Of a DNA stretch of 46,772 nucleotides, positions 1 through 46,772 are shown piece by piece. Location: assembly GCA_007134885.1 (NCBI GenBank), contig SLJX01000007.1, positions 1 to 46,772 of the forward strand. Reading direction: 5' to 3'. The DNA is from Halanaerobiaceae bacterium. Lineage in GTDB: Bacteria; Bacillota; Halanaerobiia; Halanaerobiales; Halarsenatibacteraceae. Made by a program: the position numbers and the translations under genes. The notes under the pieces are model-generated. The model was not told the DNA's origin and searched no databases. It saw only the letters and a list, made by a program, of their open reading frames with translations. Each line of letters begins with the position of its first letter. Position 1 is the first letter of the stretch.

Positions 1-40
1 ATACCGGTCCGGATAATCTCTGCCAAAAAAATAAGGTTTT

Positions 41-75
41 AGCCGGCGCTCTTCAGGGAAGAACGCCGGCTTTTA
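41..75. terminator. Hairpin AGCCGGCG...CGCCGGCT followed by TTTTA
   Basis: Perfect 8-bp inverted repeat at 41-48 and 64-71 with a short T run on the + side; could serve transcripts from either side. Confidence 0.55.
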
Positions 76-174
76 TCCAGCAGTTACTTAACCTGTTGTT
101 GTTTAATCAGAGTATTAATCTTAATCCTAAACTAATCCTGAATTAAAAACCCGCAATGTCTTTGTGAGTCCTAA

Positions 175-1368
175 TTATTCTAAAGCTGCTTTAATCTGCT
201 CAACAGCGTCATCCATGGCAGCCTGAACTCCCTGTTCCTGGGTAAAAATGAGGGAAAGAGCATCCTCCCAGGCGCCCCAGACAGCAGACATTTCAGGAAT
301 ATCTGGCATCGGGGTACCTTCCGCACCGCTGGCCAGAAAACCCTGGGTTATCTCATCATCAGCAACCAGCTCAGCAGCTGCCTTGTGAACCGGAGGACGG
401 GGCTCAGCCTGATAGATCCGGTACATAGTATCCTCGGTGGCAACCAGTTCGGTCAGAAGGGCCTGAGCCAGCACTCTATTTTCACTAAAAGAGCTAATCA
501 TAAAACCATGGACACCAACAAAGGGCCTGGGATTTTCCCCTTTCATGGTCGGAATGGGAGCAATACCATAATCAATACCGGCTTCATCCAGTGCCGGCTG
601 CAGCCAGGGTCCACCCACCGTCATGGCCAGATCTCCGGTGGTTAAAAGGCCTGCCATGGTATCGTAGTCAGCATAGGGAACAGTACCCTCGGCATAGAGT
701 TCATTGAGCATCTCCAGTCCTTCAACAGCGCCTTCATTATTTAAGCCTATATCAGTTGGGTCATAAACTCCCTCTTCTGCATCATAATGGAAGACATAAC
801 CGCCTAGAGCTGTAATGAAGGGATAGGTGTGATAGGGGTCGGGCTGAGGCATGGTAAAGCCGTATTTGTCGTCTTCGGCAGATATTTCTCTAACCAGGGC
901 AGCAAATTCTTCAAAGGTTTCCGGGGGTTCTGGTACCAGGTCGCGGTTATAAATCAGAGCAATTGACTCCAGGGTATAGGGAACACCATAGAGGTCTTCC
1001 TCGTAGGTAAAAGCATCGAGGGCAACCTCTTCAAAATCATCGTAGAATACTCCGGGAACATCCAGGGGCTCAACCAGGCCGTTTTCAATCAGTTCTCCCA
1101 GCCAGTCATGGGCACCGATGAAAATATCAGGCCCCTCGCCAGCCGGTGCTTCCACCGCCAGGTCATCGAGAATATCGCCAAAGGCTTTTTCCACCAGGGT
1201 AACCGGAACACCAAATTCCTCTTCGAATTCATGCACCAGTTCATCGAGCACCTCAATCCGGTTGTCATCAGCCCAGATTAAGATTTCACCCGGTGTCGAA
1301 GCTAATGCCGGGGCGGTTAGACCAAAAACAAGGGCTACCGCAACAAATACTGCCAGTAATTTTTTCAT
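175..1368 (-). CDS. ABC transporter extracellular solute-binding protein, maltose/maltodextrin-type
   Basis: 397 aa; N-terminal signal peptide MKKLLAVFVAVALVFGLTAPALA; MalE-like text (GPDIFIGAHDWLGELIENGLVEPLD, GDLAMTVGGPW). Confidence 0.9.
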   Translation of the reverse strand: MKKLLAVFVAVALVFGLTAPALASTPGEILIWADDNRIEVLDELVHEFEEEFGVPVTLVEKAFGDILDDLAVEAPAGEGPDIFIGAHDWLGELIENGLVEPLDVPGVFYDDFEEVALDAFTYEEDLYGVPYTLESIALIYNRDLVPEPPETFEEFAALVREISAEDDKYGFTMPQPDPYHTYPFITALGGYVFHYDAEEGVYDPTDIGLNNEGAVEGLEMLNELYAEGTVPYADYDTMAGLLTTGDLAMTVGGPWLQPALDEAGIDYGIAPIPTMKGENPRPFVGVHGFMISSFSENRVLAQALLTELVATEDTMYRIYQAEPRPPVHKAAAELVADDEITQGFLASGAEGTPMPDIPEMSAVWGAWEDALSLIFTQEQGVQAAMDDAVEQIKAALE

Positions 1369-1507
1369 TAATTTCCCCTCCTGATTAATTTTATGAATTA
1401 TTATACTTTGTTACTAAAATTATTATGCTGTTAACAATTTAAAACAAAGATTCTTTTCTTCCAGGATTTTAATTTTTAAAACCTCACTGCAGAAAAAACG
1501 GTTAATT

Positions 1508-2536
1508 TCACAATTGATCATCCCTGACTGAATTCCTCCAGATAATTTCTGTCGGTATGATAACCTCCTCTCCCTGATAATTATGATCCTCAATGACACT
1601 AATCAGCATCTGGGCAGCTCTCTTCCCCATTTCTTTGATCGGAATTCTAACTGTCGTCAGACCGGGATTTACCAGGGAAGCTGCCGGGGTATCATTAAAT
1701 CCAATAACTCCAATATCCTCGGGCACCTTCAAGCCCCGGGTTTCAACTGCCCTCAGGGCTCCCAGAGCCAGCAAATCATCGGCACAAAATACCAGATCAA
1801 TCTGTCGCCGGCTTCTGATGAATAAATCATGAGCTTCCTTAAGCCCTGCTTCATAGGAAAATTCCGCGTAGCTGACAAGTTCCGGCCTGTAAGCCAGGCC
1901 GGCCTCAACTAGCGCTTCTCGATAACCCTGCAGTCGATCCTGACAGACCACAAAATCTTTCGGCCCTGAAAGAAAGGCGATATTGCTGTACCCCTTTGCT
2001 ATCAGCTTTATCATAGCATCCTTCACGGCTCTAATATTGTTATTATCGACTCTTGGAATGTCGGAATGCTCCCGGCTGCGACCCACCAGCACAAAGGGAT
2101 AATTTTCTCTAACCAGGGTATTGATCAGATCGCCGCTAATTCGGGAAGCCATTAAAATCAAGCCTTCAACCTGTCTCTTCTTTACCAGATTTAGAGCCTC
2201 TCTCGTCTCCGATTCATAACTGTCTGCAGAAGTTAGCATTAGACTGAAATTTTCCTGCTGGGTGGAGGCAGCAATGCCCTGAATCATATCGGTAAAAAAG
2301 GGATTGGCCAGAGCTCGGTCGGTGGGCCGAGACATTACCAGACCGATCGAATTGCAGCGCTGATTGACCAGACTGCGAGCAATAGCATTGGGATGATATC
2401 CCAGTCTGTCCATTACAGTTCTAACTTTCTCTTTGGTTTCGCAGCTGATTTGAGAACTATCGCTGATAACCCGTGACACCGTTGAAGGAGAAACTTCAGC
2501 TTCCCGGGCTACATCTTTTATTGTCACCTGATCCAT
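1508..2536 (-). CDS. LacI family transcriptional regulator
   Basis: N-terminal HTH VTIKDVAREAEVSPSTVSRVIS, periplasmic-binding-like effector domain. Confidence 0.95.
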   Translation of the reverse strand: MDQVTIKDVAREAEVSPSTVSRVISDSSQISCETKEKVRTVMDRLGYHPNAIARSLVNQRCNSIGLVMSRPTDRALANPFFTDMIQGIAASTQQENFSLMLTSADSYESETREALNLVKKRQVEGLILMASRISGDLINTLVRENYPFVLVGRSREHSDIPRVDNNNIRAVKDAMIKLIAKGYSNIAFLSGPKDFVVCQDRLQGYREALVEAGLAYRPELVSYAEFSYEAGLKEAHDLFIRSRRQIDLVFCADDLLALGALRAVETRGLKVPEDIGVIGFNDTPAASLVNPGLTTVRIPIKEMGKRAAQMLISVIEDHNYQGEEVIIPTEIIWRNSVRDDQL

Positions 2537-2680
2537 TTTTTATCATCCCGATTCTGTCAAATTCTTTTTTAACCAGCGAGCTAAATTTAGCTGAGCTCTT
2601 CTCTTAATTGGATTATTTGCTAACTGTGCCTATCACTGAAAGAGGAGACAGGTTGAGAGAGGATTTGCAGAACCTGCTTC

Positions 2681-2698
2681 TGCTCAAACGTTTGCATA
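2681..2698. promoter_or_regulatory. Putative LacI-family operator
   Basis: TGCTCAAACGTTTGCATA containing the perfect palindrome CAAACGTTTG (2685-2694), upstream of the LacI-type gene. Confidence 0.5.
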
Positions 2699-2882
2699 TA
2701 GAATTTTTAAAAAATTGCCTTCATTTCTATTATAGTTAGATTAAAACTAATTGTCAAATATTCTCAGCGAAATTTCTCTATTTTTTAAAATGAATGGAGG
2801 ATTAATCTCATAGTTAAAGAATTTAATATTTAGAGGAAAAGGGTTCTCTGTTATTTGCAGCAGAAAAAAGGAGGGACTATTC

Positions 2883-3629
2883 ATGGTTAGCAGCCGTTAT
2901 TTAGCTCAGGAACTATTTCAGGGCCTGGGACCGGAAGGACAGAAAAAACTGCAGGAAGGCCGGGTGCTGCTGGTGGGTTGCGGAGCGCTGGGCAGCGTCA
3001 GTTCGCAGATATTAACCCGGGCCGGAGTCGGTTATCTTAAAATCGCCGATGATGACCAGGTCGAGTTGGCCAATCTCCACCGCCAGCTGCTTTTTACCGA
3101 AAAAGATGCTGAGTTTTCCACTCTCAAGGTTCATGCCGCCCGGGATTTCCTCAGCCAGGTTAATTCTGAGGTAGAAATAGAGATATTTGATGAAAAATTA
3201 TCGGCAGAAAACGGGCCGAAGCTGGCTGATGATGTCGATCTGATTCTGGACTGCAGTGATAACCCAGAAGCCCGCCGCGCCATAGACTCCACCGCAAAAA
3301 ATATCGGTATACCCTGGATCTATGGTGGGGTAGCAGCTTCGGTGGGCATGGTCAAATTCGTGGCAGCTGACTCGGGAGAGTCAATCGAAAATTGGTTCGA
3401 TTTCACCAGCGGCAGCGAGGCCTTCTCACCTTGTCAGGACGGCATTTTAAATACTGTCCCCCTGCTGGTTGCTACCCTGCAGAGCAATGAAGCTCTGAAA
3501 TATCTCAGCAGGGCCCATGACAGAATCAATCATAACCTGATCTACTTTGATCTCTGGGAAAATGAATTTGAGTCTCTGGATGTTATTTTAAATGAAGAAG
3601 CTGAAGCTAAGAAAAAACAGCAAAAGTGA
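2883..3629 (+). CDS. ThiF/MoeB/HesA-family E1-like adenylyltransferase
   Basis: LLVGCGALGSVSSQILTRAGVGYLKIADDDQVELANLHRQLLF is a typical ThiF-fold N-terminus; conserved DCSDNPEARRAI; no paired CxxC zinc motifs seen. Confidence 0.85.
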   Translation: MVSSRYLAQELFQGLGPEGQKKLQEGRVLLVGCGALGSVSSQILTRAGVGYLKIADDDQVELANLHRQLLFTEKDAEFSTLKVHAARDFLSQVNSEVEIEIFDEKLSAENGPKLADDVDLILDCSDNPEARRAIDSTAKNIGIPWIYGGVAASVGMVKFVAADSGESIENWFDFTSGSEAFSPCQDGILNTVPLLVATLQSNEALKYLSRAHDRINHNLIYFDLWENEFESLDVILNEEAEAKKKQQK

Positions 3630-3662
3630 TTTTTACAATCCCCAGCAGAAGGAGCAAAAACA

Positions 3663-4796
3663 ATGGATCTGTCAACTCCCCGGCAGCGCCGGGAATTTCT
3701 TAGAAATCATTACGGACAGACCTGGCGGGAATCGGTCACTTCCTGGAAGAGAGTAAGCTCCAGTCTGGCAGGAGAAAAACCGGACCGGGTCCCCTTTGAT
3801 TTCTGGGCCGTTCCCGAAGTATATGACAGCCTGAAACAGTACCTGGGCGTTAAAAATGTCCTGGAGGTAGAAGAGCTGCTGGGCAGCGACTGCCGCAGAG
3901 TTACAGCAGATTATACCGGTCCTGCTCCCAGAAAAAATCCCGATGGCAGCTACATTGATCGCTGGGGCACCCACCGCCGTGAGGTTGAACACTCCTGGGG
4001 AGGGGCCTATCAGGAGTACGCCCGCTTCCCTCTGGCAGAGGCAGAAACTTCTGGAGATATCAGAAACTGGCCGGGCTGGCCAAGACCCGAGCACTGGGAT
4101 TATTCCCGGCTGCCGGAAAAAATTGCAAATATTAACCGGAAAACCCGCTATCACATCAGGGTTGAGCTGGGTGGCATCTTTGAGCTCTCCTGGGGGCTTT
4201 ATGGTCTGGAAAATTTTTTGATCGGTCTGATTGAAAAGCCGGAAATACCCTGTGCCATTATGGATCGTTTCACCGAATTATTTCTGGCTCTGGCCGGCAG
4301 GGCCCTGAAGGTTGCTGCTGACAGGATTGATATCATCTATACCTACGATGATATCGGAATGCAGAATAATCTTTTGATGTCCCAGGCTATGTGGCAGAAA
4401 TATATTCTACCCCGCCACCGTAAGTTGAATAAATTTATCAAGCAGTATCCCGTAAAAATTATGTACCACTCCTGCGGAGCAATCTATCCTCTGATCCCCG
4501 CTCTGATCTCTGAAATGGAAATTGATATTTTAAACCCCCTCCAGCCCCGGGCCAGCGGGATGGATATGAAAAAAATTAAAGAAAGTTTTGGCAGCAGGCT
4601 GGCCTTTCATGGTGGTATTGACCTGCAGCAGACCATGCCCCGGGGCAGCACCCGGGAAGTTCAGCAGGAAGCAGAGTCCCGCTGCCGAATTCTAGGTTCT
4701 GGAGGTGGCTATATCTGCGCCCCGGCTCATCATCTGCAGTCCGATACCCCCCTGGAAAATATTATCGCCCTCTATACTGCCCGGCGAGAAATTTAA
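3663..4796 (+). CDS. Uroporphyrinogen decarboxylase (URO-D)-like / MtaA-CmuA-type protein
   Basis: RVPFDFWAVPEV..., YTYDDIGMQNNLLMSQAMWQKYILPRHRKL, MYHSCGAIYPLIPALISEMEIDILNPLQPRASGMDM are URO-D-like signatures. Confidence 0.85.
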   Translation: MDLSTPRQRREFLRNHYGQTWRESVTSWKRVSSSLAGEKPDRVPFDFWAVPEVYDSLKQYLGVKNVLEVEELLGSDCRRVTADYTGPAPRKNPDGSYIDRWGTHRREVEHSWGGAYQEYARFPLAEAETSGDIRNWPGWPRPEHWDYSRLPEKIANINRKTRYHIRVELGGIFELSWGLYGLENFLIGLIEKPEIPCAIMDRFTELFLALAGRALKVAADRIDIIYTYDDIGMQNNLLMSQAMWQKYILPRHRKLNKFIKQYPVKIMYHSCGAIYPLIPALISEMEIDILNPLQPRASGMDMKKIKESFGSRLAFHGGIDLQQTMPRGSTREVQQEAESRCRILGSGGGYICAPAHHLQSDTPLENIIALYTARREI

Positions 4797-4831
4797 CTGC
4801 CGGAGAAAATCTGCTTCAGGAGGCATAAAAA

Positions 4832-5446
4832 ATGACAGCAAGTATTAAAAATATTATCTTTGATGTAGGGCAGGTTTTAATTAAATATAAACCCCTAAAA
4901 AATCTGGAAAAGGCTCTCCAGGATAAAATTCTGGCCAAAGATGTCTACACCAAAACCTTCGGTTCTCAGGACTGGCTTAAACTGGATCGGGGCCTGGTCA
5001 CCAGGGAGGAACTGGTAACCGAACTTGGCCAGAGATATCCCGAATTAGAGGATATCATTGCTGAATCTATCCGGAATTGGCCGGAATTTTTAGAACCTGT
5101 TCCCGAAAACGCCAGCCTTTTAGAGAAGCTTAAAGAAAGTGATTACCATCTCTATTATCTTTCCAACTTTCCCCGGGAGGGTTTTAAAGAAACTCAGGAA
5201 ATCTTTCCCTATCTGAAAATTTTTGAGGAGGGTGTCATTTCCGGGGAAACTGGATATATCAAGCCGGAGCCCGGTATTTATCGGGCGCTGATAGCAAAAA
5301 CTGATCTTGAGCCCTCTCTTTCCCTTTTTATTGATGACTGCCAGGAAAATCTAACAGCAGCCGAAAAGTTTGGTTTTCAAACAGTTCACTATACCGCTGA
5401 AACAGATTTAAGAGAAAAACTTCTAGAATATCAGATAAAAATTTAA
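4832..5446 (+). CDS. HAD superfamily hydrolase (IA-like)
   Basis: IIFDVGQVLIKY, YYLSNFPREGF, YIKPEPGIYRALI, SLFIDDCQENLTAAEKFGF. Confidence 0.9.
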   Translation: MTASIKNIIFDVGQVLIKYKPLKNLEKALQDKILAKDVYTKTFGSQDWLKLDRGLVTREELVTELGQRYPELEDIIAESIRNWPEFLEPVPENASLLEKLKESDYHLYYLSNFPREGFKETQEIFPYLKIFEEGVISGETGYIKPEPGIYRALIAKTDLEPSLSLFIDDCQENLTAAEKFGFQTVHYTAETDLREKLLEYQIKI

Positions 5447-5463
5447 AACTGACTCTTTATATT

Positions 5464-5506
5464 TTTACCGGCTAAAACTGAACCTCTTTTCACCCGGTAA
5501 ATTTTT
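5464..5506 (+). terminator. Intrinsic terminator of the ThiF/UroD/HAD cluster
   Basis: TTTACCGG (5464-5471) / CCGGTAAA (5494-5501) followed by TTTTT. Confidence 0.7.
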
Positions 5507-5547
5507 GGGCTGATTTAAGTATACTCTAAAAGTCCCCAGGCCTTAAA

Positions 5548-5620
5548 GAACTGCCGCCCTACTTATCCACAGGGAGTGGATAAGCTGTTGATAACTGAAC
5601 AGCTGATTGGGCAGCAGTTC
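5548..5620. other. Predicted three-way-junction element containing inverted DnaA boxes
   Basis: Outer stem GAACTGC-c-GCCC / GGGC-a-GCAGTTC; hairpin CTTATCCAC-aggga-GTGGATAAG; hairpin CTGTT-gataactg-AACAG; includes TTATCCACA at 5563-5571. Confidence 0.55.
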
Positions 5621-5675
5621 GCAGCCCTATCTCTCCGGAAAAACTCCTGTCGAATTTTGAATCATTATATTTATA

Positions 5676-5727
5676 AGCAGATAAATCCCCGACACATCAA
5701 GCTTTATCGGGGATTTGCTTTTTTATT
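5676..5727 (+). terminator. Strong intrinsic terminator in an otherwise gene-free interval
   Basis: AAATCCCCGA / TCGGGGATTT 10-bp stem extended by AAGC/GCTT and followed by a T run. Confidence 0.75.
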
Positions 5728-5806
5728 ATATTTTGGATATTTCTGTTATCCTATTGATAATTATTTAAATTTAGCAGCAATTTCCCTCTGGCTTTTGCTT
5801 TAGCTG

Positions 5807-5830
5807 TTATTCACAACTGCCTGTGGATAA
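5807..5830. promoter_or_regulatory. Second inverted pair of DnaA-box-like sequences
   Basis: TTATTCACA (5807-5815, one mismatch) and TGTGGATAA (5822-5830, perfect reverse box). Confidence 0.6.
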
Positions 5831-5882
5831 CTTTTTAATAGCCTACCGGAATTCCTGATGGAGCAGCAATAAAGAACTGTTT

Positions 5883-6410
5883 TTATTCGGTGATTGCCGT
5901 CATTTTATTATAATCCAGCAGAAGCAGCGCTGCAATTACTATCCCGATCACTGCAAACCGCATTCCCGTCACCAGCGAAGTCCGATCAGCTATGGTGCCG
6001 CTAAAAACCGCCCCTAGACTGTAAATTGTGGTATAAAGGGTGGAAAAAAGCCCAAAGCCACTGCCCCGGGAGGCTTTTGGGATCATCTTTAAAACATAGG
6101 AATTGATAATGGTATTGTGACTCCGGAAAACAACCTCCAGCAGCACCAGAGAAATAATCACCCCGCCGTGATCAAATTCGCTGGTAAAATAGAAAAAGAT
6201 CACCAGACTGATAAGATAAAAAAGAGCCAGCATTCTTTTGCTGCCAAATCTTTCAGCCGACCAGGCTACCAGAATTTTAGTTAGCACTCCGCTGATGGTA
6301 ACAATCACAAATAACTGGTTGGCTCGACTGAAACTGTATCCCTGAAAGAAAAAGAGCAAAGAATTGGCGCTAAAAAGCAGTATTAAACTCCATCGGTTCA
6401 AATTTTCCAT
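5883..6410 (-). CDS. Half-length MFS-like membrane protein
   Basis: 175 aa, about 6 hydrophobic segments, MFS-like SAERFGSKRMLALFY and SRGSGFGLFSTLYTTIYSLGAVFSGTIAD; has its own RBS (AAGGAG) upstream. Confidence 0.65.
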   Translation of the reverse strand: MENLNRWSLILLFSANSLLFFFQGYSFSRANQLFVIVTISGVLTKILVAWSAERFGSKRMLALFYLISLVIFFYFTSEFDHGGVIISLVLLEVVFRSHNTIINSYVLKMIPKASRGSGFGLFSTLYTTIYSLGAVFSGTIADRTSLVTGMRFAVIGIVIAALLLLDYNKMTAITE

Positions 6411-6484
6411 TCCGGACTCTCCTTATAAAACAGAGTAAAAGGAGATGAACTGTCTGCCCCTGAGCAAAGTGACAGCTCTTTTTT

Positions 6485-7090
6485 TTAACCCTGATTTACT
6501 AGAGAGTCAAATAGCATCATATTTGCTTCCAGCATCGAGCCCCGCATCAGATCATTTATGGCCTGACGATAATCTTCGGGTTTAGTTCCGGGTATCCTTT
6601 CCTTATCGGCCAGATGTCCAATCAACACCATGTTCTGCATTCTGGCATCTTCCAGATCCTCTTTAAAAACCCGCTCCACTGAAACATCCAGCTTATCAGC
6701 CTCGGCAACAATTCTGTCAGCCGTGATATCCTCCTCCTGCCCCAGTCTGGCTGCCAGAGTCTGCCAGGAAGTATCATAATAGACCAGCTCACCACCCCGC
6801 TTCAGGTGGGTAATCATGCCTCTCAGAGCTTCGTTTCTCTCCAGGGCAATTACCATATCGGCCTGCTGCTCCCTGATCAGCGGGGTAAAAGTCTTCGGTC
6901 CCAGCCGGAGATTGGAGACTACCATGCCGCCCCGCTGGGCCAGTCCATGGGTATCCACCCCCCGTACCGGATAGCCAGCATAATCAGCTGCCCGGATGAG
7001 AATTTCACTTAACATGCCAATCCCCTGACCGCCAACTCCAATCAGATAGAGATCGAGTTTGTTATTTCTGATCGTTTGAGTTCTACTCAT
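6485..7090 (-). CDS. iorB: Indolepyruvate ferredoxin oxidoreductase, beta subunit
   Basis: LIGVGGQGIGMLSEILIRAADYAGYPVRGVDTHGLAQRGGMVVSNLRLG; overlaps the iorA stop; start moved to the internal Met. Confidence 0.9.
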   Translation of the reverse strand: MSRTQTIRNNKLDLYLIGVGGQGIGMLSEILIRAADYAGYPVRGVDTHGLAQRGGMVVSNLRLGPKTFTPLIREQQADMVIALERNEALRGMITHLKRGGELVYYDTSWQTLAARLGQEEDITADRIVAEADKLDVSVERVFKEDLEDARMQNMVLIGHLADKERIPGTKPEDYRQAINDLMRGSMLEANMMLFDSLVNQG

Positions 7091-8984
7091 CACCGCCACC
7101 TCCCTGCTCGGCAAAAACTATGGCCCGGGTCGGACAGGTCTGCAGACAGGAACCATCCCCGATGCAGAGATCATCCTGCACCCAGACCGTCCCATCTTCC
7201 TCCAGCTGAAAAGTGGGACAGGCAAAATCACTGACACATTCATGTATCTGAACACATTCTTCCTGATCAATTTTGACCTTCTTGTCTTTATAGGAGCCCT
7301 GACGCCGCTGCTCCCGGGTAAACTTCAGCATACAGGGATGCCTGGCTATAACGGCATTAAAACCAGAGCTGGAAACAGCCTGTTCGACCATTTCCTGCAG
7401 CCGGTCCTGGGCATAGGTGTCGGTTTCGTAAATTTCTTTTACGCCCAAACCTTCCAGTACCTGGCGGACCGGGATGGCTTCGACCTTCTGATTGAAGTTC
7501 TGCCCGGAAGCCGGGTGATCCTGATGACCGGTCATGGCAGTGGTGCCGTTCTCCATCAAAATCAGAGTCAGATTGTGATCGTTAAAGACGGCATTAACAA
7601 TCCCGGGCAGCCCGGCATGAAACATGGTGGAATCACCCAGAAAGGCTACCACCTTTCTCTCATCGTTGAAGAGAGACAGGCCGGCTCCGGTGTTGGTAGA
7701 GTGACCCATCGAAAGCAGAACCTCCCCCATTTCATAGGGAGGAAGAAATCCCAGAGTATGACAGCCAATATCAGCTACCGTTATATCATGTTTATCCAGC
7801 GCCTTTTTGATGGGGTGAAAGGCCGAGCGGTGGCCGCAGCCCGGACACATCTGGGGCGGTCGGGGTGAAATTGGCAGGGAGCGCTCTTCAGTCTCCTCCT
7901 TCGGCAACAGATCAGGCCAGCATCTCCTTAAAACCCGGGCAACCTTGTCAGGGGTATATTCCCCCATCCAGTCTTCAATACCCTGTTTGCCCAGGATTCT
8001 GGTTTCGATTTTCTCATCGAAAGCCAGGCTTTTAATCTGCAGCTCCAGCACATCATCCAGTTCTTCCAGGATTTTAACTTCCTGATGCTCCTTGAGAAAA
8101 GACAAAATCAACTTTTTATCCAGTGGTTGAACCAGCCCCAGTTTTAAAATGTCGGGTTTGTTCTGACGATCATCATCAAGGTCCTGCAACACATCCTGCA
8201 GCGAGAGATAGGGCACCCCGGTGGTGATAATGCCCCTCTTTTTATTATTATTATCTTCAATCCGGTTGAGATCAGAGCTGCTGGCATACTCTCTCACTTT
8301 TTCCCATTTATTGAGAGCCCGGCGTTTCATGGGAAAAACCTCTCTGGTAATGGGAACATAGGGGCCGTTTTCACTGGAGAAACGAGGCTTATCATCAAAC
8401 TCCAGGGGTTTCCAGCCGCCAAAAGAGACCCTCTCCTTGGCATGACAGACATGGGTAGTCAGCCGCAGGATAATCGGCATTTTCTCCCGGCGGGAAATAG
8501 CAACGGCTTCAAGATACATCCGGTAGACCTCCTGAGGAGTAGCCGGCTCCAGCATCGGAATATAGGAAAGCTGGGAGTAGTGCCGGTTATCCTGCTCATT
8601 CTGGGAAGAATTGGCTCCGGGATCGTCACCGATGACAACCACCATTCCACCGGTAAGCTCCATCAGACTTAACTGCACAAAACTGTCGGCTGCCACATTC
8701 AAACCCACACTCTTGAAGAAAACTGTGGAAAGATGGCCGTTGATAGAGGCTCCGAAGGCCAGCTCGGTAGCTACCTTTTCGTTGGTGGAAAACTCGAAGT
8801 AAAAGGGTCTTTCCTTCCGGGGAATGGCCTTGATAGCCTCGGCTATCTCGGGGGTGGGGGAACCGGGATAGGCCGCAACAACCCTGGTTCCGGCCTCCAC
8901 CATGGCCCGCACCAGAGCGGAATTGCCTATCACAATCTCTGACTGCGCTTCTCTGGCCAGCATAACATCCTTAAGTTCTTTCAT
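7083..8984 (-). CDS. iorA: Indolepyruvate ferredoxin oxidoreductase, alpha subunit
   Basis: AYPGSPTPEIAEAI, MCPGCGHRSAFHPIKKAL, C-terminal 4Fe-4S motifs CIGDGSCLQTCPTRAI; start trimmed to MKELKDVMLAREAQ. Confidence 0.92.
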   Translation of the reverse strand: MKELKDVMLAREAQSEIVIGNSALVRAMVEAGTRVVAAYPGSPTPEIAEAIKAIPRKERPFYFEFSTNEKVATELAFGASINGHLSTVFFKSVGLNVAADSFVQLSLMELTGGMVVVIGDDPGANSSQNEQDNRHYSQLSYIPMLEPATPQEVYRMYLEAVAISRREKMPIILRLTTHVCHAKERVSFGGWKPLEFDDKPRFSSENGPYVPITREVFPMKRRALNKWEKVREYASSSDLNRIEDNNNKKRGIITTGVPYLSLQDVLQDLDDDRQNKPDILKLGLVQPLDKKLILSFLKEHQEVKILEELDDVLELQIKSLAFDEKIETRILGKQGIEDWMGEYTPDKVARVLRRCWPDLLPKEETEERSLPISPRPPQMCPGCGHRSAFHPIKKALDKHDITVADIGCHTLGFLPPYEMGEVLLSMGHSTNTGAGLSLFNDERKVVAFLGDSTMFHAGLPGIVNAVFNDHNLTLILMENGTTAMTGHQDHPASGQNFNQKVEAIPVRQVLEGLGVKEIYETDTYAQDRLQEMVEQAVSSSGFNAVIARHPCMLKFTREQRRQGSYKDKKVKIDQEECVQIHECVSDFACPTFQLEEDGTVWVQDDLCIGDGSCLQTCPTRAIVFAEQGGGGDE

Positions 8985-9189
8985 CAGATCACTCTCCTCA
9001 AAGAGATTAGTCCTGCTGCAAAATTTTTCTGTTATTACATTAACTTCTAGATAAAAAATAAAATTCCTCTGCTGGCTCTGGGGTTTTTGATAATTATTAT
9101 TGTTAAATTCCAGAAATATTATTAATGCCCGAAAAATATCCCGGTTTGTATTACTGCAGCCCTCTTGCTCCCGGAATAAATCTATGGTG

Positions 9190-9915
9190 CTAAATTTTAT
9201 CAGCTGCCTCCTGATCAATAATCAGGGTTACCCAGGGATGAACCCTCAGAAAGGAGGCTGGAAATTCGGGGGTTATCCTATTTTTCATAAGTTCCTTCAC
9301 TGCCCAGGCCTTGGAGCGCCCACTGGCCAGCAGCAGGATGCGGTCGGATTTTAAAATTGTGCCCATGCCCATGGTCAGCGCCTGAGCAGGAACCTCTTCT
9401 TCCTCCTGGAAAAAACGTTGATTGGCCTTGATGGTTTCTTCAGCCAGTTCAGCCAGATGAGAGTTGCTCTTAAGCTCTTTACCCGGCTCATTAAAACCGA
9501 TATGACCGTTACGACCAATCCCCAGCACCATCAAATCTATTCCTCCGGAGGTAGCTATCTTGTTTTCAAAACGTTGGCATTCCTGCTCTATATCTCCAGC
9601 AGTGCCATCCAAAAAATTGATATTTTCCTCTTTGATATCGACATGCTGGAAAAAGTTTTCTGCCATATAATTATAAAAACTCCGGGGGTGATTCCGGTCC
9701 AGCCCCCGGTATTCATCTAAATTAAAGGTTGAAACCTCTGCGAGGCTGAGTCCCTCCTCCTGATGAAGTTTCACCAGCACATCATACATTCCCAGAGGAG
9801 TGCTGCCGGTAGGAAGCCCCAGATTACAGTCCGGCTTTAATTCAATTTGACCCGCCACATGCCGGGCAGTTCTCCGGCTTAGTTTTTTGTAGTTATCGGT
9901 AATAATTAACCTCAT
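9190..9915 (-). CDS. nagB: Glucosamine-6-phosphate deaminase
   Basis: MRLIITDNYKKLSRRTA, LGLPTGSTPLGMYDVL, FNLDEYRGL, DLMVLGIGRNGHIGFNEPG; ORF-track start is too far upstream. Confidence 0.95.
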   Translation of the reverse strand: MRLIITDNYKKLSRRTARHVAGQIELKPDCNLGLPTGSTPLGMYDVLVKLHQEEGLSLAEVSTFNLDEYRGLDRNHPRSFYNYMAENFFQHVDIKEENINFLDGTAGDIEQECQRFENKIATSGGIDLMVLGIGRNGHIGFNEPGKELKSNSHLAELAEETIKANQRFFQEEEEVPAQALTMGMGTILKSDRILLLASGRSKAWAVKELMKNRITPEFPASFLRVHPWVTLIIDQEAADKI

Positions 9916-10179
9916 GCTATCATCCTTTCTCTGAGATATTATCACATCTAAATTTTTATGTAAAATTTTTCGGCATATTCTTTGGCACCGTTTCTTTGGC
10001 ACCGACAATTGCTTACTCACGGTCCAGTCGCCATAAACTTTCATAATTTTATTCCAAATATATTGATTATTACCGGGCTGTCGCATATAATTTAATTAAC
10101 ACTAACTTCCGGATCTTAAATAAATCCCAGGCTTTTAAAGGCCAGGGAAAAATAAAAAAATACCAGGGAGGTAACTATC

Positions 10180-10647
10180 ATGAAATTCACCGCCAGCGAA
10201 ATTATGACCAGCCCTGCCATCAGCGTCCATCCCGATGATACCCTCAAGGAGGTAATCCAGCTCTTTGCCAGACACAGCATCAGCGGTGCTCCAGTGGTAA
10301 ATGAAAATAACGAACTGATCGGGATTATTACCGAAAGAGATATTATCGATTTTTCAGGACAAAGCCATGTGGTCTCTCTGCTGGACACTTCAGGCTGGAT
10401 TTCACCTCATACCGATACCAAAGATATTGCCAATCTAAAAGAGGGCTTTGAACTAATAACCAGCGTCAGGGTAAGAAGTCAGATGTCCAGAAAGGTCTAT
10501 ACCGTACAGCAGGATACTCCAGGACAGGAAGTCGCCAGGATAATGAAAAAAAGAAAAGTCGACAGAGTCCCGGTGGTGGATGAAAAGGGACAACTGCTGG
10601 GAATTATTACCCGTTCCAACCTGGTAAACAAACTGGCAGAATTATAA
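10180..10647 (+). CDS. CBS-domain-pair protein
   Basis: EIMTSPAISVHPDDTLKEVIQLFARHSISGAPVVNENNELIGIITERDI and a second CBS repeat. Confidence 0.92.
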   Translation: MKFTASEIMTSPAISVHPDDTLKEVIQLFARHSISGAPVVNENNELIGIITERDIIDFSGQSHVVSLLDTSGWISPHTDTKDIANLKEGFELITSVRVRSQMSRKVYTVQQDTPGQEVARIMKKRKVDRVPVVDEKGQLLGIITRSNLVNKLAEL

Positions 10648-10659
10648 GCTTATTGTTGA

Positions 10660-10905
10660 CTCATCTACCTTCTGCTGGCCACCCACCAGAAAATGATCGC
10701 TAAGGCTCTGGCCGATAAAATCCAGAATAACGGCTCCACCATTTCCCGGCATTTAAATAAACTAAAAATGCCGGGAATTATTAGCATACGGGTTGATTCT
10801 CCCTCCCCCTATTATTTTCTCAATAAAAATAAAAAAGAAATAAAAAAATTTATTGAGTTCCTGAATTACCTCAAAATTAAATCTTATGACATCACCCTGG
10901 TCTAG
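10660..10905 (+). pseudogene. N-terminally truncated ArsR-like winged-helix fragment
   Basis: Open frame LIYLLLATHQKMIAKALADKIQNNGSTISRHLNKLKMPGIIS resembles an ArsR HTH; no good start codon before ATG 10693 and TGA at 10657-10659. Confidence 0.4.
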
Positions 10906-10991
10906 CACAGCAGGCTTAAAACAGTCCTGACTTATGCTGGATAAAATTAAATTGGATTTATAGCTCAGTGTTAGCTTTTCAGTTTCTCAGC

Positions 10992-11019
10992 TTGACAAAA
11001 TCCCTGAACCCTTTATAAT
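10992..11019 (+). promoter_or_regulatory. Sigma70-type promoter upstream of cysK
   Basis: TTGACA (10992-10997), 16-nt spacer, TATAAT (11014-11019). Confidence 0.7.
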
Positions 11020-11272
11020 GGTAACAAAGCATAGTTAATTACTGTGCTTTATGCTTTCAAAGCTGTCCTGCTAAAGATTACATAATTAATATCTGATACC
11101 TTGCTGACAGATTTTCAGGGCAAACTACTATTAAAGAGAATTTTCAAATATATAGTTTAAAATGCATATTAATAGATTGATTTCCAGGGTTAATTAAACT
11201 AAATTCAATGATTCGCTAAAAAATCACAATTCTAATCTAAAAATATTTTATTGCAGGAGGCAGGGAGATACT

Positions 11273-12211
11273 ATGAAAATAGCTCGTAGAGTTGAAGACC
11301 TGATCGGCAACACCCCCCATTATCAACTACAGAGGCTGGGCAGCCAGCTGGCTCCAGAAATTTACTTAAAGCTGGAGTCCTCCAACCCCGGCAAAAGTGT
11401 TAAGGACCGGATTGCCTTTAATATGATCCGCAGAGCTGAAGAAAGTGGAGAACTGCAGGCCGGCGGGGTAATTGTCGAGCCTACCAGCGGTAATACCGGA
11501 ATCGGCCTGGCTCTGATTGGATCCTCCCGGGGTTATCGAGTTATTCTGACCATGCCGGACACCATGAGCCGGGAGCGCCGTCAGCTATTTAAGGCTTTTG
11601 GAGCCGAAATGGTACTGACTCCCGGAGAAAATGGCATGAAGGGCGCCATAGAAACAGCCCAAAATCTGGTAAGGGGAAATGAAAATTATTTCATGCCCGG
11701 ACAATTTACCAATCCAGCCAATCCTGAAATCCACCGCTTGACCACTGCCGAAGAAATCCTGGCTGATTTTGGTGACAGACTGGATTATCTGGTTGTCGGG
11801 GTGGGTACCGGAGGAACCATTACCGGAATTGGAAGAGCCTTTCAGGAAAAATCTATTGAAACAGAGTTAATTGCCGTGGAGCCGGCCGAATCGGCAGTGC
11901 TTTCTGGAGAGGAACCCGGCCCCCATAAGATTCAGGGAATTGGTGCCGGCTTTATCCCGGAAATTCTGGAAACAGATTTAATCGATGAAGTAATCAGAAT
12001 CAGTCACGAAGAGGCAGCTGCCTGTACCCGCAAACTGGCCCGGGAAGAGGGGCTGCTGCTCGGAATTTCCTCTGGAGCGGCCACAGCTGCTGCCCTGAAG
12101 CTGGCCGAAAGAGTTGAGGAGAACAGCAGCATCCTGGCCATAGCTCCCGATACCGGGGAACGTTACCTCTCACTCAACCTCTTTAATGTCGCCACTGGAT
12201 CTGAACAGTAA
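11273..12211 (+). CDS. cysK: Cysteine synthase A
   Basis: EDLIGNTPHYQLQRL, KLESSNPGKSVKDRIAFNMI, EPTSGNTGIGLALIG, GVGTGGTITGIGRAF. Confidence 0.95.
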   Translation: MKIARRVEDLIGNTPHYQLQRLGSQLAPEIYLKLESSNPGKSVKDRIAFNMIRRAEESGELQAGGVIVEPTSGNTGIGLALIGSSRGYRVILTMPDTMSRERRQLFKAFGAEMVLTPGENGMKGAIETAQNLVRGNENYFMPGQFTNPANPEIHRLTTAEEILADFGDRLDYLVVGVGTGGTITGIGRAFQEKSIETELIAVEPAESAVLSGEEPGPHKIQGIGAGFIPEILETDLIDEVIRISHEEAAACTRKLAREEGLLLGISSGAATAAALKLAERVEENSSILAIAPDTGERYLSLNLFNVATGSEQ

Positions 12212-12240
12212 TCCTCTCGGAATATAATCGCGGTTTTTTA

Positions 12241-12275
12241 AACGGCAATGCTGATTACTGCCGTCTATTATTTTA
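12241..12275 (+). terminator. Probable cysK terminator
   Basis: ACGGCA...TGCCGT hairpin followed by a T-rich tail. Confidence 0.55.
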
Positions 12276-12316
12276 TTCATTATTATCTCGCCTGCTTTAC
12301 CGGAAAACCTGTAAGA

Positions 12317-12346
12317 GCCCTGGCCGCTAACTTGCTCGGCCGGGGC
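12317..12346. terminator. Strong GC hairpin, possible bidirectional terminator
   Basis: GCCCTGGCCG / CGGCCGGGGC, 10-bp stem with one wobble, followed by ACTTTTAGTTTAATTT. Confidence 0.5.
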
Positions 12347-12497
12347 ACTTTTAGTTTAATTTATATTATTTATTTTATATTCTCTTTAATTTATGTTCTT
12401 TCCTGCTTATTAATTCTGATAAAACATCAATTAGTTCAAATAAGGAGATTTATCCTGAATATAATTCTTATAAAAATTATCATTCCTTTAACATCTG

Positions 12498-12743
12498 CTA
12501 ACTCTCTTCCTGCTTATCCTCCTCCAGATAGCGAAAAAGGGGAATTTCTTGAGGTTGATAGCCCGGAAAAATCTCCTGCAGCCTCATCTTTACCTCTTCG
12601 TAGCTGTAATCCTCCAGTTTATCCAGCAGTCCAGAAATTTCCTCCAGCTGTTTTCTGCTTATCTCCCCGGACTGCTTTTTCTCATGATAAGCCCTGCAGA
12701 AGGCATTAACTGCCCTGAGATGAATCCCCCGATCATCCTTCAT
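12498..12743 (-). CDS. Small protein of unknown function overlapping the dnaB stop
   Basis: MKDDRGIHLRAVNAFCRAYHEKK...; start overlaps dnaB end by 11 nt, suggesting translational coupling. Confidence 0.6.
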   Translation of the reverse strand: MKDDRGIHLRAVNAFCRAYHEKKQSGEISRKQLEEISGLLDKLEDYSYEEVKMRLQEIFPGYQPQEIPLFRYLEEDKQEES

Positions 12744-14130
12744 AGGGCATGGCCTCCTCATAGGATAAATTTTCAGGGTCGATAAAGCAGATATGATCCT
12801 CATCAAACTCGAGTTTAGTTGCTCCGGTCTGACCGGTCCGCTGTTTTGCCACGATTACCTCTGTTTCACCTTCGGTTCCCTCCATCTGAGCCTTTTCCCG
12901 GGCAGCCGGGCTGGTATGAGCCTCCCGGTATAAAAAGATTACGCTGTCGGCAATCTCCTCGATATTACCGGAATCCCTGAGGTCAGATAGAACCGGCCTC
13001 TTATCCTGCCTGCTGGTATATTTTCGGCTAATCTGAGAAATCAGCAGGACGGGAACATCCAGCTCGGAAGCCATATTCCTGAGATGAAGCACGACTTCGC
13101 CTACAGCCCGGGCGGTATTCTGAGAATAATCTTCAGGAATCTGGATCATCTGCAGGTAATCAATAATCACCAGACCTATTTCCTCCAGCTGAGCTTTGAA
13201 TTTCCTCAACCGGGCCTGGATCTGGGCTACATTAAGCCCCCGTTCATCAGAAATCATCAGGGGATATTCGTGCATATCATTTAAGATCCGGGAAATCTTT
13301 TCATCCTCACTCTCACTGGTATGTCCCTGGGAATACTTCCAGGCATTAATATCAGCCTCCTGGATTACCATCCTATCAACAATTTCAGTGGCATCCATCT
13401 CCAGACTGATTATTCCCACAGAAATATCTCTTTTTAGCACATTCCGGGCTATATTGATAGCAAAGGCAGTCTTGCCCATGGAAGTAGAGGCTGCAATAAC
13501 AGTTAAATGCCCCTTTTTAAAGCCTCCCAGAAGCTTATCTAAGGACATGAAACCGCTCTGCACCCCGATATCAGCTTCATTATTGCGGCGCTTTAAATAC
13601 CTGTCATAGGAGGCAATTAGAGCCTCTTCCATGGAAAAAATGTGCTTTTCCAGATCACCGGTTTCGCTGGTGGCAGAAAATATCAGCTCCTGGGCCTGGG
13701 CCTGATATTCTTCAATGGTCATATCCGATTTTGCGGCCAGATCTTTAAGCCTGGCGGCTGCTTCCCGCAGCAGCTTCTTCTGATGTTCCTGTTTGATCAA
13801 ATCTATGGTGGGCTTAAGCTCTTCCCGGGTATTAAAGCCTGAAGTTAGCTGATCAACCAGACCATCAGGATCCTTTACCAATTCCTCCTCCCGTAATTTC
13901 AACAGCAGTTTGGTCCGGGAAATGTTGCCATCCTGTTGAAACTGCTTTAACAGTTCTTCATAGATCAGCTGAGCATGGGGATGGCTTAGATGTTTTACCT
14001 GCAGGTCATCTGCAGCTTCATTTATTAGTTCAGGAAACTGCAGTATAATTCCCAGCAGCTGAAATTCCTGCTCCCCTTCAGCCCGCTTATCCTGATTCAT
14101 CTGTCTTGCTGCCTGATTTTGTTTAACCAT
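12733..14130 (-). CDS. dnaB: Replicative DNA helicase
   Basis: GFKKGHLTVIAASTSMGKTAFAINIARNV, LVIIDYLQMIQ, LRDSGNIEEIADSVIFLYR. Confidence 0.95.
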   Translation of the reverse strand: MVKQNQAARQMNQDKRAEGEQEFQLLGIILQFPELINEAADDLQVKHLSHPHAQLIYEELLKQFQQDGNISRTKLLLKLREEELVKDPDGLVDQLTSGFNTREELKPTIDLIKQEHQKKLLREAAARLKDLAAKSDMTIEEYQAQAQELIFSATSETGDLEKHIFSMEEALIASYDRYLKRRNNEADIGVQSGFMSLDKLLGGFKKGHLTVIAASTSMGKTAFAINIARNVLKRDISVGIISLEMDATEIVDRMVIQEADINAWKYSQGHTSESEDEKISRILNDMHEYPLMISDERGLNVAQIQARLRKFKAQLEEIGLVIIDYLQMIQIPEDYSQNTARAVGEVVLHLRNMASELDVPVLLISQISRKYTSRQDKRPVLSDLRDSGNIEEIADSVIFLYREAHTSPAAREKAQMEGTEGETEVIVAKQRTGQTGATKLEFDEDHICFIDPENLSYEEAMPYEG

Positions 14131-14301
14131 ACTATTTCAGGCCTGCGGTTAGGCCCTCCACCTCCCAAAAGTTTGAATTATCCAGATAATCCAGCAAAAT
14201 ATTTTCTCTGCCATAAAACAGGAGAGCAGACCTGAGTAGAATCTATAATTTTCTGCCCTTCTGCTATTATTCATGATAATATTCCTGCCCGGCAGTACCT
14301 G

Positions 14302-15417
14302 CTAGCTTTCAGGACTCTCCCAGAAAAAATTTTCCCATTCCTGGCAAAATTCCTTCTCCTCGCGGTCCCGGGTCTGCCTGTCTTTCTGCTGAAAAAAATC
14401 ATTTTCTCCCAAAATCTCAGCCGCCTGGCCGATATTTTTAACTCCGGCCTGCTTTAAAGGTTTTATGTAATTTCTCTCAATGTAATCCAGCGAGGGGCTG
14501 CCATCTCTCTTATGACGAACTGCCTGCCTGACAGCCCAGCAGGCAATCTCCAGCGATAGCCCCCTGGATCCGGTTAGCCATCCCTTAAGGGTTTCGAGCT
14601 GGACAGGATTTAACTGATGGTAGTTTTTAAAGCCATATATTCGGGCCAGCTCTCTGGTCTCCCGGTAGAGCCTGTCATATTCTTTAAGTTTTTTTCGGGA
14701 AAAAATTCCTTTCTCATACCAGTCCGAAACAATAGCCCGGAGATAATAATGAGCCCTTTCATGGGGATTTTGAGGATAGCCCAGCCATTTCCCAACCCGC
14801 CTGAGAAGTTCCTGTAAAAGCTCGCCGGGAAAGTCCTTGCACCAGCGCTCAACCTCTTCGACAGCCTGCCGGTAGGCCTGAGAACCCTGGCTGCCGGGAA
14901 AAAAATCCAGCAGTTTCTCTCTGAGTTCCCTGTCAAAAACATCTGCAGCCTCCGGCGGCTTCTCTTCGGAATTAGCAGACCTCTTACCCTGTTCCTCCTT
15001 TTTTTCCAGAACTGCCTCAGCCCGATATTTTCCGGGAAAGATATTCTCTGGTTTAAAATTTATCTTAAGGCAGTCCAGCTGATTTTTTCCCGAGACAGCC
15101 TGCCGCTGATCCTGCTCTCCCTCTTTTTTTGTTACGCTGCTGTATTCCAGCAGATCGCATTCTTCCAGAAAATCCAGGGCAGACTGAACTTCTTTGCTGC
15201 TGCCGGGCAGCAGACAGTTCAATCTCTCCTGTTCCACTATATAGGGTTCCCTGTCAGCCCCCTTAGCCGACAGAAGTAAAAATAACGCCAGACTGGAGCC
15301 GGGAAATCGGGTTAAAAAACCTTTTTCAATTATCTTCTCCTCCAGCTGAACTGTTCTTCCCTCTGGAGTATCAGCAAAGGAAATTAGCTCCTCCTGCTGC
15401 CAGAATACTGGTGCCAT
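14302..15417 (-). CDS. DnaD-like primosomal/replication-initiation protein
   Basis: N-terminal wHTH-like region and C-terminal DnaD-type text; adjacent to dnaB. Confidence 0.5.
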   Translation of the reverse strand: MAPVFWQQEELISFADTPEGRTVQLEEKIIEKGFLTRFPGSSLALFLLLSAKGADREPYIVEQERLNCLLPGSSKEVQSALDFLEECDLLEYSSVTKKEGEQDQRQAVSGKNQLDCLKINFKPENIFPGKYRAEAVLEKKEEQGKRSANSEEKPPEAADVFDRELREKLLDFFPGSQGSQAYRQAVEEVERWCKDFPGELLQELLRRVGKWLGYPQNPHERAHYYLRAIVSDWYEKGIFSRKKLKEYDRLYRETRELARIYGFKNYHQLNPVQLETLKGWLTGSRGLSLEIACWAVRQAVRHKRDGSPSLDYIERNYIKPLKQAGVKNIGQAAEILGENDFFQQKDRQTRDREEKEFCQEWENFFWESPES

Positions 15418-15620
15418 ATTATTACAGCCCCCCCTGTCTGTTTTCCCGAAATCTCCATATTTATCAGCTGTTTAAGTCCGGATTAAATTAGAAAAAAATT
15501 ATTTTCCAGCTGATCTTAACATTCCTGAAAAATATCCTGATTTGAAAATTATCTTGAGGTGTTAATATAACTTCTTGACCGACAGGAAAATTCCTGTTAG
15601 TTTTCCAAAAACCCTGCTGC

Positions 15621-15649
15621 TTGACTGAAAATAATTTATTTGCTACCAT
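15621..15649 (+). promoter_or_regulatory. Promoter of purA
   Basis: TTGACT, 17-nt spacer, TACCAT. Confidence 0.55.
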
Positions 15650-15699
15650 TAAAGCATCATATAAAAAAATATCTGATATTTTCTGAAGGAGAAAACTAG

Positions 15700-16977
15700 A
15701 TGAGTCATAAAATTTTAATAGGAATGCAGTGGGGCGACGAGGGCAAAGGCAAAATCACAGATCTGCTGGCCGAAGAGGCCGATGTTGTAGTGCGTTTTAG
15801 CGGCGGTAATAATGCCGGCCATACTGTTATTGCTGAGGGTCAGAAATACGAACTCCACCTGATTCCCTCCGGTATTCTCTATCCGAAAAAATTATGCCTG
15901 ATCGGCAGTGGAGTTGTTATCAACCCCCGGAGCCTGGTAGAAGAAATGAGCGGCCTAAAAAAGCGGGGGATTGCACTTGATAATCTTCATCTCAGTCCCG
16001 AAGCCCATCTGGTGCTGCCCTATCATCTCCGGCTAGATAATCTGGAAGAGGAAAATAAAGCCGGAGACAAAATCGGAACCACCGGCAGGGGCATCGGACC
16101 GGCCTATGCTGACAAGGCTGCCCGCCGGGGCCTAAGAGTCGGTGATCTGCTTTCCCGGGAAAGTTTTGGTAAAAAGCTGGAAAAATCTCTAAGTTATCAT
16201 AACGCTGTTCTTGAGAAAGTTTACCGGGAACCAGCCTTTGACCTGCAGCAGCTAAAAGTTGATCTGCTTTCTCTGGCTGAAGAAATTCGCCCCCATGTCA
16301 CCAGTTTGCCTCCTCTTCTCTGGAAAAGTCACCGGGAGAACCGACAGATACTTTTTGAAGGAGCCCAGGGAGCCCTGCTGGATCTTGATTTTGGCACCTA
16401 TCCCTATGTCACCTCTTCCCATCCTGGTGCCGGCGGTGTCTCCAGCGGTACGGGTTTTGGCCCTCGATATCTCAATGAAATTTTGGGAGTAGCTAAGGCC
16501 TATCTTACCCGGGTTGGCCGGGGACCCTTCCCCACAGAACTCTCCGGAGAGCAGGGAGAAAAGTTAAGAGAAAAGGGTCAGGAATTTGGAGTCACGACCG
16601 GACGCCCCCGGCGCTGCGGCTGGCTTGATCTTCCCGCTCTCCGTTATGCTGCTATGTTTAACAGCGTCACAGCCCTGGCTCTGACCAAACTTGATGTCTT
16701 AAGCGGTTTTTCAGAAATTAAGGTCTGTACCGGTTATAAGATAAATAACAGTATAACAGATAGGCTGCCCGATAGTTTTCAGCTTAAAAATGCCCAGCCA
16801 GTCTATCAGACACTGACAGGCTGGGAGCAGGATATCTCTGGAATTACGAATTTCCAAGAACTGCCCTCAGAAGCCCGGCACTATGTTAATTTTATTGAGC
16901 AGGAAACCGGTGTTAAAATCAACCTGGTCAGCACCGGCCCGGATAGAAAAGAAATAATTCACCGTCAACCCCTTTAA
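15700..16977 (+). CDS. purA: Adenylosuccinate synthetase
   Basis: GMQWGDEGKGKITDLLAEEADVVVRFSGGNNAGHTV, GTTGRGIGPAYADKAARRGLR, TTGRPRRCGWLD. Confidence 0.97.
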   Translation: MSHKILIGMQWGDEGKGKITDLLAEEADVVVRFSGGNNAGHTVIAEGQKYELHLIPSGILYPKKLCLIGSGVVINPRSLVEEMSGLKKRGIALDNLHLSPEAHLVLPYHLRLDNLEEENKAGDKIGTTGRGIGPAYADKAARRGLRVGDLLSRESFGKKLEKSLSYHNAVLEKVYREPAFDLQQLKVDLLSLAEEIRPHVTSLPPLLWKSHRENRQILFEGAQGALLDLDFGTYPYVTSSHPGAGGVSSGTGFGPRYLNEILGVAKAYLTRVGRGPFPTELSGEQGEKLREKGQEFGVTTGRPRRCGWLDLPALRYAAMFNSVTALALTKLDVLSGFSEIKVCTGYKINNSITDRLPDSFQLKNAQPVYQTLTGWEQDISGITNFQELPSEARHYVNFIEQETGVKINLVSTGPDRKEIIHRQPL

Positions 16978-17059
16978 CGGCAAAATTTTCCCCTGGATTA
17001 CAAACTGAACCAGCCGAGAGATTAACAGAATAGACAGTGACCTTAAGGAGGAAGTAATC

Positions 17060-18355
17060 ATGAAAGTAATGGTGGTAGGCAGCGGGGGCCGGGAACATGC
17101 CCTGGTCTGGAAGTTTTATCAAAGTGAAAGAGCCGATAAAATTTATGCTGCCCCCGGCAATGACGGCCTGACCGAACTGGCTGAACCGGTTGATATTGAC
17201 ATGACCGATACTACTGGCCTGGCTAAATTTGCCCGGAAAAACGAGATTGATCTGACAGTTGTTGGTCCGGAGGAACCCCTGGTTGCCGGAATCGTCAATG
17301 AATTCCAGGCCAGCGGCCTGAAAATTTTTGGGCCGACCCGGGAAGCAGCCATGCTGGAAGGTAGCAAAGTCTTTGCCAAGCAAATTCTCAACAAATATAA
17401 TATCCCTACCGCTGACTTTGAGGTCTTTACCGATCCCTCAAAGGCCATCTCCTATTTAAAAAATATTGAGTATCCCCGGGTAATAAAGGCTGAAGGTCTG
17501 GCCGGAGGGCAGGGAACCAAAATTGTCACCAGCAGAAAGGAAGCCATTCAAGCCGTTAATAGAATCATGGAGGATAGAATTTTTGGTGATGCCGGGGAAA
17601 GAATCGTGATAGAAAATTTTCTCACAGGTCAGGAGGTTTCCATTATGGCTCTAACCGACGGAGAAATTCTGCTGCCGCTGGCTGCCTCCCGGGACCATAA
17701 ACCTGTTTTTGATGGCGATGAGGGACCCAATACCGCCGGTATGGGGGCTTACTCTCCCGTTCCCTATCTTTCCCAAGCAGAAGAGAAAGAAATTTACCGG
17801 CAGATCATGCATCCAACCCTGAAGGCCCTCCAGGCAGAAGAAATAAACTATCAGGGTGTACTCTATGCCGGTCTTATTCTGACCTCCTCCGGACCAAAGG
17901 TTCTGGAGTTTAATGCCCGGTTTGGCGACCCCGAAAGTCAGGCCGTACTGCCCCGCCTTAAGGATGATCTCCTGGCTGTAATTGATGAAATTGTCGAAGG
18001 CCGGCTTGAACGAAAAAAATTGTTCTGGTGCAGTGAATCTGCTGTCTGTGTGGTTTTAGCCGCCGGTGGTTACCCCCTGACCTACGAAGAAGGTGATGAA
18101 ATTTCCGGCCTGGAAAAGATTAACCGCTATGATAATCTGCTGGTATTTCACGCCGGCACCAGAAAAATCGGAGATAAATTTGTCACCAGTGGAGGCCGGG
18201 TACTTAATCTGACCATTTTGGCTGACGGGCTCTTTTCGGCCATCAACCAGGTATATGAACATGTAGAGGAAATAGACTTTCGGGATATGCATTATCGCAG
18301 CGATATCGGCCGCTCTGCCGTTCAGGAACTGGATCCCAAGCATTACAGCCCCTAA
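17060..18355 (+). CDS. purD: Phosphoribosylamine-glycine ligase
   Basis: MKVMVVGSGGREHALVWKF, FGDPESQAVLPRLKDDLL. Confidence 0.97.
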   Translation: MKVMVVGSGGREHALVWKFYQSERADKIYAAPGNDGLTELAEPVDIDMTDTTGLAKFARKNEIDLTVVGPEEPLVAGIVNEFQASGLKIFGPTREAAMLEGSKVFAKQILNKYNIPTADFEVFTDPSKAISYLKNIEYPRVIKAEGLAGGQGTKIVTSRKEAIQAVNRIMEDRIFGDAGERIVIENFLTGQEVSIMALTDGEILLPLAASRDHKPVFDGDEGPNTAGMGAYSPVPYLSQAEEKEIYRQIMHPTLKALQAEEINYQGVLYAGLILTSSGPKVLEFNARFGDPESQAVLPRLKDDLLAVIDEIVEGRLERKKLFWCSESAVCVVLAAGGYPLTYEEGDEISGLEKINRYDNLLVFHAGTRKIGDKFVTSGGRVLNLTILADGLFSAINQVYEHVEEIDFRDMHYRSDIGRSAVQELDPKHYSP

Positions 18356-18368
18356 GATCAAAAAATGC

Positions 18369-18397
18369 TTGACAGCCTAATTAATAACTGTTACCAT
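18369..18397 (+). promoter_or_regulatory. Promoter of the peroxiredoxin gene
   Basis: TTGACA (18369-18374), 17-nt spacer, TACCAT (18392-18397). Confidence 0.6.
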
Positions 18398-18431
18398 TTA
18401 GTCAGACTATCAATTGAAGGAGGTTTTAGCT

Positions 18432-19034
18432 ATGATAAAGGTGGGAGAAAAAGCTCCAAACTTTACCACCAAGGCTTTTCATCAGGGCGACTTTAAGGAA
18501 GTTAGTCTCTCTGATTACCAGGGTCAGTGGGCAGTACTGTTTTTCTATCCCGGAGATTTTACCTTCGTCTGACCCACAGAATTAACGGCAGTTGCCGTTA
18601 AGTATGAGAAATTGCAGAATCTAAATGTTGAAGTGCTGGCCATCAGCACCGACAGTCACTTCACCCACAAAGCCTGGCAGGAACAGGAACTTTCCCAGAT
18701 GATAGAAGGGGGAGCGCCCTATCCTCTGCTTTCCGACCCCGATGGTTCAATCGGCAAAGCTTATAATGTTTATGATGATAATCTCAAGGTTAACCTTAGG
18801 GGGAAATTCTTGATTGATCCCCAGGGGGTGCTGCAGGCCATGGAAATACTTAATGAACCTGTGGGGCGCAATATGGATGAACTTGTCCGCCAGGTGGAGG
18901 CCTTCCAGTATATCAGTGAAAATGAAGAGGAGGCCGCTCCAGCCGGCTGGGAAAAAGGCAAACAGACACTAAAACCGGCCCCCGGTCTGGTAGGAAAAGT
19001 TCACGAAAGCTGGAGTAAGGGAGAGTTGGAGTAA
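18432..19034 (+). CDS. Selenocysteine-containing peroxiredoxin (AhpC/Prx family); TGA at 18570-18572 read as Sec
   Basis: ATG 18432 after GGAGG; frame runs MIKVGEKAPNFTTKAFHQGDFKEVSLSDYQGQWAVLFFYPGDFTFV-[TGA]-PTELTAVAVKYEKLQNLNVEVLAIS...; TGA replaces the peroxidatic Cys of FTFVCPTE. ORF track starts only at an internal Met (18612). Confidence 0.88.
18582..18601 (+). promoter_or_regulatory. Candidate bacterial SECIS hairpin
   Basis: TTAACGGC-AGTT-GCCGTTAA perfect 8-bp stem; loop starts 17 nt after the TGA and has G at loop position 2. Confidence 0.75.
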
Positions 19035-19080
19035 TATCCCTTGTTTTTAATACATCATTATTTAGTTCTTTAATTATTAA

Positions 19081-19106
19081 AAGGCGGCCTTAAGGCCGCC
19101 TTTTCT
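19081..19106. terminator. Bidirectional terminator
   Basis: Perfect palindrome AAGGCGGCCTTAAGGCCGCCTT (19081-19102) between convergent peroxiredoxin and rplI genes. Confidence 0.85.
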
Positions 19107-19191
19107 GTCCGCTGCTTGTAAATTTTGCTGTCAACCTGATTTAAAAAGATCCCGGCTGTCAGCTAACCTGCTATTGGTCTTACTCACTCTA

Positions 19192-19650
19192 TTATTCCTC
19201 ATCATCTTCGAGGCCAACAACCTTAATATTAAGCTCTGCTGAAATATCCTCAAAAATCTTAACAGGAACTTTATGTTCCCCCAGTTCCTTAATATTTTCT
19301 TCCAGTTCGATTTTTTTCCTGTCAATTTCATAACCCCTGTCCTCAACAACCTCGGCTATATCCTGGGTTGTTACCGAGCCAAAGAGGCGGCCCTGTTCAC
19401 CAGCTTTTACCGTTATCTCAAAGCTCTCTGATTCCAGCTGACTGGCCTGCTTCTCAGCCTGCTCACGGCTTTCAGCTCTCTCCTGCTGCCGGGCTCTTCT
19501 CAGTTCCCTGGCCTGCTGGACCTTGCCCTCGGTAGCCTCCATTGCCAGCCCCATGGGCAGCAGATAATTGCGGGCATAACCGTCAGCCACGTCGACAATT
19601 TCACCCATTTCTCCCAGCTTGTCAACATCTTCCTTCAAAATTACTTCCAT
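19192..19650 (-). CDS. rplI: 50S ribosomal protein L9
   Basis: [40 protein letters not shown]. Confidence 0.97.
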
Positions 19651-19716
19651 GTTTAATCCTCCTTCTCCATATTCCTCAATATCTTAATTTCCTGATAATT
19701 ATTCACCTTAGTTCCT

Positions 19717-20667
19717 TTAATCGCTGCCGGCAAACTCTAATTTTCTAATATCAAACCATAAATCAATCAGTCCCAGCAGTATTAAAAACGGTGGCAACAG
19801 AGGTATAACAATTACTAAAAAAACATAAATCCAGCGCCAGAAAAAAGAAGAGCTCCTTTTAATAACATAAAAAAGCCCCACTCCAAAACCCTGGAGAAAG
19901 ACCAGAAAGAAAACAATCACACCCAGATTTAACATCACTGCCCAATCCCGGAAAAGTAAGGCCAGGACTATAGCAGCAGTTATATATCCGGCCGGAAATC
20001 GCCATTTATCCAACGTACGATAAATTGTTATCCCCATATTTTTGGCCCTTAAAAACCAGTGAACAATATAGTAATTTAAAATGCCCGATACCAGACCGGA
20101 AATTACTATCAAACCCGGCATCAGTCTCATAACCAGATCCAGCTGCATCTGTACCAGAACTGACATTTCACCATTGTTCAGCAGGGGGAGAAGGTTCTCC
20201 AGCAGGGCATTTCTAATACCCTCCTGAAAGCTGTAGCCCATCCCCATTGCGATTCCGGTGATCAGCATGAAATTTGAAGCCACTGCCGCCAGTACTGTAA
20301 AGAGCAGCACCTTAAAGGGAGAGAATTTTTCCAGCAGAGCCCCAGACATAACAAAACCCACAAAGCCAAAACCCGCTACAGTTATTAAGCCCAGCACCGG
20401 GGTGATTATGATGCCGTTGAGCAGAGCCGCAGCAGCAATCATTAAAGCTGCTCTCCCTAAGCCCTGCTTTAAAGCCAGATAAACCACCGGAACCGGCCAA
20501 ATCAGGGCTGCTGCAAAACTAAAAAAAGGAAAAAGAATTCCCAGCAGGGACATCCCCAGGATAACTGCCAGGCAAATTAAAAAAAGTCTTCTGGGGTTTG
20601 ACTTATCTGCTGAGTCCTTATTGCTGTTATCGTTTTTGTTGTTATTCCGGTGCTCCAATGGGAACAC
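19717..20667 (-). CDS. DUF2232 (YybS-like) integral membrane protein
   Basis: Polytopic membrane protein located between rpsR and rplI. Confidence 0.75.
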   Translation of the reverse strand: MFPLEHRNNNKNDNSNKDSADKSNPRRLFLICLAVILGMSLLGILFPFFSFAAALIWPVPVVYLALKQGLGRAALMIAAAALLNGIIITPVLGLITVAGFGFVGFVMSGALLEKFSPFKVLLFTVLAAVASNFMLITGIAMGMGYSFQEGIRNALLENLLPLLNNGEMSVLVQMQLDLVMRLMPGLIVISGLVSGILNYYIVHWFLRAKNMGITIYRTLDKWRFPAGYITAAIVLALLFRDWAVMLNLGVIVFFLVFLQGFGVGLFYVIKRSSSFFWRWIYVFLVIVIPLLPPFLILLGLIDLWFDIRKLEFAGSD

Positions 20668-20738
20668 CTCCCAAAAATCCTGAAAATATAAAAGTCAGGG
20701 GCGAACAATAGCAGCCGCCCCCTGTCGTTGATTTATAA

Positions 20739-20957
20739 TTAATCCTTGACAAAGGGCAGCAGGGCAACCATTCTTGCCCTTTTTATAGCCCTGGTAATTT
20801 CTCTTTGATGCTTGGCACAGGTTCCCGTTATTCTCCGGGGAATTATTTTACCTCTATCGGTAGTATGCTTCTTAAGTGTTCTGGTGTCTTTATAATCAAT
20901 CTCTTTATCATTCCCGCAGAAGAAACAGGATTTATTTCTCCCTCTAGCCATATTCAA
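20739..20957 (-). CDS. rpsR: 30S ribosomal protein S18
   Basis: [58 protein letters not shown]. Confidence 0.97.
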
Positions 20958-21014
20958 CCCTCCTATTTAAACTATTTACCTGGTTTTACCGCAAAACATT
21001 CCTTACATAAAATT

Positions 21015-21449
21015 TTAAAAAGGAACGTCAAAGTCTTCATCATTCAGGTCGGCAGAATCCTGGCTGGCAGCATTTTCAAATTCGTCGGGCTTTCTGGAAG
21101 CTGAACGCCTTTCCTGGCCGCGGTTGCTGTCTTTTGGCCAGTCGAGAAATTGAACATTTTGAGCAACTACCTCAGGGTCGATGTAAGTTCTATTTTCCTT
21201 TTCACTTTTCCTGATCTGCAGTCTGCCATCAACAGCAACCAATCGGCCCTTGCCCAGATGTTCGGCACAGTTCTCAGCCAGCTTTCTCCAGGTTACTATA
21301 CGGATAAAATCAACATCACGTTCTCCATCCCTGTTGGTATAATTTCTTTCCACTGCCAGGGTAAAATTACAAACTGGTGTGCCATTACTGATGTAGCGCA
21401 GCTCTGGATCCCGGACCAGCCTCCCGATTAGTATGATTCTATTTAACAT
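21015..21449 (-). CDS. ssb: Single-stranded DNA-binding protein
   Basis: MLNRIILIGRLVRDPELRYISNGTPVCNFTLAVER; acidic C-terminal tip DEDFDVPF. Confidence 0.97.
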   Translation of the reverse strand: MLNRIILIGRLVRDPELRYISNGTPVCNFTLAVERNYTNRDGERDVDFIRIVTWRKLAENCAEHLGKGRLVAVDGRLQIRKSEKENRTYIDPEVVAQNVQFLDWPKDSNRGQERRSASRKPDEFENAASQDSADLNDEDFDVPF

Positions 21450-21470
21450 TTGTTTCCACCACCCTGAATT

Positions 21471-21767
21471 TTACTTATCTTTCCGCACAATCAAATAGCG
21501 AAGCAGATCGCCAATCAGCTTGAAGTTTCTTTCCAGTTCATCAACAACCTGAGAATCTCCCTGGAAATCCAGCACCACATAATAACCGCTGAAAAGGTCA
21601 TTAATAGGATAGGCCAGTCTTCTTTCTCCCCACTCATCGATTTCCATAATTTCTCCCTCATTACCTTCAATGGTGGTTTTTATTCTTTCAAGGCTCGCCT
21701 CACGCTCTTCCTCGGTCTGTTCCGGGGAGAGCACAAAGGTGGTTTCATAGTCTGCTGTCTTTTCCAT
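21471..21767 (-). CDS. rpsF: 30S ribosomal protein S6
   Basis: YETTFVLSPEQTEEER, WGERRLAYPINDLFSGYYVVLDF; start trimmed to MEKTADYE downstream of GGAGGTGAAAG. Confidence 0.95.
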   Translation of the reverse strand: MEKTADYETTFVLSPEQTEEEREASLERIKTTIEGNEGEIMEIDEWGERRLAYPINDLFSGYYVVLDFQGDSQVVDELERNFKLIGDLLRYLIVRKDK

Positions 21768-21997
21768 AACTTTCACCTCCTCCATCCGGTCTTAACGGCT
21801 CCAGTTCCCTGACTGGAGCATGGCAAGAGTATAATTCTCATTTCACACCTTTCATCATTATAGCATTCTCAACCCAGCTTTGCAATAATTATCTCTGCCA
21901 GGCTGATATTTACGTATTTTATGAATTTATAACTTTCAGCTGGCTCAGATAACAGCACTTAAATCGGCGGGCAAGTTAATTTTTAAACAGATAGAGT

Positions 21998-23083
21998 TTA
22001 TTTTTTAAAATGAAAGTAGCAGATATCTCCATCCTGGGTATAATAATCCTGGCCGGCCAGATTTACCTGGCCGTCATTTTTGGCCTCTTCCAAGCTGCCA
22101 TATTCTTCCCAGGCTTCAAAATTAATTACCTCAGCCTTGATAAAACCCTCTTCCATATCAGAATGAATCTTGCCTGCAGCTTCAGGGGCCGGAGTGCCTC
22201 TGGGAACCCCGGTGGCCCGGACCTCTTCCCCGCCGGCCACTGTAAAGAAGGTGATCAGATTCAGCAGATCATAGCTGGCTTTAATAAAATTTTCCAGGCC
22301 CGAATCCCCCTCTTGCTCTGCCAGAAAAATTTCTCTTTCTTCCGGTGTCAGCTCCACCATTTCTCTGGCAAAAAGCACATCAATCAGAACTTTCTCTTCC
22401 TGCTCCCGGGCCAGGTAATCTAAAAATTCCTTCCGATATTTATCAGCCTGAGACTGCTGTTCTTTCACATTGCCCACATAGAGGGCCGGCTTGGCCGTCA
22501 GCAGAAATAGCTCCGGCAGCAGATTCTGCTGGAGCTCGGTTAACTCCTGCTTTCTCACAGGTATCCCTTTCTCCAGTTCAGCCTGCATTTTATGCAGGGC
22601 TTCTTCTTCCTCCCGGTACTTTTTTTCACCGGTTTTCTGCATTTTAACTGTTTTTTCTTTTCTTTTTTCAATGGTCTTCAAATCAGCAGCTATCAACTCC
22701 TGTTTGATTACCTCAATATCTCTTAAAGGGTCAATCTCACCCATCACATGAGAGATATTATCGTCTTCAAAAAGCCTGACAATCTGGACGATAGCATCAA
22801 CCTCCCTAATTCGAGCTAAAAACTGATTTCCCAGACCCTCCCCCCGGCTGGCACCTTCTACCAGCCCGGCAATGTCAATAAATTTTATGGTTGAAGGAGT
22901 GCACCTGTCAGGCTGGTAGTGACGGCAGAGTGCCTCCAGCCTTTCGTCTTTAACCTCTATCACCCCCACATTGGAATCAACCGTACAAAAAGGATAGTTT
23001 TCTGCGGCAACTTCTTTTTCAGTCAGGGCGGTAAACAGGGTCGATTTGCCCACATTGGGCAGTCCTATCAGGCCTAATTCCAC
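21998..23083 (-). CDS. ychF: Redox-regulated ATPase YchF (Obg family)
   Basis: MELGLIGLPNVGKSTLFTALTEKEVAAENYPFCTVDSNVGV. Confidence 0.97.
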   Translation of the reverse strand: MELGLIGLPNVGKSTLFTALTEKEVAAENYPFCTVDSNVGVIEVKDERLEALCRHYQPDRCTPSTIKFIDIAGLVEGASRGEGLGNQFLARIREVDAIVQIVRLFEDDNISHVMGEIDPLRDIEVIKQELIAADLKTIEKRKEKTVKMQKTGEKKYREEEEALHKMQAELEKGIPVRKQELTELQQNLLPELFLLTAKPALYVGNVKEQQSQADKYRKEFLDYLAREQEEKVLIDVLFAREMVELTPEEREIFLAEQEGDSGLENFIKASYDLLNLITFFTVAGGEEVRATGVPRGTPAPEAAGKIHSDMEEGFIKAEVINFEAWEEYGSLEEAKNDGQVNLAGQDYYTQDGDICYFHFKK

Positions 23084-23085
23084 CG

Positions 23086-23298
23086 TTAGTCCCCCTCTCT
23101 GTCTAAAATTTCCCTGAGAGCCTTTTCAAATTTTTTTCTTTTAAAACTCACCATTCGGCCGCAGTTCAGACATTTAATTTTAACATCCATACCCATCCTG
23201 ATAAGTTCCCAGCTGTTGCTGCCGCAGGGGTGGGGTTTTTTCATTTTAACCACTGCCCCCGGCTGCAACTCCCCCTGCCTGTTCTTCACGGAAAACAC
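23086..23298 (-). CDS. DUF951 family protein
   Basis: GAVVKMKKPHPCGSNSWELIRMGMDVKIKCLNCGRMVSFKRKKFEK. Confidence 0.92.
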   Translation of the reverse strand: MFSVKNRQGELQPGAVVKMKKPHPCGSNSWELIRMGMDVKIKCLNCGRMVSFKRKKFEKALREILDREGD

Positions 23299-23308
23299 CT
23301 CCTTATCT

Positions 23309-23887
23309 TCAATTCAAAACCAGCAAAAACCAGTAGAGCAGTCCCAGAAGGACCAGCCCGCTCAAAATTATCGGAATCATGCAGCCCGGTTCTTTATAGA
23401 TGGGTCCATCTGATTTCTGAGAAAAGGCCAGGGTGCCGTGCTTGCGAGCCTTTTTGAGATACTTAACCGACTCCTTAATCTCACCTTCCTCCCGCAAAAT
23501 CACTCCCATATTATTATAGGCCGGGCCGTATTCCTCGTTTTTAGCTATGGCCTGCTGATAAAGCTCCTTGGCCCGGTGAAAATTACCCTCCGACTTTTCC
23601 AGGCTGCCCAGGTTGGTTAAGGCTGGAGGATATTCAGGATCCATCTCCAGCGTCCTCTTCAATTCCTCCCGGGCTTTATCCTGTTCCTGCTGCTTGATAG
23701 CAAGAACCGCCAGTTTATTACGGGCCGGGGCAAAGCTGTCATTTAATCTTAAAATGTCCTGGAACTGGGCTTCTGCCTCCTCATATTCACCCTGATCCAT
23801 TTTCTGGCAGGCTTCTTCATATTTCTTCTTCAACAGTTCTGAAGACTTCTCCAGATAATTCTTCTCCCGCATAGCCATCATCCTCAA
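23309..23887 (-). CDS. TPR-repeat protein with C-terminal transmembrane segment
   Basis: Tandem TPR-like repeats (NLGSLEKSEGNFHRAKELYQQAIAKNEEYGPAYNNMGVI) and C-terminal IPIILSGLVLLGLLYWFLLV. Confidence 0.85.
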   Translation of the reverse strand: MRMMAMREKNYLEKSSELLKKKYEEACQKMDQGEYEEAEAQFQDILRLNDSFAPARNKLAVLAIKQQEQDKAREELKRTLEMDPEYPPALTNLGSLEKSEGNFHRAKELYQQAIAKNEEYGPAYNNMGVILREEGEIKESVKYLKKARKHGTLAFSQKSDGPIYKEPGCMIPIILSGLVLLGLLYWFLLVLN

Positions 23888-23989
23888 TTCAGGTTATTCT
23901 TCACACCGGTTAACTAGCTAAAGAATATCAGCGTAATTTAAAAAAATGTTTAGCATATAATAAATTATAACACAGATAATAATAGATAA

Positions 23990-24022
23990 AAAGCGCCCCT
24001 GCCGTTAAAGCGGCGGGGGCGC
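23990..24022 (-). terminator. Terminator of the gcv operon
   Basis: GCGCCCCTGCCG / CGGCGGGGGCGC stem with a T run on the - strand. Confidence 0.8.
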
Positions 24023-24078
24023 CTGTGGGTCTAATATTTAAACCAGTATTTTAAACTATCCCCAGCAACCTTAAATCC

Positions 24079-25518
24079 TTACCATCTTAAGTCAGGATTT
24101 CTGGCTGCTTTGGCCTCATCCAGCTTGCGCACCACAGTATTGTGCGGGGCATTTTCTACCAGTTCCGGTTCTTCCTCTATTTCCCGGGAAATAATTTTCA
24201 TGGTCTCAATAAACCTGTCCAGCGACCTTAAGTTCTCGGTCTCGGTGGGTTCAACCATCATTGCTTCCTTAACAATCAGCGGGAAGTAGATGGTGGGAGC
24301 ATACTGCTCATAATCAAGCAGCCGCTTGGCGATATTTGCCGTAGTGATGCCATCCGTCTTCTGCCGGGAACCTGACAGGACAAATTCATGCAGGCTGTCG
24401 GAGGCAAAAGGAAGTTCATAGGTGTCTTTCAGTTTATGCTTCATGTAGTTGGCATTTAAAACCGCATTTTCGGTTATTTCCTTCAGGCCTTCGCCTCCGG
24501 CTGTCCTGATATAGGCATAGGCTCTCAGCATAACACCGTAGTTCCCGTGGAAGGCATGGACCTTGCCCATGGTATCAGGCCTGTCATAATCCCAGTAGTA
24601 TTCAGAACCTTCCTTTTTCAACAGCGGAGCCGGCAGATAGGGAGCCAGCCTATCTTTAACTGCTACCGGACCGGACCCCGGTCCCCCACCGCCGTGAGGG
24701 GTGGAGAAGGTTTTATGGAGATTATAGTGAATAACATCAAATTCCATGTCTCCCGGGCGGGCATAGCCCAACACAGCATTCATGTTGGCACCATCGTAGT
24801 AGAGCAACCCTCCGGCATCGTGAATTATCTGCTGGATCTCGCAGATGTCTTTTTCAAATATCCCCAGTGTGTTGGGATTGGTCAGCATCAGGGCCGCCAC
24901 ATCATCATCCACCGCTTCTCTCAGAGAGTCCAGATCAACCATGCCTCTTTCATTGGACTCTATCTCCACCACATCAAAGCCAGCCATGGTGGCGCTAGCA
25001 GGGTTGGTCCCGTGAGCTGAATCCGGCACAATTACCTTGGTTCTCTCCTCACCCTGCTTTTCAAAGTACTTTCTGATAATCATCAGTCCCACATATTCTC
25101 CGTGAGCTCCCGAAGCCGGCTGCAGGGAAACTTCATCCATGCCGCTAATTTCAGCTAGATACTGCTTCAGCTCATAGAGAATCTCCAGGCTTCCCTGGAC
25201 ATACTTTTCCTTCTGGTGAGGATGAATATTGGCCAGGTTGGGAATCCGGGCTACATCCTCATTAATCTTGGGATTATACTTCATGGTGCAGGAACCCAGG
25301 GGATAGATCCCGGAATCCACTCCATAATTCATGTTGGAAAGGCTGGTAAAATGTCTGACAACATCAACTTCACTAACCTCGGGCAGCTCGACCGCTTCCT
25401 TTCTTATCGTACCCTCAGGAAGTCGCTCCCCGGGATTCTCTTCAGGAACATCAAGTTCCGGCAGAGAATAACCCTTTCTGCCCGGACTGCTGTATTCCTT
25501 AATTAAGGCTTCAGTCAT
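24079..25518 (-). CDS. gcvPB: Glycine dehydrogenase (decarboxylating) subunit 2
   Basis: [46 protein letters not shown]. Confidence 0.96.
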
Positions 25519-26869
25519 TGAGAACCACCTCCAGGCTCCTGACATAGTTATCTAAATCCTGGCGAGTCTTTTTCTCAGTCACACAGACCAGCAGCCCCTC
25601 CTGATCGGTCATCTCAGTCAGATTAACCCCGGCTAAAATATCCTTTTCACACATCTTCTGCTCGACCTCTTCCAGGGAGATACCCGGACTGTCAATTTTA
25701 AGCCAGAACTCATTAAAGTGGTTTTCCTGATTAACCACTTCAACACCTTCAATCTCTGCCAGTCTGGTTATCAAATAGCGGGTCTTTTGGTAGCACTGAT
25801 TGGCAACCTCCTGAATACCTTCTTTGCCCATGGTAGCCAGATATATGGCTGCCATCAGGGCATTTAAAGCCTGATTGGTGCAGATATTGGAAGTTGCTTT
25901 TCCCCGCCGGATATGCTGTTCCCGGGTCTGCATGGTCATAACATAGCCGATCTCACCTTCAACATCTTCAGTCTTACCGACCAGTCTGCCAGGAAGTTGT
26001 CTCAACAGCCTTCTATCATCCTTAATAGCCATGTAACCCAGGTTTGGTCCTCCATAATTAACACCATTACCCAGGGGCTGTCCTTCTCCTACCACTATAT
26101 CGGCACCAAACTCTCCCGGAGGAGTCAGAAGGCCCAGAGCAATGGGGTTGGCCACCACTATCAGCATGGTCTTCTTTTGATTATCCAGCAGCTCGGCAAT
26201 CTTCTCCATTTCTTCCAGAGAACCGTAAAAATTGGGGTACTGGACTACAAGCGCCGCAGTGTCGTCATCCAGCTCTTCTGTTAGAGAATCCAGATTCAGC
26301 TGACCTCCCTGCAGAGGAACATCCAGGAATTCAACACCGTGAGGTTCGCCGTAGGTCTGGGCTACATTTCGATAAGCAGGATGAACAGTTTTGGGAAGTA
26401 GAACCCTGCTGTTGCGGGTCTGGCGTCGGGCCATGATAACTGCCTCTCCCAGTGCTGAGGCTCCATCAAGCAGAGAGGCGTTGGAAATCCCCATACCGGT
26501 TAATTCACAGATCATGCTCTGATATTCGTACATGGCCTGCAGTGTTCCCTGGCTCAATTCAGCCTGGTAAGGAGTATAGGCGGTGTAAAATTCAGACCTC
26601 AAAATCAGGTGATCGATTATCGCGGGAATATAATGATCATAAGATCCTGCTCCCAGATAGCTATCAAATTTACTTAAATCCAGGTTCTTCTCCGCTTTTT
26701 CCTGAACCAGATCCATAAGCTCCAGTTCGGAAAGCGCCTCGGGAATATCAAAAGAACGATCAAACCTGATATTTTCAGGAATAGCCTGAAAAAGATCTGA
26801 AATTTCCTCCACACCTATCTCCTGCAGCATTTTTTTCTGCTCAGGTGGTGTGTTAGAAATATATTTCAT
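25511..26869 (-). CDS. gcvPA: Glycine dehydrogenase (decarboxylating) subunit 1
   Basis: [12 protein letters not shown]-like [45 protein letters not shown]. Confidence 0.96.
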
Positions 26870-26873
26870 TTAT

Positions 26874-27260
26874 TTAAGCCTCCTCCTCCAAAAACTCCTG
26901 GTATTCCTCAGTATTCATCAGCTCATCCAGTTCTCCCTCATCGGAAAGCTTGATTTTAACAATCCAGCCTCCCTGATAAGGTTCATCATTAACCAGCTCG
27001 GGTTGATCCAGCAGTTTCTCGTTAGTTTCAGTAATTTCACCACTCACCGGAAGATAGAGGTCGGAAACTGCCTTGACCGATTCAATAACTCCAAAATTGT
27101 CATGCTGTTGAAATTCATCGCCTACCTCAGGCAGCTCAACAAAGACAATGTCCCCCAGTTCCTCCTGGGCAAAATCGGTGATTCCAGTTGTTCCCACACC
27201 ATTTTCAACCTTTAACCACTCATGATCTTCGGTATAATATAATCCTTCTGGTACATTCAT
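26874..27260 (-). CDS. gcvH: Glycine cleavage system H protein
   Basis: YTEDHEWLKVENG...GITDFAQEELGDIVFVELPEVG...ESVKAVSDLYLPVSGEI. Confidence 0.97.
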   Translation of the reverse strand: MNVPEGLYYTEDHEWLKVENGVGTTGITDFAQEELGDIVFVELPEVGDEFQQHDNFGVIESVKAVSDLYLPVSGEITETNEKLLDQPELVNDEPYQGGWIVKIKLSDEGELDELMNTEEYQEFLEEEA

Positions 27261-27281
27261 ACTTATCCCTCCTGATTAATA

Positions 27282-28367
27282 TTAAATAAATGGAGTTTCA
27301 ACTACTTCAGCAGCTACCAACCGGCTTCTGATCTTAATCTTAATTTCTTCCCCGGGACTGGCATGGGCAGTTTCCACATAACCCAGGCCGATATTTTCCT
27401 CAAGGCTTGGGGAATAGCTTCCAGAAGTAACATGGCCAATCTCCTCTTCACCAATTGATAAAATCGGATAATTATGCCTGGCAATCCCCCGTTCTTTGAG
27501 GATAAAACCTACCAGTTTGCGGGAAAGACCGGCTTCTTTAATCCTCTCCAGTGCTTCTTTGCCGACAAAATCCTCCTTGTCAAATTTAACAGTCCAGCCC
27601 AGACCGGCCTCCAGGGGATTGGTCTCCCTGCTGATATCATTGCCATAAAGACAGAGACATTTTTCCAGTCTGAGAGTATCACGAGCTCCCAGCCCTGCTG
27701 GCTTGAGGCCTGCCTCTTCTCCGGCCTTAAGCAGTGACTGCCAGATCCTCTCGGCTTCCCCGGGATCAAAATAAAGTTCAAAACCGTCCTCGCCAGTATA
27801 ACCGGTCCGGGAAACCAGCATATTCAAGCTATCAACTTCAATCTTCTTGAAGCTAAAAGCCGGGATATCATCCAGTCCGGTAGATGTCAGCTGGCTTAAG
27901 ATCTCTTCCGATCTGGGCCCCTGCAGGGCCAGCAGAGCATAATCCCGGGAGAGGTTTTCCACCTCTACATCCCCGGAGACCTCAGCAGCTCGTTCAGAAA
28001 TCCAGTCAAAATCCTTTTCCGTATTGGAAGCATTGACCACCAGAAAATATCTATCTTCCTCTATTTTATAAACCAGCAGATCATCAACTATTCCTCCTTC
28101 GAGATAACACATGGGGGAATAAACCACTTTCCCGGCGGGGGCGGTGCTGACCCGATTGGTGATAAGGTAATCAATAAAGCTGCTCGAATCCTTGCCACTA
28201 ACAGCTATTTCTCCCATATGGCTGACATCAAAAAGTCCGGCCTTTTCTCTCACCGTATTGTGCTCATCAATGATTCCGGAATACTCAACTGGCATTTCCC
28301 AGCCACCAAAATCGGTCATCTTGGCTCCCAGGTCATGATGTACGGAGTTTAAAGGGGTCTTCTTCAT
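27282..28367 (-). CDS. gcvT: Glycine cleavage system T protein (aminomethyltransferase)
   Basis: MKKTPLNSVHHDLGAKMTDFGGWEMPVEYSGIIDEHNTVREKAGLFDVSHMGEI; ORF-track start lies in the riboswitch leader and was trimmed. Confidence 0.96.
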   Translation of the reverse strand: MKKTPLNSVHHDLGAKMTDFGGWEMPVEYSGIIDEHNTVREKAGLFDVSHMGEIAVSGKDSSSFIDYLITNRVSTAPAGKVVYSPMCYLEGGIVDDLLVYKIEEDRYFLVVNASNTEKDFDWISERAAEVSGDVEVENLSRDYALLALQGPRSEEILSQLTSTGLDDIPAFSFKKIEVDSLNMLVSRTGYTGEDGFELYFDPGEAERIWQSLLKAGEEAGLKPAGLGARDTLRLEKCLCLYGNDISRETNPLEAGLGWTVKFDKEDFVGKEALERIKEAGLSRKLVGFILKERGIARHNYPILSIGEEEIGHVTSGSYSPSLEENIGLGYVETAHASPGEEIKIKIRSRLVAAEVVETPFI

Positions 28368-28504
28368 AAAACTCACCTCCTTCCATTTTATTGACTTTAG
28401 TTTATTTTTGCCGGTTTTTCCGGTTTTTTTAACAACCAGTATAATTATCTGCTCCTCAACTGCTGGAGCACATAAATTCAACCAGATAATTGCCTCAGAC
28501 ACAA

Positions 28505-28537
28505 ACAGAGGAGACCGGGTAAGCCAGCCTCCTCTGT
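28505..28537 (-). promoter_or_regulatory. Expression-platform hairpin downstream of the glycine aptamer
   Basis: Perfect 9-bp stem ACAGAGGAG / CTCCTCTGT. Confidence 0.55.
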
Positions 28538-28544
28538 CCAAAAA

Positions 28545-28645
28545 GTTCAGAGTTCCGTCCCTTCAGAATTCTTAAGCCTGAGAGTTTCAGTTCCTGTGAA
28601 CCTTGCCCCTTCGGCGCTCCTGTAAAAAAAAGAGCTCTCTCCTGA
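28545..28645 (-). ncRNA. Glycine riboswitch, apparently a single aptamer
   Basis: - strand reads GGAGAGAGCUC...AGGAGCGCCGAAGGGGCAAGG...GAAACUCUCAGGC...GGGACGGAACUCUG, matching the glycine riboswitch consensus, upstream of gcvT. Confidence 0.92.
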
Positions 28646-28969
28646 ATTTCATCCGGAAAATACTATTAGTTTTTGGTGTATTTCCAGTCTTCTTTATCCT
28701 CAGCTAAAAATCAGACGATAAATCAGTCAATAAACAGTCAACAGAAAAAGCATTTTTTAAAACTCCCAAACTTTATTTACTTTATTATAAGGAAGCATTT
28801 AAGGCAGCCATTCCAGAAATATGCATTAACTTTTCCTCCGTTAACCGCTGCAGGGCCTTTAAAAGTCTATTTTCCTGTTATTCCTGTTATATTTATTCTC
28901 AAAGAAACAAAAAAGTCCTGCTTTAAAACTAAATTTTTTTATATGAAAGCTGATATTTTTATATTATAG

Positions 28970-29110
28970 GTTAACCCCAGGCCACCCAAGGCACAACAAT
29001 ACATGAAAATATTACTGCGTATTATCAAGGTAAACCCCCATGACCCTCTGGGGCACAACAATAGATGAAATTTTGCCTGCTATTTTTCAAGATAAAAGCT
29101 TAGGTTAAAC
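28970..29110 (-). repeat. 62-bp tandem repeat, about 2 copies (locus A)
   Basis: GGCACAACAAT recurs at 62-bp spacing; homologous in inverted orientation to 44217-44400. Confidence 0.8.
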
Positions 29111-29368
29111 TTTAATTTAACAGTTTTATTGCTTTATTACATGGTTTCACTGCGAAAAGAAGTTTTGCTGCAAATTTGTTTGGCAGGCTCCCTGGCACGT
29201 CAAGGATTATAGATTCTAAATTTGACGAGATCGACTTTATTCAGTGCAATCATTACATAATATAAAAATCTCAATAGCAGGGTTGCTTAAAGCAATAATG
29301 TCAATAAAATAATTAAATAAAATGAACTTATTTAAATAATATTCTCACTTTACGCACTATTTTGTTTT

Positions 29369-30019
29369 TTAAAATAATTCATAAAGTGATTCTTTATATT
29401 CTTCTCTAGTAAGTGCAACTACTAAATCCCCCTGAAAGATCCGGGTATTGCCTCGGGGAACTATGGGAGTATCGCCTCTAAGAATAGAAACTAGCACCAC
29501 TTCCAGAGGAAGCTCCAGTTCCTTAAGCTTTTTCCCCACAGCTGGAGATTCCTCATCTACATAAAACCTGATCAGTTCAAGTTCATCATGTTTCTGGGAG
29601 AGCAGAGCCTCCAGATCGCTCATGGCCACCTCCTGATCAACTAGAGCCAGCAGTATCGCCGGACTGCTGATAGCAACATTTACCCCCAGCCAGTCAAAAA
29701 GCCTTTCATTGCCGGGGGTGTTGACAGTTGTAAAGGTGCTGGGCACGTCAAATTGCCTTTCCGCCAGCTGGCAGATAACCAGATTGTCCTGATCATCCTT
29801 AGTAACCGCCAGCACCACATCGGCCTTCTCAATTTCGGCTTCTTTCAGCACTTCAGCTTCAGACCCATCTCCCCTTATCACCCTGACGTTAAAATTTCGC
29901 CTTATTTTGTCGCATTTAATCTTTTTTTGTTCTATCAGGGTTATCTCATGCCCCTTCTGCAGCAGTTCGGTTAACAGATACCTGCCAACTTTGCCGCCTC
30001 CAACTATGATAATCTTCAC
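29369..30019 (-). CDS. TrkA-N/TrkA-C domain protein, potassium-uptake regulator
   Basis: VKIIIVGGGKVGRYLLTELLQKGHEITLIEQ...; GTG start after GGAGGTG; ORF-track start runs into parS. Confidence 0.92.
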   Translation of the reverse strand: MKIIIVGGGKVGRYLLTELLQKGHEITLIEQKKIKCDKIRRNFNVRVIRGDGSEAEVLKEAEIEKADVVLAVTKDDQDNLVICQLAERQFDVPSTFTTVNTPGNERLFDWLGVNVAISSPAILLALVDQEVAMSDLEALLSQKHDELELIRFYVDEESPAVGKKLKELELPLEVVLVSILRGDTPIVPRGNTRIFQGDLVVALTREEYKESLYELF

Positions 30020-30047
30020 CAGAACACCTCCAGAACTATTTCGCAGA

Positions 30048-30063
30048 TGTTTCACGTGAAACA
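30048..30063. promoter_or_regulatory. parS site 1
   Basis: TGTTTCACGTGAAACA, perfect 16-bp match to parS consensus TGTTNCACGTGAAACA. Confidence 0.97.
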
Positions 30064-30214
30064 ATCAGCATCATTTCGGTTGTTATCAGATATATGCTTT
30101 ATCTGTAATTGTTATTCCAGTCTGCAACTGTTATTCCATTTCAGATAATATCTATTAAAATACAAAATATATATCAAAAAGGCATAAGGTGTAATCTTAG
30201 CTGTAGAAATTTTT

Positions 30215-31180
30215 CTATTTTAGTAGTTTTAAAAGGTTCCGCAACTCTTCGAGGTTGCTGCAGACAAGTTCGGCTTTAAAGCCATCCCCTCTTTCTTCAA
30301 GTTTAACCGTTAGCCCGGTTATTTCTTCCAGTTCCCGGGAATGGCGCTTCCATTCCAAAGATTCTGTTTGATTAGCAATCCCGTCCAGTTCATCCCCCTG
30401 CTCATCCCCGAGCTGTCTGCCAGTTCTGTCCAGCAGTTCCTCCAGTTCATTTAGCATTCCATCAGCATCTTCCCCGCTGGTCTCGTCGCCAGAAATTCTC
30501 TCTTTAATAGCTGAGACATGTTTTTCAGCCTGCCTGACCGACATTTCCTGGTCAATAATCTCTTCTGCGCCCTTTAGCTGAAGTTCAGGATCTTCCAGTC
30601 CGGCCAGAGCCCGGGCCTGGCCGGCAGATAATGTTCCACGTGAAACATATTCCTGTATTTTAACAGGCAGTTTCAACAGCCTCAGGCTGTTGCTAATGCC
30701 GGACCTGCTTTTACCCAGTCTCTCTGCCAGTTCACCCTGGGTCATCTCCATCCTCTCAAGCAGCTGTTTGTAGGCGGTTGCTTCCTCCAGGGGATTTAGA
30801 TCATCTCGATGGATGTTTTCAACCAGGGCAATCTCCATCATTCTATCTTCTTCAAATTCTTTAATTATTGCCGGAACTGTGTCTTTATTAGCCATCTTTG
30901 AGGCCCGCCAGCGCCTTTCCCCGGCTACTATATAATAGCCTTCCTCACCTTTTGGCGTCAGGATCAAAGGCTGCAGTACTCCATTCTCTTTGATGGAAGC
31001 TGCCAGCTCCTCAAGGCCTTCTTCCCGAAAAGATTCCCGGGGCTGATAGGGATTGGGTTCAATCTTTTCCACCCCCACATTTTTTATAATTTCATCGCTC
31101 TCCCTTATCGATTTCAGGCCGTCCTCGCCATCGAAAAAAGCATCCAGGCCCCGTCCCAGTCTTTTTTTCTTACTGTTCAT
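30215..31180 (-). CDS. parB: Chromosome partitioning protein ParB/Spo0J
   Basis: KRLGRGLDAFF, IEPNPYQPRESF, YIVAGERRWRASKMA. Confidence 0.97.
   Translation of the reverse strand: MNSKKKRLGRGLDAFFDGEDGLKSIRESDEIIKNVGVEKIEPNPYQPRESFREEGLEELAASIKENGVLQPLILTPKGEEGYYIVAGERRWRASKMANKDTVPAIIKEFEEDRMMEIALVENIHRDDLNPLEEATAYKQLLERMEMTQGELAERLGKSRSGISNSLRLLKLPVKIQEYVSRGTLSAGQARALAGLEDPELQLKGAEEIIDQEMSVRQAEKHVSAIKERISGDETSGEDADGMLNELEELLDRTGRQLGDEQGDELDGIANQTESLEWKRHSRELEEITGLTVKLEERGDGFKAELVCSNLEELRNLLKLLK
30632..30647. promoter_or_regulatory. parS site 2, inside parB
   Basis: TGTTCCACGTGAAACA, matches TGTTNCACGTGAAACA. Confidence 0.95.
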
Positions 31181-31940
31181 TTGCCAACACCTCCCGGGCT
31201 AATTCTTTATAAGCTCTAGCTCCAGAAGAACGGGGTTGATACTGAAGAATTGATTCCCCAAAGCTAGGAGCTTCACTTAATCTCACATTTCTGGGGATAA
31301 TCGTCTCAAAAATCTTATCAGAAAAATATTTCTTAACTTCCTCGGCCACCTGTTCAGAAAGATTGGTGCGGCCGTCATACATGGTAAGCAGAACGCCCTC
31401 AAGGTCAAGTTTGGGATTGACATTCTCTCTCACCCGTTGTATTGTATCCAGGAGCTGTCCCAGGCCCTCCAGTGCATAATATTCACACTGAATAGGAACC
31501 AGCACCTTCTCAGCAGCTGCCAGAGCATTTAAAGTAAGTATTCCCAAAGAAGGAGGACAGTCAATCAATATGTAGTCAAAATCTTGATGACACCTGTCTA
31601 TTGCTCGAGCCAGCCTCTTCTCCCGGGAAATTTCGGTAACCAGCTCTATTTCAGCCCCGGCCAGATCTATATTGGCAGGAATAACCTGTAAGCGGGGGAT
31701 ATCAGTCCCCTGAAGCACTTCAGCAAAAGAAGCATTTCCCAGCAGAAGATCATAGATGCTGTTTTCTATTTCATCCTTTACCAGGCCGAGACCGCTGGTG
31801 GCATTTCCCTGAGGGTCAATATCAACCACCAGGATCTGGCGGTCATACTCAGCCAGAGCCGCTCCCAGATTAATAGTTGTGGTGGTTTTGCCCACTCCAC
31901 CTTTCTGATTGACTATTGCTATTCTTTTGCCCATCATCAC
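31170..31940 (-). CDS. parA: Chromosome partitioning ATPase ParA/Soj
   Basis: KRIAIVNQKGGVGKTTTTINLGAALAEYDRQILVVDIDPQGNATSGLG. Confidence 0.97.
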   Translation of the reverse strand: MMMGKRIAIVNQKGGVGKTTTTINLGAALAEYDRQILVVDIDPQGNATSGLGLVKDEIENSIYDLLLGNASFAEVLQGTDIPRLQVIPANIDLAGAEIELVTEISREKRLARAIDRCHQDFDYILIDCPPSLGILTLNALAAAEKVLVPIQCEYYALEGLGQLLDTIQRVRENVNPKLDLEGVLLTMYDGRTNLSEQVAEEVKKYFSDKIFETIIPRNVRLSEAPSFGESILQYQPRSSGARAYKELAREVLANEQ

Positions 31941-32169
31941 TGCCTCCCCCGGGTTGCAGTCAATTTCTGCTCCATGTTATCAGTCTCTAGTTTGTTTTCT
32001 GTGCAAATCAATTCTGGCAAATAAATTCTGTTAAATTTAATGTAGATTTTACAATTCTTCCTGTCTGTCCGGGCCTGCCGGTCCTTTTTAAGAATTCCCA
32101 TTTTTCCCTCACAATACTTGCCAATATAGCAATATAGCCTCGACATCTATATATTTCGGGGCTGTTCGT

Positions 32170-32985
32170 CTAACTCCTGCTTCCCAGGGGACGTTTTTCA
32201 GGAATTCCTACCCGTCTGGGATATTTTTTCGGGCAGAAATCTTCTTTTTGATAGGAAAGCAAATAACGTTCCCCCTCCAGGCCCGGTATCTCTAATTTAA
32301 AAATTTTTTCCCGGGATCCCTGAAGAAGTGCGGCGGCAGCATCTCCTTCTTCCAGCTCTTCCTGATACCTGGGACCCTTAAACAGAAGAGCCCGGCCCTT
32401 AATCCTCAGCAGAGGAAGAGAGTATTCCAGCAGTATATTTAATGGAGCCACTGCTCTGGCCAGTACAAAATCAAACTTCTCCCGCCAGTCTTCCTCCTGG
32501 CCTAATTTTTCTGCCCGGACCCTGAGGGGTCGGCAGTCCGAAATATTAAGCTTGCTAACTGTTTCTCTAAGGAAATCAACCCGTTTTCGCCGGGAATCCA
32601 GGAGGTAAACCGTGCTTTCCGGCAAAACTATGCTCCAGATGAGCCCGGGAAGTCCGGCACCACTGCCGATATCTATCCCTATCTTACCAGCAAACTCGAT
32701 AAGTCTGCCAGCATAGAAGAGAGGAATCAGGGAATCCAGAATGTGGAGATAGACTATCTCATTCCTGTCAGCAGGACCAATCAGATTGTATTTCTTGTTT
32801 TCTTGATAAAGCGTTTCGACATATTCAGCAATTTTTCTAGTTTTTTCAGGATCGATCATTTTTTCCCTTACTGCTGCAAGTCGCTGATTCTCATTTTCTT
32901 CAAGCTCATTCTTATCCCCAAGAAAGGTAACAAAATCCTCTATGCCGCGAGAAATATTATTTATTACCTTTTGGCTGACATTCAT
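32170..32985 (-). CDS. rsmG: 16S rRNA (guanine527-N7)-methyltransferase
   Basis: KYNLIGPADRNEIVYLHILDSL, GIDIGSGAGLPGLIWSIVLPE. Confidence 0.95.
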   Translation of the reverse strand: MNVSQKVINNISRGIEDFVTFLGDKNELEENENQRLAAVREKMIDPEKTRKIAEYVETLYQENKKYNLIGPADRNEIVYLHILDSLIPLFYAGRLIEFAGKIGIDIGSGAGLPGLIWSIVLPESTVYLLDSRRKRVDFLRETVSKLNISDCRPLRVRAEKLGQEEDWREKFDFVLARAVAPLNILLEYSLPLLRIKGRALLFKGPRYQEELEEGDAAAALLQGSREKIFKLEIPGLEGERYLLSYQKEDFCPKKYPRRVGIPEKRPLGSRS

Positions 32986-34880
32986 CCGTTCTCCCCCTGC
33001 TGCTGCCGCCTTTTCTCCAGATAAATTAACAACACCTGAATATCGGCAGGAGATACTCCAGGAATCCGGGAAGCCTGTCCAACTGAATGAGGCTGGATCT
33101 TATTGAGTTTCTCTCTAGCTTCCTGCCTGAGGTTACTAAGCTGGCTGTAATCCAGGTTCCGGGGCAAAAGTTTATTCTCCATCTTTTTGAATTTCTCCAC
33201 CTGCTGCATCTGGCGTTCAATATAGCCCTGATATTTGATTGAGATTTCCAGCTGTTCCACCGCCTCCTGAGAAAATTCTGGCAGATCCTTTACAATTTCT
33301 CCCAGATCCTGATAGGAAATTTCCGGCCGCCTGAGCAGTTTCTCCAGAGTGGCTGGTTGGTTTAAACTGCCGCTGTCCAGCTCCTGGAGGGTTTCTCTGA
33401 TCTCCGGGGTGGGATTAAGCTGCTTATTTTCTAAATATTCCCTCATCTCCTCAATCTCGTTTTTCTTCTGCTGGAAGTACTGCCAGCGCTGATCGGAAAC
33501 CAGACCAGCCTCTCTACCCAGCGGGGTAAGACGAAGATCTGCATTATCCTGTCTCAATATCAGGCGGTGCTCGGCCCGGGAAGTCATCATCCGGTAGGGC
33601 TCCCGGGGTTCTTTGGTTACCAGTTCATCAACAAGCACCCCGATGTAAGCCTGAGAGCGTTTTAAGACCAGGGGTTCCCTATTCTCCAGGGTCAAAGCTG
33701 CATTAATCCCGGCCAGCAGACCCTGACCTGCTGCTTCCTCATAGCCGGAGGTGCCGTTAATCTGACCAGCAGTAAATAGTCCTGTCACCAGCTTTGTTTC
33801 CAGAGTCGAATCAAATTGACCGCTGGCCACACAATCATATTCTATGGCATAACCCGGGCGCATTATTTCCGCCCGCTCCATTCCCTCCAGAGTTCTTAGA
33901 ATCTGTATCTGGATATCCAGGGGCAGGCTGGTTGAAAAGCCGGAAAGATAAAATTCTTCCGTTCCCCGACCTTCGGGTTCCAGAAAAAACTGATGCCGGT
34001 CCTTTTCGGGAAACTTTTTAACCTTATCCTCAATTGAAGGACAATAACGAGGGCCGGTTCCCTCTATCTCACCGCTAAATAGAGGAGTGCGGTCTTCATT
34101 TTCTCGAATTATCTGGTGAGTTTCCGGATTGGAATAGGTCAGCCAGCAGCTGTCTTGCTCACCGGTCAGAGGCTCGGAAAGAAAGGAAAAGGAAAGCCCT
34201 TCCTCTCCCTGCTGTTCCTGAAGTTGAGAAAAATCGATGGAATTGCCGTTAATTCGCGGGGGTGTTCCGGTTTTAAACCTGAGAAGTTTAAAACCCAGCC
34301 TTTCCAGAGCTTTTGACAGCCTGTTGGCCGGATACTGCTGATTGGGCCCGGCATTATAGGTGGCCTCACCTATAATTATCCTGGCCTGCAAAAAGGTGCC
34401 GGTTGTCAGAATAACCCGGCGCCCCCGGTATAACAAACCGGTCTTGGTGATAACACCGGCTGCCCGGCCCTCTTCCACCAGAATATCCTCAACTACATCC
34501 TGCTTGAGATCCAGGTTATTCTGATTTTCCAGCACACTCTTCATTCTCTGGTGATATTTAACCTTGTCGGCCTGCCCCCTGAGCCCGTGAACTGCCGGTC
34601 CCTTGCTGGTATTCAGCATTCTGATCTGAGTCATGGTCCGGTCCATATTTATCGCCATTTCCCCGCCCAGGGCATCAATCTCCCTTACAATGTGAGATTT
34701 GCCCGGGCCGCCCAGCGAAGGATTGCAGGGCATGAAAGCCACATGATCCAGATTTACCGTCAGGCTTAATGTCCTGCAGCCCATTCTGGCAGCTGCCAGA
34801 GCAGCCTCGCTGCCGGCATGACCGGCCCCCACCACTATTACCTCATATTCCACCGGATACTGATATTTATAGCTGGCCAT
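32982..34880 (-). CDS. mnmG: tRNA uridine 5-carboxymethylaminomethyl modification enzyme
   Basis: VIVVGAGHAGSEAALAAARMGCRTLSLTVNLDHVAFMPCNPSLGGPGKSHIVREIDALGG. Confidence 0.98.
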   Translation of the reverse strand: MASYKYQYPVEYEVIVVGAGHAGSEAALAAARMGCRTLSLTVNLDHVAFMPCNPSLGGPGKSHIVREIDALGGEMAINMDRTMTQIRMLNTSKGPAVHGLRGQADKVKYHQRMKSVLENQNNLDLKQDVVEDILVEEGRAAGVITKTGLLYRGRRVILTTGTFLQARIIIGEATYNAGPNQQYPANRLSKALERLGFKLLRFKTGTPPRINGNSIDFSQLQEQQGEEGLSFSFLSEPLTGEQDSCWLTYSNPETHQIIRENEDRTPLFSGEIEGTGPRYCPSIEDKVKKFPEKDRHQFFLEPEGRGTEEFYLSGFSTSLPLDIQIQILRTLEGMERAEIMRPGYAIEYDCVASGQFDSTLETKLVTGLFTAGQINGTSGYEEAAGQGLLAGINAALTLENREPLVLKRSQAYIGVLVDELVTKEPREPYRMMTSRAEHRLILRQDNADLRLTPLGREAGLVSDQRWQYFQQKKNEIEEMREYLENKQLNPTPEIRETLQELDSGSLNQPATLEKLLRRPEISYQDLGEIVKDLPEFSQEAVEQLEISIKYQGYIERQMQQVEKFKKMENKLLPRNLDYSQLSNLRQEAREKLNKIQPHSVGQASRIPGVSPADIQVLLIYLEKRRQQQGENG

Positions 34881-34993
34881 AAAACAATCTCTCCTTAATG
34901 CTGTTCCTCATGAAAAAATCTCTCCTTCAAAGCCATATAATATTAGCCCTTAATAACCTTAAAATATTAGCCAAAATTTTTTTCTTGCACCGC

Positions 34994-36394
34994 TTATTTG
35001 CCGATGCAGAAGTCTGCAAAAATTCTATCAATAATATCTTCAGCAACTGTATCACCGGTAATCTCACCCAATTTCACCAGGACCTCCTTGAGGTCAACCG
35101 CCAGCAGATCGGCAGGAACCCCGTCCCTGTAGGCCTCAATTGCCCTTTTAAGGCTGTCCCGGGCCTCTTCCAGGGCCTGCTGATGCCGGAGTCTGGTTAT
35201 AATATAATCATAATCTCCAGCTGCCCTGCCGCCCATAATAATTTCATAAATTTTATCCTTGAGTTCCTGAAGTCCGGTTTCCTCCCGAACCGAAATGAAA
35301 ATAACAGGCTGGGCAGAAAATCTTTCCTCAATCTGTTCCTGGCTTAAATCAGCCGGCAGGTCGGTCTTATTAACCAGAATTATCAGGGGCTTGTCCTGGA
35401 CCAGCCGATATATTTCCAGGTCCTCAGCAGTAATCCCCTGGCTGACATCGAGCATTAAAAGCACCAGATCCGCTGTTTTCAGGGAGTTTTGGCTCTTTTC
35501 CACCCCGATCTTTTCAACCCGGTCTTCAGTCTGATGGATGCCTGCAGTATCAACAATCTTAAGGGGCAGGCCGGCGAAACTGATCATCTCTGTAATTACA
35601 TCGCGGGTGGTCCCCGGGATATCGGTAACTATAGCCCTATTCTCATTTAAAAGATAATTCAAAAGACTGGATTTGCCAACATTAGGCTTACCGGCAATCA
35701 CTGTCTCAATCCCCTCCTGATAAACCCGGCCGGTACGGCTGCTGGCAATTAGCTCCTCCAGCTCCGACTTGATTTCTTCCAGTTGATCACCCAGGCTGGT
35801 CTGGTCAAGCTCCGGAATTTCATCCTCGGGAAAATCAATACTGGCTTCCACGCCGGTGAGAATATCAAGCAGCTTTGATCTTAGTTGGCCGATATGCTCT
35901 GATAATCTCCCCCGGAGCTGCTGCAGGGCTATCTCCCGGCCCTTGCTTGATTTGGCGTTAATCAGGTCGATTATTCCCTCAGCTTGAGCCAGATCAATCC
36001 GGCCGTTAAGAAAGGCCCGCCGGGAAAACTCACCGGGCTCGGCCAGCCGGGCCCCGGCTTCCAGAGCAGCTTCCAACACCCCCTGCAGAGGCAGCATTCC
36101 GCCGTGACAGTCAAATTCCACGGTATCTTCCCGGGTAAAACTTCGGGGTGAACGCATCACCAGGGCCAGAACCTCATCAATCTCCTGACCGGATAAATCC
36201 CTGATAAAACCATAATTTATTGTATGGCTTTCAACTTCCTTGAGCTTGACATCGGCAGGGGAGTAAAAAATCTTATCGGCCACCTTCAGGGCCTTATCTC
36301 CACTGATCCGGACCTTGCCAATCCCCGAGGTTCCCGGCGGAGTGGCAATAGCCACAATTACCTCTTCGCCAAACTGCTCTTTTCCCTCTGCCAT
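34994..36394 (-). CDS. mnmE: tRNA modification GTPase
   Basis: IVAIATPPGTSGIGKVRISG, VIAGKPNVGKSSLLNYLLNENRAIVTDIPGTTRDVI; C-terminal CIGK. Confidence 0.98.
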   Translation of the reverse strand: MAEGKEQFGEEVIVAIATPPGTSGIGKVRISGDKALKVADKIFYSPADVKLKEVESHTINYGFIRDLSGQEIDEVLALVMRSPRSFTREDTVEFDCHGGMLPLQGVLEAALEAGARLAEPGEFSRRAFLNGRIDLAQAEGIIDLINAKSSKGREIALQQLRGRLSEHIGQLRSKLLDILTGVEASIDFPEDEIPELDQTSLGDQLEEIKSELEELIASSRTGRVYQEGIETVIAGKPNVGKSSLLNYLLNENRAIVTDIPGTTRDVITEMISFAGLPLKIVDTAGIHQTEDRVEKIGVEKSQNSLKTADLVLLMLDVSQGITAEDLEIYRLVQDKPLIILVNKTDLPADLSQEQIEERFSAQPVIFISVREETGLQELKDKIYEIIMGGRAAGDYDYIITRLRHQQALEEARDSLKRAIEAYRDGVPADLLAVDLKEVLVKLGEITGDTVAEDIIDRIFADFCIGK

Positions 36395-36480
36395 CTAATT
36401 CACCTCATCCAGGTCCCGTTTTCTCTAATATCAAATTATATCCCGATATCCCTGATATATAATATATCCCTGAGTAAAAA

Positions 36481-36507
36481 ACCCAGCAGGTTAGCTTCCT
36501 GCTGGGT
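36481..36507 (-). terminator. Terminator downstream of jag
   Basis: Perfect stem ACCCAGCAGG / CCTGCTGGGT with T run on - strand. Confidence 0.85.
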
Positions 36508-36576
36508 ATCATAACTCAAAGTACAGTTAAAACAGATATAAACAAAAAACCTGATTTCCTACCCTGGAACTTGAAC

Positions 36577-37281
36577 TTAATCCCGGGCCTCTTCCGCAGT
36601 CTCTGCCGTTCCGGCTGCCTGCTCTTCAGCTCCGGAATCGGAAGGAGAAATTCCGGTGGTTTCGATCATAACCTTGCGGAAAGGTTCTTCACCCTCACTG
36701 TAGGATTTAACCCTGCTGTCATCCTTGACTGCCAGATGGATAATCCTTCTTTCATGCGGCGGCATGGGATCCAGCATCACCTTGCGACCTGTTTCAATGG
36801 CCCGGCGCTTCATCTTTTCCGCCAGCTGGCGGAGAGTTTCCTCCCGGCGCTCCCGGTAACCTTCGGCATCAATGATAATCCGATAATATTCCTCGGTCTC
36901 CCGGTTTACTGCCAGTGAAGTCAGATACTGCAAGGCGTCCAGAGTTTCCCCCCGATGACCGATAATCAACCCCAGTTCATTGGCCGAGATAATATTGTAA
37001 GCCAGCTGCTGCTCATCGGTTTTGTCCTGATCGACGGCCACTTCGGCCTCCAGTTTACTGACCCCCAGCACCCTGTCCAGAAAATCTTTTCCGATTTTAA
37101 CAGGATTAATAACTCTTTTAACCTCAACTTCAGCATTACTGCCGCCGATCATTCCAAAGAGACCGCTACTGCCCTCTTTAATTACTTCAATTTCAGCCTC
37201 CTGCCGTGAAATACCCAGTTTATCTAAAGCCTTAGCAATTGCTTCCTCTACTGTACGTCCTTCCTGCCTGCAGCTATCCAT
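36577..37281 (-). CDS. jag: Jag/KhpB-type RNA-binding protein (Jag-N, KH, R3H)
   Basis: EGRTVEEAIAKALDKLGISRQEAEIEVI, GLIIGHRGETLDALQYLTSLAVN, MPPHERRIIHLAVKDDSRVKSYSEGEEPFR. Confidence 0.95.
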   Translation of the reverse strand: MDSCRQEGRTVEEAIAKALDKLGISRQEAEIEVIKEGSSGLFGMIGGSNAEVEVKRVINPVKIGKDFLDRVLGVSKLEAEVAVDQDKTDEQQLAYNIISANELGLIIGHRGETLDALQYLTSLAVNRETEEYYRIIIDAEGYRERREETLRQLAEKMKRRAIETGRKVMLDPMPPHERRIIHLAVKDDSRVKSYSEGEEPFRKVMIETTGISPSDSGAEEQAAGTAETAEEARD

Positions 37282-37284
37282 ATT

Positions 37285-37947
37285 TTATGCCTCCTTAACA
37301 GCGGTTTCTGGTTCCTCATCCTGACGGTGAATAAAAAAGTGCTGGGCTACAATGATAACCGTTGAGGTAAACCAGTATATCATAATCCCTGCCGGCAGGG
37401 AAAAACCTATAAAAACAACCATGATTGGCATGATCCACATCATCATGCTGGCCTTACTGTCACCACCTGACATCCCGGAGGTAAATTTGGTCTGAATTAC
37501 CATAACCAGGCCATTTAACAGCACCAGGGGAATATCAGGTTCAGCCAGAGAACCTTCGGTAATCCGGCCGATCCAGAGAAAAACCTCATCACCAAAGGCA
37601 TCACTCATAGCCAGGATGGTGCGATAAAGGGGAATAATGATTGCCATCTGAAGAATCATTGGCAGACAGCCTGCAATGGGATTTACATTATTCTCCTGAT
37701 AAAGCTTCATCATGGCTTCCTGCTGTTTTTCTTTATTATCCTCATACTTATTTTTGATTTTTTCCATCTCAGGCTGGAGTTCCTTCATAGCCTTCATCGA
37801 TTTGGTCTGCTTTAGAGTCAGGGGCAGCAGAAGCATCTTAATTATTACGGTAAAAATTACGATGGCTAGACCGTAACCCCCCACTATTCCATTCAAAAAT
37901 TCAATCGAAACCTCAATTAATTGAAAAAGCCAGTCAAACATTAACAA
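37285..37947 (-). CDS. yidC: Membrane protein insertase YidC/Oxa1
   Basis: YGLAIVIFTVIIKMLLLPLTLKQTKSMKAMKELQPEMEKIKNKY, NPIAGCLPMILQMAIIIPLY. Confidence 0.96.
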   Translation of the reverse strand: MLMFDWLFQLIEVSIEFLNGIVGGYGLAIVIFTVIIKMLLLPLTLKQTKSMKAMKELQPEMEKIKNKYEDNKEKQQEAMMKLYQENNVNPIAGCLPMILQMAIIIPLYRTILAMSDAFGDEVFLWIGRITEGSLAEPDIPLVLLNGLVMVIQTKFTSGMSGGDSKASMMMWIMPIMVVFIGFSLPAGIMIYWFTSTVIIVAQHFFIHRQDEEPETAVKEA

Positions 37948-37954
37948 ACTCCTC

Positions 37955-38176
37955 CTATTCTAGGGGATCAAAGCCGCCGGGGTGAAAGGGATGGCAGCGC
38001 AGAATCCTTTTTATTCCAAGCCAGCTGCCCTTCAGGGCGCCATACCTTATAATTGCCTCCCGGGTATAGCTGGAACAGGTGGGATAATAGCGGCATGACC
38101 TGGGTAAATAGGGCGAAATAATCCGCTGGTAAAAAGATATTAAAAGTAAAAATAATTTCTTAAACATGAAAACCAC
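37955..38176 (-). CDS. yidD: Membrane protein insertion efficiency factor
   Basis: [62 protein letters not shown]. Confidence 0.97.
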
Positions 38177-38398
38177 CTGAATTATCTGCCCAACTATCAG
38201 GACAGATAGTTAATTGTTAATTTTCGCAACCTTGATCAACTCTAATCATTTAACCTGCAACATAATATTATACATTATAAATAGCTATAAGTCCAATATA
38301 TCCAAAATAAAAAAATACTTTTCAGGCTGACTATTTACCGGAGTTTTCGGCAGAATTTCCAGGTTTTTTCGCAATAAATTCGCAATAAATATTAATTA

Positions 38399-38761
38399 TT
38401 ATTTCAGCGGTTTTTCCGGTACCTCAGGAGTTTTTAGAAGAGAGGTTTGCCGCAGCAGTTCCGTCAGATCGGCTTTCATACCCCAAAAATCAAGCCTGAC
38501 CAGATAGGGCCGGGCTATTATAATAACATCAAATCCCTGCTTCAAGCAGGGATCCAGCCAGCGGCGAATTAATTCCTTGAGTTGACGTCTTAACCTGTTT
38601 CTCACGACTGCCTTACCCACTTTTTTACTGAGAGAAAAACCATACCGGTTGTAACCAGACTCATTTTCCAGCCAGTAGACCACCAGAAAGGAACTCACCC
38701 GGGAATTACCCTGGCGATAAACCTCTTGAAACTGTCGACTTTTCTTTAGCATTTCCACCAA
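38399..38761 (-). CDS. rnpA: Ribonuclease P protein component
   Basis: LKKSRQFQEVYRQG, KVGKAVVRNRLRRQLKELIR; TTG start with AGGAGG upstream. Confidence 0.95.
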   Translation of the reverse strand: MVEMLKKSRQFQEVYRQGNSRVSSFLVVYWLENESGYNRYGFSLSKKVGKAVVRNRLRRQLKELIRRWLDPCLKQGFDVIIIARPYLVRLDFWGMKADLTELLRQTSLLKTPEVPEKPLK

Positions 38762-38802
38762 AATCCGGACCTCCTGCCAGCAAATTAACCCATACAGTAT
38801 AA

Positions 38803-38831
38803 ATTATATGTCATTTGACAACGGCAGTCAA
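38803..38831 (-). promoter_or_regulatory. Promoter of rnpA
   Basis: - strand TTGACT, 17-nt spacer, TATAAT. Confidence 0.7.
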
Positions 38832-38905
38832 GGATTTTAAAGTTTTCCACAGTTTTATTTCTGTTGATAAACTGTCCACAATCTGTTATTATATTATTAA
38901 TTCCC

Positions 38906-39191
38906 TGTGGATAATTTTTCAGCTTGATTATCTGCAGGAAATTTTATTTGGGATAACCGGTTATCCACAAAAGGGGACATATTTCTCCAGGCACCGAAGT
39001 TTTCCACAAAATTAACAGGGGTTTATCCACAAATTGTTGATAAGTGCTCCCCTGCAACTGACTTTTGTGGATAACTCCGGGATTAATCCACAGAGATGTG
39101 GACAATATTTTTTTAACCCAATCTCGTCTTTTAACTGTCAAAGTTTATAATTTTCCAGAAAAACTGTGGATAACTGGGGCAGTTATCCACA
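38906..39191. other. oriC: oriC, dnaA-upstream DnaA-box cluster
   Basis: Perfect TTATCCACA or reverse complement at 38906-38914, 38961-38969, 39023-39031, 39066-39074, 39165-39173, 39183-39191, plus near matches. Confidence 0.93.
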
Positions 39192-39225
39192 GTTTGTGGA
39201 AAGTTTATTTGCAGGAGGTATGTTA

Positions 39226-40623
39226 ATGTTCAATACTAAAGAATTGGATAAGGTATGGGAAAAAACCCTGGATACCATCAAGGAACAGCTCAGCAATCCC
39301 AGTTTTAAGACCTGGTTTTCTGATACTTCACCACTTGAACTGACCTCTGAGGGAGTGTTAAAACTTAAGGTGCCCAATGATTTCATCAAGGACTGGATCG
39401 AATCCCGCTATACTGAACTTATAATTAAAACTATTGCTGAACTCACCGATACCGAAGTAGAGCTGGAATTTTTAACTCCAGAGGAAATTAAAAAACTGGA
39501 GGAGGAACAAAAAAACAAAGATAAACCGGAAGCTGAATCCCGATCCCGCGCCGAGATAAGACCGGTCGATAATAGCAGGGTAAAGGGCAGTTTAAACCCC
39601 AAATACACTTTTGAAACCTTTGTAGTCGGCAGCAGCAATCGTTTTGCCCATGCCGCTTCTCTGGCTGTTGCTGAAGCCCCGGCCAAGGCCTATAATCCCC
39701 TCTTTCTTTATGGTGATGTTGGACTGGGAAAAACCCATTTAATGCAGGCCATTGCTCACTTTATTTTAGAACATAATCCCGACCATAGTGTGGTCTATGT
39801 TTCCTCCGAAACCTTTACCAACGAACTTATCAATGCCATCAAGGATGATAAAACCGTTAAATTTCGCAATAAATACCGCACCATTGATATACTTCTGGTC
39901 GATGATATTCAATTTCTTGAGGGCAAGGAAAGAACTCAGGAAGAATTTTTCCATACCTTTAATGCTCTCCATGAAGCCAACCGCCAGCTGATAATCTCCA
40001 GTGACAGACCTCCCAAGGAAATTCCCACCCTGGAGGAAAGACTGCGCTCCCGCTTTGAATGGGGGCTGATTACCGATATTCAAAAACCGGATCTGGAAAC
40101 CAGAATAGCAATTCTTCGCAAGAAGGCCGATCTGGAAAATCTGGAAATTCCCAACGAAGTTATCATTGATATTGCCAATAAAATTCAATCCAATATCCGG
40201 GAGCTGGAGGGAGCTTTAATAAAAGTTATTGCCTATGCTGAGCTGGTAGACCGGGATATTGATCTGGAATTGGCCCAGGAAGCTCTCAAAGATCTGATCA
40301 ATACTGATAGCGGATCAACCCGGGAAATTAATATCCCTAATATTAAAAAGGTGGTAGCAGAAAATTATAATATAAATCTGACCAAGATGGATTCCAAGAA
40401 ACGCACCCAGAATATCGTGCTCCCCCGCCAGATAGCCATGTACCTGTCCCGAGAAATGACCGACTCCTCGCTGCCGGTAATAGGAGATGCCTTTGGCGGC
40501 CGGGATCATACCACCGTGATGCATGCCCATAATAAAATTACCGAAAAAATTGAAGAAAACCAGGAATTTCGCAAGACCATCAGCAAATTGCAAAAAAAGA
40601 TTACCGGGTCTGATTCCTTTTAA
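39226..40623 (+). CDS. dnaA: Chromosomal replication initiator protein
   Basis: [65 protein letters not shown]; start placed at MFNTKELD after GCAGGAGG. Confidence 0.98.
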
Positions 40624-40660
40624 TTTCTTCATTTTAATTTTTTTATCCTTCAATCAGCTT

Positions 40661-40781
40661 TCTTTTTTTATAATCTCTTTTTTTATAATCTGGGGATAAC
40701 CCTGTTGACAGCTTTTTAATAATCTGTGGATAAATTTGTGGATAGTTTTTTAGAGTCAGTTTTCTGTTTATATGTGGATAA
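40661..40781. other. oriC: oriC, dnaA-dnaN part: AT-rich tandem repeat plus DnaA boxes
   Basis: TCTTTTTTTATAATC perfect tandem duplication (40661-40690); TGTGGATAA at 40725-40733 and 40773-40781. Confidence 0.8.
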
Positions 40782-40921
40782 TATTTAATAACTGCTAACA
40801 TTTTTTTCACAGCCCTCTTCATTTATATTTCAAGGTTTTAGCCGGCTTTTTAACATTTCAACAGCCCCTATTACTATTATTACTAAATAAAGATTAGATA
40901 GATAATTATGGAGGTGCCAAC

Positions 40922-42196
40922 ATGAAATTCATCATTGAGCAGCCAGTTTTCCACAGAGCTCTTCAAAAAGTAAACCGAGCTGTGACAACCAGCAGTACTC
41001 TGCCGATACTTTCCGGAATATTGCTGGAAGGAAAAGCCAGTAATGATGAAGAAAACAATTTGCAGCTGACAGCCACAGATTTGGAACTGGGTATCAGCCA
41101 CAGAGTTTCGGCCAGCATTCAGAAACCAGGACGGGTAGTGATGCCAGCCAGTGAACTAAGCAATATTATCAGAGAACTTTCCTCTGAGCCGGTTAAAGTA
41201 GAGGTAAATCAAGAAAATTTCACCGCCAGCATAGAAACAACAAATTCCAATTTTTCACTTAAATGTTTTGATCCCGAAGAATTTCCCTCCCTGCCGAAGG
41301 TTAAGGAGATGCTCAGGCTCTGGCTGCCGGCATCGAAATTAAAGGAAATTATTGATTCAGTAAAATTTGCCTGTGGCAAAAAGGAATCCCGGCCGGGACT
41401 GACCGGTTCACTTTTGACAGTATCTCCTGAAAAAATAATAATGGTTTCCACCAATACATACCGGATGGCTTACAAGGAAAGCGAAAACAGCAGCGAAATC
41501 AGCGAGGAATATCGGGCAATTCTTCCAGCAAAAACCCTGCAGGAGCTCAGCAATCTTCTGCCTGAAGTTATTGAACTGGAGAAGAGTAAAGCTGGTTCAG
41601 CAAACGATTCCGGGTTAGAAGAAGCGGGGGAGAAACAAAATGCCAGGCTGGATCTGGAAGAATATGAAGAAGAAGAGGAGAGTGAAGCTGCAATTGAGGA
41701 AGAAACAGCTGAAGAAAAGCAGGAAGGTCTGGTTGAAATTCTGCTGAATTCCAGCCACTGTCTTTTTAATCTCAATGATACCCTGCTTACTTCCCGGCTG
41801 ATTGAGGGGAAATTCCCCAATTATCGCCAGGTAATGCCAGCTGAGTTTAAAAGCCTGGTTACTGCCAATCGCAGACAGCTTCAGCAGGCGGTTAAACGGG
41901 CAGCCCTGATAGCTGAGGTACTAAAACTTAATTTTAATTCTGAATCCGGAACCCTGGTGATGGAATCTACGGAAACGGAAAAGGGGCATGCCCGGGAGGA
42001 GATTCCTATCACCATGGAGGGAGAAGATCAGAGTATCAATATTGATGCTTCCTATCTTCAGGATGTTCTCCGGGTGATCTCCGATGAGGAAATCCGGTTG
42101 CAACTGATTGGTCCTCTTAAACCCATGGCAATTCAAAAAATTGATTATGATGATTATCTTTACCTGATAATGCCGATCCGTTCAGGAACCAGATAA
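40922..42196 (+). CDS. dnaN: DNA polymerase III beta subunit (sliding clamp) with acidic insertion
   Basis: MKFIIEQPVFHRALQKVNRAVTTSSTLPILSGILLE; C-terminal YLIMPIR. Confidence 0.97.
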   Translation: MKFIIEQPVFHRALQKVNRAVTTSSTLPILSGILLEGKASNDEENNLQLTATDLELGISHRVSASIQKPGRVVMPASELSNIIRELSSEPVKVEVNQENFTASIETTNSNFSLKCFDPEEFPSLPKVKEMLRLWLPASKLKEIIDSVKFACGKKESRPGLTGSLLTVSPEKIIMVSTNTYRMAYKESENSSEISEEYRAILPAKTLQELSNLLPEVIELEKSKAGSANDSGLEEAGEKQNARLDLEEYEEEEESEAAIEEETAEEKQEGLVEILLNSSHCLFNLNDTLLTSRLIEGKFPNYRQVMPAEFKSLVTANRRQLQQAVKRAALIAEVLKLNFNSESGTLVMESTETEKGHAREEIPITMEGEDQSINIDASYLQDVLRVISDEEIRLQLIGPLKPMAIQKIDYDDYLYLIMPIRSGTR

Positions 42197-42428
42197 GTTT
42201 TCTCTCAAATATTTAGGCTCAACAAAATACAGTTCAAGAAAATACTAAGCTGAATATAATTCAACAAAATATAAAAATACATCTGATATAAAGATATAAA
42301 TAATTTATTTCCTTAATATTAAGATAACACATAAAATCCATAAAATTATAATCCACATAATCTATATTTAATTTTACACTAGTTCTGAGTATCTGATTTT
42401 GAGTATCTGATTCTGAATAAATTCAGGA

Positions 42429-42677
42429 GTGATAATCTTGGAAAATAGAGAGACACCTGTCAAACAGATACCAATAAAAACTAAATCAATCCAGCTGGAT
42501 CAATTTTTAAAATGGGCTGATCTGGTAAATTCCGGAGGCCAGGCTAAATCTCTAATTCAGGAAGGAAAAGTGCTGGTCAATGGAGAAGTAGAGTATAGTA
42601 GAGGAAAAAAACTTTACCCCGGAGACAGGATCAGTTTTGCCGGAGAGGCTCAGGAATTTCAGGTTAGTGGGGATTAG
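42429..42677 (+). CDS. yaaA: S4-domain protein YaaA
   Basis: IQLDQFLKWADLVNSGGQAKSLIQEGKVLVNGEVEYSRGKKLYPGD; located between dnaN and recF. Confidence 0.93.
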   Translation: MIILENRETPVKQIPIKTKSIQLDQFLKWADLVNSGGQAKSLIQEGKVLVNGEVEYSRGKKLYPGDRISFAGEAQEFQVSGD

Positions 42678-42679
42678 TT

Positions 42680-43915
42680 TTGCTGGTTGAACGGGCTTAT
42701 TTAAAAAACTATCGCAATCTTAAAGCGGTGCTGCTGGATTTTAATTCTGATCTCAATATAATTTTGGGTGCAAATGGTCAGGGAAAGACAAATTTACTGG
42801 AAGCTCTTTATTATCTTAGCACCGGCAAATCTCACCGGACCAGCCGGGACACAGAGCTGATCAATAAAGATGATGAAGTTGATGAATTTGTGGTTCAGGC
42901 CCGGATCAAAAAGAAAGAGGAACTGGTGGAGAAGCTGGCTGTAGCTGTTTCTGCCCGGGAAAAGATTTACCGGGTAAATGATGACAGAGTTGAGCGAATG
43001 GCCGATTTTCTCGGCAGGTTAAATGCTGTAATATTTTCCCCTGAAGATCTCAAGCTGGTAAAGGGCAGTCCCTCTCAGAGGAGGGATTTTTTAGATACCG
43101 AGGTTTCTCAGGTCAGCCCCTCATATTATGAAAAGCTGAAAAGATACGAAAAAATTTTACGACAGCGCAATAATCTTTTAAAGGATATCAGAGCCGGTCG
43201 GCGGAAAAAAGGAGAGATGCTGGCCGTTTTTACTGAAGAATTAACCAGGACCGGTAGCAAAATCATCGCCAAGCGGCTGGAAGTGGTAGAAAAACTTAAG
43301 ATTCTGGCCCGTCTGCAGCAGCGCAAGCTTACTGAAAACCAGGAAAATCTGAAAATTGAGTATGAACTCAGTTTTGCAGAATCTCGTAGCACTTCAGGCG
43401 GTTCCCATAGTTCAGGCAGTTCCCGTAGTTCTGCTAATTCCAATCCCAAAAAAGCCAAGGATCTTTCCCGGTTTATAGCTGATTTTGAGGGAACGGAGGA
43501 AGATCGCAAAGCCCTGGAAAGGGTCTTCCGGCAGGAACTTAACAGCAACCTGGAAACTGAAATTGAGCGGGGCTATACTCTGGCAGGACCTCACCGTGAT
43601 GATCTGTGCCTGACTCTCAATGATTTTGATGTCCGCAAATACGGTTCTCAGGGCCAGCAGCGGACGGTAGCCCTGGCCTTAAAGCTTTCTGAACTGGAAT
43701 TTATGAAATCCGAGCAGGGAGAATATCCGGTGCTGCTGCTGGATGATGTTTTTTCCGAGCTTGACCGCCTGCGCCGCCAGGCGGTGGTGGATTTAATCGG
43801 GAGCCGGATTCAGACCTTTATTACCACTACCGATAAAGAACTGGTCCGGGATATAGCTCCGGAGAAAGAATATTATTTCCGGGTAGACCGGGGCCGGATA
43901 ACCAGAGGATGGTGA
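42680..43915 (+). CDS. recF: DNA replication and repair protein RecF
   Basis: LKNYRNLKAVLLDFNSDLNIILGANGQGKTNLLEALYYLSTGKSHRTSRD, VLLLDDVFSELD. Confidence 0.97.
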   Translation: MLVERAYLKNYRNLKAVLLDFNSDLNIILGANGQGKTNLLEALYYLSTGKSHRTSRDTELINKDDEVDEFVVQARIKKKEELVEKLAVAVSAREKIYRVNDDRVERMADFLGRLNAVIFSPEDLKLVKGSPSQRRDFLDTEVSQVSPSYYEKLKRYEKILRQRNNLLKDIRAGRRKKGEMLAVFTEELTRTGSKIIAKRLEVVEKLKILARLQQRKLTENQENLKIEYELSFAESRSTSGGSHSSGSSRSSANSNPKKAKDLSRFIADFEGTEEDRKALERVFRQELNSNLETEIERGYTLAGPHRDDLCLTLNDFDVRKYGSQGQQRTVALALKLSELEFMKSEQGEYPVLLLDDVFSELDRLRRQAVVDLIGSRIQTFITTTDKELVRDIAPEKEYYFRVDRGRITRGW

Positions 43916-43919
43916 TATT

Positions 43920-44198
43920 ATGTTTTTACATATTGGAGACGGTCACATGATACCCCAGAAAGAGATTGTTTTAATCGGTGATCTGGAAAATGTCACCAGC
44001 TCCGAGACCTCCCGGGAGTTTTTTTCAGTTTCCCAGGAGGAAGGATTTATTGTGGATCTTTCAGGAAAGGATAATAAGGCGCGCTCCTTCATTCTCACCG
44101 GAGAAACAATTTATTACTCCATGATCAATTCCAAAACTCTGGCTGATAGACTTAACCGTCCGATTGAAAAGAATAATTACCTGGAAAATACACCATAA
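43920..44198 (+). CDS. remB: DUF370 family protein, RemB/YaaB-like
   Basis: MFLHIGDGHMIPQKEIVLIGDLENV, between recF and gyrB. Confidence 0.85.
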   Translation: MFLHIGDGHMIPQKEIVLIGDLENVTSSETSREFFSVSQEEGFIVDLSGKDNKARSFILTGETIYYSMINSKTLADRLNRPIEKNNYLENTP

Positions 44199-44216
44199 TA
44201 ATATTTTCATCTATTT

Positions 44217-44400
44217 TTGGAGCCCAGAAGGGTATGGGGGCTTATCTGGGAAAATAGCTGGTAAATTTTTCATGTATTGTTGTGCCCCAGAGGAGCATGA
44301 GAGTTTATCTGGAAAATATGCAGGAAAATTTTCATTTAATGTTGTGCTCCGAAGGAGTATGAGAGTTTACCTGGAAGAATAACAGGTAAAATATAAGCAA
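44217..44400 (+). repeat. 62-bp tandem repeat, about 3 copies (locus B)
   Basis: GTTGTGCCCCAGAGGAGCATGAGAGTTTATCTGGAAAATATGCAGGAAAATTTTCATTTAAT repeated with divergence at 62-63 bp spacing. Confidence 0.85.
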
Positions 44401-44490
44401 AAAAGCAAAAATTACCAGATATCTGCTGACAGGGATGCCAGCAGTCCAAAAAACTGATATAATATATATAGAGGATCGTGAAGAATTTAA

Positions 44491-46456
<1,966 letters not shown>

Positions 46457-46458
<2 letters not shown>

Positions 46459-46567
46459 GATGCTGCCGGGCATCTTGTGTTTATTGAATATCCAGGATGC
46501 TGCCGGACATACTGTAGTTATTGAATTTTCAGGATAAATTCGGGCAGGCTGTAATTTTGAGTAATAA
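46457..46567 (+). repeat. 37-bp degenerate tandem repeat after gyrB
   Basis: AGGATGCTGCCGGGCAT... at 46457, 46494 and, degenerate, 46531. Confidence 0.65.
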
Positions 46568-46733
46568 TTTAGGTTTCCATTATCCTGCTGCAGCATCTGG
46601 ATTCTTAAAAAACTAATTTTTATACTTTTTATGCTGCTGCAGTTAAAACACCTCTATTTTTTTGTATTACCTGCATTATTTAATTTTAAGCTTCATATTT
46701 TTTGCCATCGCTAAACTAGAAGGTGGGTTGCCA

Positions 46734-46772
46734 ATGGTTCAAGCAGAAAAAATCAAAAAAGTAGCAATAGAT
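46734..46772 (+). CDS. gyrA: Probable start of DNA gyrase subunit A (truncated by window end)
   Basis: ATG after AAGGTGGG, encodes MVQAEKIKKVAID...; call rests mainly on synteny. Confidence 0.45.
   Translation, partial: MVQAEKIKKVAID

Follow-up and report, generated by a model that had tools for sequence, protein, structure and literature searches.

In B. subtilis, six DnaA-box clusters (DBCs) lie outside oriC, and their joint deletion leads to early initiation (PMC13220808, PMC5295017); one review considers these clusters to be of no significance for the control of initiation (PMC5295017). Most of them carry 7–11 sites and the one at trmE carries 4, the gcp-ydiF cluster sits between two 3' ends, and the ywlB-ywlC junction is a strong DnaA-binding region (PMC4447404). 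A 2026 review regards as an open question whether B. subtilis possesses any means of balancing ADP- and ATP-DnaA (PMC13220808). The cores of E. coli DARS1 and DARS2, taken here in the layout given by PMC5742627, have a 5 and 3 bp geometry.

For Halanaerobiales, the literature searched contains no DnaA-box cluster outside oriC. Here we describe a locus which, judging from its sequence, is probably a chromosomal cluster of this kind, DBC-like and working as DNA rather than RNA. The window (the whole stretch of DNA analyzed, 46,772 nt) is one 46.8-kb contig of the 2.3-Mb draft genome of a Halanaerobiaceae bacterium.

Five candidate boxes in a convergent gap

The features of the locus and its reference points in the window are as follows.

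4832–5446, + strand: HAD-family hydrolase gene (PF13419/PF00702), left border of the convergent gap; syntenic in relatives G001 and G002
5563–5571, + strand: candidate DnaA box I, TTATCCACA, perfect; unchanged across the four genomes of the genus
5575–5583, − strand: candidate DnaA box II, TTATCCACT (plus-strand letters AGTGGATAA), one mismatch
5586–5594, − strand: candidate DnaA box III, TTATCAACA (plus-strand letters TGTTGATAA), one mismatch
5595–5610, no strand: conserved flank of box III, CTGAACA..TGATTGG, nearly invariant in the four genomes, with the DNA farther out diverging
5676–5727, + strand: predicted Rho-independent terminator, stem 5683–5692/5707–5716, then a T run
5807–5815, + strand: candidate DnaA box IV, TTATTCACA, perfect; TTATCAACA in G001
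5822–5830, − strand: candidate DnaA box V, TTATCCACA (plus-strand letters TGTGGATAA), perfect; faces box IV; the same in all four genomes
5883–6410, − strand: MFS-transporter gene, short (175 aa, matching under half of the Pfam model); right border of the gap here
38843–40811, no strand: oriC, box clusters flanking dnaA (39166–40623) on both sides; reference point, 33.3 kb away

Five candidate boxes, three perfect and two with one mismatch, thus lie within 268 bp, and each was found where the first-pass annotation had put it. Boxes I–III are arranged →, ←, ←. Box II faces box I across a spacer of 3 bp (4 bp in G001), and box III, oriented like box II, lies 2 bp away in both genomes. The gap is convergent: both neighboring genes point inward, and no gene starts inside it. 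On the left the HAD gene is retained in G001 and G002, and on the right the border in these two genomes is the counterpart of window gene 6485–7114 (POR family, iorB-like).

The locus lies 33.3 kb before dnaA, in agreement with the ∼33 kb estimated earlier; this distance comes from the window's genome, as G001 has the locus and dnaA on separate contigs and the contigs of G002 and G003 are too short to span it. From their position and sequence, we take the genes after dnaA to be dnaN-, recF- and gyrB-like. A Soj/Spo0J-like pair (30215–31940) lies beside the origin, and a family search found YabA in the genome. Hda was not found over the family cut-off in the genome, and a plasmid search gave no match. 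Two other features of the window were recorded. A DnaB-like helicase gene adjoins a gene with a DnaB_2 domain (replication initiation and membrane attachment), the two together at 12733–15417 on the − strand, ∼24 kb before dnaA, and neither has a match in the G001 stretches compared. A glycine riboswitch (28556–28652, − strand) is followed just downstream, on the same strand, by apparent glycine-cleavage genes.

Conservation and rarity of the boxes

Three relatives of the same genus are available in a public collection, Halanaerobiaceae bins T1Sed10_84, T1Sed10_139 and T1Sed10_23, and the same gap with five boxes is present in all four genomes. G001 is the most diverged relative; its HAD protein is 56% identical to that of the window, and its gap can hardly be aligned with the window's outside the boxes. 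Between these two genomes, 42 of 45 box positions are identical, compared to 186 of 391 in the rest of the gap (Fisher P = 5.7e-10). Loss of the boxes in relatives had been proposed as grounds for rejecting the locus, and the boxes are instead kept, even in G001. Changes within them are few. Box II reads TTATCCACC in the three relatives, and box IV of G001 has gone from TTATTCACA to TTATCAACA, the box III variant, so that one box form is swapped for another and a hairpin pair is lost. The right-hand neighbor varies between genomes, and the boxes remain. When the 38 genomes of the order were searched with a strict pattern for the triad of boxes I–III, each of the four from the genus gave a single match, always at this HAD gene, and the other 34 gave none. 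In other genera, the surroundings of the HAD homologues showed no perfect-box cluster of this kind. One caveat here is that conservation is seen in four genomes, all of one genus.

To gauge chance occurrence, we turned to dinucleotide shuffles of the gap (n = 2000), which had a mean of 0.04 perfect boxes, with three reached in none of them (0/2000); five boxes at ≤1 mismatch were reached in 0.45% of shuffles. Pattern searches for perfect boxes found 51 TTATNCACA sites in the genome, eight of them at oriC, three at the locus and the others scattered. At their density outside the window (∼1 per 57 kb), 0.0004 triples spanning ≤268 bp are expected per genome. Apart from oriC and an IS110 element, the locus is the sole dense cluster of perfect boxes found in the genome. 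For perfect boxes, the genome-wide count suggested in the first-pass annotation leaves it standing alone outside oriC and IS DNA.

The second cluster, on contig C11, was set aside, as its boxes lie in and beside a transposase gene, presumably of the IS110 type from a reading of its translated frame. Multi-copy facing pairs in Halanaerobiales were likewise dropped as comparable loci, being located in an IS-like repeat. This repeat occurs in several members of the order, at ≤4 copies per genome; near one end it carries two DnaA boxes that face each other, for example TTATCCACAATTTTGCCTGTTGATAA, together with a further TGTGGATAA (TGTTGATAA in L051). This arrangement is at about position 1500 in L047, L051, L055 and L060 and at about 313 in L053.

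Box triads elsewhere and rival explanations

A scan of the collection for boxes in the order →, ←, ← found at least 119 stretches. For 20 of the 80 loci listed, dnaA falls within the retrieved sequence, and most of their 21 matches have spacers of 3 and 3 bp; the remaining loci show no dnaA there, although some of them may be origins truncated by the limits of the retrieved stretch. Spacers of 5 and 3 bp account for 16 matches among those listed, all in Proteobacteria. In a sample of the Anaerobacillus order, the triad was present in 4 of 151 genomes, and a tail-to-tail control pattern had no match in the 151. All four loci, and a fifth Bacillales locus from the scan, have the 3 and 2 bp spacers of the window, and their triad is flanked by a ywlB-like (GNAT family) and a ywlC-like (Sua5 family) gene. 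At Bacillales loci (L142, L146, L196, L201, L202, L203), the 3-and-2-bp triad is kept at the ywlB-/ywlC-like junction and the surrounding DNA differs. Several Enterococcus species (L070, L075, L104, L105, L120, L126, L145) have a triad with spacers of 2 and 3 bp within a reading frame away from dnaA; the frame that was checked, in L070, encodes a PHP-domain protein. In Carboxydocella (L198, G045:C1:1376150-1376181), the sole triad lies roughly midway around the chromosome (2.7 Mb), going by the coordinates of the record.

The main rival among DNA-based readings is a DARS-like locus, at which boxes I–III would join ADP-DnaA head to head and release ADP, with recharging by ATP promoting initiation. 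The boxes follow the order and orientation seen in the DARS1 and DARS2 cores of E. coli, where box I points against boxes II and III. The scan pattern does pick up DARS-like sites, given that the 16 proteobacterial matches away from dnaA, among those listed, all have spacers of 5 and 3 bp. In addition, the conserved flank after box III recalls DARS1, where DNA adjoining the last box is likewise required (PMC4585315). However, the spacers here are 3 and 2 bp (4 and 2 bp in G001) rather than 5 and 3 bp, and on this ground we ruled out membership in DARS proper. Other bacteria have similar triads in oriC, spaced at 3 and 3 bp (13 of the 21 dnaA-linked matches listed), and the layout is thus not DARS-specific. 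Hda was not found in the genome, and the locus is near oriC, whereas E. coli DARS1 and DARS2 map at 17.5 and 64 min. We therefore regard a DARS-like function as unlikely. Since the orientation is DARS-like, head-to-head DnaA may also exchange nucleotide here, but the differing spacing argues against the DARS name. A broader and rather doubtful idea is that the →, ←, ← unit at this locus, at the Bacillales ywlB-ywlC junction and in proteobacterial DARS cores is one shared device, such that Firmicutes-like clusters would release nucleotide from head-to-head DnaA and not merely titrate it. We know of no locus that recharges ADP-DnaA in Firmicutes-like bacteria.

DnaA might instead regulate the neighboring genes, as a transcription roadblock or by controlling readthrough at their 3' ends, a precedent being its control of genes at several DBCs in B. 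subtilis (ywlC, sda and vpr; PMC4447404). Against this, both neighboring genes run inward, leaving no gene start to be controlled, and the right-hand gene differs between genomes while the boxes persist, which together make such a role improbable. The first-pass annotation had also proposed a structured small RNA; in this reading, a small RNA or 3' UTR element would form a three-way junction ending at the terminator, and the DnaA-box letters would be incidental. The fold does exist in the window sequence and is strong (−36.7 kcal/mol, z −5.5), and the terminator, with its stem and T run, was located as described. However, the outer stem is 70.5% paired, with damage in G002 and collapse in G001. 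The covariation analysis that had been suggested, run as pair counts on four sequences and hence a weak test, gave values not above those of shuffles. The box hairpin is kept in sequence without compensatory changes; its invariance by itself is uninformative for RNA versus DNA. No promoter above chance was found in the gap, no Rfam family matches the locus, and the second conserved box pair (IV/V) lies beyond the terminator. Nor is the terminator without a gene, as had been claimed: the HAD gene stops 230 bp upstream of it. A terminator between convergent genes makes a hidden RNA gene unnecessary, and we take this one to serve those genes. Its stem is altered in sequence in G001 with pairing retained, and terminators typically keep the stem while the sequence changes. 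We accordingly rejected the RNA model, which seems very unlikely. Least credible of all is a decayed or accessory replication origin. Its boxes resemble those of oriC and the interval is AT-rich past the terminator, yet boxes are few, dnaA, rpmH and other origin genes are absent at the locus, and a conventional two-part oriC is already present at dnaA.

The locus beside known DnaA-box systems

Of the models in the first-pass annotation, the DNA model is the one that survives, as the boxes are what is conserved. Among its three named examples, DBCs are closest; DARS agrees in orientation and fails on spacing, and nothing specific speaks for datA. Several boxes are clustered outside oriC (five at ≤1 mismatch in 268 bp), and they are conserved above the background of the gap (42/45 versus 186/391, window versus G001). 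Most likely, the conserved five-box set is a DnaA sponge or switch that helps to set the timing of chromosome copying. We infer that DnaA occupies the locus and that titration is the effect. The terminator would then separate two DnaA-bound groups, the facing pair I/II with box III and the facing pair IV/V. As it is only ∼33 kb from oriC, the cluster would be duplicated almost immediately after initiation. The new copies would then hold extra DnaA beside the new origins, which would help to delay re-initiation, as is thought for B. subtilis DBCs. With YabA, a Soj/Spo0J-like pair and no Hda over the cut-off, control of DnaA looks B. subtilis-like, and such control proteins fit a titrating cluster near oriC better than any other reading. 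Five boxes are fewer than the 7–11 of most B. subtilis DBCs, and hence titration by this single cluster could be small. The cluster is conserved, has a DARS-like box orientation and shows a layout that recurs at a known B. subtilis DBC; a compact fragment (∼75 bp) would allow titration and nucleotide exchange to be separated in vitro.

Compared with E. coli datA, the locus likewise has boxes in a gap outside oriC and a proposed negative effect on initiation. However, datA depends on an IHF site lying among its boxes (layout 7-2-IHF site-3, IHF-dependent ATP hydrolysis), and nothing specific links the cluster to datA or gives evidence of homology. With DARS1 and DARS2 it shares a three-box layout in which box I is oriented against the other two, and its facing pair is nearly the same in sequence as that of DARS1 (TTATCCACT-ATTCC-TGTGGATAA); it differs in its 3 and 2 bp spacers, its place near oriC and the lack of a detectable Hda. 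Triads in oriC beside dnaA, in Firmicutes and others, have the same three-box order and orientation, mostly at 3 and 3 bp, whereas here dnaA is not within 33 kb and no further origin features are present. Relative to B. subtilis DBCs, this candidate cluster has other flanking genes and fewer boxes, belongs to the Halanaerobiales lineage and is split by a terminator into two box groups. Like them, it groups several boxes in an intergenic gap outside oriC, and this gap is convergent, like the one at gcp-ydiF. The YabA/Soj type of control is shared as well, and so is the →, ←, ← triad with spacers of 3 and 2 bp, which is found at ywlB-ywlC in Bacillales relatives.
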